DNA from: Salinirubellus salinus
GTDB lineage: Archaea > Halobacteriota > Halobacteria > Halobacteriales > Haloarculaceae
Direction: 5' to 3'
DNA: 64,000 bases
NCBI RefSeq assembly: GCF_025231485.1
Contig: NZ_CP104003.1
Coordinates: 930,001-994,000, forward strand
Part shown: one piece after another, positions 1-64,000 of the stretch
Layout of the letters: the number at the start of each line of letters is the position of its first letter
Position numbering within the stretch: the stretch's first letter is position 1
Program-made: the position numbers and the translations under genes
The notes under the pieces: model-generated
The model's input: the letters and a program-made list of their open reading frames with translations, nothing else
What the model was told of the DNA's origin: nothing
Database searches by the model: none

Positions 1-839
1 TACTCGAGCGGGTCGCGGCCCGCGGTGGGGACACCGACCTCGCCGATGAGGTCATCTCGACGCTCCAGTACGAGAAGGCACTCACCAAGGGGAACCAGTC
101 CGACGAGCGTGGCGTCTACGACCGGCTCGCCGCCTACTCCGACACCGACGGCGGCCCCGAGTACACCTTGCTGCGCGACGACCGCGAGGGGTTCCCCCGT
201 CGGGTCGTCTTCGACGCCTGCACGTTCGTCGTCGACGGCTACGAGGTCCAGCTCGTCGGCCGCGAGGAGCCGTTCCGCGCGCTCCGGAAACACGAGTTCG
301 CACTCGGCTTCGACAGCGCCGACCTCGTCCTCGAGGAGGTGGTCGGCCTCGAACCAGAGCCGCTCGGGTCGCTCTCGGAGGTGAACGACCGTATCGACCC
401 GCGGGACACGGACGTGCGTGTGGTGGGTGGGCTGGGCGACACGGTCCACCACACGCTGCTCGCGGACACGGAGGCGGTTGGTGCCTCCACCCCGCTCGAC
501 CGGGCGTTCGTCGACGACTACGAGGGGCCGTTCTGCATCTCGCCGCGGTACGAGCGACTCGTCGAGGCGGTCCTCGGCACCGACGCCGTCGAGGGGCTGG
601 AGTTCGTCTACCCAGAGGACGGCGCCGAGGAGGAGGCCGCCATCGCGGCCGTGGGTGCTGGCGCGTACCTGACTGTCACCGGCGGCACCGCGCGAGACCA
701 CGGGCTGGTCGTGGGTGAGCGACTGTTCCCGAGCGAGACCGTGCTCCTGGAGAACGTCGGGGAGGTAGACGAGGAGGCCCGTTCGCTGGCGCGTCACCTC
801 GTCGCCGGCGTCGAGACGGAACTGACCGTCGAGGCCTGA
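1..839 (+). CDS. Unrecognised haloarchaeal protein, C-terminal 278 residues (5' end outside window)
   Basis: The reading frame is open from base 3 to a TGA at 837-839, with no in-frame ATG before the window edge, so the start lies upstream. GC-rich third positions and many Asp/Glu residues show it is a real haloarchaeal gene. I recognise no family. The visible part has no Cys pairs, no Walker motif and no obvious membrane segment. A mid-part (FDACTFVVDGYEVQLVGREE) and a C-terminal part rich in Ala/Gly/Val (AAVGAGAYLTVTGGTA) look like beta-rich soluble domains. It converges on the Bat-type regulator gene ending at 888, so it probably ends its own transcription unit. Function unknown. Confidence 0.75.
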   Translation, partial: LERVAARGGDTDLADEVISTLQYEKALTKGNQSDERGVYDRLAAYSDTDGGPEYTLLRDDREGFPRRVVFDACTFVVDGYEVQLVGREEPFRALRKHEFALGFDSADLVLEEVVGLEPEPLGSLSEVNDRIDPRDTDVRVVGGLGDTVHHTLLADTEAVGASTPLDRAFVDDYEGPFCISPRYERLVEAVLGTDAVEGLEFVYPEDGAEEEAAIAAVGAGAYLTVTGGTARDHGLVVGERLFPSETVLLENVGEVDEEARSLARHLVAGVETELTVEA

Positions 840-887
840 GCAGGGAGTCCGGACCGCCGCTCGACTCTCGGTATCGCCGTCTCGGGT

Positions 888-1541
888 CTACGGACAGATG
901 GTGTGGAGCACCGTCCCCTCTATCTTGCGCAGGTGCTCACCGACCGTCGTGGCGGTGCAGTCGAGTTCGTTCGCGAGGTCCTCGTAGGTGGACTCGCGTG
1001 GTTCCTCGTAGTACCCCATCTCGATGGCGATCTCGAGGATCTCCTGCTGGCGTGGGGTGAGTTCGGTGAACAGCCGCTCCAGTTGTGGCTGGTACTCGCC
1101 GGTCCGCTCGACGTTCGCCCGGACGCCGCCCGGAATCTCGGGAATTGCGTCGCGGATGTCCCCCTCCTCGCCGACGATGGTCACCTCGACCGCGCCGTCG
1201 CGCCTGAACACCATCGGGTAGTCGATGACGATCCCGTACCGCTGGGGGATGTGCAGGAGCCCGGCGACGATGTCGCTCGGGTCGACGTGAGCGAACATCA
1301 GGGCGTTCTCCCCCGTCTCCGAGAGTTGCCAGGCGATGGCGTGGTCGAAGTGCGCGTCGGCCATCTCCCGGAGGCGCTCCGTGTCTCCCGCGTACTCGGA
1401 GAGGACCACCGCGCTCCCGTCGTCGAGGAGGTTCATCTGGTGGATGGCCTCCTCGCGGACGTTCGGTTCGTCGGTCAGTACCTCGTCGAAGCGGTGGAAC
1501 CAGCCCCGCTCGGGCCGGATGGTGAGGTCGACGTAGCGCAT
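888..1541 (-). CDS. HTH-10 (bacterio-opsin-activator type) transcriptional regulator
   Basis: A 217-residue soluble regulator. The C-terminal 55 residues (LTPRQQEILEIAIEMGYYEE, then TYEDLANELDCTATTVGEHL) are the classic haloarchaeal HTH_10 DNA-binding domain of Bat-type regulators. The N-terminal 150 residues are the usual beta-rich sensor half of small family members. The start is the ATG at 1539-1541 (MRYVDLTI), which gives the normal family length; the longer open frame upstream is not coding-like. It stands alone, converging with the gene ending at 839. Its target is not visible from context. Members of this family typically sense redox, oxygen or metabolite cues, but the ligand here is unknown. 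Confidence 0.9.
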   Translation of the reverse strand: MRYVDLTIRPERGWFHRFDEVLTDEPNVREEAIHQMNLLDDGSAVVLSEYAGDTERLREMADAHFDHAIAWQLSETGENALMFAHVDPSDIVAGLLHIPQRYGIVIDYPMVFRRDGAVEVTIVGEEGDIRDAIPEIPGGVRANVERTGEYQPQLERLFTELTPRQQEILEIAIEMGYYEEPRESTYEDLANELDCTATTVGEHLRKIEGTVLHTICP

Positions 1542-1851
1542 ATGTGAGGCTCTCCCCGCACCGCACCTATCGTTTCTCCCGTGCGACTCCGGGGGTTTAG
1601 ATGCCGCACGGGGCCCGGCGTCGCGTTCGCGAGTGGCGAGACCAGCGACGGGGACGACAGGGTCGGCCTGCCGGACTCGGCCAGATGGACGCCTGCGGGC
1701 CTCTCCCGGCCACTGCCGGAGAGTCTGCGTCGCAGAGACGACATCGCCGACAATCGAGATTCTGTATAGCAAGATGCGGTTTATGCGTCGCGTGTGAGGC
1801 CACACGCTCGGCCCCCAAGTAACAACCTTTCTACAGTATTGGCCGGTCTCG
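1542..1851. other. Intergenic stretch with no supported gene
   Basis: About 310 bases between the Bat-type regulator and the recombinase. It contains the promoter side of the regulator at its left end and an AT-richer patch (roughly 1750-1845) before the recombinase stop. No protein with haloarchaeal codon bias, no tRNA and no clear repeat is visible. Confidence 0.6.
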
Positions 1852-2889
1852 CTACAACACGGCGTACACGTTCGCCTCGTACACCGACCTGACCCGGTCC
1901 CCCCAGTTGTGGGTGTAGGTGTCGATGACGTCGCTGGCGACGTCCCCACGGAGGTACTTGACGACCCCTCTGTCTCCCGTTCGGTCCCGGAGGTGCGTCG
2001 TGAAGAAGTGCCGGAAGTAGTGTGGCGTGACGTTCTCGGCGGCGTCTCCGCCCTCGCGGTGCCACCCACGGGCCTCGGCGTGCCCCCTGACCACGTTCCG
2101 GACCATCTTCGGTGTCAGTCGCTCGCCCCAGCGGTCGCGGGTGCTGAGGAACAGTGGGTCGGCTGGGGACCGCGTGTCCGGTCTGACAGCGAGCCAGCCC
2201 CTGAGCGCCGATCTGAGTTCGGCGTCGACGGGGATCACCGTGTCGCGCTTGCGCTTGTTCGAGGCCGTGCGCTCCTCCCCGTTGTAGGCGTGTCCTCGGG
2301 ACGGTTCACTCGCCACGTAGAGCGTATCCGGGCGGTTCTCGACCGCTGCGCGGGGACGAGCCTCGAACGCGGCGTTCACCTCGGGGTCCTCGAGGTGCAG
2401 GTCGCGGAGGTCGAGGTTGCAGAGTTCACCGACACGCATCCCGGTCTTCAGCAGGGTAACGACGAGCGCCCGGTCCAGCGGGTGGCGGATGTCGGCCACG
2501 AACGCCCGCATCGTCGGGACGTCGACCTCCCGGCGAGCGGGGTCCGTGTCGATGGATTCGTCCATCTCCTCCATCACGAGCGCCATGGGGTTACCGTCGA
2601 ACGCCTCCACCTGCGTCATGTAGGCGTAGAACCGGTGGAGGTAGGAGGCGTACGTCGCGACGGTGGAGGGCGCGTGGTCGCCACGCAGGGAGTGTACCCA
2701 GGCCATGCAGTCGCGTTGCCCGGCCGTCCGGAAGTCCACGCCACGGGTCCCGAGGAACCGCTCACAGCGGCGGAGCACCCGCTCGTAGGCGTCGCGGGTC
2801 CGCTGGGTCTTCCCGTGGTAGGTGATGTCCTGGAGGAAGTACGCCACTGGGTCCTCGGCCGAGTCCGGGGTGCCCCCCTCGACGCTCAT
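1852..2889 (-). CDS. Tyrosine-type site-specific recombinase/integrase
   Basis: A 345-residue tyrosine recombinase. Residues 14-110 form the helical SAM-like core-binding domain (YHGKTQRTRDAYERVLRRCE). The catalytic domain shows Arg152 (KTGMRVGELCNLDL), a basic beta-hairpin (residues 212-218), the H-x-x-R box His290/Arg293 (PHYFRHFFTTH) and the nucleophile Tyr325 in DTYTH. All hallmark residues are present, so it should be active. Its ATG overlaps the stop of the upstream DUF5805-type gene by 4 nt (ATGA at 2886-2889), so the two are translationally coupled. No neighbouring att repeats or element cargo were seen. It may be a resident chromosomal recombinase rather than the integrase of the island at 4.6-22 kb. 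Confidence 0.9.
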   Translation of the reverse strand: MSVEGGTPDSAEDPVAYFLQDITYHGKTQRTRDAYERVLRRCERFLGTRGVDFRTAGQRDCMAWVHSLRGDHAPSTVATYASYLHRFYAYMTQVEAFDGNPMALVMEEMDESIDTDPARREVDVPTMRAFVADIRHPLDRALVVTLLKTGMRVGELCNLDLRDLHLEDPEVNAAFEARPRAAVENRPDTLYVASEPSRGHAYNGEERTASNKRKRDTVIPVDAELRSALRGWLAVRPDTRSPADPLFLSTRDRWGERLTPKMVRNVVRGHAEARGWHREGGDAAENVTPHYFRHFFTTHLRDRTGDRGVVKYLRGDVASDVIDTYTHNWGDRVRSVYEANVYAVL

Positions 2890-3314
2890 TCGTCCACCAC
2901 GTAGCCACCCGCCCGGCCGCTGTACTTCACGCGGTTGGCCGACTGGAGGGAGTCCAGTGCGTCCTCGAGTCGCTCCTCGAAGTCACCGGCGAGTCCCTCG
3001 ACGAGCTGGTCCCAGTCGAGTGGTCCCTCCGACTGGAGCAGTTCGACGACCCCCGTCTCGAGGCCGTCACCCCCTGGGGTCGCGTCCGGAGAACCGCCTT
3101 CGACGGGCTTACTGGGGGTGGCCTGCCCCGATTCGACGCGTTCGAAGCCGCTCCGGCCCGATTGGACCATCGTGCGCACGAACTCGCTCAGGCTCATCCC
3201 GAGCTCGTCGGCCTGGTCGCGCCACAGGTCTCGCTGGTATGCCGGGACGTAGGTGCGTACCCCGACTCGCTCGTTCGGGTCGTCGGTACCGCCCGACCCA
3301 CTCGACTCGCTCAT
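2886..3314 (-). CDS. DUF5805-type protein with ribbon-helix-helix-like N-terminus
   Basis: A 142-residue acidic protein, first gene of a two-gene operon with the recombinase. Residues 17-55 (RVGVRTYVPAYQRDLW, then ELGMSLSEFVRTMVQSG) have the strand-helix-helix pattern of ribbon-helix-helix DNA-binding proteins. A Pro/Gly-rich linker follows, then a C-terminal winged-helix-like part (VVELLQSEGPLDWDQLVEGL to VKYSGRAGGYVVDE). I recognise this as the haloarchaeal family annotated DUF5805, which is commonly paired with a tyrosine recombinase. The pairing suggests it regulates or assists the recombinase; that role is inferred. The ATG at 3312-3314 gives a normal start. Confidence 0.8.
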   Translation of the reverse strand: MSESSGSGGTDDPNERVGVRTYVPAYQRDLWRDQADELGMSLSEFVRTMVQSGRSGFERVESGQATPSKPVEGGSPDATPGGDGLETGVVELLQSEGPLDWDQLVEGLAGDFEERLEDALDSLQSANRVKYSGRAGGYVVDE

Positions 3315-3656
3315 GATTCCAGGGTCGGACCCGTGTCACTTCAATCTGTGTCAGACGCGACGATAAGTGAGTTTATCTTCCCAGGCGGCGCTGGAGTTTG
3401 ATGTGTTATCTCGTTTTGTGGAGCCAAGATTCTTCTAAGTAGTGTCATACGAGACGATATACTCTGGTTGCAGGGTGGCAGTGATTGACACGCCAGGACC
3501 CTCGAACGCGCCCCGGCAACTCTTGTTATAGCATGAACGTTTATGATAGTAGCGCACGTCGGTGGGAGTAAGAGATGCTCGCTGTAGGCGTACACCACTG
3601 ATTCTCCCCCTGCCCACAGCAACGTATCCGAGCACCCTGCGACCCACCAGACACAG
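3315..3656. other. Divergent intergenic region
   Basis: About 340 bases between the DUF5805-type gene and the small protein at 3657. It is AT-richer than its surroundings near 3355-3450 and 3525-3555, including TATA-like runs around 3367-3377 (for the minus-strand operon) and 3540-3552 (ttatgatag, plus strand). No additional gene or RNA is recognised. Confidence 0.5.
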
Positions 3657-3869
3657 ATGACACGCACCACCGACACAGAGACCCGTACCCGACCGACCGA
3701 CGACATCGACCCGATGGTCCCCATCATGCCCGGGCGCGACATCCGCACGGACGGCGGTCGAATCACGCGCCCCGAACGCGTCCCCAGGCGCCCGCCGGAG
3801 ACGGAGTACACGACCGAGTACGGCCGCGGGGCCGAGGAGATCGCCCCGATGGTCGAGGACCTGCGCTGA
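3657..3869 (+). CDS. Small hypothetical protein (70 aa)
   Basis: Seventy residues starting MTRTTDTETRTRPTDD and ending EEIAPMVEDLR. The frame has the strong third-position GC bias of real genes here, and its ATG is followed by a Thr/Arg/Asp-rich, probably disordered sequence with no Cys, no membrane helix and no known motif. It ends 42 nt before the GTG of the glycosyltransferase, on the same strand, so the two may be co-transcribed. I do not recognise the family; function unknown. Confidence 0.5.
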   Translation: MTRTTDTETRTRPTDDIDPMVPIMPGRDIRTDGGRITRPERVPRRPPETEYTTEYGRGAEEIAPMVEDLR

Positions 3870-3911
3870 CTTTTCGGCAGACCTAAACCCTCGTACGACC
3901 CCGCTCTACTC

Positions 3912-4601
3912 GTGAGCGAAGCGTACACGTTCGACGACGTGAGCGTCGTCATGGGGACGTACAACGAGGAAGCCGCCATCGCCACCGTACTCTCGGACAT
4001 CGACCAGGTCACCGACGGGCGTGCGGAGGTGGTGTGCGTCGACGGCAGCGACGACAGGACGCCCGACATCGCGCGTGAGCACGGCGCCATCGTCGTCGAG
4101 CAGGAGCCGCAGGGCTACGGTGTCGCGGTCCGTGAGGCACTCCTCACGGCCTCTCGGCCCGTCATCGTCACCACGGACTGCGACGACACCTACCCGATGG
4201 AGGCACTGCCGCGGTTCCTCGAGCTGATCAACGAGGGCTACGACGTCGTCAGCGGGGACCGGCTCTATCACGGTGCCGAGGCGATGCCTCTGTTCAACCG
4301 GCTCGGGAATCAGGGGTTCGCCCTCCTCGCCTCTCTGCTGATGGGCGAACGCGTCCACGACACCACCACGGGGATGCGGGCCTACCGGCGCGAGGTGATC
4401 CGCGAGAACCGTTTCACCCAGAACACCGGGCTCTCCGCGGAACTGCTGATTCGCCCGCTGATGCGGGGCTACAGGGTCCGTGAGGAGCCCATCGAGTACG
4501 CCGAACGACTCGGCGAGACCAAACTCGACCCCATCCAGGGCGGGTGGGAGATCGGCGCCAGCATCGTGAAGGTCTGTCTCGAAGAGCAGTTCCGTCGCTG
4601 A
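3912..4601 (+). CDS. Family 2 glycosyltransferase, dolichyl-phosphate hexose synthase-like
   Basis: A 229-residue GT-A fold enzyme without C-terminal membrane helices. Motifs in order: VSVVMGTYNEEAAI (nucleotide-sugar binding start), VVCVDGSDDRT, the metal-binding region TTDCDDTYPMEALPRFLELI (a DxD-type acidic cluster near residue 95), DTTTGMRAYRREV and the acceptor-side ERLGETKLDPIQGG. This pattern fits enzymes that load a sugar onto dolichyl phosphate for archaeal N-glycosylation (Agl-type), acting at the cytoplasmic membrane face. The GTG at 3912 fits the family N-terminus. The gene is the last ordinary chromosomal gene before the accessory island. The exact sugar cannot be read from sequence. 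Confidence 0.88.
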   Translation: MSEAYTFDDVSVVMGTYNEEAAIATVLSDIDQVTDGRAEVVCVDGSDDRTPDIAREHGAIVVEQEPQGYGVAVREALLTASRPVIVTTDCDDTYPMEALPRFLELINEGYDVVSGDRLYHGAEAMPLFNRLGNQGFALLASLLMGERVHDTTTGMRAYRREVIRENRFTQNTGLSAELLIRPLMRGYRVREEPIEYAERLGETKLDPIQGGWEIGASIVKVCLEEQFRR

Positions 4602-4996
4602 AGTATCACATTTGTTTTTACTATCGTCCGGCACGCCCGTCTCGCGTCGGACTCGTAAACTGCATGTTGATATATCGAATCCGGGCGCCTCTCGATGTCA
4701 CAGTTTCGGAAAGTAGTGGCCTACCAATCGCTTGTTTTCGGCTCTCACCGCCTCGAACTCTCTTTCTCATCCCGATTCACCGCAATCTATACAGAATATG
4801 ATACTTGTGGAATGGATGCGGGATCGACTTCCAAAAGTCTAAACATAGTGGTAGGTACGGCGAAATAATCATGTCACTCTTGATTGGTCGGTTCGTGCGG
4901 AGACGCGGCCGCGGACTACTTCAGATGCGAACCACAGTTAACTTTGATTGAAAGTCAGGTCTACTCTTTGGTTGGTTTCCTGTGTATGGCCACCGG
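4602..4996. other. AT-rich gene-free stretch at left edge of accessory island
   Basis: About 395 bases with markedly lower GC than anything to the left. No reading frame with haloarchaeal codon use is present. Apart from the T-rich terminator it holds scattered TATA-like patches (for example near 4663-4680 and 4780-4800). I saw no tRNA, no long inverted repeat and no clear direct repeat shared with the other island edge near 22 kb. It is most simply the junction of imported DNA with the host chromosome. Confidence 0.55.
4608..4619 (+). terminator. T-rich archaeal terminator after the GT2 gene
   Basis: A T-rich run (catttgttttta) starts a few bases after the stop codon of the GT2 gene. Archaeal RNA polymerase terminates at such T tracts without a hairpin. 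It is also the first base-composition break at the island edge. Confidence 0.45.
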
Positions 4997-5350
4997 TCAG
5001 TCGTCGTATCGCTCTACGAGGAGTTCCTGAATGTCGTCCACGTGGCTTAGGAGTCGCCGTGCCTCTTGGGATGCCTCCACGGCACCGTAACGCTCCATCG
5101 CATCGAAGACCTGCTGCCCATCCTTATCGAGTCGGTAGAGTTTGCGGTCTCCTTCCTCGTCGATGACCCGGTCAAGTTCCCACGCCTCGAGTCGGATTCC
5201 CTCCTCCAGTCGCTTGGAGAGCGTGCTGGTGCTGATTCGGAGGCTCTCCTCAAGATCGGTGAACCGCCGTGGCTTCGTACCGAGGTCAGCGACGATGTGT
5301 AGCGTTCCCTCTGCCCGAAGGAACTCCCGCCACGCCTCGCGCTCGTCCAT
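4997..5350 (-). CDS. Winged-helix transcriptional regulator (HxlR-like)
   Basis: A 117-residue single-domain regulator. Residues 14-60 read like a winged helix (GTLHIVADLGTKPRRFTDLE, then ISTSTLSKRLEEGIRL), followed by a wing (DEEGDRKLYRLDKDG) and a C-terminal helical tail that probably dimerises. It resembles the helix-turn-helix core of the protein at 19296-19727, at the other end of the defence cluster. It is separated by 164 nt from the next minus-strand gene. It could control the island, but no operator was tied to it. Start ATG at 5348-5350. Confidence 0.75.
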   Translation of the reverse strand: MDEREAWREFLRAEGTLHIVADLGTKPRRFTDLEESLRISTSTLSKRLEEGIRLEAWELDRVIDEEGDRKLYRLDKDGQQVFDAMERYGAVEASQEARRLLSHVDDIQELLVERYDD

Positions 5351-5514
5351 CTCTGCGAGTCTGATGGTGCGGCCCCCAGAAGTCGGTTGCGTAGCTCAAT
5401 CGAGTGGGGATACTACCGATTCATCACGGGTAACAGCACAGTCTTCTCGGCGATTTTCGGCGGTTCAGCCTCTTTCCCTAATCTGAACAGTACTATCTGA
5501 TCGACTCCTTAGAT

Positions 5515-6279
5515 TCAATCTCCACTCGGCAAGTCCGGTTCGGCGAACTCGTCCTTGATGTACACCACCGGTAGCCCCAATACGGTATCTATCCGACCGC
5601 GATTCTCATACATATGCGACTTGTCCGCGGTGACCAGCTTCTCGATGAGATTCCGATTACGCTGGTGCGCCGCATCGCAGAGAATCATCTTGTCCCGGTA
5701 CCCGTTGACGAACCCGAGTCGCCTGTTGCGTTCTCCTTCACTCCACGAGTTAGACGGGCCCCAAGTGACCCGATTCTGAAGCCGGTCTCGGGTCTCCAAG
5801 GCGTCGTGCATAATGGTGTCGCACAGCACATCTATCGCCCTGCGCGCTACCTTCTGAGTTACCGTTTGGCCACCAATCTCGCGTTGAAGGAACTCCCTGA
5901 TGTTGGGTCTGATGATGTCCCGAATCAGTCGTTGGGGGTACACCTCCTCCTCAATACCGGTCACTGACACGAACTCGTCCACGAGTGTCTCTATATCCAA
6001 CTCCTCGTCGCCGTAGCTCCGGAGCTTGATGTCCAAATTGGTTTGCGTGACTCGAATGTTGGAGAACTTCTCACCGAACAATCCCTCGCAACTTCCCCAG
6101 CTCACCTCCGTCGATTCAAGCGAGTTATTCGAGGTTCTATTGCAGTACTCGTAGATTACTGCCCGACTCGTGTAGAGCGAGTTGTCTGTCTCAAAGAGTC
6201 GTTCGGCCTCATCGCGCCAGAGATCGTGAAGGAATGTAACCCCAACGAGCGGCGCGGTGTCGAGAAAGTACCGTGTCAT
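5515..6279 (-). CDS. PIN-domain-like nuclease (candidate toxin)
   Basis: A 254-residue protein with PIN-fold acidic landmarks. Asp7 lies in the first strand (MTRYFLDTAPL), Glu44 in the next conserved helix (AVIYEYCNR), and a C-terminal half reads DKMILCDAAHQRN followed by LVTADKSHM, giving the third and fourth acidic positions. An insertion of about 100 residues between them makes it longer than the usual 130-150-residue VapC. It is read immediately after the gene at 6286-7146, with only 6 nt between stop and ATG, so the pair is an operon. PIN enzymes are metal-dependent RNases; with the preceding gene this looks like a toxin-antitoxin or abortive-defence unit. Substrate unknown. Confidence 0.7.
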   Translation of the reverse strand: MTRYFLDTAPLVGVTFLHDLWRDEAERLFETDNSLYTSRAVIYEYCNRTSNNSLESTEVSWGSCEGLFGEKFSNIRVTQTNLDIKLRSYGDEELDIETLVDEFVSVTGIEEEVYPQRLIRDIIRPNIREFLQREIGGQTVTQKVARRAIDVLCDTIMHDALETRDRLQNRVTWGPSNSWSEGERNRRLGFVNGYRDKMILCDAAHQRNRNLIEKLVTADKSHMYENRGRIDTVLGLPVVYIKDEFAEPDLPSGD

Positions 6280-6285
6280 AGAGAT

Positions 6286-7146
6286 CTACCCGAGCACCTC
6301 AAAGTCGACATGAGGGAGAACGAGCGCATCGGCAGCTCTCCGCGTGGTCTGGTCGTCCCGGGCGTTCGCCTTCGCCTTCTCACGTTCCCAGTCCCTCAGC
6401 TGGCTCCGGAGCTGTTCCTTTGCGTCCTCTATGCTGGTGAGGTTAAGCTCCTGTTCGATGCGCTCTCGCGTCAGTCCGTCGTTCTCTCGCACCGCCAGTT
6501 CCAGGCAGAAAAGCCGCCAGAACACCTTGGAGTACTTTTTGGCTTGCGCCGGTTCGTACCTACTGGAGTCCAGCTCGGTGCTCATCAGCCGGTACCAGAT
6601 GTGAAGGTCATCCTCATACGTCGGGAACGATTCGGTCGGGAAGCTCTCGACGATTTCGAAGACCGTCTCACGCGTCGCCCCGACGTTCCTGTCAAACGAG
6701 AGTGTCATCTGTTCCGAGTCCGCCGTCTCTAACTGCTTGTCTATACTTCGGTAGTGTCGCTGAACCGCGTAAGGCGCATCGTCGTACATCCGGTCAGTCA
6801 GGCCCTCCAAACCAAGGTCGTAATAGCGTTCGAGCGTGCGACGAACCGCCCGTCGTGCCCGCCGAACAGTCCCATCTGGCCGGTCAATATCATCCACCGT
6901 GATGTCGCAATGTACCTCGGCGTCGTCCAGTTCTCCCCCGGTGTGGAGATCAGTGCCGGTCGTCGCGGCCATCGTCCCATACATATACCAGAACGTCGGG
7001 ATGTCAACCGTGATTCGCTCACTTTCAAGCTCGTCCTTTGCGAAGTAGAGCAGCTTGTGGAGGGCCTTTTTCGGGAGAGAGACTTCGGAGTCGTACTCGT
7101 CGAGCAGTAGGGCGGCCACCTCGTCCGTACTCATTTCACCGTACAT
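6286..7146 (-). CDS. Putative antitoxin-like partner of the PIN nuclease (LHKLLYFAK motif)
   Basis: First gene of a two-gene operon with the PIN-domain protein. The N-terminal stretch SLPKKALHKLLYFAKDEL and then FWYMYGT resemble the start of the Panacea/SocA-type antitoxin domain (DUF4065: LxKLLYFA ... W..GP). The similarity is short, so the assignment is tentative. The remaining 220 residues are helical and charged with no motif I recognise. I chose the ATG at 7144-7146 (MYGEMSTDEV); ATG 7132-7134 is an alternative, and a longer reading into the divergent promoter is unlikely. The gene is transcribed away from the Argonaute operon, sharing its short promoter region and a 14-bp palindrome. 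GC is lower than the chromosomal average. Confidence 0.6.
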   Translation of the reverse strand: MYGEMSTDEVAALLLDEYDSEVSLPKKALHKLLYFAKDELESERITVDIPTFWYMYGTMAATTGTDLHTGGELDDAEVHCDITVDDIDRPDGTVRRARRAVRRTLERYYDLGLEGLTDRMYDDAPYAVQRHYRSIDKQLETADSEQMTLSFDRNVGATRETVFEIVESFPTESFPTYEDDLHIWYRLMSTELDSSRYEPAQAKKYSKVFWRLFCLELAVRENDGLTRERIEQELNLTSIEDAKEQLRSQLRDWEREKAKANARDDQTTRRAADALVLPHVDFEVLG

Positions 7147-7148
7147 CA

Positions 7149-7162
7149 ACTGGTCAACCAGT
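7149..7162. promoter_or_regulatory. Perfect palindrome (candidate operator) in the divergent promoter
   Basis: actggtcaaccagt is a perfect 6-2-6 inverted repeat lying 2 nt upstream of the chosen start codon of the antitoxin-like gene and about 20 nt from the TATA-like core shared with the Argonaute operon. That is a usual place for an autoregulatory operator. Its role is inferred. Confidence 0.45.
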
Positions 7163-7178
7163 CGTACGATTCGAGGGT

Positions 7179-7185
7179 ATATTTG
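7179..7185 (+). promoter_or_regulatory. TATA-like element for the Argonaute operon
   Basis: tatattt sits about 30 nt before a likely transcription start near 7208, just ahead of the candidate start codons GTG 7218 and ATG 7242. Read on the other strand the same AT core could serve the antitoxin-like gene. Confidence 0.45.
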
Positions 7186-7241
7186 TGTAGGGGCCGGGGG
7201 GAAACATTCTCCACGATGTGGCACGCATTGCCGGCGAGCGG

Positions 7242-8696
7242 ATGCCGATCTACAACCACGAGGGCGGGAGCGAGGCAAGCGGGGACAAAGGCGAGAAGTA
7301 TAAACAGGCGATTGAGGAGTATCTTCGCGCTCGTGGGTTCAGCATCGAGCGTCGTTCGAACCACCACAGCACCACCGAAGACTTGGCCGCTGTCGGTGTG
7401 GGTGACGATTTCCTCTACTTTGGTGGTGAGAAGGTTGGGGACGCGGTGAAAGAGTTCTGGCGGGTAGAGGCCAAGGCGACCAAGCTGTCGCGGCTGGACG
7501 ATGACTTCCTAACCGAGCTGGCGCGCGTCTTCATCGACTACTGTGAGGAAGACGGTCAGTTCGCGTACCACATCTTCGCCTCTTATCTCCAGGCCTTCGA
7601 AAAGTGGGAACGAATTTTCGACCCTCGAAAGAACACGCCGGAACACATCGAGGACTACTTCGAGACGATGGGGGAGAATCAGAAGCTGAACGAGGCCGAG
7701 CTAACCGCCTTCAACCAGCTCGATCTTGAGGACTTCGAACGATTCCTAGGCGACGTGTTCGTCCATCGAGCGACGTGGAATCGGCTCGGACAGATGGCCG
7801 AAGACGAGCGGGGCGTCGATCGAGAAAAGTGGGACTTTTACACCCGCGAGAACGCGCCGGTTCATGAGAGGGAGACACTCGTCGCCAACTTCCTCCGAAT
7901 TAGTGGGTTTCCAGAGTCAATCTACATCGGTCGGAACCTAGCCGACCATCCTGAGGACATCTTCGTTGACAACCCTCGTCATCTCCCAATTTGGGTTGAG
8001 GAAGGGTCGTTCTACAGTCTGCTTCCGCCCTCCGAGATGTCGCAATCACTCATTCAGTTCGTAGAAGAGGACTCAGTCCGGAGCCGACCTTTCCTTGAGT
8101 GGCTAAACGTCGAAGAGGAGGCGCCTCGTCTCGCGAAGCGGCTGTTCAACCGTGCGGTTCGAGAACGAGCGGTTACGCGGTACGAGGGTTGTAAGCTGGT
8201 GCGTCACCGGTACGAGAACCGCCTACTTTTCGAACACGAGACGGAGGGCTCCGATGCCGGGGATGGCGATATGAACAAGACGAAAATTGAGGGATGGGAC
8301 GTGGCAATGGACTGGAGCGGCTACGCCGCCCACCGCTATGCTAATCCAGTTGTCAAGCGATACGATGACCAGTTCTACGTGTTCATCGACACTGGGTGGA
8401 TGTTTTCCCGCTCCGGAAGAGGTGCCAGTATCATCGACGGAGACCTGGCGAGCGAACTCCACAACGACCTCCAGAGTGCCGGGCACGGAAATCCCAACAA
8501 CCTGAAGGCCCAGTTCCGCCAGTGGCGGGCCTACCTATGGATGGACGGCTCCGATCGAGAAGGACTATCGCCACCCGGAGACGACCCACAAGAGCTGGAG
8601 TTCGACGCGGTGGAAAGCCTACGAATCGGGAAGCGTCCCCCGAAGAACACCGAAGAGCGGGAACATCTGATGCAACGAGGTGTTGATGATTACTGA
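7242..8696 (+). CDS. Partner protein of short Argonaute with N-terminal D...ExK nuclease-like domain
   Basis: A 484-residue protein from ATG 7242; a GTG at 7218 would add MARIAGER. The first 110 residues look like a restriction-endonuclease fold: a helix (DKGEKYKQAIEEYLRARGF), an acidic position near residue 47 (STTEDLAAVGVGDD), then FWRVEAKATK with Glu76 and Lys78 as the ExK pair. The rest (about 370 residues) has no named motif I can place. In short Argonaute operons the matching position is an APAZ domain that replaces the missing N/PAZ half, so I infer an APAZ-like part. The stop overlaps the Argonaute ATG by one base (TGATG), indicating coupled translation and probably a 1:1 complex. The closest known layout is SPARDA (DREN nuclease-APAZ plus short pAgo); alternatives are a DUF4365-like or Mrr-like effector. 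Confidence 0.68.
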   Translation: MPIYNHEGGSEASGDKGEKYKQAIEEYLRARGFSIERRSNHHSTTEDLAAVGVGDDFLYFGGEKVGDAVKEFWRVEAKATKLSRLDDDFLTELARVFIDYCEEDGQFAYHIFASYLQAFEKWERIFDPRKNTPEHIEDYFETMGENQKLNEAELTAFNQLDLEDFERFLGDVFVHRATWNRLGQMAEDERGVDREKWDFYTRENAPVHERETLVANFLRISGFPESIYIGRNLADHPEDIFVDNPRHLPIWVEEGSFYSLLPPSEMSQSLIQFVEEDSVRSRPFLEWLNVEEEAPRLAKRLFNRAVRERAVTRYEGCKLVRHRYENRLLFEHETEGSDAGDGDMNKTKIEGWDVAMDWSGYAAHRYANPVVKRYDDQFYVFIDTGWMFSRSGRGASIIDGDLASELHNDLQSAGHGNPNNLKAQFRQWRAYLWMDGSDREGLSPPGDDPQELEFDAVESLRIGKRPPKNTEEREHLMQRGVDDY

Positions 8697-10123
8697 TGCC
8701 CGAATTTGATGTGGACTTCCTCACCGAGCCCGACCTCGTGTTCGACGGCGGTCAGAGTGCGAAGGATCCGCGCGCCGGACTCCTGAAGTACGGCCCCTGT
8801 CCGCCGCGCGACGGTTCGGAACACGAAATCGTCCGGATCGGTTTAATCGGTGATAGCTGGTCGATTTCAGCGATGCGCGGCCTTTTGGAGGATATGCGCT
8901 ATGGGATACTCCCGAACGGGAGCGACCGCGAGCGGTGGAACCAACCGTTCCCCGGCCTCGGCCCGAACTCCGAACTCCGGATGTCGTTCGACCAGCGGCA
9001 GATGTGGCGGGGGAGAATCGAGGAAGACGACCTTGACGCGCTGACCGGCGTCAGAGGCGAGTCTAAGCGTGTTGAGCAGGCAATCAACTACGTCAAGTTC
9101 CAGATGGAAAACATCTGTTCCCAGACGCCGAACCCAGACGTGGTCATTGTCAGCATCCCCGAAACCCTCGCAGAGTTGCTGACTGAGGGTAAGAAAGCGG
9201 ATACTATTCGGACGACGGACACCGATTTCAGAAGCCGAATCAAGCTACTTGGGATGCTCAACGACACCCCAACGCAGTTGATCGGCCCCAAGACCCTCCG
9301 CGGTGAGGACGTCCAACCAAAGCGCGAGGTGGCATGGAACCTCGCGGTCGGGCTCCTCTACAAGGCACGTCGAGGGCGGCCGTGGAAGCTCACGGAGCTA
9401 AAGTCGAACACCTGCTACGCCGGCATCTCGTTTTATGACGAGCGTGGGACAGACCCCGACACAAGGGCCTCAATCGCGCAGGTGTTCATGGAAACCGGGG
9501 AGAACTTCGTCATTCGGGGCGACCCGGTCGCCGACATAGCCAGCGATAAGAACACCGGTCGCACCCACCTTTCGACCGAGGATGCGGAGAGACTGATTGA
9601 GACTATCTTGGAGCGGTACGGCGAGCGACGTGAGGAGCGCCCCGACCGATTGGTGATCCACAAATCCTCCAACTTCTGGGAAGAGGAGACTGCTGGTTTC
9701 ATCTCCGGTTCAGAAGGGGTGAGGCGTCGTGACTTTATCACAATCCGCGAGCACCATCCGATTCGGCTGTTCAGCAATACACAGTACCCACCCCTTCGCG
9801 GAACGGTCGCTCTCCCGCCGGGACGGGAGGAGTACTACCTCTACACGAAGGGGTTTGTGCCGGAAATCTCGGCGTACAACGATTCCGGTACTCCCAACCC
9901 CATTGTCGTCCGACCCCACGGAGAGGTGAACGACACCTCGTACCGAGAGATATGCGAGGAGATACTTGCTTTCTCAAAGCTTGACTGGAACAGTTCAGAT
10001 TTCTGTAAGAAGCTCCCCGTCACCGTTGGCATCGCGGACGCAGTGAGCGACATTCTCGCGGAGCCTATGGCGCAGGAGCTACCGGACGGCGCGTTCCCGT
10101 ACCACTATTACTACTATATGTGA
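8696..10123 (+). CDS. Short prokaryotic Argonaute (MID-PIWI), catalytically inactive
   Basis: A 475-residue protein of the length expected for MID plus PIWI only. The N-terminus has the pAgo signature EPDLVFDGG, then DPRAGLLKYGPC and VRIGLIGD. The PIWI domain follows: CYAGISFY (about residue 240), where active enzymes have Asp after G-I but this one has Ser; DRLVIHKSSNF (about 315), where the usual Asp after His-Lys/Arg is also replaced; and the C-terminal signature ILAFSKLDWNSSDF, then LPVTVGIADAVSDIL, ending in a Tyr-rich tail (YHYYYYM). Loss of two tetrad Asp residues means it should bind guide and target without slicing, as in short pAgos that license a partner effector. It is coupled by TGATG to the preceding nuclease-like gene. 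GC is lower than the host's, consistent with transfer. Confidence 0.85.
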   Translation: MPEFDVDFLTEPDLVFDGGQSAKDPRAGLLKYGPCPPRDGSEHEIVRIGLIGDSWSISAMRGLLEDMRYGILPNGSDRERWNQPFPGLGPNSELRMSFDQRQMWRGRIEEDDLDALTGVRGESKRVEQAINYVKFQMENICSQTPNPDVVIVSIPETLAELLTEGKKADTIRTTDTDFRSRIKLLGMLNDTPTQLIGPKTLRGEDVQPKREVAWNLAVGLLYKARRGRPWKLTELKSNTCYAGISFYDERGTDPDTRASIAQVFMETGENFVIRGDPVADIASDKNTGRTHLSTEDAERLIETILERYGERREERPDRLVIHKSSNFWEEETAGFISGSEGVRRRDFITIREHHPIRLFSNTQYPPLRGTVALPPGREEYYLYTKGFVPEISAYNDSGTPNPIVVRPHGEVNDTSYREICEEILAFSKLDWNSSDFCKKLPVTVGIADAVSDILAEPMAQELPDGAFPYHYYYYM

Positions 10124-10138
10124 GAGTCTCAGGCGGAG

Positions 10139-10864
10139 TTAGAGCCGTTTCTCGGTGATGTCCTTAGCAGGGACAAAGACGCGGACGAGTTCGCCCAGCT
10201 CCCACGTCCGGTGGACGTCGGCGAGGTTGTGGAGGCACACCTGGAGCAGGTCGCCCGTGCGGTAGTGATGGGCGGCGCTACCGGAACTCTCGAACGGGTC
10301 GTACGCCCGCGACGCGTACCATGGATGGCCCTCCACATCCAACAGCCCCGCCGGGTCGGGCGCGTCCTCGAACAGCAGCTCGTGGGCGCCGGTGAGCGTG
10401 TTCGCGTCCGCACTCGCGCCGTACGCCGTGTGGGTGGTGTTCAGGCGCTTCTTCACCGGGTCGTACAGATCCGAGGACATCACGCCGTCGAGCACCCAGT
10501 CCACGCCCCGTCTGAAGCAGCGGGTACGAACGAACGGGAGGTCGAAGCCACCCTTCCATGAGTCTGCGTTGTAGGCGACGAGTCGGTCGTAGTCGCGTTC
10601 GAACCGCTCGAACAGCTCCTCGCCCATCGCCCGCAACAACTCCGTCTCGTCGTCGCACACTCGGACGCGCACGTCCGCCCCGCTCGCGTCATCGAGGCCG
10701 TCCGTGAGCAACCGCTCGTCCACGGAGTGTGGGCCGGCGTTTACGAGTAGGGTGGCGTGTCCGCCGCGATACCAGAACCCGCAGACGGTGATCTCACCCC
10801 GCCAGCCGAAGCCGGTCGTCTCGATGTCCCACGCCACGTGGCCGCGGTCTGTCCAGTCTCGCAT
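10139..10864 (-). CDS. DEDD-family 3'-5' exonuclease (RNase H-like fold)
   Basis: A 241-residue protein. Exo I is VAWDIETTGFGW (Asp-x-Glu), Exo II is LVAYNADSWKGGFDLPFVRT (Asn then Asp, as in DnaQ/PolB-type exonucleases), and Exo III is probably YRTGDLLQVCLHNLADV with the last catalytic Asp. No polymerase domain is attached. It converges with the Argonaute gene (stop to stop 15 nt) and is divergent from a small membrane protein. It could be a stand-alone DNA or RNA trimming enzyme belonging to the island; a link with the Argonaute system is only positional. Start ATG at 10862-10864. Confidence 0.75.
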   Translation of the reverse strand: MRDWTDRGHVAWDIETTGFGWRGEITVCGFWYRGGHATLLVNAGPHSVDERLLTDGLDDASGADVRVRVCDDETELLRAMGEELFERFERDYDRLVAYNADSWKGGFDLPFVRTRCFRRGVDWVLDGVMSSDLYDPVKKRLNTTHTAYGASADANTLTGAHELLFEDAPDPAGLLDVEGHPWYASRAYDPFESSGSAAHHYRTGDLLQVCLHNLADVHRTWELGELVRVFVPAKDITEKRL

Positions 10865-10991
10865 CTCCTCGGACGAGACGAACGCTGACGGGATAGGCGA
10901 AACCGGGTCGTTGCCGGGACTGCCGGGTTCAGCGCCTTCCTCCCGGGCGGAGAAAGATTTACTCAGTCACGACAACGTACCAACAGACGAC

Positions 10992-11348
10992 ATGGCCGCC
11001 CCGACGCTGATAGATGGCATCAAGCGAGCCCTCGTGCTCCTCGCACTCCCGTCAGCGGGGGTTCTCGCACTCGTTGGCGGCGTTGACGTCATCTACGGGG
11101 GTGAGGTCGCCGGGCAAGCCTACCTCGGGGCAATTGCGGTGATTCTCGGGGGAGTCTACCTGGCGGCGAAGTACTGGAACATCCGCTACACCGTGGGCTT
11201 CGTCGGTGCTGGCGTCGTGGCCGTGGTGGGTGCTCCGAGCTTCGTCTCCAACTTGATTCCCGAGACGTACGCCAACGCGGGGACGCTTCTCGTACTGTTG
11301 TTCGTCGTGTTGGTGGGGATGCGCCTCCTCGACAAGATGGAGGGCTGA
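10992..11348 (+). CDS. Small four-helix membrane protein
   Basis: A 118-residue protein beginning MAAPTLIDGIKRALVLLALP. It has about four hydrophobic helices (around residues 11-33, 40-58, 66-84 and 92-112) and ends in a short charged tail (RLLDKMEG). No family recognised. The ATG at 10992 follows a promoter-like patch (aagatttactcag near 10951-10963) at leaderless distance. It stands between the DEDD exonuclease (divergent) and the Orc1/Cdc6-like gene (convergent). Small membrane proteins are frequent effectors in defence islands, but nothing here proves that role. Confidence 0.7.
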   Translation: MAAPTLIDGIKRALVLLALPSAGVLALVGGVDVIYGGEVAGQAYLGAIAVILGGVYLAAKYWNIRYTVGFVGAGVVAVVGAPSFVSNLIPETYANAGTLLVLLFVVLVGMRLLDKMEG

Positions 11349-11364
11349 CCCGGCTCTCGGCGTA

Positions 11365-12366
11365 CTACTCAACCGTGGAGTAACGTCGCGCCTTCCCCTC
11401 GCCCTCTGCGGTGACGAGGTTGTACCGACGCATCTTCCGGAGGTAGTTGCGGAGCGTGCGCTCTGCCCGCGGCTCGTCCACCGCCTCGCGGTACGCCTCG
11501 TAGAGCGCGTCCGGGCGGACGCCGTCCCGCTCGGTGATGAGGTCGTACACCACGCGCTGGTGCGGGGTGAGCTTCTCGAGGCTCTGCTGGCGGATCTTGG
11601 ACTTCGCTTCCGGGGCGGCCTCGCGGAGCATCGCGTCGGTGATGCGGGCCGCTCCCTCCCGGTCGGCGGCCTCGGCGGCCGCACGGAGCGTACCGATGGC
11701 CACGCGTGCGTCGCCGGCGGCCGCGTCCGCGACCCACCTGAGCTGTTCGTTCGTGATGGCATCCTCTCGGAGACCCCACCGCACGCGGTCTTCGAGGATG
11801 GCAACCAGCTCGTCCACGCCGTAGCGATCGAACCGGATGTGGTGGGCGGTCTTGAGGCGGCTGGCAACGCGCTCCTCGAGCGGCGCGTACAGTGCCTCCT
11901 CGGCGTTGGCGATCAGGACGACGGAGAGCCCGCGCGTGCGGTGGAGGTCGTACAGGACGCCCTTCTCCTCCAGTTGGTCGACCTCGTCGAGGATGGCAAC
12001 GTACGGCGTGTCTAGGTTCTCCCGCAGGCGGTCAAGCAGGGAGTCGCGGGGCGTGGACTGGCGGTGGACGTCGTACGCCTCGCCGATGCCCTCTAGGAGG
12101 CGGTAGAGCGTCTTGTACCGGGTGTAGGCGTCCCAGCAGTTGACGTACTGGACGGTGGCGTCGGTCTCCCGCTGGAGGCGGTCGCCGACGTGCCGCGCGA
12201 TACAGGTCTTCCCGGTGCCGGACGGGCCGGTGAGCAGGGCGGGATCGGCGTGGCGACCGTCGAGGAGCGGGTCAAGCGAGCTGGTGAGCGCGTCCACCTC
12301 ACCCTCTCGGTGCCGCACGTCTCCGGGCACGAACGCGGGCTCCAACGGCCGGGGGTCGACAATCAT
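11365..12366 (-). CDS. Orc1/Cdc6-like AAA+ ATPase
   Basis: A 333-residue protein with the standard Orc1/Cdc6 layout. The entry motif is PAFVPGDVRHREGEVDAL, Walker A is TGPSGTGKT (residues 46-54), Walker B is VAILDEVDQL (about 123-132), then come sensor regions and a C-terminal winged helix (LTPHQRVVYDLI to RRYNLVTAEGEGKARRYSTV). I start it at ATG 12364-12366 (MIVDPRPLEP), the normal family N-terminus. It is one of the many accessory Orc/Cdc6 paralogues of haloarchaea, often left by plasmids or integrated elements. It is divergent from the DUF499 operon. It may initiate replication of a former replicon, or act as an ATPase in the neighbouring defence operon; no origin repeats were convincing. 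Confidence 0.85.
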   Translation of the reverse strand: MIVDPRPLEPAFVPGDVRHREGEVDALTSSLDPLLDGRHADPALLTGPSGTGKTCIARHVGDRLQRETDATVQYVNCWDAYTRYKTLYRLLEGIGEAYDVHRQSTPRDSLLDRLRENLDTPYVAILDEVDQLEEKGVLYDLHRTRGLSVVLIANAEEALYAPLEERVASRLKTAHHIRFDRYGVDELVAILEDRVRWGLREDAITNEQLRWVADAAAGDARVAIGTLRAAAEAADREGAARITDAMLREAAPEAKSKIRQQSLEKLTPHQRVVYDLITERDGVRPDALYEAYREAVDEPRAERTLRNYLRKMRRYNLVTAEGEGKARRYSTVE

Positions 12367-12480
12367 ACGCGTCGGGCCCGGCAGCGACCGTATTAGTTGT
12401 GAGGGGGTGACATCCGGGTTTCCGATACGATTCGCGACGCTCCAAATCGGTTCTCCGGCAGAGGACAATTCGTTGCGTGG

Positions 12481-12488
12481 TTATATTA
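12481..12488 (+). promoter_or_regulatory. TATA-like element for the BREX-like operon
   Basis: ttatatta within an AT-rich patch of an otherwise GC-rich gap lies about 90 nt upstream of the DUF499 start. Transcription would begin near 12510, leaving a leader of about 60 nt. Confidence 0.4.
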
Positions 12489-12570
12489 TCTCCCCAGCAA
12501 TTAATCCGCCAACGCCATTGGGTTCAGCCAACCGGCCCTCGGAGGCGAATCTCCGTAGAATGCCACAACC

Positions 12571-15300
12571 ATGACAAGCAGGGTAATCAGCGATTACGTC
12601 ACGCCAAGCGACGAGATCCTCGTCGACGGAGAGATCACCACGCGCGATCTCCTCGACGAGGTCGACCTCTACAACCTCTATGACGACGGCGACGTCCCCG
12701 AGAAGGATGCCGACCGCATCCTCGGTATCACCTACCCGACGCGGACGCTCCGCACGGTCATCGAGCGCACCACCGAGAAGCTCGCGCCCGCCGACCCACT
12801 CGACGACGGAGCGCACGTCATCGCCGGCGGGTACGGCACCGGGAAGAGCCACGTCGGCCTCGTTCTCTACCATCTCCTGAACGATCCGGAGCGGGGCCGC
12901 GAGTGGCTTGCCGCGAACGACATCGACGCTCCGCTCCCGGACGAGAGCCGCGTGGCCGCCCTCCAGATGCTCAACCTCGACCGCCCAACAGGCGAGACCT
13001 ACGAGCAGCTATGGCGACCCATCTACCGTGAACTCGGCATCGAGGATGAGCTCGACGGCACGGGCGAGGTGCCCTCTGCGTCCGACATCCGCGACGCTCT
13101 CGATGACACCCCGACGCTCCTGTTCATCGACGAGATCGAGCGATGGCTCAACGCCAGTGTCCGCCGGGAGTTCTGGGACGACAACCTCGCGTTCCTCCAG
13201 AACCTGATGGAGGCGGCGGGGCGGAAGGATACGCCACTCGTCACGTTCGTCTCCCTGCTGTATGACGATGCTGAGGTACAGGAGGTCGCCGAGCGGACGA
13301 ACCCGTTCATCCACAACCTGACCGCCAGGCGCGAGGAGAAGATCCAGTTCATCACGCACCGACTCGTCGGGTCTAGAGACGACCCGAAGGGAATTGAGAG
13401 GGTCGTCAGCGACTACGTTGAGGCCTACCGGGGAAGCGAACTCGTGGACATCGACGACTATCAGGGGCTCTCCGACCGCATCGATCGCTACTATCCGTTC
13501 CACCCTGACACGCTCGACCTGTTGATGCGGAAGTTCACCAACGCACGGTCGAGTGACGCCCGGAGCCTGCTGGACTTCCTCACCCGCGTGTTTGCCGACA
13601 ACTACGATGCGGTCGACCTGATCCTGACCGGTGACGTCGATGTCAACCGACACATCGACCGACTCTCCGCTCTCGATGGTGAGCTGCTCCCGTCGAAGTA
13701 CGGCGACGATCGGGAACGCCTCCAGAACGATGACGGCTCCTTCGATCCGCACGTCGAGGGGCTGCTGAACACCGTGCTGCTCCACAGCCTCACCGCCGCC
13801 GGTGAGGAGGGGGCCAACCGGCACCAGATGATCATGGGTGGCCTCCGTCCGGGCATCAACAGCCACGAGATCATCCAGACGTTCACCAACGAGGTGGCAG
13901 GTTACGCGTGGCACATCCACCGCCTCAACGGCGAGTTCTCCTTCGACGTGGACGAGAACCCGGCCGCTCGCATCGAGAAGAAAGCCGAGGACGTCCACCG
14001 GAAGGAGGCCGTCCACCGTATCGAGAACCTCGTACTGGAGGAGCTGTTCGGCGGCCGTGAGAACGTCCACGTCTGGGGGCCGATCAACACCGAGCAGCAG
14101 ATCGACGACAACAGGTCGTTCAAGATTCTGGTGCGGCTCGACTACCAGCGTACCTACGGGAAGGACTTCGCCGAGTTCGTCGATGGTCGTGAGTTCCCGA
14201 ACACGATGGTCGTGGTCGCGCCGGACGCGGACGTCCAGTCCAACACGGGCATCATCAAGATGGCCAAGAACGTCGTGGCCGGCGAACAGCTCCGCGACGA
14301 CGGTGGCGACGTTCCTGACGGGTTCGACGACATCCACCAGCAGAACCACGACAACCTCAGGGAGCGCGTGCGCGACAAGTTCGGCAACGTCCACATCAGC
14401 ACCGAGCGTAAGGGGGAGGTGCGACTCGTACCCTCCACGCTCTCGGCACGCGACGGAGAGGACTTCTACGAGGCGACCGTCCGCACCGTCACGCCCGACG
14501 AGAGCGACATCAGCAAGGCGGTCAGGGAGATTCTCGCCGACCGGGCAGAGAGCGGACTCGAGTACCGGTACCTCCTGAACGACTTCTACCGCGATGTGGG
14601 CACACCCACGCTGGTGGACAAGGAGACCTTCGAGACGACGATCAAGGATCTCTGTGCCGACGGCGTCATCAGCGTCGGCGGCACCATCGACTCGCGGCCA
14701 TCCAGCATCGGCAGCAACTCGACGGTCATCCACGGTGACTTCGTCGCCGCGACTCCGACCGACACCGACGATACGGACGAGTTCGGCGGAGCCGACACGC
14801 GGGACGCGCCCGAAACCCCGACTGGGGGCAAGGTAGAGGATGAGGGCATGGCAGAGTCCGACGGTGGTTCGACCACCACGCTCGGTGGTACGGAGGTCAC
14901 CGACGGGCCGGCCGACTCGACTGATGGCCCCGAGGTCAAGACGGGTGACGGGTCGGCTACGGAGGAGCCATCAACGGTGACGTTCCCCGCGATGCCCCCG
15001 CTGAAAGCGGACAACAAATTCTCCCTCGTCGACAAGCTGGAGCGAAGGATGGGAGCCGACTGGGAGGTACACCATCTGACGCTCAAAATCGAAGCGTCGC
15101 TTTCGGACGATGACCTGGGGGAAATCGGTCTCGCGGGCTACTCGGAGCTGGCCGACCGAACAGAGGTGGACGAGGAGCTAACGATGGACGCCAGCGACGC
15201 CCCGCTCTCGAAGCGACGCGTTTTGGACATCGTAGAGGACGTCAGCGTCCCACGGGTCGCCACCCTCTCTATCCGCCTAGAGGTGATGAAACATGAGTAG
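12571..15300 (+). CDS. DUF499-type P-loop ATPase of a BREX-like operon
   Basis: A 909-residue soluble ATPase. The P-loop is GGYGTGKSH (residues 86-94) and Walker B is LLFIDEIERW (about 183-192). Later parts include the arginine-rich ARREEKIQFITHRLV and the DUF499-type middle (GRENVHVWGPINTEQQIDDN). Residues about 730-805 form a Thr/Asp/Gly-rich disordered linker before a C-terminal domain. This is the COG1483/DUF499 family, functionally comparable to BrxC/PglY and repeatedly found next to DUF1156 methyltransferases in predicted defence operons. The stop overlaps the next ATG (genes overlap 15293-15300). In the operon it probably supplies the motor or assembly step that targets unmodified DNA; this is inferred from BREX. 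Confidence 0.82.
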   Translation: MTSRVISDYVTPSDEILVDGEITTRDLLDEVDLYNLYDDGDVPEKDADRILGITYPTRTLRTVIERTTEKLAPADPLDDGAHVIAGGYGTGKSHVGLVLYHLLNDPERGREWLAANDIDAPLPDESRVAALQMLNLDRPTGETYEQLWRPIYRELGIEDELDGTGEVPSASDIRDALDDTPTLLFIDEIERWLNASVRREFWDDNLAFLQNLMEAAGRKDTPLVTFVSLLYDDAEVQEVAERTNPFIHNLTARREEKIQFITHRLVGSRDDPKGIERVVSDYVEAYRGSELVDIDDYQGLSDRIDRYYPFHPDTLDLLMRKFTNARSSDARSLLDFLTRVFADNYDAVDLILTGDVDVNRHIDRLSALDGELLPSKYGDDRERLQNDDGSFDPHVEGLLNTVLLHSLTAAGEEGANRHQMIMGGLRPGINSHEIIQTFTNEVAGYAWHIHRLNGEFSFDVDENPAARIEKKAEDVHRKEAVHRIENLVLEELFGGRENVHVWGPINTEQQIDDNRSFKILVRLDYQRTYGKDFAEFVDGREFPNTMVVVAPDADVQSNTGIIKMAKNVVAGEQLRDDGGDVPDGFDDIHQQNHDNLRERVRDKFGNVHISTERKGEVRLVPSTLSARDGEDFYEATVRTVTPDESDISKAVREILADRAESGLEYRYLLNDFYRDVGTPTLVDKETFETTIKDLCADGVISVGGTIDSRPSSIGSNSTVIHGDFVAATPTDTDDTDEFGGADTRDAPETPTGGKVEDEGMAESDGGSTTTLGGTEVTDGPADSTDGPEVKTGDGSATEEPSTVTFPAMPPLKADNKFSLVDKLERRMGADWEVHHLTLKIEASLSDDDLGEIGLAGYSELADRTEVDEELTMDASDAPLSKRRVLDIVEDVSVPRVATLSIRLEVMKHE

Positions 15301-16225
15301 GGGCCTCTACGGTATCGACGAGGTGCGTCACCTCGTCAACGACGACCCGTTCGACGCCCTGTTCGAGTGCCTGCGTCGCATCTGGGACGCGGATGATGCC
15401 TTCGAGGCCAAGCAGGTCGCTGACCGGGAGTACCGGACGCGGCTCCTCGAACGAGAGATTTCACGGCAGTACCCCGATCTGTACGACGACTTGGTCGATC
15501 GAGTGGGCGACCATCCGCTGATGGAGCTGACCGACGGCTGCGGCATCATCATGGACGGCATGAGCCTCCGCGAGGGGTTCCGCTTGGCCGCCGACCTCGC
15601 CGAGGAACGGGACTGGACGGTGGAGTACGACTGGGCGGCCTGTGAGGGCCTGCCCACGGAGACGAAGTTCATCGCCCAGCCGTGGTTCAACGCGAACGGC
15701 GGCAAGCAGGCCAGCATGAAACACGACCATGTGGCCTACATCGGTGAACCGGAGGTGCCGCCGCTTCCGGGCACCTCGCCGGAGTACGTCTGGTCGCGCT
15801 TCCCCGACAAGCGACTCCACAACTCGCAGGAGGGCCAGTACACCCTGACGGAGCTCGTCGAGGTGTACGACGAGGCAAAGGAGTTGGTGATCGACATCAT
15901 CGAGGAGAGCGTCCACGACCGGTTCTTGGTGTCGAGCGACCACGGCTACGTGAATTTCAGCGGCAACAACCCCTACCGTCTCGCCGAGGAAGACGAAGCG
16001 ATTCTGAAGGAGAAGTTCAGTGGCCGTTACCGAGAGGTGGAACACAGCGGTCTGCTGCGGAAGCTGGAGCGAGATGGCATCATCCACCGCGCCGGCGGCC
16101 ACTACCTGATTCGAGGCCACCACAGCTGGACGAAGCGTGGTGCGACCTCGCGCATTGATCACGGGGGACTGACCCTCGTAGAGACGATGACTCCCCTACT
16201 GACGGTCGATACGACCGGTGACTGA
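15293..16225 (+). CDS. Minimal PglZ-like (alkaline phosphatase superfamily) protein
   Basis: A 310-residue protein between the DUF499 ATPase and the DUF1156 methyltransferase, overlapping the former by 8 nt and ending 1 nt before the likely ATG of the latter. Residues 84-95 (GIIMDGMSLREG) match the metal-binding Asp (88) and nucleophile position (Ser91) of the phosphatase fold. Residues 213-220 (VSSDHGYV) supply the paired Asp-His metal ligands, and HGGLTLVETMTPLL (290-303) matches the closing His-Gly-Gly-(L/S)-x-x-E motif of PglZ. It is much shorter than PglZ of classical BREX (about 600-900 residues), keeping little beyond the catalytic core. Assignment rests on these three motifs. Confidence 0.7.
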   Translation: MSRGLYGIDEVRHLVNDDPFDALFECLRRIWDADDAFEAKQVADREYRTRLLEREISRQYPDLYDDLVDRVGDHPLMELTDGCGIIMDGMSLREGFRLAADLAEERDWTVEYDWAACEGLPTETKFIAQPWFNANGGKQASMKHDHVAYIGEPEVPPLPGTSPEYVWSRFPDKRLHNSQEGQYTLTELVEVYDEAKELVIDIIEESVHDRFLVSSDHGYVNFSGNNPYRLAEEDEAILKEKFSGRYREVEHSGLLRKLERDGIIHRAGGHYLIRGHHSWTKRGATSRIDHGGLTLVETMTPLLTVDTTGD

Positions 16226-16226
16226 T

Positions 16227-18872
16227 ATGGAGACCTGGAACAAACTACCCCTCGAACTCATCGACGAACTGGCGGAGAAAGAGACCTACCGACGCGACAT
16301 CTACCGGCCCATCTACTCGCTCCACAAGTGGTGGGCACGCCGTCCGGGCTCCACGTTCCGATGCCTCGGCCTCGCCGCACTCAGCGACGACAGTGTCACC
16401 AAGGACGACATTCTTCGAGAGGTGCCTCAGACGGGCACACATGAGGGGCTGTACCTCAATCCAAGCAAAGACAGAATCGACAACGATGCAGTAGTTCTTG
16501 ATCCGTTCGCTGGTGGCGGTACAAGTCTAGTTGAGTTGAATCGACTCGGTGCGGATGTCATCGGGTACGAGCTGAATCCTGTGGCATGGTGGATTCAAAA
16601 GAAGTCGATGGATGAAGTCAATATTGAGGTTCTGAGGTCTGAGTTCGACCGTATAATCCAAGAAACGAGAGAAGAAGTTGCCAACCTCTATACGACGACC
16701 AATCCGCAGACCGGTGAAGAGTGCGAAGTACTCTACTACTTCCAGTCTCAGAAAATTCCGTGCTTGACCTGTGATGAAGAGGTTCAACTCTTCCCGCGTT
16801 ACCAGCTAGCAAAAACAAAGGCGACCCGACCTGGAGCCCTATATTGTCCTAACGAAGAGTGTGACGACCGGGTTATTGAGCTACGTGACAGAAAAAAGGG
16901 TCTTGATGCCGGTGACGAGGTGACCGTCGAGGACGGACAGCCAGTCGAGGTAACTGAAGATGGAAACGAGGTTTGTCCCAGTTGCGGGCACGAGTTCGAT
17001 CCAAACGACGGTAATGCCGGATACGGGAAGTACACATGTTCTAACGGGCACAAGCACGACATCAAGGAAACCCTCCAGCGCCGAGATCGGGCACCTCAGT
17101 TCGAGAGATTCGCCCTCCAGTACGTCGATGCTCGCGGGGAAAAGAAGATAAAACAGTTCGACGAGAGCGATGCTGAGTCTGTCAAAGCTGCCCGAGAGCG
17201 ACTTGAGGATGCCCGAGCAGACCTGCCTATCCCCTCACAAGAGATACCAGAAGGTATGGCGATGACGACTGGCGCGTTGCTAAACTACAACTACACGAGG
17301 TTCAGCGAACTATTTACCGACCGACACCTTCTGACCTTTGGGCTTTTGTTCAGGAAGGCGTGGGCAGTCCGCAGTAACCAGTTTGAGGAAGCCGATGCGC
17401 AGAACATCGCTGAGTTTCTCGTCACAGCCATCTCGAACTGCTTAGAGCGGAACAGCAAACTCTCCATGTGGGACTACGGCGATCAGAAGGGGTTCAATGT
17501 GTTCAAGCGACACGCATTCATCCCACGTGTCCAACCTGTTGAGTCGAATCCACTTAACCACGAAGGAACCGTCGCCTCCCTCCAGAACTTCTTTGATAAG
17601 GTCGAACGAGCTAAGCGATACTGTGAAAGACCGTTCGAGAAGGTCAAGAACCGCCAAAGCGGCTCGGTTGAGCAGTTCTATATCAACTCGGAATCGGTTA
17701 GCGAGTCCCGAGTCGCTGGGCTAAACTGCCAAACAGCAGAACAGCTGTCGGAGTCTGATGAGTCAGTTGATTACGTCATCACGGATCCACCGTATTATGA
17801 TAATGTCCAGTACTCGAAGCTCTCGGACTACTTCTATGTCTGGCTCCGTGAGTGCCTTCAGGATGAGTACGAACAGTTCGAGCCTGAACTAGTTCCGAAG
17901 GCCAGAGAAATCGTCTCCAACCGGAAGTCGGGGAAAGATGAGGAGTTCTTCGTCGAATCTCTGACCAACGTCTTCGAGGAGTCACATCGTGTCCTGAAGC
18001 AGGACGGCGAACTGCTGTTCACCTACCACCACAACGAGAACGAGGCGTGGTCAGTCATTCTCGAGGCGCTGATCAAGAGTGGTTTCACCGTTACTGGAGC
18101 CTATCCCGTCCAGTCGGAGATGCCGAACAGCCCCCACATCAAGGATCTCGACAACGCTGAGTACGACATCCTCGTCTTCGCCAACAAAGACGAGGCTGAC
18201 GAGGAAATCACCCTCTCTGAGTTGCGCAACGAACTCTACTTCGAGGTCGAGGATCTCATCGAAGAGGAGCGTGAGCGTCACGAGAACCTCTCCACGGCCG
18301 ATCTCGGCGTCATCCTCCGCGGGAAGTGTATGTACCACTACTCCAAGCACTACCCCGAGGTGTACGCTGACGGCGAGCAGGTCGGTGTCAAACAGGCACT
18401 CGACACCGTCGACAGCGTCATCGAGCAGGTCGTCGAAACCTCTGTCGACCTCCCCTCCAGCATCGATCCGCTGTCGAGGTCGTTCGCGTGGCTGGTCGAC
18501 CGCCAACCTGTTGAGTTCAACGACCTGAACAAGCACCTGATGGCGAAGGGGCTGAGCATGGAGGATCTCACCGACGAGGCGCTGGTGACGGGAGAGAAGC
18601 CGGAGAAGCGAGCGCAGACAGTCGAGGAGCGGCTGGAACTCATCGAGAAGAAACTCGGTGGATCGAACAACGCCCCCGACCAAGGCGATGACCTGCTCGC
18701 CATCGACAAGGTACAGTACCTCGCGCATCTGTATCGCACAGAGCAGAACACCCTTGAGTACCAGAAAGCCTGGAAGACGCACGACCTCGTGGAGTTGGCA
18801 AAGTTCATCGCCGATGCTACCGGAAATGAAGTCTACGAAAATGCGTTGGAAGCCAACGCGTTAGGGTGGTAA
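16227..18872 (+). CDS. DUF1156-type adenine-specific DNA methyltransferase with Zn ribbons
   Basis: An 881-residue enzyme. The entry motif YSLHKWWARRPGS is typical of DUF1156 (COG1743). The SAM-binding motif is LDPFAGGGTSLVELNRLGAD (about residues 91-110), and the catalytic DPPY box is ITDPPYYDNVQYSKLSDY (Asp520 onward), predicting N6-adenine methylation. Between them sit cysteine clusters (CLTC, CPNEEC, CPSCGHEF, CSNGHKH; about residues 180-280) forming zinc ribbons, probably for target recognition. I start at ATG 16227, one base after the PglZ-like stop; GTG 16218 is possible. Codon use drops to much lower GC3 between about 16,440 and 17,960 and recovers afterwards, suggesting a recombined middle section. 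It should provide self-modification for the operon. Confidence 0.85.
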   Translation: METWNKLPLELIDELAEKETYRRDIYRPIYSLHKWWARRPGSTFRCLGLAALSDDSVTKDDILREVPQTGTHEGLYLNPSKDRIDNDAVVLDPFAGGGTSLVELNRLGADVIGYELNPVAWWIQKKSMDEVNIEVLRSEFDRIIQETREEVANLYTTTNPQTGEECEVLYYFQSQKIPCLTCDEEVQLFPRYQLAKTKATRPGALYCPNEECDDRVIELRDRKKGLDAGDEVTVEDGQPVEVTEDGNEVCPSCGHEFDPNDGNAGYGKYTCSNGHKHDIKETLQRRDRAPQFERFALQYVDARGEKKIKQFDESDAESVKAARERLEDARADLPIPSQEIPEGMAMTTGALLNYNYTRFSELFTDRHLLTFGLLFRKAWAVRSNQFEEADAQNIAEFLVTAISNCLERNSKLSMWDYGDQKGFNVFKRHAFIPRVQPVESNPLNHEGTVASLQNFFDKVERAKRYCERPFEKVKNRQSGSVEQFYINSESVSESRVAGLNCQTAEQLSESDESVDYVITDPPYYDNVQYSKLSDYFYVWLRECLQDEYEQFEPELVPKAREIVSNRKSGKDEEFFVESLTNVFEESHRVLKQDGELLFTYHHNENEAWSVILEALIKSGFTVTGAYPVQSEMPNSPHIKDLDNAEYDILVFANKDEADEEITLSELRNELYFEVEDLIEEERERHENLSTADLGVILRGKCMYHYSKHYPEVYADGEQVGVKQALDTVDSVIEQVVETSVDLPSSIDPLSRSFAWLVDRQPVEFNDLNKHLMAKGLSMEDLTDEALVTGEKPEKRAQTVEERLELIEKKLGGSNNAPDQGDDLLAIDKVQYLAHLYRTEQNTLEYQKAWKTHDLVELAKFIADATGNEVYENALEANALGW

Positions 18873-18878
18873 TTGGAT

Positions 18879-19271
18879 ATGACACTTCGACCTGTCTACA
18901 ACGTCGTGACAGAGCCCGAGGAGGACGACCTCCCCGAGTACACGGCGCTCGCGTTCTTCCGAGCGTGTGCGGCCGACGAGGAGCTGCCGACCCGACTGAC
19001 GGTCACCGATCTTGACCAGTTCCTCTATCGCGCAGTCACGGACGAGCGGACGGCGGTCATTTCCGAGCTCCACCACGTCCTGCGACAGACCGATTCTATC
19101 CGGCCCCACTCGGTGGTACAGTTCGTGGTCGACGGCCGGTTGTTCGACGAGGAGATCGTCCGGTTGGGCGTGCCGACCGGGCGAGACAGCTACGAGGACG
19201 TCGCCATCGACGAGTTGTTCGTGGCTCCGCTCGAGCGTGAGGGCGCGACCCACTACGTGGCTCGGAAGTAG
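18879..19271 (+). CDS. Small acidic protein at the end of the BREX-like operon
   Basis: A 130-residue acidic protein from ATG 18879 (MTLRPVYNVV), 6 nt after the methyltransferase stop, so almost certainly co-transcribed. It has no Cys, membrane helix or P-loop. It reads as a mixed alpha/beta domain (LTVTDLDQFLYRAVTDERTA, then ALEREGATHYV-like end). I recognise no family. Its fixed position suggests an accessory or inhibitor subunit of the DUF499-PglZ-methyltransferase system; this is inference from operon order only. Confidence 0.7.
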   Translation: MTLRPVYNVVTEPEEDDLPEYTALAFFRACAADEELPTRLTVTDLDQFLYRAVTDERTAVISELHHVLRQTDSIRPHSVVQFVVDGRLFDEEIVRLGVPTGRDSYEDVAIDELFVAPLEREGATHYVARK

Positions 19272-19295
19272 CGGAGCGCAGGTGGCTCCCTCGCT

Positions 19296-19727
19296 CTATG
19301 GGCCCGTGTACCGCCGGAGATGTTCCCGAAGGTCGTCCTGTACCGGCTGCTTCAGGTCGCCCTCGTTCTCCGCCACCCACGTCACCAGTTCATTCACTCC
19401 CTCGTCGAACTGTTGCCGTAGCATCTTGATCGTGCGATGCCGTTCCGTCAGTCCGGAGTGGTCGAGGTAGAGCCGAACCCCTGCGCCGGTCTCGGTCAGT
19501 TGGTACGCGTGGGAGGTTCCACGGCCCTGAATTTCCTGGCGCTCGTACAGTCCAAGCTCCTCGCCCTCCTGGAGACGGGTTGAGACCGTCGAACGGCTGA
19601 CCGACACTCCCTCCACTAAGCGGTTGAACTGGCTGCCGTCGGGGTTGATCTCACAGAGCAGTTCGACCGCCCCCTTGGCCCCCAGATGAGCCGAGAGGGT
19701 CACGTCCGTGCCATCGTCACCACTCAT
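19296..19727 (-). CDS. Winged-helix transcriptional regulator
   Basis: A 143-residue regulator converging on the BREX-like operon. Residues 16-60 form the helix-turn-helix (GAKGAVELLCEINPDGSQFN, then VSVSRSTVSTRLQEGEELGL), with a wing containing HAYQLTETGAG and a helical C-terminal dimerisation tail. The core is built like the regulator at 4997-5350 on the far side of the island. Start is ATG at 19725-19727, preceded by an AT-rich promoter-like stretch (actaatacttgggg near 19753-19766). Target unknown; the neighbouring operon is the obvious candidate. Confidence 0.8.
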   Translation of the reverse strand: MSGDDGTDVTLSAHLGAKGAVELLCEINPDGSQFNRLVEGVSVSRSTVSTRLQEGEELGLYERQEIQGRGTSHAYQLTETGAGVRLYLDHSGLTERHRTIKMLRQQFDEGVNELVTWVAENEGDLKQPVQDDLREHLRRYTGP

Positions 19728-20000
19728 ACGACCAATAGTACACTCTAAACCATACTAATACTTGGGGTTAATTGGTGGTGGGCGGGGTTCACGTTAATCG
19801 ACACGCGTTTACGCGTTCGAACAGTCGGCTAGAGTCGATTGGGGATGTCACCAGCATCCCGGCAAACGAGGCATCTAGACTCCGCCAGTTTAGTCCAAAC
19901 TGTACCATCAACAGGTAACATGTCGCTCACGAACGCGATGGACGCGGTGACATCGGCCCCGAGGAGACACCGGGCCGTCACACTCCTGAACCTCCCGTAG
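19728..20000. other. Left flank of the insertion sequence, with a 26-codon frame abutting the transposase
   Basis: This gap holds the promoter of the winged-helix gene at its left and the left part of the insertion sequence. A frame ATG 19920 to TAG 19998-20000 encodes 26 residues starting MSLTNAMDAV and ends exactly where the transposase ATG begins. It could be a leader peptide, a remnant of a longer N-terminus, or chance. I could not identify terminal inverted repeats by eye. Confidence 0.35.
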
Positions 20001-21905
20001 ATGCCTCTCGACGAGCCCCTCCAACACGCGGTGACAAATGCGCGGTCACAGGCGGAGGAGCTCTTCCTCGAGCGGGGCAACCTCACATACGTTATCGGGA
20101 AGCTCGTCCTGCCGATTCATCTGCTTGAGGACGACCACGACCACAAGACCAGCAACCCGTATGATTTCGAGGGGATGCTCAAGCTCCGTCTCTACCGGCT
20201 TACGACCGATATGAGCCAGGAGGCACTCTCTGATCGGCTTGACAGCTGGCCCTACCTCCAGCAGCGGTTCGGCTTGGATGGTGCCCCGGCGCAGGAGACG
20301 ATTTCCTACACGGAGCGAAACCGATTCGGGCTGACCACCCGCCGCTTCCTGCGAAAAGTGGCCGAGGTGCTTGCCGAGTTGGCCGAGGAGCACGACGCGA
20401 CCTACAGCCCCGACGAGTCCCCGGACACCGATCCGTCACCCGAAGAGATTGAAGCCAGTAGCGAGCCGATTCACCACTACGTTGATCGGCACGCCACGGA
20501 TGTCATCAGGGGGGCACAGAACGAGGTGTGGCCGGAGCTCAACACGGGACGTGCCGAAAACATCAAACATGAAGACGAGAGGGTGTGGGAGCATCAGACC
20601 GCGATGAGCCTCGTTGATCGGGCCGGCACGCACTCCGCATTCCGCACCTTCAACAAGTTCCGGTGGGATGCCCTCCACCACGACTCCCACCTCTACGCGG
20701 TACAGAAGCTCGGCATCCCCGACGATTACGCCTACGACCCCTCCGAGTACCCCGGCGCCGAACTCCCCACTCCCAGCTGGCAGGAGGTCACTACCGCCAT
20801 CCAAAACCAGTTCAACCCCGCCATTGACCGGTTGATGGCCAACATCGCACCGACGAGGCTCTTCACCGAGCCGGTGGTGGCCGCCATCGACTCGACGCAC
20901 GATCCGTTCAATGTGTCCCCCTACAAGAGTGAGGAGGACGTTGAGCCGGGCGACGACCGGGTTGTTGTGGACGAGCAGACTGGAGCCACGAGGGTGCCCA
21001 AGGACGACTACCCCGAGATGGTGAACGGCGGCGAGGGCAAAAACACGTACCAGTACGAGTATGCGACCCTCACGGTCGTCGGCCGGAACGCACCGATCGT
21101 GTTGGCGGTCGAGCCGATCCGACACCACTCGACGTGGGAGGGGGAGGACGGTGAGTCTGTCAGCTGGGCCGAGGTGGTTGACCGCCTCCTCACGCAGGCC
21201 CGGAAGCACGTCGACATCGACCTCGTGATGGCCGACCGCGCGTTCGAGGGACACGCCGTCGGTCACGTCATCGACCAGTACCACGACCTGAACTACCTGA
21301 TTCCAAAGAAGAAGAACGCGACCGTCGGCGGGGAGAACGTCGGCGACAAGCTGAGCGACGTGAAGGAGGACATGGAGCTCCGGAGCCGCGTCGAGCGCGA
21401 CGCGTCCCTACACCTACGATCGGACACTCCGTACGTGGACGTGGCGAGCGACCCGACCGTTGGCGAGGACAGGTACAGCCACGATTCGAGCTTTCTGTAC
21501 GTCCCGGCGGAGGACGAGGAGTGGGCCATCGACGAGGACAACGAGTATGCCGTCTTCGTGACGAACATCGACGACGTCTCCCCGATGGAGGCCATCGGCC
21601 TCTCGGATGAATATTCCAAGCGTTGGGATATAGAAATCAACTACAAGATGGTGAAGCCGTTGCTGCCGTCGATTCGGTCGACGGACTTCCGGATGCGGTT
21701 CTTCGCGTTCGCGTACAGCCTGCTGATGTACAATCTATGGCGGATGGTGGATCACGCGATGAAGACGCTGGCGTCGGAGGTGTACGAGGAGTACGGTCGG
21801 GGGCCGCACGAGAAGCGACTGGATCCGCTGTTGACGCAGGCGGATCTTCATATGACGTCGTTGGTGCTGATGATGATGCCGGATGGGCTTGACCCGCCGT
21901 TCTGA
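20001..21905 (+). CDS. DDE transposase (IS4-superfamily-like, haloarchaeal type)
   Basis: A 634-residue transposase starting MPLDEPLQHAV. The N-terminal 250 residues are helical DNA-binding (LRLYRLTTDMSQEALSDRL, then a His-rich segment). The DDE core shows VVAAIDSTHDPF with the first Asp (about residue 299), LVMADRAFEGHAVGHVI with the second Asp, and YSKRWDIEINYKMVKPLLPS carrying the Y-x(2)-R-W-x-I-E signature of IS4-type elements with the catalytic Glu. The C-terminus has LLMYNLWRMVDHA. The frame is intact, so it may be active. Exact IS family and ends not determined. It marks the right edge of the accessory island. Confidence 0.85.
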   Translation: MPLDEPLQHAVTNARSQAEELFLERGNLTYVIGKLVLPIHLLEDDHDHKTSNPYDFEGMLKLRLYRLTTDMSQEALSDRLDSWPYLQQRFGLDGAPAQETISYTERNRFGLTTRRFLRKVAEVLAELAEEHDATYSPDESPDTDPSPEEIEASSEPIHHYVDRHATDVIRGAQNEVWPELNTGRAENIKHEDERVWEHQTAMSLVDRAGTHSAFRTFNKFRWDALHHDSHLYAVQKLGIPDDYAYDPSEYPGAELPTPSWQEVTTAIQNQFNPAIDRLMANIAPTRLFTEPVVAAIDSTHDPFNVSPYKSEEDVEPGDDRVVVDEQTGATRVPKDDYPEMVNGGEGKNTYQYEYATLTVVGRNAPIVLAVEPIRHHSTWEGEDGESVSWAEVVDRLLTQARKHVDIDLVMADRAFEGHAVGHVIDQYHDLNYLIPKKKNATVGGENVGDKLSDVKEDMELRSRVERDASLHLRSDTPYVDVASDPTVGEDRYSHDSSFLYVPAEDEEWAIDEDNEYAVFVTNIDDVSPMEAIGLSDEYSKRWDIEINYKMVKPLLPSIRSTDFRMRFFAFAYSLLMYNLWRMVDHAMKTLASEVYEEYGRGPHEKRLDPLLTQADLHMTSLVLMMMPDGLDPPF

Positions 21906-21960
21906 GGGCGGCGATTTGGTAATTCTCCTGACTGGTTAGGGGCTGGTATGTTCGGTGTGC
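20001..21960 (+). mobile_element. Insertion sequence (extent approximate)
   Basis: An intact DDE transposase gene occupies nearly the whole element. The boundaries given are only the gene plus a little of the right flank, since no inverted terminal repeat or target-site duplication could be established by eye. Confidence 0.45.
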
Positions 21961-22493
21961 TTGGTTTGCGGCCCTGATTTCTCAGACTTAGTATGATTAG
22001 GTCGTTGGGGCGGGGAGCCAGCCTCGGCTGACCCCGAACTCGTCGGTTCACCCCCGAAGATCGAGCAACTCGCTTGGTAACCACCCCTACTTTCCGAAAC
22101 TGTGCGATGTTCGACACGCGACACCAGACAGTCGAGAGCAGGCGCCAGCACCCCGTTACCGGGAGTTCGGCCTCATGGGTCGCCACCACCTGACCGTCTG
22201 CGGCGACCGTGACACCGCTCGAGCCGCGGTCACACCTCGGCGGCCCACGACTGTCCACCGCCGAGTTCGGTGGGCCGCGACCACGTGCCGTCCCAGTGTA
22301 GCCCTCGCAGCGGCGGACAGCGTCGTCGCCAACATCTCGCCGGGGAGATTCGGTTCGCGTCGCTCGAGAGATCGAACGTTCCGGGCAGACTCCTGGTGGT
22401 AGCGCCGGCCGTCCCCAGTTCGACGGTGGCCTACCGGCCCGTCGCGTGGGCGACGCCACGCTGGCCACGACCGAGTCCGTCGTCGTCGTCACC
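21906..22493. other. Gene-free stretch right of the insertion sequence
   Basis: About 590 bases. The first 100 or so are AT-richer and probably belong to the insertion-sequence right end. The rest is GC-rich but no frame shows convincing codon bias or a known motif on either strand, and no tRNA is present. It may be decayed chromosomal sequence at the island edge. Confidence 0.5.
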
Positions 22494-24686
22494 TCACCGC
22501 GTCGGCACGGAGGCGCTCGTGGCGTTCCCCTCGCCCGACGTCGTCAGGGCGCGCACGCTGACGCCATCGAGGTACTCCCCGCCGGCGTCACCGAGGTAGG
22601 TCGCCTCCGTCCCGCAGTCCGGAGTGAGGCGACAGACCCGCGTCTCCGGTGGCCACACGAGCGCGACGCCGTCGGTCGTCTCCCGGACCGTGGCCTCCTG
22701 TCGGTACGTGACCGTCGCCCCACCCTCCTGGACGAACGTCACCGCGAGGGACACCTCGGCGGCGCCGTCGTACCCGACCCGACCGTCACCGCGTGGGACG
22801 AAGCCATCGCCGGTGACCCGGGCCGCACCCGGCTGGACCGACCACGGGACGGTGAGGTTCCCCGTGGGGTCGGCGGTGACGTCGTAGACGGCCGCCCGGT
22901 CGCCGACCTCGAGCCGGACGCTCGACGGCTCACCCACCACCCCGACCGTCGTCCGGATCGCGTGGCTCGACCCCTGCTGGACCTGCAATCGCTGTATCGA
23001 CGCGACCACGTCGGGACGGGGGTCGGGCGTCCACGGCCCGCGGTAGGTGTAGCGGTACAGGTCGCGATCCGGGTGAGCGTCGAGGACGGCGAAGTCCTCG
23101 TCGGGACCCCGGTCCAGCGCGTAGACGACGGGACCACGCAGGTCGCCGTCGTTCTGGAGCGACTGGAACGGGTGGCCGAGCCAGTCGCCGTACGGGTTCG
23201 GGACGAACACCAGCGCATCCTCGAAGGCCGGGTCCGAGCCGAACGGGCCACGTTCCCAGTCACCCCCGGCACGGCTCTGGAAGGGCGCGTAGGCCTGCTC
23301 GTAACGGTCCGTGTACGTCGCGTGCCGTTCGACCGGGTCGTCGAGCGCGCCCACCGTGGTGACGCCGGCGACGGCGAGGCCGGCGACGAGCAGCACACCG
23401 AGGGCCACGCGCGTGTCGCGCGTGGAGAGGTCTCCCTCCTCGGCCGCCTCTCGGAGCCGGCGCCACGAGACGACCAGGCCGGCGGCCGTGAACGCCGAGA
23501 ACGGCAACAGCAGGTCGAAGTGGTAGAACGGACCCAGCACGGCGATCAGCCCGTCGTTCGGGTCCGGGAGATCGGCCAGCACGTTCAGGTTCCCCCAGAA
23601 CAGCACGTTCCCGGCCGTGACCGTCACGGCCACGGCGGCGAACGTGACCCGCAGTGTCTCGTCGTACGCGTTGTAGACTCGGTCGGCGCGCCGCGCGACC
23701 GCACGTGGGCCTACCACGTCGGCGAGCGGGCCGACGGTGAGCACGAGTCCGAGCAGGGCCACGACCGGCCCGACCGGTGGCGCGAACGCCCACCTCGTGA
23801 GGTACGCGAACACGACGCGTCCGTTCGCCTCGAGTGCGAGGGCCGGCGTGTAAACCCTATCGTACGATAGGATTCGTCGCTCGCCGAACCCGAGCCCGTC
23901 GAGTGGTGCGAACGCCTGGTACGGGAAGACGAACGGGTCGCCCGTCGTCAGCGAGTTGTAGTAGAGTGCGGTGGCGACGCCGGCGAGGCCCAGCACCGCG
24001 AGCAGCGCGTTCCGACCGAACGACCGGACGAGGACGTCGTACTTCTCCTCCAACGCCGCGTCCAGCAGCGCGTACATCGCGTGCAGGACGAACGGAAGCG
24101 CGAACAGCACCGCCGTGTACGGGCGCGAGAAGAACGCGAGCCCCAGCGCGACGCCGGCGAACGCGGCGTACCCGAGGCTGTCTCTCCGCACAGAGCGGAC
24201 GTACCCCAGCGCGAACGCGAGGTTGAACATCGTCGTCGTCGCGTAGGGGAGGAACGTCGCGGACTGGACGACGAAGAGGGGTGTGGCCGCGGCCACGCCG
24301 CCGGCGACGACGCCGACCCGACGGTCGAACGCCTCGGCCGTCAGCAGCCCGACGAGGAAGACGTTCGCGAACGCGACGAACGCCAGCGCGAGGCGAGCCT
24401 CGCCGAGGGCCATCGCGAGCGCGAACACGCCGGGCGGGACCGGGGCGTACTTCGGGTAGAGGCGCGCGCCGTCCTCAACGAAGAACCACCAGCGGAACGC
24501 CTCGGGTACCTCGCTGGCGAACCAGAGTCGACCGTCGAGGAGGAGGCGGGCCTGCTGGAGGTAGACCCCCTCGTCGTGGTTGAGCGAGTGGTACGGCAGG
24601 AGTTCGACACTCGTGTAGAGCGCGAGCGCCGCGGAGACGAGAGCGATGGCGCCGAGGGCGACCGTCTCTCTCGGTGGCCGTCTCAT
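22494..24686 (-). CDS. GT-C type membrane glycosyltransferase (family 39-like)
   Basis: A 730-residue integral membrane protein with a hydrophobic first helix (TVALGAIALVSAALALYTSV) and about 11-13 membrane segments over the first 470 residues. A large, beta-rich, extracytoplasmic C-terminal domain follows. The first loop carries the GT-C acidic motif LNHDEGVYLQQARLLLDG (HDE), and a second loop has the YPKYAPVPPG motif of ArnT/PMT-like enzymes. It probably transfers a sugar from a dolichyl-phosphate donor on the outer membrane face. The GT2 enzyme at 3912-4601 could make such a donor; the accessory island now separates the two. Ends just downstream of the iron ABC operon, 43 nt from its ATPase stop. 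Confidence 0.82.
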   Translation of the reverse strand: MRRPPRETVALGAIALVSAALALYTSVELLPYHSLNHDEGVYLQQARLLLDGRLWFASEVPEAFRWWFFVEDGARLYPKYAPVPPGVFALAMALGEARLALAFVAFANVFLVGLLTAEAFDRRVGVVAGGVAAATPLFVVQSATFLPYATTTMFNLAFALGYVRSVRRDSLGYAAFAGVALGLAFFSRPYTAVLFALPFVLHAMYALLDAALEEKYDVLVRSFGRNALLAVLGLAGVATALYYNSLTTGDPFVFPYQAFAPLDGLGFGERRILSYDRVYTPALALEANGRVVFAYLTRWAFAPPVGPVVALLGLVLTVGPLADVVGPRAVARRADRVYNAYDETLRVTFAAVAVTVTAGNVLFWGNLNVLADLPDPNDGLIAVLGPFYHFDLLLPFSAFTAAGLVVSWRRLREAAEEGDLSTRDTRVALGVLLVAGLAVAGVTTVGALDDPVERHATYTDRYEQAYAPFQSRAGGDWERGPFGSDPAFEDALVFVPNPYGDWLGHPFQSLQNDGDLRGPVVYALDRGPDEDFAVLDAHPDRDLYRYTYRGPWTPDPRPDVVASIQRLQVQQGSSHAIRTTVGVVGEPSSVRLEVGDRAAVYDVTADPTGNLTVPWSVQPGAARVTGDGFVPRGDGRVGYDGAAEVSLAVTFVQEGGATVTYRQEATVRETTDGVALVWPPETRVCRLTPDCGTEATYLGDAGGEYLDGVSVRALTTSGEGNATSASVPTR

Positions 24687-24729
24687 CGACGGGACTGTAA
24701 CGCCCGACGGTATCGTTCCATCGGTCGGC

Positions 24730-25986
24730 TCACGAGCCCGAACGGTCGACTCGGCCCCCGTCCGCCATCCGACGCTTCCCGCGGGGGAACCACGCGAGGT
24801 CGTGGTCGGCGGCGAGGCGGACGTGGACGGGCGAGTCGAGCGGCACCTCGTCGGCGTGGTTGTGCATCACGCCAATGGTGTCGCCCGAGTCCAGTTCGAC
24901 GCGGTAGAGGACGGTCGGGCCGAGGTAGCGTCGGTGGACGACGGTCCCGTTCGGCTCGCCCTCACCCTCCCGGCTGCAGGCCACGTCGTCGGGCCGGACG
25001 AGGACGTCGATGTCCGAGCCGTCGTACTCCGCGGTCAGCCCGTGTACCCGGTCGAGCGAGACCGTCCCGAGCCCCGTCCGCACCAGGCCTCCCTCCACCG
25101 TGCCCGCGAGGAACGAGGCGTGTCCGAGGAAGGAGGCGACGAACCGCGACTCCGGCTGCTGGAACACCTGCTCGGGGCGTCCCACCTGTTCCAGTCGGCC
25201 GTCGTACATCACGGCCACGCGGTCGGAGATGCTCATCGCCTCCTCCTGGTCATGGGTGACGGAGACGGCGGTGACGCCGGCCTCCTTCAGGATACGCCTG
25301 ACCTCCTCGCGCATCTCGACCCGGAGGTCGACGTCCAGGTTCGAGAACGGCTCGTCGAGCAGGAGGAGGTCGGGTTCGGGCGCCAGCGACCGGGCGAGTG
25401 CCACCCGCTGCTGTTGGCCCCCGCTCAGTTCGTCGGGGTACTTCTCGCCGTGTTCGGTCAGCCCGACGAGTTCGAGCAGGTCCTCGACGCGCTGGTCACG
25501 CTCCGGGTGGTCCTCGATACCGAACGCGACGTTCTCTCGCGCGGTGAGGTGCGGGAACAGCGCGAACTCCTGGAAGACGACACCGACGTCACGCTCCTCG
25601 GCCGGGGCGAACCGGCTCCCGTCCGCGACCACCTCGTCCTGCAGGCTGATGGTCCCCTCGGATGGCTCCTCGAGACCGGCGACGAGCCGGAGTGTCGTCG
25701 TCTTCCCACAGCCCGAGGGACCGAGCAGGGTGAGCAGCTCACCCTCGCGTACCGAGAGCGACAGATCGTCGATGACCGTCGTCCCGCCGTAGCGTTTGGT
25801 CACCGCGTTGAGTTCGAGGACCGTGTCGGCGTCCGGGTCACGCTGGGGGCGGCCGTACCGGAGCTGGTCGGCCACCCCGTCACGTTCGGCCTCGCGTTCG
25901 AGTGTCTCACTGCCCGCGCGCCGGTCACGCCGGTCACTCCCGCTCGACTGGACCGAGGGCTCGCTCTGTTCGCCCTCGCTACTCAT
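24730..25986 (-). CDS. ABC transporter ATP-binding protein (Fe(III)/spermidine-type, FbpC/PotA-like)
   Basis: A 418-residue ATPase. After a roughly 55-residue charged extension come Walker A (GPSGCGKTTTLRLV), the Q-loop (VVFQEFALFPHLT), the signature LSGGQQQRVALARSL, Walker B (LLLLDEPFSNLD) and the H-loop (VSVTHDQEEAMSI). A C-terminal TOBE/OB regulatory domain follows (DIDVLVRPDDVACS to VPLDSPVHVRLAADHDLAWF). I start at ATG 25984-25986, overlapping the permease stop (ATGAGTAG). It is the last gene of the binding protein-permease-ATPase operon and powers uptake at the cytoplasmic membrane. The long N-terminal extension is unusual. Confidence 0.92.
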   Translation of the reverse strand: MSSEGEQSEPSVQSSGSDRRDRRAGSETLEREAERDGVADQLRYGRPQRDPDADTVLELNAVTKRYGGTTVIDDLSLSVREGELLTLLGPSGCGKTTTLRLVAGLEEPSEGTISLQDEVVADGSRFAPAEERDVGVVFQEFALFPHLTARENVAFGIEDHPERDQRVEDLLELVGLTEHGEKYPDELSGGQQQRVALARSLAPEPDLLLLDEPFSNLDVDLRVEMREEVRRILKEAGVTAVSVTHDQEEAMSISDRVAVMYDGRLEQVGRPEQVFQQPESRFVASFLGHASFLAGTVEGGLVRTGLGTVSLDRVHGLTAEYDGSDIDVLVRPDDVACSREGEGEPNGTVVHRRYLGPTVLYRVELDSGDTIGVMHNHADEVPLDSPVHVRLAADHDLAWFPRGKRRMADGGRVDRSGS

Positions 25987-27604
25987 CCTGGTCACCTCCG
26001 CCGAGTTCGTACTTCTCTGTGGCGAGGATGACGAGCATCGACAGCGCGGAGACGAACAGCAGGACGAACGCGGGGAAGGCGGCCTGTCCGTAGTAGCCCG
26101 ACTGCTGGACCGACCAGATGTAGGTGACGAGCGTCTTGAACTCCGGCGGGCGAAGGAGGAGCGTCGCCGGGAGTTCCTTCATCGTCGTGAGGAAGACGAG
26201 TGCCGCCCCGCCGAGGACGCCGGGGAGGACGAGCGGGAAGGTGACCCGTCGGAACGCCTCGCGCGGCGTGTGCCCGAGGGTGCGTGCGGCCTCCGGCAGC
26301 GTGTTCGAGACGCCGAGGAACGCCGCGCGCGACGACCCGAGCGCCTGAGGGAGGAATCGAACCACGTAGGCGAATATCAGCAGGGGCAGGAGTATGAGTC
26401 CTTCGCGATACAGGTTGCCACCGTAGCGCGCCCCGAAGAACACGAGTGCGAGTCCCATCACCACGCCGGGGACGGCGTAGCCGACGTAGGACGCACGTTC
26501 GAGCAACCAGGGCAGCGGGTGGTCGCTCCGCGTCGAGAGGTAGGCGATGGGGAGGGCGGCGAGCGCGCAGACCAGCGCCGCGGCCGCCGCGACGGCGACC
26601 GAGTTCAGCGCGTAGGTCGGCTGGAACGCGAGCGAGGGGGTCGCGCTGCCGCGGACGAGCCAGAGTGCGAGGATACCGAGCGGGACGACGAGGGCGAGCG
26701 ACGCCACCGCCAGACAGGCGGCGACCGCGGGCCACCGCCAGCGACCCAGTCGGACCGTCGTGCCACGGCCGGTCCGGTCGGACTCGACGCCGCTCCCACG
26801 GACCCGCGACTCGACGGCGAGGATGACGAACGTCACGACGACCAGCTGCAGCGAGAGCAGGGAGGCGAGGTCACGCCCGCCACCGAGCACGTCGTTGTAC
26901 TCGACGAAGATGACCCGCGTGAACGCGTCGAACCGCATGATGGCAGGCGTCCCGAAGTCGGAGAGGGTGTAGAGCGCGACCAGCAACGCCCCGGCCGCCA
27001 CCGCGGGCCTGATCTGTGGGACGGTGACCCGTTTGAACGCCTGCCACTTCGTGTGTCTCAGGGTCCGGGCCGCGTCCACGAGCCGCGTGTCCATCGACTG
27101 GAGGCTCGCCCGCGTGGTGATGTAGACGTACGGGTACGTGTAGAGGGTCAGGACGAGCACGGTCCCGCCGAGGCCGTAGATGGAGGGGAGTTGCTCGACG
27201 CCGAACGGGGCGAGTAGGTCCTGGAGCTGCCCACGGGGGCCGAACGCCGAGACGAACGCGAACGCGCCGATGTAACTGGGGACGACGAGCGGCATCGCCA
27301 GCAGGACGGTGAACGCCCGCCGTGCCGGGAGGTCGGTCCGGACCGTCAGGTACGCGGTGGGGACACCGAGGAGGATGGAGGCGGTGGTGACCCCCACGAC
27401 CAGCAGGGCGCTGTTGAGGAACACCTGGACGGTGGTGGGACGGGTGAGCAGCCGGAGCCAGTCCGAGGCGTCGAGCGCGCTGGCGAGGACCCAGAGCAGT
27501 GGCGAGAGCACGACCGCCGCGATGGCCGCCGAGAGGAGCGTCAGCCCGACCGGTAGCTCCTCGTCGCCCCCTCGCAGCGCGGCGAGTCGGCTCCGGGTCG
27601 ACAT
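25979..27604 (-). CDS. Fused ABC permease for ferric iron (FbpB/ThiP-like, two permease modules)
   Basis: A 541-residue membrane protein with about twelve helices in two homologous halves. Each half has the EAA-type coupling loop: ARTLRHTKWQAFKRVTVPQI (first) and EAARTLGHTPREAFRRVTFP (second). This duplicated single-chain architecture is typical of iron(III) and thiamine ABC permeases. Start ATG 27602-27604 (MSTRSRLAAL), one base after the stop of the binding-protein gene; the end overlaps the ATPase start. It forms the transmembrane channel of the same transporter. Confidence 0.92.
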   Translation of the reverse strand: MSTRSRLAALRGGDEELPVGLTLLSAAIAAVVLSPLLWVLASALDASDWLRLLTRPTTVQVFLNSALLVVGVTTASILLGVPTAYLTVRTDLPARRAFTVLLAMPLVVPSYIGAFAFVSAFGPRGQLQDLLAPFGVEQLPSIYGLGGTVLVLTLYTYPYVYITTRASLQSMDTRLVDAARTLRHTKWQAFKRVTVPQIRPAVAAGALLVALYTLSDFGTPAIMRFDAFTRVIFVEYNDVLGGGRDLASLLSLQLVVVTFVILAVESRVRGSGVESDRTGRGTTVRLGRWRWPAVAACLAVASLALVVPLGILALWLVRGSATPSLAFQPTYALNSVAVAAAAALVCALAALPIAYLSTRSDHPLPWLLERASYVGYAVPGVVMGLALVFFGARYGGNLYREGLILLPLLIFAYVVRFLPQALGSSRAAFLGVSNTLPEAARTLGHTPREAFRRVTFPLVLPGVLGGAALVFLTTMKELPATLLLRPPEFKTLVTYIWSVQQSGYYGQAAFPAFVLLFVSALSMLVILATEKYELGGGDQDE

Positions 27605-27605
27605 C

Positions 27606-28781
27606 CTACACCGAGATACCGACGTCGCGGAGCAGTTCGATGGTCGGTCCGAGGTCGGCGAGTTGTGAGAGGTCGAGGTCGCTCGGCGGGTTCAGTTCGT
27701 CGATGGTCGGCAGGTCGCCGACCGGTTCGACCCCCGGGATGAGGGGGTACTCGAACGTCGTCGTGGCGAAGTACTCCTGCGCCTCGGCCGAGAGCAGGTG
27801 TCGGACGAAGTTCGCCGCCATGTCCGTGTCGTCGGCCGTGTCGACGACTGCCGCGCCAGCCACGTTGAAGATGGCACCGGCGTCGTTCTCCGTGAACGCC
27901 GTGGCCAGCGGGGCGTTCGGCCGCCCGTCGAGCACGCGCTGGATGTAGTAGTGGTTCGTGAACCCGGCGGAGATCTCGCCGTCGGCGATGGCCTGCGAGA
28001 TGGCGAACTCGTCGCTGTACGACTGCACCCCGAGGTCGAGCATCCCCTGGAGCCAGTCACGGGTCGCCGATTCGCCGTTCAGCACGCGCATCGCGGTGAC
28101 GAACGCCTGGAACGACCCGTAGGAGGGCGCCCACCCCAGCTCGTTCTGGAACTGCGACTGCTCGGGGAAGGCGAAGATGTCGTCGGGGATGTCCGACTCG
28201 GAGAACGTCTCGGTGTTGTACGGGACCGTCCGGGCGCGGCCGGAGGTGCCCACCCAGCGACCCTGCGGGTCCTCGAACTCGTCGCGGACCAGGTCGAGGA
28301 CCTCGTCCGGGAGCGTGGTCGCTCGGCCCTGCCCGGCGAGGGCACCCAGCGCGCCCGCGTTGACCGAGTAGAACACGTCGGCGGGGGAGTTGTTCCCCTC
28401 CGTGAGGATCTGGTTCACGAGGTCCGTCGAGCCGTCGTAGCGGACCCGCAGGGTCAGGTCCGGGTAGAGGTCCTCGATGTACGAGACGAGCGAGCCGACG
28501 AGCGCCTCGCCGCGGCCGGAGTAGACGTCGATGGTGCCAGAGAGGTCGGGCATGTCCGCCATCGGCGTACCGCCCGGGGCGCCACGGCCCTCGCGGCCGG
28601 AGCCGATCTGTCCCGGTCCGGGCTCGTCCGGGGTGTCCGAGTCGCCCTCCGTCGGCGTCGAGTCCTCGCCCGGCGTCGGCGTGTTCGAGCCCGTGCTACA
28701 GCCCGCCAGCGCCGAGATGCCGGCAACGCCGGAGAGCGCGAGCACCCGGCGACGGGTTGTCGGCTTCACGTCCTCGTTCAT
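27606..28781 (-). CDS. Extracellular iron-binding lipoprotein of ABC transporter
   Basis: A 391-residue substrate-binding protein. The N-terminus is a Tat lipoprotein signal (TTRRRVLALSG, lipobox ISALAGC), followed by a Thr/Pro/Asp-rich linker. The mature part is a type 2 periplasmic-binding fold of the Fe(III) family (GTIDVYSGRGEALVGSLVSY, DVFYSVNAGALGALAGQGRA, VPYNTETF, FTNHYYIQRVL), with the Tyr pairs such proteins use for ferric ion. I start at ATG 28779-28781, since longer readings run through the iron-box promoter. It is first in its three-gene operon, 7 nt after a perfect TTTAGG-N4-CCTAAA palindrome, so expression is expected to rise when iron is scarce. Confidence 0.9.
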   Translation of the reverse strand: MNEDVKPTTRRRVLALSGVAGISALAGCSTGSNTPTPGEDSTPTEGDSDTPDEPGPGQIGSGREGRGAPGGTPMADMPDLSGTIDVYSGRGEALVGSLVSYIEDLYPDLTLRVRYDGSTDLVNQILTEGNNSPADVFYSVNAGALGALAGQGRATTLPDEVLDLVRDEFEDPQGRWVGTSGRARTVPYNTETFSESDIPDDIFAFPEQSQFQNELGWAPSYGSFQAFVTAMRVLNGESATRDWLQGMLDLGVQSYSDEFAISQAIADGEISAGFTNHYYIQRVLDGRPNAPLATAFTENDAGAIFNVAGAAVVDTADDTDMAANFVRHLLSAEAQEYFATTTFEYPLIPGVEPVGDLPTIDELNPPSDLDLSQLADLGPTIELLRDVGISV

Positions 28782-28787
28782 GTTCGA

Positions 28788-28803
28788 TTTAGGCTCTCCT
28801 AAA
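28788..28803 (-). promoter_or_regulatory. Iron-box operator (DtxR/IdeR-type) before the Fe ABC operon
   Basis: tttaggctctcctaaa is a perfect 6-4-6 inverted repeat 7 nt from the start codon of the iron-binding protein. TTAGG-N4-CCTAA palindromes are recognised by the DtxR-family iron regulators (Idr/SirR) of haloarchaea. Occupancy here would block initiation. Confidence 0.75.
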
Positions 28804-28884
28804 TCACTTGAACCTAGCGGTCGGCCGCCGGTACGCGACTCGTCGTCACGCGCCGTCCCGTCCGGGCGCTCGTGGTCGGGCGCC

Positions 28885-30054
28885 TCAGTCATCGTCGGCC
28901 CTCGCCGTCGCAGGGGTCGCACGCGGTGCGTCGAGCGCCGCGAGACAGTCCAGCCAGTCGCGCATGTGCTCGCCGACGAAGTTGAGGAACCCGCCGTTGT
29001 TCCACTCGTCGAACTCGCCGTCGGCCAGCGCGTCGGCCATCGCCGCGAACGCCTCGCGGTAGGAGTCGGCCCCGTCGCCCACCTCGTCGACGACCTTCCA
29101 GACGTGCTCGTTGAGTTCGAGCGCCGGCACCTCGTTGTTCAGGTCGTCGAACGTCGAGCGGGGCGCCTTGTTGTGCTCGCAGAGCGGCGTCCCCGTGAGG
29201 ATCTGGTCGCCGAGCAGGTCGGCAGCGCGTTTGAGGAAGACACCCGACCAGATGTCGTCGAAGCGGCCCACGTCCCACTCGTTGTCGTCCATCGGCAACT
29301 GGTAGAACGCCGGGACCACCTCGCGGCGGAACGCGAGGTTCATCGAACAGACCGTGAGGTACTGGCCCGGTTCGGCGACGAAGTCCTCGTCGAAGTCCGC
29401 GCGGGTCGTCCGGGTGGCGGCCTGTCCGCGCAGGTCGCCGTCCATCAGGATGCGGACCGCGTCGAGGTCCGGGACGTTCGTCCAGAGGCCCTGCGAGGCG
29501 ACTACGTCGCCCGCGGCGAGCGTCGTGGTGCCGATCTCCACCGTCTCGTCCATCGCGGCGTACGGATAGCCACGGGGGTAGAGGCCGTGCTCCTCGAAGT
29601 TCTCGAAGAGGACGTTGACCCAGTTCTCGTCGGAGCGCACAGCAGTCACCTCGCCCGAACGGTCGAGGTTCGTGTAGTGCCCCCCGAAGAAGTCCGTGTC
29701 GTGCGGGAGGGTGTCGTCGTCGATGAAGAAGCCGTAGTCGAACTGCTCGTTGGCCCAGAGGTAGAGGAGGCCGAAGCTCGTCTCGGCGTGGCTCGCCGCC
29801 GGGATCACGTGGTCGTACTCGTCGACGTCCTGTTCGCGGTACCAGTCGGCCCGGTCGCTCGCGTCGAAGACCCGGCCGGCCACGTCGAGGTCGGCGAGCA
29901 TCTCGCGCATCCGCTCGGTGTCACAGAAGTCCTCTGTCACGAGACAGAAGAAGAGGCGGTCGGCGTGTCCGTGTTCGCGGGCGTTGGCGACGTACTCGCG
30001 GACGCACTCGTACTCTCGGATGGTCGGGACCACCACGCAGGTGTCCGGTTGCAT
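28885..30054 (-). CDS. Reversibly glycosylated polypeptide / UDP-arabinopyranose mutase-like protein
   Basis: A 389-residue soluble protein. Motifs include TCVVVPTIREYECVREYV (nucleotide-sugar binding start), FDYGFFIDDDTLPHDTDFFG (the DDD metal site), AVRILMDGDLRGQAATRTTR and CSMNLAFRREVVPAFYQLPM. This is the RGP family (GT75 in plants: UDP-Ara pyranose/furanose mutase); archaeal roles are not settled. Start ATG at 30052-30054. Two identical iron-box palindromes lie 13 and 42 nt upstream. It is transcribed toward the Fe ABC operon, whose own iron box is in the 103-nt gap between them. Its link with iron is therefore regulatory; a part in a surface glycan or siderophore-like glycoconjugate is speculative. 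Confidence 0.82.
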   Translation of the reverse strand: MQPDTCVVVPTIREYECVREYVANAREHGHADRLFFCLVTEDFCDTERMREMLADLDVAGRVFDASDRADWYREQDVDEYDHVIPAASHAETSFGLLYLWANEQFDYGFFIDDDTLPHDTDFFGGHYTNLDRSGEVTAVRSDENWVNVLFENFEEHGLYPRGYPYAAMDETVEIGTTTLAAGDVVASQGLWTNVPDLDAVRILMDGDLRGQAATRTTRADFDEDFVAEPGQYLTVCSMNLAFRREVVPAFYQLPMDDNEWDVGRFDDIWSGVFLKRAADLLGDQILTGTPLCEHNKAPRSTFDDLNNEVPALELNEHVWKVVDEVGDGADSYREAFAAMADALADGEFDEWNNGGFLNFVGEHMRDWLDCLAALDAPRATPATARADDD

Positions 30055-30066
30055 TGGCTCCTAGTG

Positions 30067-30082
30067 TTTAGGCCGTCCTAAA
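30067..30082 (-). promoter_or_regulatory. Iron-box operator, proximal copy
   Basis: tttaggccgtcctaaa, a perfect TTTAGG-N4-CCTAAA palindrome 13 nt before the RGP-like start codon. Identical to the copy at 30096-30111. Confidence 0.75.
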
Positions 30083-30095
30083 GTAGTTGTCGAAG

Positions 30096-30111
30096 TTTAG
30101 GCCGTCCTAAA
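30096..30111 (-). promoter_or_regulatory. Iron-box operator, distal copy
   Basis: A second exact tttaggccgtcctaaa, 29 nt from the first start-to-start, close to three helical turns. Tandem copies suggest cooperative binding of a DtxR/IdeR-type repressor. Confidence 0.75.
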
Positions 30112-30385
30112 CAGCCGGAGGGAACTAGCGTTCGGGCGACACTTCCGCACCCGACGAACATTGTTATTAATATCCATACGTGCAGGTCTTTCGCACGTTC
30201 GTGCAGCACAGGGGGGCGTGAGGTGTCGTAACACCCACCTTCGGCACGAGTCCTTATATCGAACTCAGAAAATAAAAAATGTTTAAGGGGTGCGCTTATG
30301 GGCTTCAATGAACCGTTTTTTGACGACGGGTGCGCGCGACACGAGCGACGCACGACACCGGACGGTCGGACCCGTCGAGACCACC

Positions 30386-31129
30386 ATGAAACTGCAAGAC
30401 AAGACCTGTGTTGTGACGGGCGGTTCGAGAGGCATCGGACGCGCTATCGCCGAGGACCTCGGCGAAGAGGGCGCCAACGTCGTCGTCAACTACCGCTCCT
30501 CCGAGCGCGAGGCGTACGACGTCGCCGAAGCTATCGACGAGGGGCCGGGGAGTGCCGTCCCGGTCCAGGCCGACGTCTCGAACATGGACGAGGTCCGCGC
30601 GATGTACGACGTCGTCGACGACGTCTACGGCGGGGCCGACGTCCTCGTCAACAACGCGGGGATGACCCGTGACGGGAAGTTCGAGAGCATGACCCGCGAG
30701 GACTGGGAGCAGGTGATGGAGGTGAACCTCGGCGGGGTGTTCAACTGCACCAAGACGTTCTTCGACGACATCTGCGAGGCGGACGGCGGACGCCTCGTCA
30801 ACATCTCCTCCGTGGTGGGCCAGCAGGGCAACTACGGGCAGGCCAACTACGCGACGACGAAGTCCGGCCTGTTCGGGTTCACCCGCACCATCGCGCTGGA
30901 GATGGCGAGTTCCGGGTCGACGGCCAACTGCGTGGCGCCGGGGTTCGTCAAGACGGACATGCTGGAGACGGTGCCCGACCGGGTGAAGGAGAAGATCCTC
31001 GACCGCATCCCCCTGAGCCGCTTCGCGACGACGGACGACGTGGCCGGCATCGTCCGGTTCGTCGCCGGGCCGGACTCCTCGTACATGACCGGCCAGATCC
31101 TCGCCGTCAACGGGGGGATGGAGTGGTGA
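30386..31129 (+). CDS. phaB: Acetoacetyl-CoA/3-oxoacyl reductase (SDR family, PhaB/FabG-like)
   Basis: A 247-residue short-chain dehydrogenase. The cofactor motif is VVTGGSRGIGRAIA (TGxxxGIG), then DVLVNNAG. The catalytic set is Asn (EVNLGGVF), Ser (NISSVVGQQ) and Tyr-x-x-x-Lys (YATTKSG). The C-terminus is TGQILAVNGGMEW, as in PhaB/FabG. I start at ATG 30386 (MKLQDKTCVV); ATG 30308 in frame would add 26 residues without similarity to the family. It heads an operon with acyl-CoA carboxylase and beta-ketothiolase subunits, so reduction of 3-ketoacyl-CoA for polyhydroxyalkanoate supply is likelier than fatty acid synthesis, which haloarchaea largely lack. PHA synthase is not in the window. Confidence 0.85.
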   Translation: MKLQDKTCVVTGGSRGIGRAIAEDLGEEGANVVVNYRSSEREAYDVAEAIDEGPGSAVPVQADVSNMDEVRAMYDVVDDVYGGADVLVNNAGMTRDGKFESMTREDWEQVMEVNLGGVFNCTKTFFDDICEADGGRLVNISSVVGQQGNYGQANYATTKSGLFGFTRTIALEMASSGSTANCVAPGFVKTDMLETVPDRVKEKILDRIPLSRFATTDDVAGIVRFVAGPDSSYMTGQILAVNGGMEW

Positions 31130-31130
31130 G

Positions 31131-33157
<2,027 letters not shown>

Positions 33158-33199
33158 CGCGACCCGAACAGTTACCCACCGTCGATGTGAGGGGCCGCT

Positions 33200-34354
33200 A
33201 TGACCGACGTGGCAGTCATCGGTGCCTCGATGACGCAGTTCGGCAACCGCGAGGGCGAGTGGATACGAGACCTGCTCGCCGAGGCGGGACAGGCGTGTCT
33301 CGCCGACGCGACCGTCTCGCCCGACGACGTTGAACACCTCTACGTCTCGAACATGGCGAGCGGCGAGTTCGAGGGGCAGACGGGCGTGATGAACGCGCTC
33401 GCTCACGACATGGGCGTGCTCCCCGCGTACGCACAGCGGGTGGATCAGACCTCCGCCTCCGGCGGGGCGGGCATCTACGCCGCGTGGCAGTCCATCGCCA
33501 GCGGGGCGAGCGACCTGACGCTGCTCGTCGGCGGCGAGAAGATGACCCACAAGACGACCGGCGAGGCGACGGACGTCATCGCCTCCATCACCCACCCCGC
33601 CGAGTACAAACACGGGCTGACGCTCCCGTCGTTCGCGGGGCTGACCGCCCGACACTACCTCGAGAAGTTCGACGCCCCGCGCGAGGCGCTCGCTCGCGTG
33701 GCGGTGAAGAACCACGAGAACGGGACGCGCAACCCGCACGCCCAGTTCCGCAAGACGGTGGACATGGAGACGGTGCTGGACTCGCCGATGGTCGCAGACC
33801 CGCTGCGACTCTACGACTTCTGTCCCATCACCGACGGCTCGGCGGCGATGCTGTTCTGCCCCGAGGAGCTCGCCCGCGAGTACACGGACGAGTACGCCAC
33901 CGTCGCGGGCGTCGCGGGCGCGACCGACACCCACGTCGTCCACGAGCGTGCGGACCCGACGCACATGGGTGCCGTCGCGGAGTCCGGCCGCGAGGCGTTC
34001 GAGATGGCCGATGCCGACCCCGAGGACGTGGACGTGGCCGAACTCCACGACATGTTCACCATCCTCGAACTCCTGCAGATGGAGGCGCTTGGCTTCGCCG
34101 AACAGGGTGAGGCCTGGAAGCGCGTCGAGGCGGGCGAGACGGCGATAGACGGTGACCTCCCCATCAACACCTCCGGCGGCCTGAAGTCGAAGGGCCACCC
34201 TCTCGGCGCCAGCGGCGTCGCACAGGGGGTCGAGATATACGAGCAACTCGTCGGCGAGGCTGGCGACAGACAGGTCGACGCCGAACTCGGGCTCGCCTGC
34301 AACGTGGGTGGGTTCGGGAACTGTGTGACGACCACGCTCATGGAGGTGGCCTGA
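33200..34354 (+). CDS. Thiolase-family catalytic subunit of two-part beta-ketothiolase
   Basis: A 384-residue thiolase fold protein. The N-terminal half contains RVDQTSASGGAGIYAAWQSI, where classical thiolases have the Cys nucleophile but this subclass has Ser. The C-terminal half has the catalytic His (GGLKSKGHPLGASGVAQGVE) and Cys (GLACNVGGFGNCVTTTLM). The next gene (1 nt later) is an OB-fold DUF35 protein; the same thiolase-plus-OB-fold pairing forms PhaA and BktB in Haloferax mediterranei. With the reductase upstream it would condense acyl-CoAs to 3-ketoacyl-CoA for PHA. It could alternatively work in degradation of short acyl-CoAs. Confidence 0.88.
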   Translation: MTDVAVIGASMTQFGNREGEWIRDLLAEAGQACLADATVSPDDVEHLYVSNMASGEFEGQTGVMNALAHDMGVLPAYAQRVDQTSASGGAGIYAAWQSIASGASDLTLLVGGEKMTHKTTGEATDVIASITHPAEYKHGLTLPSFAGLTARHYLEKFDAPREALARVAVKNHENGTRNPHAQFRKTVDMETVLDSPMVADPLRLYDFCPITDGSAAMLFCPEELAREYTDEYATVAGVAGATDTHVVHERADPTHMGAVAESGREAFEMADADPEDVDVAELHDMFTILELLQMEALGFAEQGEAWKRVEAGETAIDGDLPINTSGGLKSKGHPLGASGVAQGVEIYEQLVGEAGDRQVDAELGLACNVGGFGNCVTTTLMEVA

Positions 34355-34355
34355 G

Positions 34356-34730
34356 ATGAGCGACGAGTCCAGCATGGACGCGGCGCGCTACGCCGACGGC
34401 TCGATCACCTACCCGGTCCACCCGGTCGGTCCGGACGGGAGCGAACCGGTCGAGATGGTCGACCTGAGCGCGTTCACCGCCGAGGTGGTGACGTGGACCA
34501 CGTCGCACGCCACGCCGCCCGGCGTCCGCCAGCCGAACACGCTCGCCATCGTCGAGTTCGACGTCGAGGGGACCCCGGTCCGGGCCATCGGTCAGACGAC
34601 CACCGACGAGGTCACGACGGGCGACACCGTCCAGCCGGTCTACGTCGAGGAACTCCGTGACCCCGCGGCAGGGATGAAGGAGCCCGAGAGCCAGGACTGG
34701 GACGGCTTCCGGTTCGAGCCGGTCGAGTAA
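34356..34730 (+). CDS. DUF35 OB-fold subunit of beta-ketothiolase
   Basis: A 124-residue protein starting MSDESSMDAARYADGSITYP, directly behind the thiolase. The OB-fold strand pattern of DUF35 is visible (VDLSAFTAEVVTWTTSHATP, LAIVEFDVEGTPVRAIGQ, TTGDTVQPVYVEEL). It has no Cys, so the rubredoxin-like zinc ribbon common in DUF35 proteins is absent. In the haloarchaeal beta-subunits (PhaA-beta, BktB-beta) the OB-fold protein is required for thiolase activity, probably by shaping the active site. Last gene of the five-gene operon. Confidence 0.85.
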   Translation: MSDESSMDAARYADGSITYPVHPVGPDGSEPVEMVDLSAFTAEVVTWTTSHATPPGVRQPNTLAIVEFDVEGTPVRAIGQTTTDEVTTGDTVQPVYVEELRDPAAGMKEPESQDWDGFRFEPVE

Positions 34731-34741
34731 CGGCCGGTCGA

Positions 34742-35506
34742 TCAGTCCTCGGAGTCGTCTTCGCCGGCTCCGTCGTCGCGCTCGGCCGACTCTCCACCCG
34801 GTCGCCACGCTGCCGAGCGCTCGCGTTCGTCGGCCACCGCCTCCCGTATCGACTCGAGTTCCGCGTCGACGTCGACTGCCGGGCCGTCGTCCGTGGTCGG
34901 CGGGTCGACGTCCTCGGCCTCCGGCGTCGGTTCGGACTCGGCGCGGACCGGAATCTCGTGGGCACCGTCGCGGTCGGCCCGGTCGGTGCGGCGGCGGTCG
35001 TGACGGTCCCGCCGGTCGGTCTCCGCCCGACGACGCGCGGCGCTCTCGTCCGGCGCCCCGGTCCGGAGGCGTGCGTCCACCTCGTCGCGGAGACTGCGGG
35101 CCTCGGCCAACAGGTCACGGGCCTCCCCCGCCGGGGGTTCGCCCTCGAGCGCGGTCGTCAACTCGGAGAGGGCGGCGTCGACCCGGTCGAGCGTGGCACG
35201 ACCGGCCGACTCCACGCGGCGGGCGGCGTCGCTCGTCGTCTCCCGGCGGGTCGAGTCGATTGGTCGGCCGTCGACGAGTCGGAGCGTCGCCCGGAGGAGT
35301 TCGAGCGCGCGGATGGACGCCTCGAGGACCGATATCAGCGTCGGGATGGTGTAGGACTCGGTGAACCGCAGCAGTTCCCGCGGGCCGGCCGGTGCGGGCG
35401 GTCCCCCGCGGTCCCGCTCGACCGTCACCTGCAGTTCGTCGAGGGTGTCGCGCAACTCCTCGACCAGCGTCGCGAGGTCCGGGTCCGAACGGTCTCGACT
35501 GCTCAT
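34742..35506 (-). CDS. Haloarchaeal protein of unknown function, helical with disordered C-terminus
   Basis: A 254-residue, very acidic and Arg-rich protein. Residues 8-150 are predicted helical (LATLVEELRDTLDELQVTVE, LLRFTESYTIPTLISVLEAS, IRALELLRATLRLVDG), likely coiled-coil. The last 100 residues are low-complexity (Asp/Arg/Glu-rich) and probably disordered. Part of the helical core, LRFTESYTIPTLISVLEA, looks like a haloarchaeal DUF family I cannot name with certainty. No enzyme motif. It converges with the ketothiolase operon and is divergent from the KaiC-like gene at 35604. Confidence 0.75.
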   Translation of the reverse strand: MSSRDRSDPDLATLVEELRDTLDELQVTVERDRGGPPAPAGPRELLRFTESYTIPTLISVLEASIRALELLRATLRLVDGRPIDSTRRETTSDAARRVESAGRATLDRVDAALSELTTALEGEPPAGEARDLLAEARSLRDEVDARLRTGAPDESAARRRAETDRRDRHDRRRTDRADRDGAHEIPVRAESEPTPEAEDVDPPTTDDGPAVDVDAELESIREAVADERERSAAWRPGGESAERDDGAGEDDSED

Positions 35507-35570
35507 GTGTCACCGTTGGTCACCCAAGGACTAAACGGTGGTCGGTCAGGGAACCGATGGCGCCCCACAA

Positions 35571-35577
35571 TATTTAA
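35571..35577 (+). promoter_or_regulatory. TATA box, leaderless promoter
   Basis: tatttaa lies 27 nt before ATG 35604 after an otherwise GC-rich gap, the spacing expected for a leaderless haloarchaeal transcript. Confidence 0.5.
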
Positions 35578-35603
35578 CCGCCGGCGCAGTACGAATCTAG
35601 TAG

Positions 35604-36302
35604 ATGGAGCCCGGCGGGCGGACCTCCGAGACCGCGACGTTCGCGCAGGCGCTAGCCTCGCTCAAACGACGTGGCAGCAGCCTCCTGCTCGTCGGCCCCG
35701 CCTACGAGGAGGCCCACCTCCCCGCGTCCCGTCGTCTCCTCGGATCCGCGGAAGAGGCGACGGAACGCGCGCGACTCCTCGTCGTCACGGACGGGGTGGC
35801 GTCGGCCGGCAGCCGCCTCGCCGGTGTCGCGAGCGAGACGGTCCGGACCCTCACCTACGAGGCACCGACACGCGGGGGCGCAGCGGCAGCCGTCGGGACG
35901 GACGACGCAGGCGTGGGCGCCGGGGGGCTAGCCGCCGAGGCACCGCCGCCAGACCTCGCATCGCTCTGTCGCCGAATCGACGAGGCCATCGACGAGGTGG
36001 AGGCCGAACGCGGGCAGCTGGCGCCGGCCGAACTGCGCGTCTGTTTCGACTCGCTCGTCCCACTCCTCGAGCAGTACGAGGAGCGCGAGGTGTTCACCTT
36101 CCTCCACGCGCTGACCGCCGCGACGCGGGAGGTCGGCGCGATGGCGCACTACCACCTCCCGGTGCCGGCCGACGACCCACTGGTCGGGACGCTGGCACCG
36201 CTGTTCGACGCCGTCATCGAACTCCGGTCGACCCCCGATGGCGCCCAGCAGCGCTGGCGACTCACCGACGAGGACGTCGTCACCGAGTGGCTCCCGGTCT
36301 GA
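35604..36302 (+). CDS. Degenerate RecA/KaiC-like protein (DUF7504-type)
   Basis: A 232-residue protein. FAQALASLKRRGSSLLLVGP is the beta-strand and loop where KaiC/RadA-like ATPases carry Walker A, but the GxxxxGKS signature is missing. ERARLLVVTDGVASAGSRL and REVGAMAHYHLPVPADDPLV follow the RecA-like strand order, and the C-terminus has VIELRSTPDGAQQRWRLTDED. This matches the haloarchaeal DUF7504 group of small non-ATPase KaiC relatives, often near HalX or other signalling proteins. It probably does not hydrolyse ATP. Start ATG 35604 is supported by the leaderless promoter. Confidence 0.72.
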   Translation: MEPGGRTSETATFAQALASLKRRGSSLLLVGPAYEEAHLPASRRLLGSAEEATERARLLVVTDGVASAGSRLAGVASETVRTLTYEAPTRGGAAAAVGTDDAGVGAGGLAAEAPPPDLASLCRRIDEAIDEVEAERGQLAPAELRVCFDSLVPLLEQYEEREVFTFLHALTAATREVGAMAHYHLPVPADDPLVGTLAPLFDAVIELRSTPDGAQQRWRLTDEDVVTEWLPV

Positions 36303-36308
36303 GTGGGT

Positions 36309-36350
36309 TCTAGGCGGACCGAAACCTTTTACCGATTAGGGCAGCCTAAA
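36309..36350 (+). promoter_or_regulatory. Iron-box-like operator pair before the DUF7331-type gene
   Basis: A good TTAGG-N4-CCTAA palindrome (36336-36349) lies 8 nt before ATG 36358. A degraded copy, tctaggcggaccgaaa (36309-36324), matches the 30067 box at 12 of 16 positions. The layout (two sites just ahead of a start codon) mirrors the RGP-like promoter. Confidence 0.6.
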
Positions 36351-36357
36351 ACAGTCG

Positions 36358-36522
36358 ATGAGTGCACCCGCGTCGTCGGACCCCGCGCCGGACGAGGAAC
36401 CACCGGAACGGCACCGGCGTATCTCCGCGTACAGTTCTCGCCCCGACCGGACCGTCTTCACGGAGTCTGGCAACCCGGACGGGTGGATCGCCACCGACGC
36501 CACCGTCGACGTCGAACCGTAG
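36358..36522 (+). CDS. DUF7331-type small protein (54 aa)
   Basis: A 54-residue protein from ATG 36358 to TAG 36520-36522. The core HRRISAYSSRPDRTVFTESG, then NPDGWIATDATVDVEP, is the highly conserved signature of a tiny haloarchaeal family annotated DUF7331. Its biochemical role is unknown. The unusual feature is the iron-box-like operator immediately upstream, which would place it in an iron-responsive regulon with the Fe transporter. It lies 123 nt from the stop of the convergently transcribed DpsA gene. Confidence 0.8.
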   Translation: MSAPASSDPAPDEEPPERHRRISAYSSRPDRTVFTESGNPDGWIATDATVDVEP

Positions 36523-36645
36523 TCCCGGTCCGTCTCGGCTCTCGGTCGGCCTCGACGCCTCGTGCGAGCGCCCGCACCATCGGCGTTGTCGCTCTCCGCG
36601 TAGCGTGCGAAAGAAGGCTCGGTAGGTGTCGTCGGGGCTCCGGTC

Positions 36646-37191
36646 TCAGTTCGTCGCGCTCTCGACGACCAGCGAGTCGTCGTCGAGGTAGTGCTCGAAG
36701 TGGTGGGCGTGTTCCTCCAGGTCCTCGAGCGCCTCGCGGTAGACCTCGCCGGTCGTGTAGTCGCCGAAGTCCTCGACCATCCCGATGTGCTGGCGGACGG
36801 CCTCGATCATGTCGCCGAACATCTGCAGGTCGTGCTCCAGCGAGGTGCGCACGTCGTAGACGTCCGCGTCCTCGGGGGAGACGGTGGCGTGTTCCTCGTA
36901 GGTCGCGCCACCGCTGAGCGGGACGCCACCGAGGGCCTGCGCACGCTCGGCGAACTCGTCTGCGGCCTCCTCGAGGTCCGCGGCCACCTCACCGAGGTAG
37001 ACGTGCAGGTCGCGGAACTCGGCACCCTCCACGTTCCAGTGGTGCTTCTTGATCTGGTGGTACGCGACGTAGGTGTCCGCGAGGTCCGTGTTCAGCGCGT
37101 CGACGACCTGTTCGGCCTTCTCCGTGTCCATGCGGAGGCTGTTCTCCTCGACGGTGCCGGCCTGCTGACGGACTTCCTTCTGGGTGCTCAT
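36646..37191 (-). CDS. dpsA: DpsA, ferritin-like DNA-protection protein
   Basis: A 181-residue Dps. The ferroxidase signature at the dimer interface is YVAYHQIKKHHWNVEGAEFR and DLHVYLGEVAADLEEAADEF (His, then Asp/Glu ligands). The family C-terminal helix is EHAHHFEHYLDDDSLVVE. The N-terminal tail (MSTQKEVRQQAGTVEENSLR) is the haloarchaeal type. It oxidises and stores iron with peroxide, protecting DNA. Start ATG 37189-37191. No TTAGG-type box was found upstream, so it is probably regulated differently from the uptake genes (induced, not repressed, by iron or oxidative stress). Confidence 0.95.
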   Translation of the reverse strand: MSTQKEVRQQAGTVEENSLRMDTEKAEQVVDALNTDLADTYVAYHQIKKHHWNVEGAEFRDLHVYLGEVAADLEEAADEFAERAQALGGVPLSGGATYEEHATVSPEDADVYDVRTSLEHDLQMFGDMIEAVRQHIGMVEDFGDYTTGEVYREALEDLEEHAHHFEHYLDDDSLVVESATN

Positions 37192-37286
37192 CTCGGCTAC
37201 ACGTACTCACGCGAGCGTCATAAACCTTGGTTCTGTGAGAAAATTTCTTTGGCGAACCGAAAATAGATATTCGCTCATCGGGATGT

Positions 37287-37424
37287 TCACCCCTCCGGGA
37301 TGGCGACTATCCCACGGGCGAGTGTGACGTCGACGACCCGCTCGTCGGCGGCGAAGCCGGTCAGGTCGTGCTCGGGAAACACGGCGACGTCCGTCCGGGC
37401 GGGCGGCGAGGTCGAACGAGTCAC
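37287..37424 (-). CDS. Possible small protein (45 aa)
   Basis: A GTG-initiated frame (37422-37424) encodes 45 residues ending DVTLARGIVAIPEG, with GC-rich third positions on this strand. It lies just downstream of the SOUL-family gene on the same strand (26 nt gap), so it might be co-transcribed. No motif recognised. It could also be the degraded end of a longer gene. Confidence 0.35.
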   Translation of the reverse strand: MTRSTSPPARTDVAVFPEHDLTGFAADERVVDVTLARGIVAIPEG

Positions 37425-37450
37425 GGCGGCGGGGTGAGGGAGGGGGCGAA

Positions 37451-38104
37451 TCAGGCCCGACCCGGGCCGTCGGGGTGCACCGTCACGGCCACCTCGTTGC
37501 GCCGGAGGAACGGGAGCACCCACGGGGCGTCGTAGCGCAACAGCGAGGGGTCGTCGACCGGCGTGTAGCCGGCCGCGTCGACGGTGCGCTCGAGTCGTCT
37601 GGTCTGCCTGGCGACGCGCCGGTCCGTCGCCCACCAGGTGAACCGCCGGACCGCGACCACCCGCTCCGGGATGGCGACGAGGTGGACGCCCTCCTCCGTG
37701 GGTTCGGGCGCGCGCTCGTAGTCGTAGTCCGTCGGCAGGTAGAACGACATCCGGACGCCACTCGCACCCGCCGCCTCGCTCGTCCGGACGGGGGTCGTCA
37801 TCGCGACCTCGCGTCCCTCGGCACGTACCAGCGTCTCCACCGGGGCCGTCATCGAGACGTCAGTCCGTTCGTGGTTCGCCCCCGAGATGTAGCGGAACAG
37901 GCGGCCGAACGCCCGTGCGTCGTTCGCCGCCTCCGTCTCGACGGCCACCGACGACGGGTACTGGCGCATCTCGACCCCGTCGAGCCGTTCGAGGACCGTG
38001 TAGGGGACCTGCTCGGTCGTGCGTCGCTGCCGGAGGCTCCAGAACGCCGCCCCGCCGACGAGGAGTCCGAGGCCACCGAGCGCCGCGAGCGTGCTCCGTC
38101 GCAT
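37451..38104 (-). CDS. SOUL-family haem-binding-like protein, membrane-anchored
   Basis: A 217-residue protein. Residues 8-25 form one hydrophobic helix (ALGGLGLLVGGAAFWSL), so it is membrane-anchored. The SOUL fold follows: VPYTVLERLDGVEMRQYPSS, FGRLFRYISGANHERTDVSM, TAPVETLV and MTTPVRTSE (the paired M-T-x-P-V elements), then VRMSFYLPTDYDYERAPEPT and the C-terminal YDAPWVLPFLRRNEV. SOUL proteins bind haem or porphyrins in some eukaryotes; the archaeal ligand is not established. It stands alone near the iron-related genes. Start ATG at 38102-38104. Confidence 0.88.
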   Translation of the reverse strand: MRRSTLAALGGLGLLVGGAAFWSLRQRRTTEQVPYTVLERLDGVEMRQYPSSVAVETEAANDARAFGRLFRYISGANHERTDVSMTAPVETLVRAEGREVAMTTPVRTSEAAGASGVRMSFYLPTDYDYERAPEPTEEGVHLVAIPERVVAVRRFTWWATDRRVARQTRRLERTVDAAGYTPVDDPSLLRYDAPWVLPFLRRNEVAVTVHPDGPGRA

Positions 38105-38222
38105 ACCCGCTGGAGGCGCCCGAACACCTTAACTCGGCGTTCGCCCACGGCGATGGTCCGTCGCTCGTCCTCGGTCCCAAGCGGCGAGGCCGCTCGTCCG
38201 GTCACCCCGTCGGGCCGTGTCG

Positions 38223-38792
38223 CTACTCGTCGGAACCACCGCTGTCACCACCGTCGCCGGGGTAGGGTCCACTCTGGGCCACCTGCTCGCCGCCGTGTTC
38301 GACCACCACGTCGAACGGGCCAGGCCCCTCGTAGGAGACGACCGCCCGGTAGGACACGTCGACGATACACTCCGCACAGGCACGGCCCTCGTTCTCGGGG
38401 GGGACGTACGACTCGACGGCGACGTCGAGGCTGTCGTCGGTGGCCGTCGCCGAGACGAGGCGGGCGCTGTGGCAGGTGTCGTTGCCGGCGACCACGCCCT
38501 CGACGGTGACGCGACCCGTGCGCTCGCCGGTGGACTCGTGCGAGACCGTGGCCGACTCGGCGGCCGTCCCGCACTCGACGCCGAGGACCTCGAACTGGCG
38601 GTCGGTCACGGCGAGTGCGACCGGTTCCGGCGTCGTCGTCCGTGTCGGGCTCGCGCTGGGACTGTCCGTCGCCGTGGGCGTCTCGGAGGGGGTGGGCGAG
38701 TCCGTGGGTCGGCCGCCGGGACCGCTTCCAGTACAGCCGGCGAGTCCAGCGGTACCGGCGGCGACGAGGCCGAGGAGGTCTCTGCGTCGCAT
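38223..38792 (-). CDS. Haloarchaeal lipoprotein of unknown function
   Basis: A 189-residue exported lipoprotein. The N-terminus MRRRDLLGLVAAGTAGLAGC is a Tat signal with lipobox LAGC, followed by a Pro/Thr/Ser-rich linker of about 35 residues. The mature beta-rich domain contains four Cys (VECGT, NDTCHS, RACAEC), likely two disulfides or a metal site, and ends in a Gly/Asp-rich tail. I recognise no family. Start ATG at 38790-38792. It is followed on the other strand by the YbaK-type deacylase. Confidence 0.82.
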   Translation of the reverse strand: MRRRDLLGLVAAGTAGLAGCTGSGPGGRPTDSPTPSETPTATDSPSASPTRTTTPEPVALAVTDRQFEVLGVECGTAAESATVSHESTGERTGRVTVEGVVAGNDTCHSARLVSATATDDSLDVAVESYVPPENEGRACAECIVDVSYRAVVSYEGPGPFDVVVEHGGEQVAQSGPYPGDGGDSGGSDE

Positions 38793-38891
38793 ACGCCGCC
38801 CGAGTGCGGGGACGGGTAAGGGCTTTCCTCAGGCTCAACCGCGCGTTTGAGTCCCGGCACGGCTATGGCGATGGCCCGAAACAGCTCGGCC

Positions 38892-39368
38892 ATGCACCCA
38901 CGCGCCGAGTCGTTCGTCGCCGCCGCCCGCGACAGCCACGGGTTCGACCCGCACGTCGAGGAGTTCGACGCCGGGACCCGCACTGCGGCCGACGCGGCCG
39001 ACGCCATCGGCTGTCGTGTCGCCCAGATCGCGAGCAGTCTCGTCTTCGACGCCGACGGCAACCTCGTGGTGGTCGTCACCTCCGGCGCCAACCGGGTCGA
39101 CGAGGACAGGCTGGCGGCCGTCCTCGAGGCCGACAGCGTGGAGATGGCCGACGCCGACCGGGTCAAGACCGCCCTCGGGTGGACCATCGGCGGGGTCCCA
39201 CCCATCTGTCACGGGTCGGACGTGCCCATCTACGTCGACGAGACGCTCCTCGAGTTCGAGACGGTGTGGGCCGCCGCCGGGACGCCGGAGGCGGTGTTCC
39301 CCGTCACGCCCGCGGAGCTGCTCGAACTAACCGACGGGAACCCCGTCGTGGTCGCGGGTCGGGACTGA
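38892..39368 (+). CDS. YbaK/EbsC-type aminoacyl-tRNA deacylase
   Basis: A 158-residue protein. The YbaK fold is visible: TRTAADAADAIGCRVAQIAS, SLVFDADGNLVVVVTSGANRV, then KTALGWTIGGVPPICHG, where the conserved Gly-Gly-x-P-P loop forms the active site, and VYVDETL-like strands (VPIYVDETLLEFETVWAAAG). These enzymes hydrolyse mischarged tRNA (for example Cys-tRNA-Pro) as stand-alone editors. I start at ATG 38892 (MHPRAESF); ATG 38865 would add nine residues. Confidence 0.88.
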   Translation: MHPRAESFVAAARDSHGFDPHVEEFDAGTRTAADAADAIGCRVAQIASSLVFDADGNLVVVVTSGANRVDEDRLAAVLEADSVEMADADRVKTALGWTIGGVPPICHGSDVPIYVDETLLEFETVWAAAGTPEAVFPVTPAELLELTDGNPVVVAGRD

Positions 39369-39396
39369 CCGGCAGGGCCCTCGACACCACCGGGGC

Positions 39397-40062
39397 TCAG
39401 ACCCCACCCATGAGCGCCCCGGCGCCGATGACCGCGAGGACGCCCGCGGCGAGGAACTGTGCGCCGGCGTGGAGACGGGTACCATAGCCCTCGAGAGCGC
39501 CGAACAGCGTGCCGGCGACGGCGCCGACGACGGTCATGGCGAGGAGGATGCCGACGGCGTACGCGAGGACGGCGAGGAGCACGCCACCGAGCGTCGCCGT
39601 CGGCAGGAGCGCGGTGACGAGCGCGAGCATCGAGAGCGGAGGCGAGAGCGTGAACAGGGCGCCGGCGACTCCGAGGCCGAGGTACTCCCGGACGCCGCGT
39701 CGCCCGCCGTCGGTGGCGGTCAGGCCGAGTCGGGCGTGGACGTGCGTGTGGGACCCGTGGCCGCGGAGCCGCCGGGCGCCGGCCACCGCGGTGAGTGCGG
39801 CCACCGCGAGCAGGACGACGCCGAGGACGAGGCCGCCGAAGCGGTCGAAGGCTGCGGTGGCGGGGAGTCGCGAGAGGACGACCGACCCGAGGAGCACCCA
39901 CCCGAGGACGAGGACGACGTGACCGGTGGCGAAACAGCCGCCGACGAGGGCGGCGCGACGGCGGCTGGCGTCCGAGGCGAGCGCGGCGATCCCGGCGACG
40001 TGATCGGGTTCGACGGCGTGTGTCAGTCCGAGCAACGCGGCGGCGACGAGCAACGAATCCAT
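39397..40062 (-). CDS. NicO/HupE-like membrane metal transporter
   Basis: A 221-residue membrane protein with about six helices. The first helix carries GLTHAVEPDHVAGIAALASD, the HX4D metal motif of the NiCoT/NicO family. A cytoplasmic loop has His residues (RRLRGHGSHTHVHARLG), also typical. It probably moves Ni, Co or a similar divalent metal across the membrane. Start ATG at 40060-40062 (MDSLLVAAAL). It is divergent from the acetate-CoA ligase operon. Confidence 0.85.
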   Translation of the reverse strand: MDSLLVAAALLGLTHAVEPDHVAGIAALASDASRRRAALVGGCFATGHVVLVLGWVLLGSVVLSRLPATAAFDRFGGLVLGVVLLAVAALTAVAGARRLRGHGSHTHVHARLGLTATDGGRRGVREYLGLGVAGALFTLSPPLSMLALVTALLPTATLGGVLLAVLAYAVGILLAMTVVGAVAGTLFGALEGYGTRLHAGAQFLAAGVLAVIGAGALMGGV

Positions 40063-40143
40063 ACCGGGCGCTCTCGGAGGGGGTGCAAAGTGGTTCCGTC
40101 CGACGCCCACCTTTATCGCCCACGACGCTCTCTCCTCGGACGA

Positions 40144-42306
40144 ATGTCGGACCTGTCGAGACTGTTCGCGCCCGAACGGATCGCCGTGGTCGGAGCCACC
40201 GACCGTGAGGGTTCGGTAGGGCGCGCGGTGATGACGAATCTGCTGTCTGAGTTCGACGGGGAGGTGGTCCCCGTCAACCCGACCTACGAGACCCTCTTCG
40301 ACGTGCCCTGTCTGGACGCGGTGGCGGACGCCGACGCGGACCTCGTGGTGGTCGTGGTCCCGCCGAAGCTCGCCGTCGAGGTGGTGCGCGAGGCCGGCGA
40401 GAGCGGCGTTCGTGCCGTCGTGGTCATCACCGCCGGGTTCGGCGAGGCCGGTGGAGAGGGGGTCGCCCGCGAGCGCGAACTCGCCGCGGTGGCCGACGAG
40501 TACGACATCGACCTCGTCGGGCCGAACTCGCTGGGCGTGCTCTCCACGCGGAGCGGCCTGAACGCCACGTTCGGGCCCCGTGGCGCGCTCCCCGGCGACG
40601 TGTCGTTCATGAGCCAGTCGGGGGCGTTCGTCACCGCCGTCCTCGACTGGGCCGCCGAGCGCGAACTCGGCTTCGTCGACATCGTCTCGCTGGGCAACGA
40701 GGCCGTCCTCGACGAGTCGGCCTTCGTCGAGTTCTGGGGCGAGGACCCCGAGACGGACGTGGTACTGGGGTACCTCGAGGGCATCGAGGACGGCGAGCGG
40801 TTCGTCCGTGTCGCACGCGAGGTGACCCGCGAGACGCCCGTGGTGCTCGTCAAGTCCGGTCGGACCGAGGCCGGCGCACACGCCGCCGCCTCCCACACCG
40901 GGTCCATCGCCGGGAGCGAGGCGGCCTACGAGGCCGGCCTCGAGAAGGCGGGCGTCCTCCGGGCCGAGAGCGTCGAGGAACTGTTCGACTACGCGAGCGT
41001 TCTCGCGGGCCAACCACTCCCGGAGGCGGACGGGGTGGCCGTCGTAACGAACGCGGGCGGGCCGGGCGTGATGGCGACCGATGCCGTCGGCGACTCGGGC
41101 CTCGACCTCGCCTCGTTCTCGGGCGAGACGATGGACGCGCTCCGCGAGCGCCTCCCCGACAACGCGAACGTCTACAACCCCATCGACGTCATCGGCGACG
41201 CGCCCGTCGAGCGGTTCGCGGACGCGCTGGACGTCGCCCTCGCCGACCCGAACGTCGGGGCGGCCGTCGTGATGTCCTGTCCGACCCAGACCCTCTCGTT
41301 CGACGACCTCGCGGAGGCGGTGGTCGACCTGCGCGCGAAACACGGGGTGCCCGTCGCCGCGTGTCTGATGGGCGGGGCGAGCACGGAGACGGCCGAGCAG
41401 ACGCTCGCCGAGGCGGGCATCCCGAGTTACTTCGACCCCGCGCGCGCTGTGCGTGCGCTCGACGCCCTCCGCTCGTACCGCGAGGTGCGGGACGCAGAGC
41501 GGGCCGAACCCGAGCGGTTCGACGTGGACCGAGAGCGGGCCCGCGAGGTGCTGTCGCGCGCGGCCGACCGAGGTGAGAGCCGACTCGGCGTCGAGGCGAT
41601 GGGGCTCCTGGAGGCGTACGGCATCCCCATCCCCGAGGGGGAGGTGGTGGACTCGCCGGCGGCGGCCGAGCGGCGGGCCGCAGAGCTCGGCGGTGACGTG
41701 GTGATGAAGATCGTCAGCCCCGACATCCTCCACAAGACGGACATCGGCGGCGTGGAGGTGGGAGTGCCCCTCGAGGACGTGCGCGACACCTACGAGGACC
41801 TCGTCTCTCGCGCCCGGCGCTACCAGCCAGACGCGACGCTGCTGGGTGTGCAGGTGCAGGAACTGCTCGACACCGACGCGGGCGTCGAGACCATCGTCGG
41901 GACGAACCGGGACCCCCAGTTCGGACCGCTCGTGCTGTTCGGTCTCGGTGGCGTGTTCGTCGAGGTGATGGAGGACACCACGGTCCGGCTCGCGCCGGTC
42001 ACGGGCGCGGAGGCCCGCGAGATGATAGACGAGATACGCGCGGCCCCGCTGTTGCGCGGGGCGCGAGGTCGGGAGCCGGTGGACGAGGCGAGCGTCGTCG
42101 ACACCGTCCAGCGGCTCTCACAGCTGGTGACGGACTTCCCCGCCATCCTCGAACTGGACGTGAACCCGCTGGTGGTCACGCCCGACGGGGCGACGGCGGT
42201 GGACGTGCGGCTCACCATCGACCCGGACGAACTGGAGACGGCGGACGAACCGGCGGCGGAACCCGAGACGGCGTCGGACACGGCGACTCACGGAGGCGAA
42301 CGATGA
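40144..42306 (+). CDS. acd: ADP-forming acetate-CoA ligase (acyl-CoA synthetase), fused alpha-beta
   Basis: A 720-residue enzyme. The alpha half (1-450) is a CoA-binding domain (PERIAVVGATDREGSVGRAV, SMSQSGAFVTAVLDWAAERE) with the phosphohistidine segment AHAAASHTGSIAGSEAAYEA. The beta half is an ATP-grasp domain (LLEAYGIPIPEGEVVDSPA, VVMKIVSPDILHKTDIGGVE, GTNRDPQFGPLVLFGLGGVF). It converts acetyl-CoA, ADP and phosphate into acetate, CoA and ATP, the haloarchaeal energy-yielding overflow route. Start ATG 40144. Its stop overlaps the ATG of the phosphotransacetylase-like gene, so the two form an operon. Confidence 0.93.
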   Translation: MSDLSRLFAPERIAVVGATDREGSVGRAVMTNLLSEFDGEVVPVNPTYETLFDVPCLDAVADADADLVVVVVPPKLAVEVVREAGESGVRAVVVITAGFGEAGGEGVARERELAAVADEYDIDLVGPNSLGVLSTRSGLNATFGPRGALPGDVSFMSQSGAFVTAVLDWAAERELGFVDIVSLGNEAVLDESAFVEFWGEDPETDVVLGYLEGIEDGERFVRVAREVTRETPVVLVKSGRTEAGAHAAASHTGSIAGSEAAYEAGLEKAGVLRAESVEELFDYASVLAGQPLPEADGVAVVTNAGGPGVMATDAVGDSGLDLASFSGETMDALRERLPDNANVYNPIDVIGDAPVERFADALDVALADPNVGAAVVMSCPTQTLSFDDLAEAVVDLRAKHGVPVAACLMGGASTETAEQTLAEAGIPSYFDPARAVRALDALRSYREVRDAERAEPERFDVDRERAREVLSRAADRGESRLGVEAMGLLEAYGIPIPEGEVVDSPAAAERRAAELGGDVVMKIVSPDILHKTDIGGVEVGVPLEDVRDTYEDLVSRARRYQPDATLLGVQVQELLDTDAGVETIVGTNRDPQFGPLVLFGLGGVFVEVMEDTTVRLAPVTGAEAREMIDEIRAAPLLRGARGREPVDEASVVDTVQRLSQLVTDFPAILELDVNPLVVTPDGATAVDVRLTIDPDELETADEPAAEPETASDTATHGGER

Positions 42307-43370
42307 CGAACCCGATACTGGTCACTTCGACGGCGGAGAGCACAGGCAAGACGGCGGTGGCGCTGGCGCTGGCGCTGGCCGCGAAGGAGGACGGCGAGTC
42401 CGTCGGCTACATGAAGCCGAAGGGGACACGGCTCCAGTCCTCGGTCGGCAAGACGCTCGACAGCGACCCGATGCTGGCGCGCGAACTGCTGGAACTGGAC
42501 GACGAGATGCACGAACTCGAGCCGGTCGTCTACTCGCCCACGTTCGTCCAGGAGGTGGTCCGTGGCCGCGAGGACGCCGAGGCCCTGCGGGAGACGGTCC
42601 ACGAAGCGTTCGAGTCGCTCGCGGCCGACCACGACCGGATGGTCGTGGAGGGTGGCGGCCTGACGACGGGGGCGGCCGTCGACCTGACCGACGCCGACAT
42701 CGCGACGCTGCTCGACGCCCGCGTGGTACTCGTGGCTCCCTACACCGAGGCGCGGGACGTGGACGCCGTCCTCGACGCGGCCGCCCGGTTCGGCGACCGC
42801 CTGGGTGGCGTCCTGTTCAACGCCGTCAGCGACGCGGCGTACGACGACCTGACGACGGACGTGGTGCCGTTCCTCGAGTCACGCGGCGTCCGGACGTTCG
42901 GGACGCTCCCGCGGGTGCAGGAACTCGCGGGCGTCACCGTCGGCGAACTGGCGAGCGAACTCGGGGCGACGACGCTCACGGACGCCGCGCCGACCGACGG
43001 GTTCGTCGAGCGGTTCGTCGTCGGGGCGATGGGGGCCGACGAGGCGCTCTCGCAGTTCCGCCGGACCCGCGACGCCGTCCTCGTGACCGGTGGCGACCGC
43101 TCGGAGATACAAGCCGCGGCGCTCGACGCCCCCGGCATCGAGGCCATCCTGCTCACCGGGGGGTTCCGCCCGCCGGCCGCGGTGCTCGGCCGGGCCGAGG
43201 AGGCCGGTGTCCCCGTCCTGCTGGTCCAGACGGACACGACGACGGCCATCGAGCGCATCGAGGACGTGGTCCGGGCGGGGCGCTCGCGCAACGAGAGCAC
43301 CGTCCGCCGGATGGGCGAGCTCCTGCGGACCTACGGCGACGTAGACGCGATGCTGGGGCTGAGCGAGTAG
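42303..43370 (+). CDS. Phosphotransacetylase-family protein (BioD-like plus DRTGG domain)
   Basis: A 355-residue two-domain protein coupled by ATGA (42303-42306) to the acetate-CoA ligase. The N-terminal domain is a dethiobiotin-synthetase-like P-loop NTPase (ILVTSTAESTGKTAVALALA, then MVVEGGGLTTGAAVDL). The C-terminal domain is DRTGG-like (DAVLVTGGDRSEIQAAALDA, IEAILLTGGFRPPAAVLGRA). It lacks the catalytic phosphotransacetylase domain itself. Its persistent pairing with Acd-type enzymes suggests a regulatory or activating role in acetate/acetyl-CoA metabolism. Confidence 0.88.
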   Translation: MTNPILVTSTAESTGKTAVALALALAAKEDGESVGYMKPKGTRLQSSVGKTLDSDPMLARELLELDDEMHELEPVVYSPTFVQEVVRGREDAEALRETVHEAFESLAADHDRMVVEGGGLTTGAAVDLTDADIATLLDARVVLVAPYTEARDVDAVLDAAARFGDRLGGVLFNAVSDAAYDDLTTDVVPFLESRGVRTFGTLPRVQELAGVTVGELASELGATTLTDAAPTDGFVERFVVGAMGADEALSQFRRTRDAVLVTGGDRSEIQAAALDAPGIEAILLTGGFRPPAAVLGRAEEAGVPVLLVQTDTTTAIERIEDVVRAGRSRNESTVRRMGELLRTYGDVDAMLGLSE

Positions 43371-43499
43371 CGCCCCGCCAACCGACGGACGGAACCGCCG
43401 CGACGCGCGACGTGACCGGCAGCCTGCTCCACCCCCACGTCATGGCATCTCGTCACAGACCAACGCTTACCCACGCCGACGCCGCTGGGTCCGAACGTG

Positions 43500-44342
43500 A
43501 TGGCCGACCCGGACGACTCCGTCGACCACGCCGACTACCTCGACCACCTCGACCTGCCCGAGGGCTGCCCGACTCTCGGGACCGACGACGCGATGGGGCG
43601 GATGGTCTGGGACTACTGGCGTGGCGAGTACGACGGGAGCGGCGTCTACCGGGACCCGATGGGCCGCCCCCGCGACGCCCACCCGGAGTGGTACTTCGGG
43701 GGCGCGTTCGACGGGCCGGTTCCCGAGACGCGGCGGGCGATGGACCTCGCGGCGGAGGCGGCGACGGAGACCGGTGCTCCAGTGTTCGACCTCGGCTGTG
43801 GGCCGGGACAGGACGCGCGCCGGTTCCAGAGCGAGGGGACGCCCGTCGTCGCCGGCGACCCTTCGCTGGGGTCGGTCCGCGTCGCGAGAGAGGCGGGCGT
43901 CGACCGGGTGCTCACCGCGGACCTGAACGCGCCGCCGCTGACGGCCGACAGCGTCGGGTGCGTCTACGCCTCGGGCACCCAGCTCGGGACGGCCGGCGGT
44001 GGCACCGTCGGGGGACTCAGACGTGTCCTCGGTGAGTTCGACCGGCTCGTCGCGCCGGACGGCCGGGTCGTCGCCGACCTGAAAGACCCACAGGAACACC
44101 GCGAGGAGGCCGCCGCGGCCCCGAACGCGTTCGACGACACCGTGGCGTTCGACCCGGCGGCCGGGATGGGCCTGCGACTGATGCGGACCGAGTACCGGGA
44201 CGCCGTCGGGCGGTGGATACCCCTGCTGTTGCTCACCCCCGAGGCCGCCACGAGGGCAGTCGAACCGACGCCGTGGGACCTCGTCGACACGGTCGACGGT
44301 GATGGCTCGCGGTACTACCTCCACCTCGAACGCCGTGGGTAG
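43500..44342 (+). CDS. Class I SAM-dependent methyltransferase
   Basis: A 280-residue protein from ATG 43500; GTG 43497 adds one residue. SAM motif I is VFDLGCGPGQDARRF, with an acidic end of strand 2 at VVAGDPSLGSV, and motif II/post-I at VLTADLNAPPLTADSVGCVY. A helical N-terminal cap (MGRMVWDYWRGEYDGSG) precedes the fold. The substrate is not predictable; such enzymes in haloarchaea include small-molecule and lipid methyltransferases. Stands alone. Confidence 0.85.
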   Translation: MADPDDSVDHADYLDHLDLPEGCPTLGTDDAMGRMVWDYWRGEYDGSGVYRDPMGRPRDAHPEWYFGGAFDGPVPETRRAMDLAAEAATETGAPVFDLGCGPGQDARRFQSEGTPVVAGDPSLGSVRVAREAGVDRVLTADLNAPPLTADSVGCVYASGTQLGTAGGGTVGGLRRVLGEFDRLVAPDGRVVADLKDPQEHREEAAAAPNAFDDTVAFDPAAGMGLRLMRTEYRDAVGRWIPLLLLTPEAATRAVEPTPWDLVDTVDGDGSRYYLHLERRG

Positions 44343-44424
44343 GAGTCACGCGCGGGCGGCCAGGTCCACAGGGTTATAGCCGGGCACGGCGAACTTCTGC
44401 GTGGAGCCACAGCGCTCCGTAGTG

Positions 44425-44814
44425 TCACGCGCGGGGGACACACGCCCCCCGCACCGTGGTTCGAACCGGCGGTCGCAGACTGATTCTCGACTCGCTCGTC
44501 GCAGAGCGCCGCGCTCGTCGGTCACTCGCCGCGTCCAGCGGGTCCCACACCTCGCCCGTGATGGTCCCCATCGCGACCGTCACGGTGACGAGGCCGACCA
44601 CGTCTCGGTCCTCGGTCATGAGTACGAGTTCCTGGCGTTCGGCCTGGAACTGGTCGACGAAGTCGGAGACGGCCGTGTCGCTGCCGCCCCTGCGCAGCCG
44701 GGTCGGTCCCGCCCGTTCCAAACTCGAACGCCCTGACGACAGAATCGAACACCGCGGCGAGTCCAGAGTCCGCGACGACACTACATGCGCCGTATTATAG
44801 TCAGCAAATAACAA
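44425..44814 (-). pseudogene. Remnant of a CBS-domain protein (CNNM/CorC-like)
   Basis: Within a 500-nt stretch lacking an intact gene, the minus strand still reads RRGGSDTAVSDFVDQFQAER, then VLMTEDRDVVGLVTVTVAM and GTITGEVWDPLDAASD. That matches the second CBS repeat of CNNM/CorC-type membrane transporters (G-L-V-T, then GE-x-x-D). Neither the membrane domain nor the first CBS repeat is present, and the flanking residues look random. I therefore call a decayed gene fragment. The rest of the gap (44343-44845) holds only the subtilase promoter. Confidence 0.55.
44793..44799 (+). promoter_or_regulatory. TATA box of the subtilase gene
   Basis: tattata lies 47 nt before ATG 44846 with an AT-rich initiation region (aaataacaagg) about 25 nt downstream. 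Confidence 0.45.
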
Positions 44815-44845
44815 GGATTAAGCGTGCTGAACAGAAGGTCAGCGT

Positions 44846-46189
44846 ATGTCACGAGACAACAGTGACCGAACACTCGCCCGCCGAACGCTCCTCCGTGGTG
44901 CGGGTGCAATCGGCGCTACGCTCGTCTGTACCGGACTTGCGTCCGCGTCGAGCGGTGACGCACAGTATCTCGTCTCCACGAGTAACGCGAAAGCCCGACA
45001 ACGCATCGAGCGCGCCGGGTTCACAGTCCGCCACGTGCTCGCCGAGGGATCGGTGGCAGTCGTCACGGGTCCGGCGGGTGCGACGGACGAGCTACGTGGT
45101 ATCGGCTCCGTCTCTGCAGTCACTCGAGACGTCACGGTGGAGCTCTCACCTCCAGAGGTCGATGCCGACGCGTCGTCGACACCAGGTGAGGACGCCGCCC
45201 TACGAGACCTCCAGTGGGATAAGGACCTGATTCGCGCCTCTGAAGCCCACGAGGTCGCGACGGGCGACGGGAGTCGCATCGCCATCGTGGACACGGGTAT
45301 CGACCTCGACCACCCCGACCTCGGGAACGTGAACGAGGACCTCGGGGCGGCGTTCGTCGCAAACGACGACGTACCGGAGATCGGTCCCGGCGACTCCGGC
45401 TACCACGGAACTCACTGTGCGGGCATCGCGGCCGCCACCGGCGAGGTCGGCGTCGTCGGCGTGGCCCCCGAGGCCGAACTCGTCCCGATACGCGTGTTTC
45501 CCGCGGACGGTGGGGCGACCTTCGGTGACATCCTCAAGGGTATCGACTACGCGGCCGAGATCGGAGCCGACGTGGCGAACTTCAGCCTCGGTATCCCCGG
45601 CGTCCAGCAGCCGGGTGCTGACCTCAACAAATTGAAGGCGAACGTACAGCGGGTCTTCCAGAGCGCGGTCCGGCGTGGGACCGTCATCACCGGGTCGGCT
45701 GGAAACGACTCGGGCAACCTCCAGCAGGGAGGCGGGTTCACGCTGCCCAACAGCGTCCCCGCGGTCATCACGATCAGCGCGACGTCGCCTGCCGACACGC
45801 TCTCGTTCTACTCGAACTACGGCACCAGCGACATCGACGTGGCGGCGCCCGGCGGCTGGTACGAGACTATCCCACGCACGCTCGGAGAGACGGGCGAACC
45901 GGACGACATCCCCTACCCGTTCAACGGTGTACTCTCGACGTGGCCGACTACGCTTGACTCATCGGTGGAGCTTCCCGGCTACGACTTCATCTCGGGCACC
46001 TCGATGGCGGCCCCACAGGTCGCGGGCCTCGTCGGGCTGGTCAGGAGTCTCGACGCCGACCTGAACGCGAATCAGGTCGAGAGTGTCGTCGAGCGCGGTG
46101 CCGACCTCACCGACGGGAAGAGTGGGTACCAGTTCGGCGCCGGTCGTGTCGACGCGAAGGAGACGCTGAGTCTGGTCGACGATACCTGA
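44846..46189 (+). CDS. Tat-exported subtilisin-like serine protease (halolysin-like)
   Basis: A 447-residue secreted protease. A Tat signal (ARRTLLRGAGAIGATLVC) is followed by an inhibitor/propeptide of about 90 residues (QYLVSTSNAKARQRIERAGF). The S8 catalytic domain has Asp149 (IAIVDTGIDLDHPDL), His190 (GYHGTHCAGIAAATG), the oxyanion Asn (GSAGNDSG) and Ser386 (FISGTSMAAPQVAGL). It ends without the long C-terminal extension of classical halolysins, so it is compact. Stands alone behind its own TATA box. Very likely extracellular and salt-dependent. Confidence 0.93.
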   Translation: MSRDNSDRTLARRTLLRGAGAIGATLVCTGLASASSGDAQYLVSTSNAKARQRIERAGFTVRHVLAEGSVAVVTGPAGATDELRGIGSVSAVTRDVTVELSPPEVDADASSTPGEDAALRDLQWDKDLIRASEAHEVATGDGSRIAIVDTGIDLDHPDLGNVNEDLGAAFVANDDVPEIGPGDSGYHGTHCAGIAAATGEVGVVGVAPEAELVPIRVFPADGGATFGDILKGIDYAAEIGADVANFSLGIPGVQQPGADLNKLKANVQRVFQSAVRRGTVITGSAGNDSGNLQQGGGFTLPNSVPAVITISATSPADTLSFYSNYGTSDIDVAAPGGWYETIPRTLGETGEPDDIPYPFNGVLSTWPTTLDSSVELPGYDFISGTSMAAPQVAGLVGLVRSLDADLNANQVESVVERGADLTDGKSGYQFGAGRVDAKETLSLVDDT

Positions 46190-46225
46190 GAACGATGTAA
46201 CACCACGGAAGGTCCGCTCCCGGAC

Positions 46226-46621
46226 TCAGGCCGCCGCCTCGATAGCCGAGACGTAGGTCCCCTTGTCCTGCACGCCGACCCACCGCTGGACCGGCTCGCC
46301 GTTCGCGAACAGGTAGACCGTGGGCACGCCCTGGACCTGGTACTGCTGGGCGACCGACCGGAGTTGGTCGATGTCCACCTTCGCGACGGTGGCGTCGGTG
46401 TCGGCCGCGATCTCCTCCACGATGGGGGCGAGCATCTTGCAGGGACCACACCACTCCGCGTGGAAGTCGACCAGCGTCACCCCGTCGCCCACGAGTTCCT
46501 GGAGGTGGTCGGGACTCTCGACGTGGACGGGTTCGGCGGGCGAGGCCGCACGTTCGCTCAGCTCGGCAGCCTTCTGCTCGCGGATGGCGTCTAGTTCCTC
46601 GTCACGTTCGGTGTCGCTCAT
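46226..46621 (-). CDS. Thioredoxin
   Basis: A 131-residue protein with a 50-residue acidic helical extension followed by a standard thioredoxin domain: VTLVDFHAEWCGPCKMLAPI (WCGPC active site), VAKVDIDQLRSVAQQYQVQG and the cis-Pro loop VPTVYLF. Cytoplasmic thiol-disulfide reductant. Start ATG 46619-46621 gives the usual haloarchaeal N-terminal extension. Converges on the protease gene. Confidence 0.95.
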   Translation of the reverse strand: MSDTERDEELDAIREQKAAELSERAASPAEPVHVESPDHLQELVGDGVTLVDFHAEWCGPCKMLAPIVEEIAADTDATVAKVDIDQLRSVAQQYQVQGVPTVYLFANGEPVQRWVGVQDKGTYVSAIEAAA

Positions 46622-46847
46622 GCCCGGTCGTACGTCCGTCGCGTATAAAGGCGCAGGGTGTTGTGTTCGGCACGGTGCACAGCCGCGGCTCGGGGGTCGA
46701 GAACGGCGGTGGTCCGGGCAGGCCACCGCCCGAAAGTTGCCGGTTGTCAGAGGCACCCGGCACCCCATAGACGCCGGTGTCGCTATTCAGTTCATGGCCG
46801 AATAACCACGTCGAAGCCCGAACCTTACTACTTAAATCGTACGCTAA

Positions 46848-46855
46848 TTTATATA
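46848..46855 (+). promoter_or_regulatory. TATA box of the winged-helix regulator gene
   Basis: tttatata lies about 37-44 nt before GTG 46892 in an AT-rich island, placing transcription start near 46880. Confidence 0.5.
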
Positions 46856-46891
46856 GGTGCGTCAACATCGTCTACCAGACGAGGCTCCACC

Positions 46892-47677
46892 GTGCCAGAA
46901 GACACCCGTGACGAGACGCTCGAGACGGTCGCCCGCCGCGAAGCACTCCTCCGGGCGTTGGACGACGAGCCGCTGCAGAAGCGGCCGCTCGCGGCGCGTG
47001 TCCAGTCGGCGCGTTCCACGGTCGACCGTGGCGTGCGGGAACTGGCTCGAGCGGGACTCGTGGAGCCGACACCCGAGGGGGTGTCCCGAACGGCGCTGGG
47101 GGACCAGCTCCTCGCCGAGTACGACCGATACGCTCGGCGTTCGGACGCCATCCTCGAGGCCCGGCCGGTCCTCGAGGCACTGCCCGAGGAGACCACGGTG
47201 CCGACGGCGTTGCTCCTCGGCGCACGGGTGTTCGGGCCGAACCAGACGGACCCGTACGCGCCTCTCGAGGACGGGATGCGGACCATCGCGTCGGCCGACC
47301 ACGTCCGGTCGGTGGTGAACACGGCGCTGGCGCGCTACGCCGACCTGTTCGAGGACGGTCTGCTGCCGGCGGCGGGCCGTGCGGAACTCTGTCTCCCGGC
47401 GCGGGCGATTCGTGGGTTGCTCGAGGACCGGCCGGCGTGGTTCCCCCGCGCCGTCGACCGCTCCGACGTCGAACTCGTCGAGTCCCCCACTGAGCCACCG
47501 TTCACCGCCGCCGTGGTGGAGACGGGAGCCCGACGACTCGTGGTACTGGGCGTCTTCGACGACCGTGGCGTGGGCAGGGGGCTGGTCAACGACACCCCGG
47601 AGGCCGTGGCGTGGGCCGAGTCGTACCTCGACCGGTGGTGGGACGAGGCCACGGTCGTCTCGTCAGCGGAACGTTGA
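46892..47677 (+). CDS. Haloarchaeal winged-helix transcriptional regulator (ArsR/MarR-like)
   Basis: A 261-residue regulator from GTG 46892 (PEDTRDETLETVARREALLR). The N-terminal winged helix (PLQKRPLAARVQSARSTVDR, GVRELARAGLVEPT) is followed by a C-terminal sensor domain of the type seen in many haloarchaeal regulators (LLLGARVFGPNQTDPYAPLE, RAELCLPARAIRGLLEDRPA, VVLGVFDDRGVGRGLVNDTP). The TATA box upstream supports this start rather than a longer frame. Effector unknown. The aminotransferase gene follows after 26 nt on the same strand and may be co-transcribed. Confidence 0.85.
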   Translation: MPEDTRDETLETVARREALLRALDDEPLQKRPLAARVQSARSTVDRGVRELARAGLVEPTPEGVSRTALGDQLLAEYDRYARRSDAILEARPVLEALPEETTVPTALLLGARVFGPNQTDPYAPLEDGMRTIASADHVRSVVNTALARYADLFEDGLLPAAGRAELCLPARAIRGLLEDRPAWFPRAVDRSDVELVESPTEPPFTAAVVETGARRLVVLGVFDDRGVGRGLVNDTPEAVAWAESYLDRWWDEATVVSSAER

Positions 47678-47703
47678 ACTGAGATGGCCCGAGACACCCG
47701 AGC

Positions 47704-48819
47704 GTGTTCCCCCGTATCGACTACGTCGACTGGGTGCTCCCGCGCATCGACGCGACGGAGCACGACCTCGGCTCCTCGGATCTCCACCCCGAGGGTCCGA
47801 CCGACTCCGACCACGTGGTGCCCCCGCGACTCGTGGACCGTGAGACCCCCGACCGGACCCTTCGGTCGCTCGTCGCCGACGAGTACGACGTCCCATCAGA
47901 ACAGGTCCTCGTGACCGCCGGCACCTCGTCCGCGAACCTGCTGGCGGCGGCCACAGCCCTGCGCCGCCGGGGTGGCGACCACGACGCGGACCGGCCGGGC
48001 TCGGTCCTCGTCGAGAAGCCGGGGTACGAACCCCACGCGGCGACTCCACGGGGGCTGGGTGCGAACGTCGACCGGTTCCTCCGGACGGCCGAGACCGGCT
48101 ACGACCTCGAGCCGAGTCGCATCGAGGCTGCCACACGCCCGGACACGCTGCTCGTCACCGTCTCAAACCGGCACAATCCGAGCGGCCGCCGGGTGAGCCG
48201 GGAGCGGCTCGCCGAGTGTGCCGAGGTGGCACGCGAGCAGGACGCCTACCTTCTCGTCGACGAGGTGTACGCCCCCTACGGCCGTCGTGCGGTCCACAGT
48301 GAGGGTCACGCGTTCGGGGCGCCGACCGCCGCCGGGGTCGAAGGGGCGGTCGCGACGGGGTCGCTGACGAAGTTCTTCGGCTTCGGCAGTCTCCGTATCG
48401 GCTGGCTCGTCGCCGACGAGTCGTTCGTGGAACACGCCCGCGAGGTGTCGGTCCACCTCTCGGACGTGGCCCGCCCCTCGCGGTTGCTCGGCCGGCGGGC
48501 GCTCGACGCGAAGACGGAGTTCGGCGCGGCCGGCCGGGACCGGTGTGCCCGCAACGCGGACCTGCTGGCGTCGTTCCTCGCGGACCACGAGCACCTGACC
48601 GGCGAGGTGTTCGAGGGGTGCCCGTTCGGCTTCGTCGAGTCCGAGCGCGAGGGCGTGGACGGCGACGCTCTGAGCGAGGCGGCCGAGGCGGCCGGCGTCC
48701 TCGTCGTTCCCGGACGGTTCTTCGGGGTTCCGAGCGGTGTCAGGGTCGCGCTCGGCCGCCCCACGGATGAGGTCTCCGCCTCGCTGGAGGCGTTCGGGGA
48801 GGCCGTCGCCGACCTCTGA
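47704..48819 (+). CDS. PLP-dependent aminotransferase (class I/II)
   Basis: A 371-residue fold-type I enzyme. Motifs: VLVTAGTSSANLLAAATALR (cofactor phosphate loop), VTVSNRHNPSGRRVSRERLA (Asn-His-Asn-Pro-Ser), DAYLLVDEVYAPYGRRAVHS (the Asp pairing with PLP nitrogen) and VATGSLTKFFGFGSLRIGWL, with the Schiff-base Lys in SLTKFFG. The substrate is not determined; the general fold suits aspartate- or aromatic-type transamination. GTG start at 47704. No biosynthetic neighbour narrows its role. Confidence 0.88.
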   Translation: MFPRIDYVDWVLPRIDATEHDLGSSDLHPEGPTDSDHVVPPRLVDRETPDRTLRSLVADEYDVPSEQVLVTAGTSSANLLAAATALRRRGGDHDADRPGSVLVEKPGYEPHAATPRGLGANVDRFLRTAETGYDLEPSRIEAATRPDTLLVTVSNRHNPSGRRVSRERLAECAEVAREQDAYLLVDEVYAPYGRRAVHSEGHAFGAPTAAGVEGAVATGSLTKFFGFGSLRIGWLVADESFVEHAREVSVHLSDVARPSRLLGRRALDAKTEFGAAGRDRCARNADLLASFLADHEHLTGEVFEGCPFGFVESEREGVDGDALSEAAEAAGVLVVPGRFFGVPSGVRVALGRPTDEVSASLEAFGEAVADL

Positions 48820-49018
48820 CGTCGGGCTCGCTCCGCTCCCAACCGCCCGCCACCCGTCGCGCTCGGCCTCGCAGTTCACGGGTCGCTGGCGCTCCCCGTT
48901 CACCTCGACGAGGCGTCGAACAAAGTGAGACGCCTCGCCGCTCGCAACCACGTGGCCTCGCTACGCTCGGCCACGCAGGTGGCCACTTTTAAGACCGGGC
49001 CGCTCCACCGCTCCTCGC

Positions 49019-49303
49019 ATGGAAGGCGAGATGCAGGAGATCACGAACCTCGTGGGGCGCGAGGTCTACTCGAACAACGGCGTGTTCGTCGGCGAGGTCG
49101 AGGACATCCAACTCGACCTCGACCGCGAGTCGGTCACGGGGCTGGCACTCACGGAACTCAACTACGACCTGTTCCACGACAAGGCCGCGGGGTCACGCGG
49201 CGTCATCATCCCCTACCGGTGGGTCCGCTCGGTCGGCGACATCGTCCTCGTCAACGACATCGTCGAGCGCATGCGCGAACCCGAGGAGGAAGAGGAGGTC
49301 TGA
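49019..49303 (+). CDS. PRC-barrel domain protein
   Basis: A 94-residue protein starting MEGEMQEITNLVGREVYSNN. The PRC barrel is clear (GREVYSNNGVFVGEVEDIQL, ALTELNYDLFHD, GVIIPYRWVRSVGDIVLVND). It ends in an acidic tail. Haloarchaea carry several such small PRC-barrel proteins; some are linked to cell division or RNA metabolism, but the role of this one is not known. It converges nearly stop-to-stop with the citrate synthase gene. Confidence 0.88.
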   Translation: MEGEMQEITNLVGREVYSNNGVFVGEVEDIQLDLDRESVTGLALTELNYDLFHDKAAGSRGVIIPYRWVRSVGDIVLVNDIVERMREPEEEEEV

Positions 49304-49304
49304 C

Positions 49305-50372
49305 TCAGCGCTCGTCGTCGGGCACGTACCGACGGCCCTCCGCGCCGACGTAGCGGGCGCGTGGCCGAACGATGCGGTTGTTCTCCAGTTGTTCGAGGGC
49401 GTGAGCGGTCCAGCCGCCGACTCGACCGACGGCGAACGTGGCGGTGAACAGTTCACGCGGGATGCCGATACCGGCGTGCAGGACGGCCGTGTAGAACTCC
49501 ACGTTCGTGTCGAGCCTGTGGTCGGGTTTGCGTTCCCGGAGCACGTCGCGGGCGACGGACTCGAACTCGGTGGCGCTCTCGAAGAAGCCGGCGTCGTCTT
49601 CCGCGTAGAACGCCTCCGCGGCCGTCGACAGCACGGCCGCGCGGGGGTCGCGGACCCGATAGACACGGTGCCCGAACCCCATCAGTCGCTCGCCGGCGTC
49701 CAGCCGGTCGTGGACCCAGCCCTCCGGGTCGCCCGACTCGTGGACCTCCTCCAGCATGTCGAGGACCGGTCCGGGGGCTCCACCGTGGAGCGGCCCCTTC
49801 AGGGCCCCGATGGCGCCAGTGACGCCCGAGAGCACGTCCGACTCCGTCGAGACGATGGCGCGTGCGGTGAACGTCGAGGCGTTGAAGCCGTGGTCGACGA
49901 CAGCGTTCAGGTACGTCTCGATCCCGCGGACCGCTCGCTCGGCGGGGGCCTCGCCGGTCAGCATCCGCAGGTAGTCGGCCGCGTGCCGAAGGTCCGGGTT
50001 CGGCGCGAGCGGTTCCTCGTTCTCGTGGTACCGCCAGTAGGCGGCCGCGGCAGTGGGGACGACGGCGGCGGCGCGGAGCGCGTCGGCCGCCGGGTCACCG
50101 GGTTCGTAGTCGACGTGGGCGGCCCCCACGGCGGCACGGAGCGCGTCCATCGCGTCACCGCCGGCTTCGGCCGTCGCGCGGACCGCAGCGAGTGCCTCGG
50201 CTGGGAGCGTGCGGTTCGCGGCGAGGGACGCGCGGAGCGACTCGCGCTCGTCGGGCGTGGGGAGGCGGTCCTCGTAGAGGAGGAACAGCGTCTCCTCGAT
50301 CGTGGCCTGCGTGGCGAGTTCGGCGACCACACCCTCGAGTCCGGGTCGGTACTCGTCGTCTGTGTCTGTCAC
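49305..50372 (-). CDS. Citrate synthase family enzyme, N-terminally shortened paralogue
   Basis: A 355-residue enzyme (GTG start at 50370-50372), about 20-25 residues shorter than usual. After PGLEGVV the sequence goes straight to TIEETLFLLYEDRLPTPDER, so the conserved S-x-I-D-G ... Y-x-G-Y segment is missing. The catalytic His pair is present (GPLHGGAPGPVLDM and MGFGHRVYRVRDPRA). The third catalytic residue region reads DTNVEFYTAVL, with Glu where the usual N-V-D motif has Asp. Oxaloacetate or an alternative ketoacid with an acyl-CoA is the likely substrate; a 2-methylcitrate or other condensing activity is possible. Probably not the main citrate synthase of the cell. Confidence 0.85.
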   Translation of the reverse strand: MTDTDDEYRPGLEGVVAELATQATIEETLFLLYEDRLPTPDERESLRASLAANRTLPAEALAAVRATAEAGGDAMDALRAAVGAAHVDYEPGDPAADALRAAAVVPTAAAAYWRYHENEEPLAPNPDLRHAADYLRMLTGEAPAERAVRGIETYLNAVVDHGFNASTFTARAIVSTESDVLSGVTGAIGALKGPLHGGAPGPVLDMLEEVHESGDPEGWVHDRLDAGERLMGFGHRVYRVRDPRAAVLSTAAEAFYAEDDAGFFESATEFESVARDVLRERKPDHRLDTNVEFYTAVLHAGIGIPRELFTATFAVGRVGGWTAHALEQLENNRIVRPRARYVGAEGRRYVPDDER

Positions 50373-50414
50373 GAGTCTACTCGGGTCGGTCCCGGCATAG
50401 ACGTGTTGGCAGCC

Positions 50415-51866
50415 CTAGCTGCCGTTCGACGACTCGCCGCCGCTCTCGACGCCCATCGCCTCGAACAACTTCGAGCGGACTGCCTCCTCGGTCAGGTCGA
50501 GCAGGACGTCGCGGTTGCCGTCGGTCCCCACGATTCCGGTGAAGATGCCGAGCGGGATCTCGACGGTGGCGTCGGTGGAGTGGCCGACCACCTCGCCGAT
50601 CGACCCGAAGGCGTCCTGGAGCACGTTGCCGATGTTCATCCGGATGTCCTTCGAGCGGGCGGCGAGGTGGATGGTGTCGTCCGCGATAGCGAACACGGCG
50701 GTCGTGGTGATGCCCTCGAGGTTCAGGAGTTGCTGGGCGGCCTGCGAGAGGGCGTCCTGGTCGCGGACGAACCCGGCGTTGGTGACGAGGTGCGACCCCT
50801 TCACGTTCCGGTTGCGGATGGCCTCCGCGAGCACCTCGAGCGTCTCGGGCGAGAGCGACGGTGACTCGACCTGCTCGAGCGTGTCGTGGTTGGCGAACGG
50901 GTAGAGGTACGCCGCGGCCGTGAGGTCGGCGGGCGTGGTGTCGCGCTTGAAGTCGAGCGTCTCCGCGCGGATGCCGTAGAGCAACGCCGTGGCCACCTCC
51001 TCGGTCAGGTTCAGGTCGAACTCCTGGATGTACTTGGTGAGGATGGTCGATGTAGACGAGACGTTCGGACGGACGTCGGTGAACCGGGCGTCGAGGTCCA
51101 GCTCGGGCTCGAAGTGGTCGATGACGACGTCGGGGTGCCGGTCGAGCGTGTACTCGGAGGCCTTCGCGTAGTCGACCAGCGCGATGGTGTCGTACACCTC
51201 CAGGTTGGCGTCCTCGACGGTCGAGAGTTCGATGCCCAGGAGGTTGACGAACGCGCGGTTCTCCTGATGACCGATCTCGCCCTCGTAGAGGATGTCGGCC
51301 TCCACGCCGAGCGACTCCGCGATGGCACCGAGTGCGGCCGCGGCGGCGATAGAGTCCGGGTCGGGCGAGCGGTGGGCCACGATGGCGAGCCGTTCGCCCT
51401 CAGCGAGGACGTCGGCCAACTGTTCGGCCTTGTACTCGAGTTCGCCTGTCTCCAGCGCCCGGAGTGCGGAGTCGGCGATGACCGCCGAGGGGTTGATGAC
51501 CACGTCGACGCCGAGTTCCGTGAGCTCGTCCGCGGTGACCGGGTCCGACGCGCGGACCACGATGAACTGCTCGCCACCTCGCTCGCGGATGTTCTCGACG
51601 GCGGCCTTGTTTGCCTCGACGTCGGAGGACATGATGAGGATGACGTCGCGGTCGGCCACGGCCTCGGCCACCTCCACGTCGGAGATGTCGGCGGTGCGGG
51701 CGTCGAGGTCCTGGTCGCGGAGGGCTTCGACCCGGCCGTCGTCCCGGTCGAGGATGAGGACGTCCTTCCCCTCGTTCTCCAGCTCTTCCGCGACGGCGTG
51801 TCCGACGCTGCCACACCCCAGGATGGCGTAGGTGGACATCGACGCCATGGAGATGGCGCTGCTCAT
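50415..51866 (-). CDS. TrkA-N/DHH-domain phosphoesterase-like protein
   Basis: A 483-residue two-domain protein. The N-terminal Rossmann fold of TrkA-N type begins at YAILGCGSVGHAVAEELENE and continues with VLILDRDDGRVEALRD. The second part is a DHH phosphoesterase (LAIVAHRSPDPDSIAAAAAL, VVIDHFEPELD), followed by a DHHA1-like part (GEVVGHSTDATVEIPLGIFT). This fusion is conserved in haloarchaea; c-di-AMP or short-nucleotide hydrolysis linked to NAD/K+ sensing is plausible but unproven. ATG 51866 is chosen because a T-rich TATA-like element (51892-51899) sits at leaderless distance; ATG 51839 is the family-typical alternative. Confidence 0.85.
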   Translation of the reverse strand: MSSAISMASMSTYAILGCGSVGHAVAEELENEGKDVLILDRDDGRVEALRDQDLDARTADISDVEVAEAVADRDVILIMSSDVEANKAAVENIRERGGEQFIVVRASDPVTADELTELGVDVVINPSAVIADSALRALETGELEYKAEQLADVLAEGERLAIVAHRSPDPDSIAAAAALGAIAESLGVEADILYEGEIGHQENRAFVNLLGIELSTVEDANLEVYDTIALVDYAKASEYTLDRHPDVVIDHFEPELDLDARFTDVRPNVSSTSTILTKYIQEFDLNLTEEVATALLYGIRAETLDFKRDTTPADLTAAAYLYPFANHDTLEQVESPSLSPETLEVLAEAIRNRNVKGSHLVTNAGFVRDQDALSQAAQQLLNLEGITTTAVFAIADDTIHLAARSKDIRMNIGNVLQDAFGSIGEVVGHSTDATVEIPLGIFTGIVGTDGNRDVLLDLTEEAVRSKLFEAMGVESGGESSNGS

Positions 51867-51989
51867 GTTGTCCTGATTGCGTCGGGAAGCTACAAAAACC
51901 CCGTTCCTCGCGGGTGGTGCGTCGAACCAACGCACGGAACGGCCGAAACGGAACCTATTTGGGTGGAACCACGGTAGGTAGAGTCGCCA

Positions 51990-52063
51990 GGGCTGGTAGC
52001 TCAGTTAGGCAGAGCGTCTGGCTCTTAACCAGACGGTCGGGGGTTCAAATCCCTCCTAGCCCG
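51990..52063 (+). tRNA. tRNA-Lys (anticodon CUU)
   Basis: A complete cloverleaf of 74 nt without intron. The acceptor stem is gggctgg pairing with ctagccc (one G-U pair). The D arm is gctcagttaggcagagc, the anticodon stem tctgg/ccaga encloses loop ctcttaa giving anticodon CTT, and the T arm is gggggttcaaatccctc. The discriminator base is G at 52063. CCA is not encoded. Confidence 0.95.
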
Positions 52064-52284
52064 CTTCTACGTCGGCCGCGTCCACAGCTGCGCGACCTGT
52101 TGGAGTTCGAACCGTTCACCGAACGCGGAGAGTCGTCACCGTGCGACGTTCTCGGATTGCTGTCACATGGACGACGTTATGGCGTGTCTCCGGTGCGGAT
52201 TCGCCACTCTCGCCGTACAGACTGTTAACGTTGCGTGAGTGTCTGGAGCAGAACAAACATATCATAGTGATTATATGTGGCCGG

Positions 52285-52464
52285 ATGGTCGACCTCGGTA
52301 TGGACCCGGTTTGTCAGAACTGTTCCCGGTACGGGCCGGTCGTGCGATGTGAGGTCGAGTTCGAGCGACTCGCGGGACACCTGAAGACGGTACGGATGTC
52401 GCTCTGTGACGTCTGTGCGGAGTCGATACGGTCCGAGGAGTGGGTCCGGCAGTTACGGAACTGA
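52285..52464 (+). CDS. Small zinc-finger-like protein (59 aa)
   Basis: A 59-residue protein from ATG 52285 (MVDLGMDPVCQNCSRYGPVV). The pairs CQNC and CDVC, about 32 residues apart, form a typical two-CxxC zinc finger; it is otherwise charged. Upstream AT-rich elements (atatcata, ttatatgt at 52257-52277) provide a promoter. Such small CPxCG-like proteins are common in Haloferax and often regulatory. Specific role unknown. ATG 52300 is an alternative start. Confidence 0.65.
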   Translation: MVDLGMDPVCQNCSRYGPVVRCEVEFERLAGHLKTVRMSLCDVCAESIRSEEWVRQLRN

Positions 52465-52513
52465 CCCCCGACGCCCCAGCGTTCTTGTGGGCTCGTTCCG
52501 AACGGACCCACGT

Positions 52514-52636
52514 ATGTCGTTCGAGAGCTACGACTGTGCGAACTGTGGCGAGTCGTTCAGCGCGTATCCGGACGCGAACGCGACAGACGGCCCCTACTGC
52601 TCCCCGAGGTGCGAGCGCGAGGGAGAGGGACTGTAG
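52514..52636 (+). CDS. Small zinc-finger protein (40 aa)
   Basis: A 40-residue protein MSFESYDCANCGESFSAYPD, then YCSPRCEREGEGL. The CANCG and CSPRC pairs form a compact zinc ribbon. The ATG at 52514 lies 49 nt after the previous zinc-finger gene on the same strand, so the two may be expressed together. Members of this miniprotein group in haloarchaea are annotated only as zinc fingers. Converges with guaB (stop to stop 12 nt). Confidence 0.7.
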   Translation: MSFESYDCANCGESFSAYPDANATDGPYCSPRCEREGEGL

Positions 52637-52648
52637 GGGCGACTGGGA

Positions 52649-54130
52649 CTACTCCTTCGGGCTGTAGTTCGGCGCTTCGTCCGTAATCATCACGTCGTGG
52701 GGGTGGCCCTCCGTCTGTCCGGCCGCGGAGACGCGGACGAACTCGGCGCGCTCCTTGAACTCGTGGATGGTGGCTGCGCCGACGTAGCCCATGCCGGACT
52801 GCATCCCACCGACGAGCTGGTGGAGTTCGGATGCCAGCGACCCCTTGTACGGGGTGGCCGCCTCGACACCCTCGGGGACGAACTCCTCGTCCTCGCTCTC
52901 CTCCTTGAGGTAGCGGTCACCACCACCGGACTGCATCGCGCCGACGGACCCCATGCCGCGGTACTGCTTGTACTTCTTGCCGTTCATCGTGATGACGCGC
53001 CCCGGCGCCTCGTCGGTGCCGGCGAAGTACGACCCGAGCATCACGGCGTCGGCGCCCGCGGCGATGGCCTTGATGGCGTCGCCTGAGTACCGGATGCCCC
53101 CGTCGGCGATGACCGGGACGTCCTCGAGGGCCGCCACGTCCGCGACCTCCGAGACCGCGGTTATCTGGGGCATCCCGGCGCCCGTGACGACGCGCGTGGT
53201 ACAGATGGACCCCGGCCCGATGCCGACCTTGATGCCGTCGGCGAAGTCGAGGACGGCCTCGGCGGCCTCGCGGGTACCGACGTTGCCGACGACCACGTCG
53301 GCCTCGACCTCTGCGGCGATCTCGCGGGCCGAGTCGATGACGTTCCGGTTGTGTGCGTGGGCACAGTCGATGAACAGCACGTCCGCGCCCGCCTCGTCGG
53401 CCGCGGTGGCGCGGTCCGTCTCGAACGGTCCCACGGCGACACCGGCCCGGAGCGACCCGGACTCGTCGCGGGCGGCGTCGTCGTACTCGCGGCGTGCGAG
53501 GATGCCCTGCATCGTGACCAGCCCGACGAGTCGGTCGCCGTCGTCCACGATGGGGACACGCTCGATCTTGTGCTCGTACATGAGCTCCAGCGCCTCGCGC
53601 GCCGAGACGGACTCCGTGGCCGTGATGACCTCGCTGGTCATGGCCTCGCTCACCTCGTCGCGGTCGCTGACCTCGAGGTACGGCCGGATGTCGGTGGCCG
53701 AGATGATGCCGAGGACGGTGCCGTCCTCGTCCACGACGGGGGCACCGCTGACGCCCTCGCGGCCCATCATCTCGTCGACGTCGCGGACGGTCTGCTCGGG
53801 CGAGGCCGTCACGACGTCGCGGATGATGAGTTCGTCCGCGCGCTTCACGCGCTCGACCTGTCGGGCCGTCTCCTCGACGTCCATGTTCCGGTGGAGCACG
53901 CCGATGCCCCCCTCGCGCGCCATCGCGATGGCCATGTCGGCCTCGGTGACGGTGTCCATCGCCGCGGTCAGGACGGGGACGTTCAGGGTGACGTTGGTCG
54001 AGACGCGGGTCGCGGTGTCGGCGTCGTCTGGTTCGACGCGGCTCTCCTTGGGTCTGAGCAACACGTCGTCGAACGTCAGGGCCTCCGGTACCTCGAGTTT
54101 CCGCGAGAACGGACGGGAGTCCTTCGCCAT
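52649..54130 (-). CDS. guaB: IMP dehydrogenase
   Basis: A 493-residue full-length enzyme. The barrel start is [40 protein letters not shown] and [20 protein letters not shown]. Two CBS domains follow at about 95-210 ([40 protein letters not shown]). The catalytic loop is [17 protein letters not shown] with the nucleophilic Cys, and the flap region includes [13 protein letters not shown]. It oxidises IMP to XMP, the committed step of GMP synthesis. Start ATG 54128-54130. Confidence 0.97.
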
Positions 54131-54390
54131 GTAAGCCGTGCGGAAGGGGCGGGCAAAAGCGTTGTGTGACCGCCACGGGTGCGCGAGAGAGCGACACACG
54201 CGCGAACTGGCCACGGCTCGCCCCCTCCGAGGCCGCTGGAGTCCCCGACCCAGTACACGAGTGGACACACATCCACATCGTCACCCGAAAGCCGGAGGTA
54301 CCCCATGGGAACCTCACCTCCGTGGTGTATTCGACGCGTGTGGACGCGTTTCACACAACGCTTATCACCGAGTCAACGTTTCCTACACAC

Positions 54391-54603
54391 ATGGACTCCC
54401 ACAGTCCCACCGAGCGTATCGCCGGGGAACCGTCCCTCGCTGGCGACCAGAACGACAGCTTCGGGTGGGAGACATTTAAACAGGAGTCCAACGCGCCCAC
54501 AACCCGGTTCCGCACGTTCGAGGCCCCCAAGGCCAGCGACTGCGGGGACGGTCGTTATCGCGGCGCACACTGCCCACGCCAGGGGTACGGCCAACGTCTC
54601 TAG
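54391..54603 (+). CDS. Small hypothetical protein (70 aa) upstream of DUF5794 gene
   Basis: Seventy residues from ATG 54391 (MDSHSPTERIAGEPSLAGDQ) to TAG 54601-54603, immediately followed by the ATG of the DUF5794 gene with no gap. A promoter-like cttatcac at 54361-54368 sits at leaderless distance from 54391, supporting this start. Composition is polar with two Cys near the end; no family recognised. Codon bias is weaker than in neighbouring genes, so it might instead be a translated leader for the downstream gene. Confidence 0.45.
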   Translation: MDSHSPTERIAGEPSLAGDQNDSFGWETFKQESNAPTTRFRTFEAPKASDCGDGRYRGAHCPRQGYGQRL

Positions 54604-55527
54604 ATGAGCGTCTCGCGCCACCCGATAGCGCTGAAAATCGAGAACACCGTCGGCGACGGCACGAAGCTCCTCGCCACGGTGATGGGCCTCCCCCTGCTGG
54701 ACGGCATCTTCCCCGCCCTGTTACTGGCGGGTGCGATGGACACCTCGCTGGGGATCGTCCAGACGGGTCTGCTCATCTTCGGCGGCAGCGCCACCCTCGC
54801 GGTGGTGCTCGCGGAGATGGAGGGCACCCGCCGTGAACAGATACAGAGCGTCCTCGCCGTGGGCGTCCTCATCATCGTTGTGGCGGCGCTGGAGGCGGCT
54901 GTCGCACCGACCGTCGAGTCGTTCATCAACCTCGACACCTTCACGCGGTTCGCGGCACTCGTCATCCTCGCCGTCGCGGCGAAGACGGCGAGCGCGACCA
55001 TCGGCGAGTACCTGCCCAGTCCCGGGGCCATCATCGCGCTGGGACTGGTGGCGAGTGCGAACCCCGCGAGCTTCGAACTCGAGTTCGTCTCTGAGCCGAT
55101 GCTCGTCGTCCACGGTGTCGCCGCCGCGAGTGTCGGTGTGGCCTTCGCGCTGTCCGTGGCCGTCATGGGCCCGTGGCTCCGCGGGGCCGTCGACATCGAC
55201 CGCTTCCGCTTCGGCAGCGCGGTCGCCCTGGGCGTCCTCCCGTTCTCGCTGCTCGGGCCGCCGGCGCTCCAGAACGCCCCCATCGCCCTCGTGGTGCTGG
55301 TGGTCACGTCGCTGCTGGCGTTCGACCCCAGCGGTCAGGGTGACCCCCGCCCGGCCGAGTCGGCCACCGGACCCGTCGCCGACGGCGGCGGGCAGCGTTC
55401 CGGGCCGTCGGAGTCGGCGTCGGAACCCGCCGCCGTCGACGCTGGCCCGACCGCATCGGGCGACTCGGACGACGACGAACGCGGCTCGCCGAGCATCTCC
55501 GACAGCGACCGCGCGCCCTGGCTCTGA
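54604..55527 (+). CDS. DUF5794-type haloarchaeal membrane protein
   Basis: A 307-residue membrane protein with about seven helices in residues 20-245 (LPLLDGIFPALLLAGAMDTS, TLAVVLAEMEG, AALVILAVAAKTASATIGEY, AFALSVAVMGPWL). A Ser/Asp/Pro-rich cytoplasmic tail of about 65 residues follows. I recognise it as DUF5794, a conserved haloarchaeal family of unknown function that is often followed by DUF5795, as here. ATG 54604 directly follows the stop of the small upstream frame. Confidence 0.82.
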   Translation: MSVSRHPIALKIENTVGDGTKLLATVMGLPLLDGIFPALLLAGAMDTSLGIVQTGLLIFGGSATLAVVLAEMEGTRREQIQSVLAVGVLIIVVAALEAAVAPTVESFINLDTFTRFAALVILAVAAKTASATIGEYLPSPGAIIALGLVASANPASFELEFVSEPMLVVHGVAAASVGVAFALSVAVMGPWLRGAVDIDRFRFGSAVALGVLPFSLLGPPALQNAPIALVVLVVTSLLAFDPSGQGDPRPAESATGPVADGGGQRSGPSESASEPAAVDAGPTASGDSDDDERGSPSISDSDRAPWL

Positions 55528-55602
55528 GCGGGGCGACGGTCGCGGGGCCCCACCGCTCCCGCGACCGGCAACCCTTTTCCTCGCGCCCCCCGGGTGTCCC
55601 GT

Positions 55603-55827
55603 ATGGCAGAGAACCGCGTCGTGGAGGGGCGGATGGTGACGCCCGTGACGCTCGCCGAACTCATCGAGGGGGACCGTCCGATGGACGCCGAGGACATCAC
55701 CGACGCCGACCGTGAGTGCCCGGAGTGTGGCGGCAACGTCCTCGAGGTCGGGTACATGCCGAGCGTGACCGAGTTCGTCACCGGCTACAAGTGTCAGGGC
55801 TGCGAGTGGGCCGAGACCGACCGCTGA
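55603..55827 (+). CDS. DUF5795-type zinc-binding protein
   Basis: A 74-residue protein MAENRVVEGRMVTPVTLAEL, ending with a zinc ribbon: RECPECGGNVLEVGYMPSV, YKCQGCEWAETDR (CPEC and CQGC). The family (DUF5795) is conserved in haloarchaea next to DUF5794. I start at ATG 55603 because the family begins MAENRV; the earlier in-frame codon is not needed. Function unknown. Confidence 0.88.
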   Translation: MAENRVVEGRMVTPVTLAELIEGDRPMDAEDITDADRECPECGGNVLEVGYMPSVTEFVTGYKCQGCEWAETDR

Positions 55828-55905
55828 GCCGCGTCCACGGCCCCGTGTGAGCCACCCACCCGACGGCCGGGCGAGTGCTCGGCGTCCCGTGGGTACCCCG
55901 GACCC

Positions 55906-56271
55906 TCAGGGCTGCTCTCCGGTCGTGTCTGACGGCCGGGGGCGGAGCTGTCCCCACAGCACCTTCTCGACGAGGTCGACCGTCAGTGGGCCGTCGACGT
56001 GCACCTGACAGGAGAGCCGGGGGTAGCCCCACTCCTCGGCCGCGGCGTCGTGCCAGTGGGTCGGCTCGGGCGGGCCGTCCGGCCCGTCGAGGCGTACCCC
56101 GCAGGTCCCGCAGAGTCCGTTCCCGCCGCAGTTGGCCAGGCGCGAGAGCGTGCCGTACACCTCGAACCCGTGGTCCAGGAGGACCCGGCGGAGGTTCGAC
56201 CCACGGGTGACCGAGAGCGTCGTCTCGTACGTCCCGGTCCGGACCGTCACCGGGACGGTGTCCTCGTCCAT
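55906..56271 (-). CDS. 2Fe-2S ferredoxin-like protein
   Basis: A 121-residue protein of the plant-type [2Fe-2S] fold. Cysteines are in the order RLANCGGNGLCGTCGVRLDG (C-x5-C-x2-C) and YPRLSCQVHVDG (the fourth). The first Cys-containing loop matches ferredoxin-like subunits rather than the abundant haloarchaeal ferredoxin with its acidic insertion. It is a cytoplasmic electron carrier; its partner is not evident from context. Start ATG 56269-56271 (MDEDTVPVTV); ATG 56298 would add nine residues. Confidence 0.88.
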   Translation of the reverse strand: MDEDTVPVTVRTGTYETTLSVTRGSNLRRVLLDHGFEVYGTLSRLANCGGNGLCGTCGVRLDGPDGPPEPTHWHDAAAEEWGYPRLSCQVHVDGPLTVDLVEKVLWGQLRPRPSDTTGEQP

Positions 56272-56352
56272 GCCCGACCGTAGGGTGGCGAGTGGCATAG
56301 AGGGTTGCCGAACCGAAATCCCTTTACAGCGGTTGGGCATATCCGAGAGTGC

Positions 56353-56531
56353 GGGGACGTGGCCAAGCCAGGCATGGCGACTGACTCCAGAGGCCACGCG
56401 CCCGGGACGACACTCCAGACTGATATACCGAGCGGCCGACTGATCATCGGACCGCGTTGACGACCCTCTGGAGGACCGAGGCGCACACCGGAGATATCAG
56501 TCGATCGGGGGTTCAAATCCCTCCGTCCCCA
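56353..56531 (+). tRNA. tRNA-Trp (anticodon CCA) with 105-nt intron
   Basis: Exon 1 is 56353-56390 and exon 2 is 56496-56531; the mature tRNA is 74 nt. The acceptor stem ggggacg pairs with cgtcccc, and the discriminator is A. The anticodon stem actga (56380-56384) pairs with tcagt (56497-56501), and the joined loop ctccaga gives anticodon CCA at 56387-56389. The T arm is gggggttcaaatccctc. The intron interrupts the loop between positions 37 and 38, the site used in all haloarchaeal tRNA-Trp genes, and would be removed by the splicing endonuclease at a bulge-helix-bulge. Confidence 0.95.
56391..56495 (+). ncRNA. tRNA-Trp intron carrying C/D-box guide elements for its own tRNA
   Basis: Two antisense elements precede D-box-like ccga motifs. 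gactgatat (56418-56426) before ccga 56428-56431 pairs with atatcagtc across the intron-exon 2 junction, and the fifth base upstream of the box faces U39. tctggag (56467-56473) before ccga 56476-56479 pairs with ctccaga of the anticodon loop, and the fifth base faces C34. This fits the known intron-guided Cm34 and Um39 of haloarchaeal tRNA-Trp. C-box-like gacga motifs precede each unit. Confidence 0.85.
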
Positions 56532-56708
56532 TGACGTAACTCACCGAGCGACAGTCTCGTGAGCGTAGCCAACGAGGCGTCGTCGGACCGGATTCCAGCA
56601 GGAGCGGGGTGCGTTCGGCTGTCGGCAGCGGGTTCGAACCGGTGAGTAGCTCGCTACGACCCAGCGGCAGCCCTCCCGCATCGGTCTTCGGCTCCGGACG
56701 GGTCGCGC

Positions 56709-57602
56709 TCACCTCGAGACGGGGCTCGTCCCCTCCACCCCGTCGATGTCGAGCGTCCCCGAGAGCCGGACCGGGCTCGGGTCCGGTCCGATGCCCGCCT
56801 GGGCGAGCCGGTGGGCGACGGCGGTGATGTACTCCGAGCGGAGCCGGTTGTAGTGCGAACGAGACGGGTCGGTCAACCAGATGCGTGCGTTCAGCTCGAC
56901 GTACCCGTCGCCGAGGTCGCTGATCCTGACGCTCGGCTCGGGGTCGGAGAGTACGTCCGGAAGCGCTCGTGCCTCGGTGAGGACGATGTCGGTCGCCTGG
57001 TCGATCTGCCCGTATCCGACCCTGAACCGACTGCTGATTCGCATCCGATCGAAGGCCACGGGGTTGGTGATGGCCGTGTTCGCGAGAAGCGAGTTCGGCA
57101 CCGCGACGAGCTCGTTGTCGAACGTCCGAACGCGTGTCACCCGGAGGTCGATACGCTCGACCCGACCCCGGCTGTCCTCCCACTCGATCCAGTCCCCGAC
57201 CTCGAACAGTTTCTCGTTGATGATGTAGAGGCCCGAGAGCAGGTTGGCGAAGAGTTCGTTCGCTGCGAGACCGACGGCGATCGCGGCCGCGCCGACCACC
57301 ACCGAGAACGCCGTCACGATGGACCCGAACCCGGCTAACGCGAACGCCAGACCGAACGCGACGACGCCGCTGCTGATCTGTCCCAGGAGACGTGCGAGAC
57401 TGACGATCGAGGAGTCGACACCCCGACGGTCCATCATCCGGGTGAGTGGTCGCACGACCCCGAAGCGGACGAGCGCGTAGACCACCAGCAGCGTGAGGAC
57501 GAACACGACGAGGCTCCGCAGTATCGGGCCCTCCTGTGGCTGGAACAACTCGACCAGCTCCTCCGGCGAGATGGCCTGTAGTACCGTTGTCAGGTGAGGC
57601 AT
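56709..57602 (-). CDS. MscS-type mechanosensitive channel
   Basis: A 297-residue small-conductance channel with three predicted helices (LVVFVLTLLVVYALVRFGVV, GQISSGVVAFGLAFALAGFG and the pore-lining TM3 VVVGAAAIAVGLAANELFAN LL region). The soluble MscS beta domain follows (FEVGDWIEWEDSRGRVERID, VAVPNSLLANTAITNPV). It opens under osmotic downshock to release solutes. I start at ATG 57600-57602 (MPHLTTVLQA); GTG 57611 would add three residues. Confidence 0.93.
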   Translation of the reverse strand: MPHLTTVLQAISPEELVELFQPQEGPILRSLVVFVLTLLVVYALVRFGVVRPLTRMMDRRGVDSSIVSLARLLGQISSGVVAFGLAFALAGFGSIVTAFSVVVGAAAIAVGLAANELFANLLSGLYIINEKLFEVGDWIEWEDSRGRVERIDLRVTRVRTFDNELVAVPNSLLANTAITNPVAFDRMRISSRFRVGYGQIDQATDIVLTEARALPDVLSDPEPSVRISDLGDGYVELNARIWLTDPSRSHYNRLRSEYITAVAHRLAQAGIGPDPSPVRLSGTLDIDGVEGTSPVSR

Positions 57603-57789
57603 CACGGCCACCTGAGGGGACGTGGGCTAATGAGTGGTGTCGGGTGTCTCGACTGTCCCCGACGCGCCATCGTCGACGACCACGCCGGCCCCGTTCCGCA
57701 CAGCCCCACCGGTGAGTCACGGGAGCACCGAGGGCATCCGCACGCCAGCGGGGCCGAACCGTTATGCCGGCACCAGTGAACCCATACGT

Positions 57790-59409
57790 ATGACCGACGA
57801 CACGAACCGGCCCGTCTCCTTCTGGGCGTGGGGGTGGGAGGACCGCCTCCCGACCGACGAGGACCGGCGGGAACTCAGGACCCAGATAGAGGGGCTGCTC
57901 GGGTTCCCGGAACGCCCGTTGCTGGACCTCCCCGGACTCGAGGACGTCGAACTGCCGGCCCCGCGAATCGAGGGGCCCGACCACGCCACCACCAGCCAGT
58001 CCCGACGCGCTCGCGCCCAGCACACCTACGGGAAGGCGTACCGTGACCTCGTCCGAGGGTTCCACGGCGACTACGCGAACGCACCGGACGTGGTCGCCCG
58101 CCCGGAGAACGAGTCAGAGGTGGCGGACCTGCTCGCGTGGGCAACCGAGGCGAACGTCGCCGTCGTCCCCTTCGGCGGCGGCACCAGCGTGGTCGGTGGC
58201 GTGGAGTGCGAGGGCGACGGCTACGCCGGGGTGTGTTCGCTGGACGTGCGGGAGATGGACCGCGTGCTGGAGGTCGACGAGCACTCCCGGGCGGCCCGCA
58301 TCCAGGCCGGAGCGAGGGGGCCGGAGATACGCGAGCAGCTGGCCGAGCACGGCCTGCAACTCAGACACTACCCGCAGTCCTACGAGTTCTCGACGCTCGG
58401 CGGGTGGATCGCGACACGGGCGGGCGGGCACTTCGCCACCCGCTACACGCACATCGACGACTTCGTAGAGAGCGTCCGTGCGGTCACGCCGAGCGGGACG
58501 CTGGAGACGCGACGACTCCCCGCGTCCGGTGCGGGGCCGGACCCGAACCGGTTCCTGCTCGGTAGCGAGGGAGCCTTCGGCGTGATCACGGAAGCGTGGG
58601 TGCGGGTCCAACCACGGCCGCCGTATCGCTCCCGAGCCACGGTCCGGTTCGACGACTACTGGGACGGCGTGGCGGCGACGCGGGAGATCGTGCAGGCGCG
58701 ACTCTATCCCGCGAACTGCCGGCTTCTGGACGCGAACGAGGCGATGCTGAACGAGCTGGCGTTCGACGGGTCCAGCCTCCTCGTGCTGGGGTTCGAGTCC
58801 ACCGACCACCCCGTCGAGGACGAGATGGCCCGGGCACTCGAACTGGCCGACGAGCACGGTGGCACCTGTCCGGACGGACCCACGCACCGGGACCTGAACG
58901 CCGAGGCCGCGTCCGGGGAGGGCGACCGCGACTCCTCGACGGAGGGCAAGTGGCGGAACGCGTTCTTCGAGGGCCCCTACCGCTACAACGCGCTCGTGTC
59001 GATGGGCGTCCTCGTCGACACGTTCGAGACGGCGGTGACGTGGGACCAGTTCCCGGCACTGCACGAGGCCGTACAGGAGCGCGTCGGGGCCGCGATGGAC
59101 GAGGTGTGTGGCACGGGCTTCCTCTCCTGTCGGTTCACCCACGTCTACGAGGACGGCCCGGCACCGTACTACACGCTCCTCGCGCCCGCCGAGGTGGGTC
59201 GAGAACTGGAGCAGTGGCGCGAGGTGAAACGAGCGGCCTCGGACACGCTCGAGGAGTTCGGGGCGACCATCACCCACCATCACGCCGTCGGGCGGGTTCA
59301 CCGCGAACATTACCACCGCGAGGTCCCCGACGGGTACCTCGACGCCGTGCGTTCGATGAAGCGGACGCTCGACCCGGCGGGCGTGATGAACCCCGGTGCC
59401 CTGCTCTAG
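57790..59409 (+). CDS. FAD-binding oxidase of the AGPS/D-lactate dehydrogenase type
   Basis: A 539-residue flavoprotein. The FAD-binding PCMH domain contains RPENESEVADLLAWATEANV, VAVVPFGGGTSVVGGVE and LRHYPQSYEFSTLGGWIATR AG, which resembles alkyldihydroxyacetonephosphate synthase rather than ordinary glycolate oxidases. The C-terminal domain has RFTHVYEDGPAPYYTLLAP and HHHAVGRVHREHYHREVP, the His-rich catalytic stretch of AGPS. Archaeal ether lipids are made by a different route, so a plasmalogen-type role cannot be assumed; the substrate is unknown. Start ATG 57790. Its stop overlaps the convergent lipoprotein gene by 4 nt. Confidence 0.85.
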   Translation: MTDDTNRPVSFWAWGWEDRLPTDEDRRELRTQIEGLLGFPERPLLDLPGLEDVELPAPRIEGPDHATTSQSRRARAQHTYGKAYRDLVRGFHGDYANAPDVVARPENESEVADLLAWATEANVAVVPFGGGTSVVGGVECEGDGYAGVCSLDVREMDRVLEVDEHSRAARIQAGARGPEIREQLAEHGLQLRHYPQSYEFSTLGGWIATRAGGHFATRYTHIDDFVESVRAVTPSGTLETRRLPASGAGPDPNRFLLGSEGAFGVITEAWVRVQPRPPYRSRATVRFDDYWDGVAATREIVQARLYPANCRLLDANEAMLNELAFDGSSLLVLGFESTDHPVEDEMARALELADEHGGTCPDGPTHRDLNAEAASGEGDRDSSTEGKWRNAFFEGPYRYNALVSMGVLVDTFETAVTWDQFPALHEAVQERVGAAMDEVCGTGFLSCRFTHVYEDGPAPYYTLLAPAEVGRELEQWREVKRAASDTLEEFGATITHHHAVGRVHREHYHREVPDGYLDAVRSMKRTLDPAGVMNPGALL

Positions 59410-59762
59410 GTCCGGCGTTCGCGTCCCCAGACGCGCGTCTCGGGGTGGAACGCGAGCCACGCGAAGAAGAACATCGGCGGCGAGCGGTTGGCCTGCACGA
59501 GCCGCGTCCCCTCGTGCGGTCCGTCCAGCGCCCGGCCGCTCCCGATAGCCCACCGTGACCCACCCGCGCGGGGGACACTCGCGTCGCCCTCGGCGCGGGT
59601 GAACGAGAGCGTCTCGCCGTCGACCCGCCGGTCGTAGGCGACGGCACTCCCGGCGTGGTCGTCGACGCCCGCTCCCGACTCCGGCGTGTAGTCGACGACG
59701 CACCCCGCGATGAGCCCGGCCGCGCCCACCGTGAGCCCACCGAGTAGTTGGCGACGGCGCAC
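59406..59762 (-). CDS. Short lipoprotein with C-terminal DUF3179-like fragment
   Basis: A 118-residue protein from GTG 59760-59762 (RRRQLLGGLTVGAAGLIAGC), a Tat-type lipoprotein signal with lipobox IAGC. After a short linker, GSAVAYDRRVDGETLSFTRA, then GSRWAIGSGRALDGPHEGTR and FFFAWLAFHPETRVWG, are recognisable as the end of a DUF3179 domain. Normal DUF3179 proteins have about 300 residues; the middle is missing here. It is either a minimal family member or a deletion product kept in frame. Confidence 0.65.
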   Translation of the reverse strand: MRRRQLLGGLTVGAAGLIAGCVVDYTPESGAGVDDHAGSAVAYDRRVDGETLSFTRAEGDASVPRAGGSRWAIGSGRALDGPHEGTRLVQANRSPPMFFFAWLAFHPETRVWGRERRT

Positions 59763-59864
59763 ACGTCGTCTGGCTTCCGGCCGGACAAAAGCCTGCGTCG
59801 GGTGGGTGACGGTCGTGCATCGCCCGACGCCAACGTTCAGGGTGTCGCCCGCCGAACGACCGGT

Positions 59865-60380
59865 ATGAGTTCGCTCGTCGCGGTGGTCCACGTCGGCGCC
59901 GCCCCACCCATCGGTGGCGGGATGCGTCCCACCGCGGTCGCCCACTGGTACGAGGGCGGCGTGGGCCGACTCCTCGCGTACGAGGTGGCGGCGGACGGGT
60001 CGCTCGAGCGCGTCCCCGGGGCCTACGCCCCCGACCTCGACGAGGACCCCTCCTATCCGGTGACCGACCTGCTCCTCGCCGTGGCGCGCGAGCACTCCGC
60101 CGTCGCCCAGCGCCTCGACACGCTCGACACCAAGGCACGCGCCAACTACGACGCCGGCTTCCGTGAGAAGGTGTTCGACACGCAGGTCGCGTGGGGGTCG
60201 GACGGCTACGGCCGGCACTTCGAGGCCCGCTCGCAACTGGAGAGCCACCGCTACGAGGGGCGCGTGGCGGTGGGCGTCGACCCGGACGCGCCCACGGCCG
60301 TCTCGCGGGCGCTGGCAGCGAACCTCGAACGGCTCGACGCGCCGACGGTCGCCTACGAACGGCCGACCCCCGAGGGGTGA
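59865..60380 (+). CDS. Conserved-looking protein of unknown function
   Basis: A 171-residue soluble protein from ATG 59865 (MSSLVAVVHVGAAPPIGGGM). It is well coded (strong GC3) and acidic, with no Cys and no membrane helix. A mid helix (VTDLLLAVAREHSAVAQRLD) and a Trp/Tyr/His-rich part (TQVAWGSDGYGRHFEARSQL) are visible. I recognise no family. It lies 64 nt before the DNA polymerase IV start on the same strand and may share its transcript. Confidence 0.7.
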   Translation: MSSLVAVVHVGAAPPIGGGMRPTAVAHWYEGGVGRLLAYEVAADGSLERVPGAYAPDLDEDPSYPVTDLLLAVAREHSAVAQRLDTLDTKARANYDAGFREKVFDTQVAWGSDGYGRHFEARSQLESHRYEGRVAVGVDPDAPTAVSRALAANLERLDAPTVAYERPTPEG

Positions 60381-60444
60381 GCCGACACACCACTTTCACT
60401 CCGGACTCGGTGCGTTCTTTGGCGTCGGCCGAGTACCGGGTGGC

Positions 60445-61716
60445 GTGAACCGCGGGCCGCGACTCCCCGGTGTCGAGGACGAGGGGGAGCCTCGCGTGGT
60501 CGTCCACGTCGACATGGACTGCTTCTACGCCGCCTGCGAGCGCCTGAAGGACCCCGACCTAGTGGGGGAGCCCCTCGTCGTCGGGATGGGGTACGACCAC
60601 GGGGAGACACACGGGGCCGTCGCCACCGCGTCCTACGAGGCTCGCGAGTACGGTGTCGAGAGCGCGATGCCCATCTCGCAGGCACTGGAGGCGCTCCCCC
60701 GCCGGGCCGAACTCGACGAGGGCGACCCCCCCGAGGGGACCGGCCACTACCGCCCGGTCGACATGGACTACTACCAGGAGGTCGGGGCGCAGGTGAAGGC
60801 CATCCTCCACGAGAGCGCGGAGACGGTCCGCGAGGTGAGCATCGACGAGGCGTACCTGGACGTCTCGGACGTCGGCTGGCGAGCGGGTACTGCGGAGGCG
60901 TTCGGCGAGGAGCTCAAGGCCCGCATCCGCGAGGAGGTCGGCGTCACCGCGAGCGTCGGCATCGCGCCGAACATGAGTGCCGCGAAGGTCGCCAGCGACT
61001 TCGACAAGCCCGACGGACTCGTCGTCGTCCGGCCGGGCGAGGTGGCCGCGTTCTTCGCCCCGCTCGACGTCGAGGAACTCCACGGCGTCGGCCCGGTCAC
61101 GGCCCGCGAGTTACGCGAGGCGGGTATCGAGACGGCCGGCGACGTGGCCGACGCGGACCCGCGGGCGCTGGCCGACCGGTTCGGTGAGCGTGGCCGGGCA
61201 CTGCACCGGCGTGCGAACGGCCGGGACGACCGCGCTGTCGAACCGCAGGGCGACCCGAAGTCCGTCTCCAGCGAGTCGGCGTTCGTCGAGGCGACGGCCG
61301 ACCCGGCGACGAAACGTGAGAAGGTCCGTGACCTCGCCGCCGAGGTGGCCGAACGCGCCGCCGCGAAGGGGGCGCTCTACCGGACCATCGGCATCAAGGT
61401 GGTCGAACCGCCGTTCGCGACGAACACGCGGGCGAAATCGCTCCCGGGGCCGGTCGACGACCCGGCGCTCGTCGAGGAGGTGGCGCTGGACCTCCTGACG
61501 GAGTTCGAGACGACGACCGCACGGAAGCTCGGGGTCCGGGTCTCGAACCTCGAGTTCGGCGAGAACGAGCAGTCACGACTGGGGTCGTACGCCGACGCGG
61601 GGGATGAGTCGGCCGTCGACACCGAGGGGACCGACGGCGAGCGAACGGACCGGCGACGGCGTCGCTCGGACCGCCCGAGCCGCGGGCAGACCACGTTCGG
61701 CGACTTCGACGAGTGA
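60445..61716 (+). CDS. dinB: DNA polymerase IV (Y-family translesion polymerase)
   Basis: A 423-residue polymerase from GTG 60445. Palm motifs are VVHVDMDCFYAACERLKDPD and EVSIDEAYLDVSDVG (catalytic Asp and Asp-Glu pair), with the finger segment VATASYEAREYGVESAMPIS. The helix-hairpin-helix thumb is VEELHGVGPVTARELREAGI, and the little-finger domain is complete. The C-terminal tail ends in GQTTFGDFDE, a PCNA-interacting (PIP) peptide. It bypasses damaged template bases. Its TGA overlaps a GTG of the next gene. Confidence 0.95.
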   Translation: MNRGPRLPGVEDEGEPRVVVHVDMDCFYAACERLKDPDLVGEPLVVGMGYDHGETHGAVATASYEAREYGVESAMPISQALEALPRRAELDEGDPPEGTGHYRPVDMDYYQEVGAQVKAILHESAETVREVSIDEAYLDVSDVGWRAGTAEAFGEELKARIREEVGVTASVGIAPNMSAAKVASDFDKPDGLVVVRPGEVAAFFAPLDVEELHGVGPVTARELREAGIETAGDVADADPRALADRFGERGRALHRRANGRDDRAVEPQGDPKSVSSESAFVEATADPATKREKVRDLAAEVAERAAAKGALYRTIGIKVVEPPFATNTRAKSLPGPVDDPALVEEVALDLLTEFETTTARKLGVRVSNLEFGENEQSRLGSYADAGDESAVDTEGTDGERTDRRRRRSDRPSRGQTTFGDFDE

Positions 61717-62126
61717 CCGAGGGGGTGGCGCGGCGAGCGACCACCGGCCGAGGGATTCTTGCCCACGGCCGTCCGTTCGTGGCTGTGAACCGACTCCCGG
61801 CCGCCGGCGAGGACGCGTGGCACCTCGCGAGACACGCTCACGTCATCGTCCACGAGACCGCCGACGGCAACGAATTCCTCACCGTCTACGACTGTGGCGC
61901 CGCCCAGAAGCCCCCGTCGGCGCAGGTCATCGGCAACCTCGTCCGGGTGCGTGCGGCACACGAGACGGTCCGTCAGCCGACCGGGTACATCGTGAAGATG
62001 CGGGAGCCGTCGGTACTGGTGCGCGAGGACGATGACCACTGGCTCGTCCGGGCGGCCGGTGACCACGGCGACAGCGACGGGCGCGGGCAGGAACCGGACG
62101 CCGACGGACGGAAGACGGACGTCTGA
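61713..62126 (+). CDS. Haloarchaeal protein of unknown function
   Basis: A protein of 137 residues if started at GTG 61713, which overlaps the polymerase stop (GTGA), or 113 residues from GTG 61785 (NRLPAAGEDAWHLARHAHVI). The conserved-looking core is VHETADGNEFLTVYDCGAAQ and TGYIVKMREPSVLVRE, followed by an acidic tail. One Cys, no known motif. The shorter start fits the better-coded part. Co-transcription with dinB is likely; a link to DNA repair is only positional. Confidence 0.65.
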   Translation: MTEGVARRATTGRGILAHGRPFVAVNRLPAAGEDAWHLARHAHVIVHETADGNEFLTVYDCGAAQKPPSAQVIGNLVRVRAAHETVRQPTGYIVKMREPSVLVREDDDHWLVRAAGDHGDSDGRGQEPDADGRKTDV

Positions 62127-62162
62127 CGGAGGTTTACGTCCGGCCACCGCCACCCGCCTGAC

Positions 62163-64000
62163 ATGAGCGACACCGAGGAAGAGATCACCGTCGGCGCGGT
62201 GAGCGAGGGTGGGGAGGGCCGGGTCGACCTGCCGGTCGTCGAACTGCTCACCGGTCGAGGGTTCGTCACCGGCAAGTCGGGGTCCGGGAAGTCGAACACG
62301 GCGAGCGTGGTGGCCGAGAAACTGCTGGACCGCGGCCTCTCCCTGCTCATCGTCGACATCGACGGCGAGTACTACGGGCTGAAGGAGGAGTACGAGATCC
62401 TCCACGTCGGGGCCGACGACGAGTGTGACATCCAGGTCTCACCGGAGCACGCCGGAAAGATCGCCGAACTCGCGCTCGAACAACACGTCCCCATCATCCT
62501 CGACGTCTCGTCGTTCCTCGACGAGCGCGAGGCGAAGGAGTTGCTGACCGAGGTGGCCCGGCAGCTGTTCGCCAAGGAGAAGAAGAAGAAGCAACCCTTC
62601 CTGCTCGTCGTCGAGGAGATACACGAGTGGCTGCCGGAAGGTGGCGGCCTCGACGAGTGTGGCCGGATGCTCATCAAGGTGGCAAAGCGCGGCCGGAAAC
62701 ACGGCCTCGGGATGTGTGGGATCTCACAGCGCCCCGCCGACGTGAAGAAGGACTTCATCACGCAGTGTGACTGGCTCGTCTGGCACCGGCTGACGTGGGG
62801 CAACGACACGAAGGTCGTCCAGCGCATCCTCGGCAGCGACTACGCCGACTGGGTCGAGGACCTGAACGACGGCGAGGGGTTCCTGATGACCGACTGGGAC
62901 GAGGAGGTCAGACAGGTCCAGTTCCAGCGCAAACGCACCTTCGACGCGGGCGCGACGCCCGGCCTCGACGACTTCGAGCGCCCCGAACTCAAGTCCGTCT
63001 CCGGCGACCTCGTCTCGGACCTCGAGGAGATAACCGAGGAGAAGCAGGCCCGGAAGAACCAGCTCCGCGAGATGGAGCGGAAACTGAAGGACAAGGAGCT
63101 CCGCATCGAGGAACTGGAGGCGGAACTCGCCGAGGCGCGTGACCTCTCGAACATGGCCGAGCAGTTCGCCCGCGCGATGATGGCCCACGCGACGGGCCGG
63201 GCGTTCCGTGAGGACGTCACCGGCTACCAGGCCCACCTCGAGGAGGAACGCTGGAGCGGTGAGGGCGAGCCGCCCGCGTCGGTGGTGGAGTCCCGCGACG
63301 AGGAGCGAGCGGAGGCGCCGCCGGACGAGGAGGCCCGCCCGTGGCCAGAGGCCGACGGGTCGATGTCGACCGAGCGCGTCGCGACCGGGCCCTCGGACTC
63401 GTGGGACGCCATCCCGTCGCCCGACGGGACCGAGGACGGTGCGTCCGACCACACCCAGGCCGACCCGGCGCCCAGCGCCCCCGACACCACGGGGGACGAC
63501 GACACCCCCGACGGCATCATCGTCCCCGGCGACGAGTCCACCGACGCTGCCGAGGAGGACGATGGTCACGACGCGGGATCCGAGGACGCCGGTTCCTCGA
63601 CCGAGGAGGCGATGGGCGACGACTGGGACACGGGCTGGGAAGCCGGGCCCACCGAGGGGTTCGTCCCCGCGTCCGATTCCGACACCGAACCGGCCGCGAC
63701 CGACGACGCGGGCGAGAGCGCCGACGACTGGGGCGACGAGGAGCCGTACGAGCGGCCGGTGGTCGCGTCGCTCCGGGAGCGCATCGCCGAGATGCACCCG
63801 GTCACCCGCGGGATGCTGGCGTTCTACCGCGACCGCGAGGTGGCCTCGCCGCTCGACGCGCACGTCGCCGCGGGCGGAGACGGTGACCGGCCCACGGCGT
63901 ACGGTCGTAACCGCGAACTCCGCGAGGCGGGCGTCATCGCCCACGCCGGGCGCGGTCGGTACGGCTACGCCCTCCCGTCGCTGCTCGACGAGGCCCACGA
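62163..64000 (+). CDS. HerA-type P-loop ATPase (3' end outside window)
   Basis: The frame runs from ATG 62163 to the window edge (612 residues). Residues 37-46 are Walker A (GKSGSGKSNT) preceded by LPVVELLTGRGFVT, and Walker B is FLLVVEEIHEWLPEGG. The Arg-finger region KVAKRGRKHGLGMCGISQRP is typical of HerA/FtsK-like ATPases. After about residue 285 comes a coiled-coil (EEKQARKNQLREMERKLKDK), a very acidic low-complexity linker of roughly 180 residues, and a C-terminal domain that could be a winged helix (ASLRERIAEMHPVTRGMLAF). It probably acts in DNA-end processing or translocation. It starts 36 nt after the previous gene. Confidence 0.88.
   Translation, partial: MSDTEEEITVGAVSEGGEGRVDLPVVELLTGRGFVTGKSGSGKSNTASVVAEKLLDRGLSLLIVDIDGEYYGLKEEYEILHVGADDECDIQVSPEHAGKIAELALEQHVPIILDVSSFLDEREAKELLTEVARQLFAKEKKKKQPFLLVVEEIHEWLPEGGGLDECGRMLIKVAKRGRKHGLGMCGISQRPADVKKDFITQCDWLVWHRLTWGNDTKVVQRILGSDYADWVEDLNDGEGFLMTDWDEEVRQVQFQRKRTFDAGATPGLDDFERPELKSVSGDLVSDLEEITEEKQARKNQLREMERKLKDKELRIEELEAELAEARDLSNMAEQFARAMMAHATGRAFREDVTGYQAHLEEERWSGEGEPPASVVESRDEERAEAPPDEEARPWPEADGSMSTERVATGPSDSWDAIPSPDGTEDGASDHTQADPAPSAPDTTGDDDTPDGIIVPGDESTDAAEEDDGHDAGSEDAGSSTEEAMGDDWDTGWEAGPTEGFVPASDSDTEPAATDDAGESADDWGDEEPYERPVVASLRERIAEMHPVTRGMLAFYRDREVASPLDAHVAAGGDGDRPTAYGRNRELREAGVIAHAGRGRYGYALPSLLDEAH

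What the first reader, a model, noticed from the sequence alone, without database searches (positions are those of the whole stretch)
12571..19271. Stripped-down BREX-like operon: DUF499 ATPase, minimal PglZ-like protein, DUF1156 methyltransferase, small unknown
Seen: four co-directional, overlapping or abutting genes. The second (310 aa) has GIIMDGMSLREG, VSSDHGYV and HGGLTLVETMTPLL, matching catalytic elements of the PglZ/alkaline phosphatase fold but at half or less the usual size. Known: PglZ is the hallmark of BREX; DUF499 plus DUF1156 is a separately noted defence pairing. Inference: a minimal BREX relative with an unconventional methyltransferase and no helicase or nuclease in the operon.
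Basis: partly seen in the sequence, partly recalled or inferred. Interest (0 to 1): 0.82.

Follow-up and report, generated by a model that had tools for sequence, protein, structure and literature searches.

The report
Helicase-free BREX-related defence cassette in haloarchaea
This is an intact four-gene antiviral-type cassette that recurs across salt-loving archaea; it is a slimmed-down version, without the helicase, of a BREX-related system catalogued in January 2026, and its small size could make it a good place to test which parts of BREX mark DNA and which attack it.

Summary
Observation confirmed. Window 12571-19271 encodes a DUF499/BrxC-like ATPase, a 310-aa stand-alone PglZ, a DUF1156 adenine methyltransferase and a ~130-aa protein (P4), in one tightly packed operon. 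The PglZ call holds by fold (top matches PorX and BREX PglZ), by profile, and by an intact set of catalytic motifs. The four genes recur together, in this order, in all 26 PglZ-positive haloarchaeal genomes examined (21 genera) and some other archaea, amid unrelated flanks, so the operon is neither a remnant nor a chance cluster.

Most of the layout is already catalogued. The "Type-3 BREX-Related (BR)" system (Rakesh & Krishnan, NAR 2026) is DUF499 + N6-MTase + Snf2 helicase + stand-alone PglZ + iSTAND. Bacterial loci and two methanogen-class archaeal loci seen here keep this order and end with the helicase. The haloarchaeal cassettes never have it. A helicase elsewhere in the genome is no commoner in carriers (13/23) than in controls (14/29). 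P4 occupies the iSTAND position.

Verdict: a helicase-free archaeal variant of Type-3 BR. Its four genes match the four roles (BrxB, BrxC, BrxX, PglZ) that E. coli BREX needs for methylation. PglZ is the only encoded candidate effector. The function is inferred, not shown.

The parts
12571..15300 (+). DUF499 / BrxC-like AAA+ ATPase (909 aa)
   Evidence: NCBIfam DUF499_antiphage E=4e-16, PADLOC DUF499/HmaC/SspC/BrxC matches; Walker A and B intact
12826..12849 (+). Walker A motif GGYGTGKS (codons 86-93)
13117..13137 (+). Walker B motif LLFIDEI (codons 183-189)
15293..16225 (+). Stand-alone PglZ phosphodiesterase/nuclease domain (310 aa)
   Evidence: AlphaFold model matches PorX and BREX PglZ; family profile matches 9nv3_C and 9zn5_B
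15554..15556 (+). PglZ D88, predicted metal ligand, in MDGMSLRE
   Evidence: invariant in 17 archaeal homologues and four bacterial ones
15662..15664 (+). PglZ T124 in LPTET, predicted nucleophile
   Evidence: invariant; aligns with the LPSYT threonine of BREX PglZ, 203 residues before its HGG histidine, the same spacing as E. fergusonii T538-H741
15806..15820 (+). PglZ D172xxxH176, predicted metal-binding motif
   Evidence: D172 invariant; position 176 is H in the window and bacterial copies, E in most other haloarchaeal copies
15938..15949 (+). PglZ D216-H217-G-Y motif
   Evidence: invariant
16160..16168 (+). PglZ H290-G-G, predicted metal ligand, counterpart of H741
   Evidence: invariant; aligned with HGG of BREX PglZ
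16218..18872 (+). DUF1156 N6-adenine DNA methyltransferase (884 aa) with a zinc-ribbon insert
   Evidence: Pfam DUF1156 and N6_N4_Mtase over cut-off; HmaB E=3e-45
16500..16523 (+). MTase motif I DPFAGGGT
17784..17795 (+). MTase motif IV DPPY, typical of N6-adenine methyltransferases
18879..19271 (+). P4, ~130-aa small component, likely counterpart of the Type-3 BR iSTAND (BrxB/BrxF-like) protein
   Evidence: conserved fourth gene in every complete locus; homologue sits between MTase and Snf2 helicase in L142

Best explanation
The operon is an intact, horizontally spread, helicase-free archaeal variant of the Type-3 BREX-Related (BR) defence system. Proposed mechanism: the DUF499 ATPase (BrxC counterpart), stand-alone PglZ and P4 (iSTAND/BrxB counterpart) form a core complex with the DUF1156 methyltransferase. 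That complex methylates an adenine in a specific motif of host DNA. On unmethylated incoming virus or plasmid DNA, the ATP-driven complex recognises the sites and licenses PglZ, a two-metal phosphodiesterase, to nick or cut DNA or otherwise block replication, without the Snf2 helicase that other Type-3 BR systems carry. Shown here: gene content, conservation, PglZ homology with an intact active site, MTase motifs, and absence of the helicase in cis. Inferred: complex formation, methylation, PglZ as effector, and antiviral function.
For: Conserved four-gene block with unrelated flanks. PglZ fold and profile matches with intact catalytic motifs. Same gene order plus a terminal Snf2 helicase in bacterial loci and in archaeal L142 and L143. 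P4 homologue between MTase and helicase in L142. Published Type-3 BR definition. In E. coli BREX, brxB, brxC, brxX and brxZ are each needed for methylation, while brxA and brxL are not (PMC6326788). BrxB-BrxC-PglZ form a core complex (PMC13326643), and PglZ is a metal-dependent nuclease (PMC12205998). A helicase in trans is not enriched in carriers: 13/23 vs 14/29, Fisher p=0.59.
Against: Antiviral activity, methylation and nuclease activity are untested for any haloarchaeal member. P4's homology to the bacterial ~165-aa proteins is only marginal (hhalign P about 0.02), and its model has no significant PDB match, so iSTAND identity rests mainly on position. In E. coli, brxL is needed for protection, so a core without an extra factor might only methylate. 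Catalytic-dead PglZ in E. fergusonii loses about 3 logs of defence yet remains partly active.
Confidence: 0.62

Rival explanations
1. Modification-only or regulatory module: the four genes form the methylation-competent core of BREX without a restriction arm, so the cassette marks DNA (protecting its own mobile element, or immunising against other systems) and does not restrict.
For: The four roles equal those needed for methylation in E. coli BREX, while brxL, the protection factor, is dispensable for methylation (PMC6326788). No helicase, BrxL or canonical nuclease is in the operon.
Against: PglZ keeps every catalytic motif in all homologues, although PglZ nuclease activity is reported not to contribute to methylation in E. 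fergusonii (section heading seen). That conservation suggests the active site is used for something beyond methylation.
Confidence: 0.2
2. The cassette works with a helicase supplied in trans, for example the Snf2 helicase of the Type-2 BR-like loci on contig C2 of the same genome.
For: The window genome carries two near-identical copies of a DUF499-MTase-helicase locus on C2. Most Type-3 BR systems are described as encoding the helicase in cis.
Against: 10 of 23 cassette genomes have no related helicase at E<=1e-20, among them seven halophile genomes at least 96% complete; the frequency matches controls.
Confidence: 0.1
3. Decayed remnant of a five-gene Type-3 BR system that has lost its helicase.
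For: Bacterial and some archaeal relatives have the helicase as last gene. The ISH3-like transposase lies downstream.
Against: All four genes are intact and motif-conserved across 21 genera, with the same boundary everywhere and unrelated flanks. In the window a convergent HxlR-type gene lies between the operon and the transposase.
Confidence: 0.04
4. Nucleotide-based immunity: PglZ acts as a phosphodiesterase on cyclic or linear nucleotides, depleting or reading a signal, rather than as a DNA nuclease.
For: PorX and E. fergusonii PglZ cleave cyclic and linear oligonucleotides (PMC12205998; PMC12839542). The PglZ here is closest in size to the bare domain and lacks the extra domains of BREX PglZ.
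Against: No nucleotide cyclase or nucleotide-gated effector in the operon. The linked methyltransferase and DUF499 ATPase point to DNA.
Confidence: 0.12

Closest known systems
Type-3 BREX-Related (BR) system (Rakesh & Krishnan 2026, PMC12839542)
   Same: DUF499 ATPase, stand-alone active PglZ, DUF1156 N6-MTase, a small gene in the iSTAND position, no canonical nuclease; same gene order as bacterial examples
   Different: No BrxHII-like Snf2 helicase in the haloarchaeal cassettes, in cis or consistently in trans; the small protein is ~130 aa and only marginally similar to the bacterial ~165-aa one
Type I BREX (BrxABC-PglX-PglZ-BrxL)
   Same: Counterparts of the ATPase, PglZ, methyltransferase and probably BrxB
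   Different: DUF499 rather than DUF6079 BrxC; PglZ is 310 aa rather than ~850-880; DUF1156-type MTase; no BrxA and no BrxL
Type-1 and Type-2 BR / Hma systems (HmaABC)
   Same: DUF499 (HmaC) and DUF1156 MTase (HmaB) relatives
   Different: Hma has a helicase-nuclease (HmaA) and no PglZ
PorX-type PglZ domain
   Same: Fold and catalytic motifs
   Different: PorX is a response regulator of type IX secretion; no MTase or DUF499 partners

Membership tests
Type-3 BR system | DUF499 AAA+ ATPase | tested here: met
   DUF499_antiphage E=4e-16, Walker A/B intact; Pfam DUF499 just below its curated cut-off
Type-3 BR system | N6-MTase with DUF1156 domain | tested here: met
   Pfam DUF1156 and N6_N4_Mtase over cut-off, DPPY motif
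Type-3 BR system | Active PglZ as stand-alone domain | tested here: met
   fold, profile and motif evidence; enzymatic activity itself not testable here
Type-3 BR system | BrxHII-like Snf2 helicase in the core locus | tested here: not met
   none in the window or within the fetched flanks of 26 haloarchaeal loci, except a 446-aa SNF2-like C-terminal piece ~4 kb away in one genome
Type-3 BR system | iSTAND component (reported in 82% of taxa) | tested here: inconclusive
   P4 has the right position, and a homologue lies between MTase and helicase in L142; profile similarity to bacterial counterparts P=0.02; no significant fold match
Type-3 BR system | DUF499 belongs to the Type-3 clade of the published phylogeny | not tested
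BREX (types 1-6) | BrxC of DUF6079 type | tested here: not met
   DUF6079 22.3 bits, under its cut-off; best specific model is DUF499
BREX (types 1-6) | Full-length multi-domain PglZ | tested here: not met
   310 aa, domain only; matches the C-terminal part of 741- to 855-position PglZ models
BREX (types 1-6) | Motif-specific methylation and phage exclusion | not testable with these tools
   needs methylome sequencing and challenge assays
Hma / Type-1 and Type-2 BR | Helicase-nuclease (HmaA) partner and no PglZ | tested here: not met
   PglZ present, HmaA absent from the operon

The most novel reading that the evidence does not exclude
A distinct, stable helicase-free lineage of BR systems in which a bare 300-320-aa PglZ domain is the sole effector of a complete four-protein restriction-modification machine, making it the smallest working BREX-type system known.
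Probability: 0.35. Interest if true: 0.68.

Novelty: new variant of a known kind. Interest (0 to 1): 0.48.

Why it matters
What blocks the virus in BREX, and which proteins are needed to methylate and which to restrict, is still debated. This cassette encodes counterparts of the four components needed for methylation in E. coli BREX and nothing else: no BrxL, no BrxA, no helicase. Testing it in a tractable haloarchaeon would show directly whether PglZ alone suffices as effector. It also qualifies the published statement that Type-3 BR systems retain the helicase: in haloarchaea they do not.

Tried and rejected
PglZ by single-sequence Pfam: no hit in the window's own genome; resolved with a family profile and structure. 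Viral contigs: no relative. Operon truncated by the ISH3 transposase: rejected, because relatives with other flanks end at the same gene and a convergent gene intervenes. P4 missing in three group-B loci (L040, L060, L065): a gene-caller artefact; P4 is present. PglZ fused to DUF499 in L038: an artefact of an in-frame upstream extension. The 314-aa protein in the Halorientalis locus as a PglZ: not one, judged from its sequence. Homology of P4 with bacterial ~165-aa proteins by profile comparison: much the same stretch aligned in three of four comparisons but never convincingly significant. Centring a genome search on a bacterial plasmid: not possible.
Full report
Setting. The window lies on the 4.13-Mb contig of a haloarchaeal genome held as two contigs (G000:C1:930001-994000). 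The operon sits in a stretch of lower G+C (57-66% in 4-kb bins from about 4 to 24 kb, against 67-72% downstream). The methyltransferase gene is the lowest at 54.5%. It is flanked by a divergent Orc1/Cdc6 gene (11365-12468) and, downstream, by a convergent HxlR-like gene and an ISH3-like transposase. This suggests horizontal acquisition (inference).

Observation. The four genes are as described: DUF499 ATPase, 310-aa PglZ-like protein, DUF1156 methyltransferase and a small protein, with 8-base overlaps at the first two junctions. The real start of the small gene is probably the ATG at 18879, where its homologues start.

Is the second protein a PglZ? Yes. The AlphaFold model (pLDDT 68, pTM 0.71, so only moderate quality) has 13 PDB matches with E below 0.001: twelve PorX chains, which carry a PglZ domain, and one BREX PglZ. 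A profile of 17 homologues finds solved BREX PglZ chains 9nv3_C (E=5e-7) and 9zn5_B (E=3e-4). Invariant residues include D88, S91, T124, D172, D216, H217 and H290, and all of these are shared with the bacterial stand-alone PglZ proteins. In 9nv3_C the aligned threonine and histidine are 203 residues apart, the same spacing as T538 and H741, the residues mutated in E. fergusonii PglZ. T124 and H290 are therefore the likely counterparts; the threonine part of that alignment scores low by itself, so this is an inference.

Is the operon a conserved unit? Yes. A profile search of 392 genomes of the order found PglZ relatives in 26, from 21 of 95 genera. All 26 loci were inspected and each has the order DUF499-PglZ-MTase-P4. 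Eighteen named genomes gave the same picture. The neighbouring genes differ from locus to locus. Relatives outside the haloarchaea have the same block in L092 and L093; L090 and L091 are cut by contig ends. In L144 two genes are inserted between PglZ and the MTase.

The helicase. Bacterial plasmid loci (Aminobacter, Ensifer, Tenderia, Klebsiella) have DUF499, PglZ, MTase, a ~165-aa protein and an SNF2 protein, in that order; the Klebsiella locus has two extra genes (SIR2, ATPase) inserted. In the haloarchaeal loci, and in L092, L093 and L144, no such gene is present; the nearest related piece in the haloarchaea is a 446-aa fragment about 4 kb away in one genome. A relative of the helicase anywhere in the genome occurs in 13 of 23 cassette carriers and 14 of 29 non-carriers (Fisher p=0.59). 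Seven halophile carriers at least 96% complete have none. So the helicase is not part of this variant and is not generally supplied in trans. On the MTase tree the helicase-bearing L142 is sister to helicase-less L144, and both are sister to the window's group. Several losses or a regain are therefore needed; deep branches are not firm enough to choose.

The small protein. P4 is homologous to a ~131-aa protein in other haloarchaeal DUF499/DUF1156/SNF2 loci that lack PglZ (hhalign probability 97.6%). L142 has a P4 homologue (E=5e-30) exactly between MTase and helicase. Sequence comparison between the P4 family and the bacterial proteins mostly aligns the same stretch (SxxxFLR...LP...VxGLxxxL) but is not convincing (P about 0.02; P=0.1 in another register). 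P4's model finds no significant PDB match. I treat it as a probable iSTAND counterpart, not a proven one.

Comparison with the known. Type-3 BR systems (569 taxa, 134 archaea) are described as having the three BR core components, including a BrxHII-like helicase, plus stand-alone PglZ and, in 82%, an iSTAND (PMC12839542). The window operon matches in the tested respects except the helicase; the iSTAND match is inconclusive. I found no description of a helicase-less archaeal form in the passages of the main text that I read or searched; its supplement could not be read here. PADLOC names only distant single components of this operon.

Mechanism. In E. coli BREX, deleting brxB, brxC or brxZ abolishes methylation as well as protection, brxA is dispensable, and brxL is needed only for protection (PMC6326788). 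BrxB, BrxC and PglZ form a core complex (PMC13326643). PglZ is a metal-dependent nuclease whose T538A mutation costs about 3 logs of defence (PMC12205998). The cassette encodes counterparts of exactly the methylation-competent set, if P4 is the BrxB counterpart. The most economical reading is a minimal modification-restriction machine with PglZ as the only encoded effector. The main rival is a modification-only module. Neither has been tested, and I give the full functional reading about 0.6.

Verdict. What appears new is a widespread, helicase-free archaeal variant with a defined four-gene boundary.

Noticed in passing
L142:10936-11628, L144:5863-6555, L093:231-923, L091:5359-6069: In four non-halophile archaeal cassettes a ~230-aa RadC-like gene (named from its sequence, not by a family search) sits directly upstream of DUF499; no homologue was found in the haloarchaeal loci.
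   Followed up: partly
L047 and L048 (G000:C2:38000-57900 and 231000-249332): The window genome's second contig carries an 18.3-kb stretch twice at 99.9% identity with a DUF499-MTase-helicase (Type-2 BR-like) locus; in one copy DUF499 is split in two. It could be a real duplication or a contig-end artefact.
   Followed up: partly
L106:8156-18320 and L102:8962-18351 (Halorientalis litorea plasmid): Elaborate haloarchaeal locus with three DUF1156 methyltransferases, DUF499, a P4-like protein, SNF2, a PD-(D/E)XK nuclease and a UvrD helicase but no recognised PglZ; P4-like genes occur on 12 haloarchaeal plasmid records.
   Followed up: partly
L101:7581-20144 (Klebsiella pneumoniae plasmid): A Type-3 BR locus recurs on dozens of Klebsiella and related plasmids, with SIR2 and ATPase genes inserted after PglZ; the annotated DUF499 (705 aa) lacks the Walker A motif, perhaps a mis-set start.
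   Followed up: partly
L112:13137-13991 and the 284-aa gene at the same place in L042-L044 and L046: One subgroup of the cassettes is followed by a 284-aa gene, annotated as a DNA adenine methylase in Haloplanus rubicundus, a possible fifth member.
   Followed up: no
window 16218-18872: The methyltransferase gene has 54.5% G+C against about 63% for its operon partners and 67% for the window, and looks the most conserved of the four proteins (up to 69-70% identity, against about 50% for PglZ and 40% for P4).
   Followed up: no
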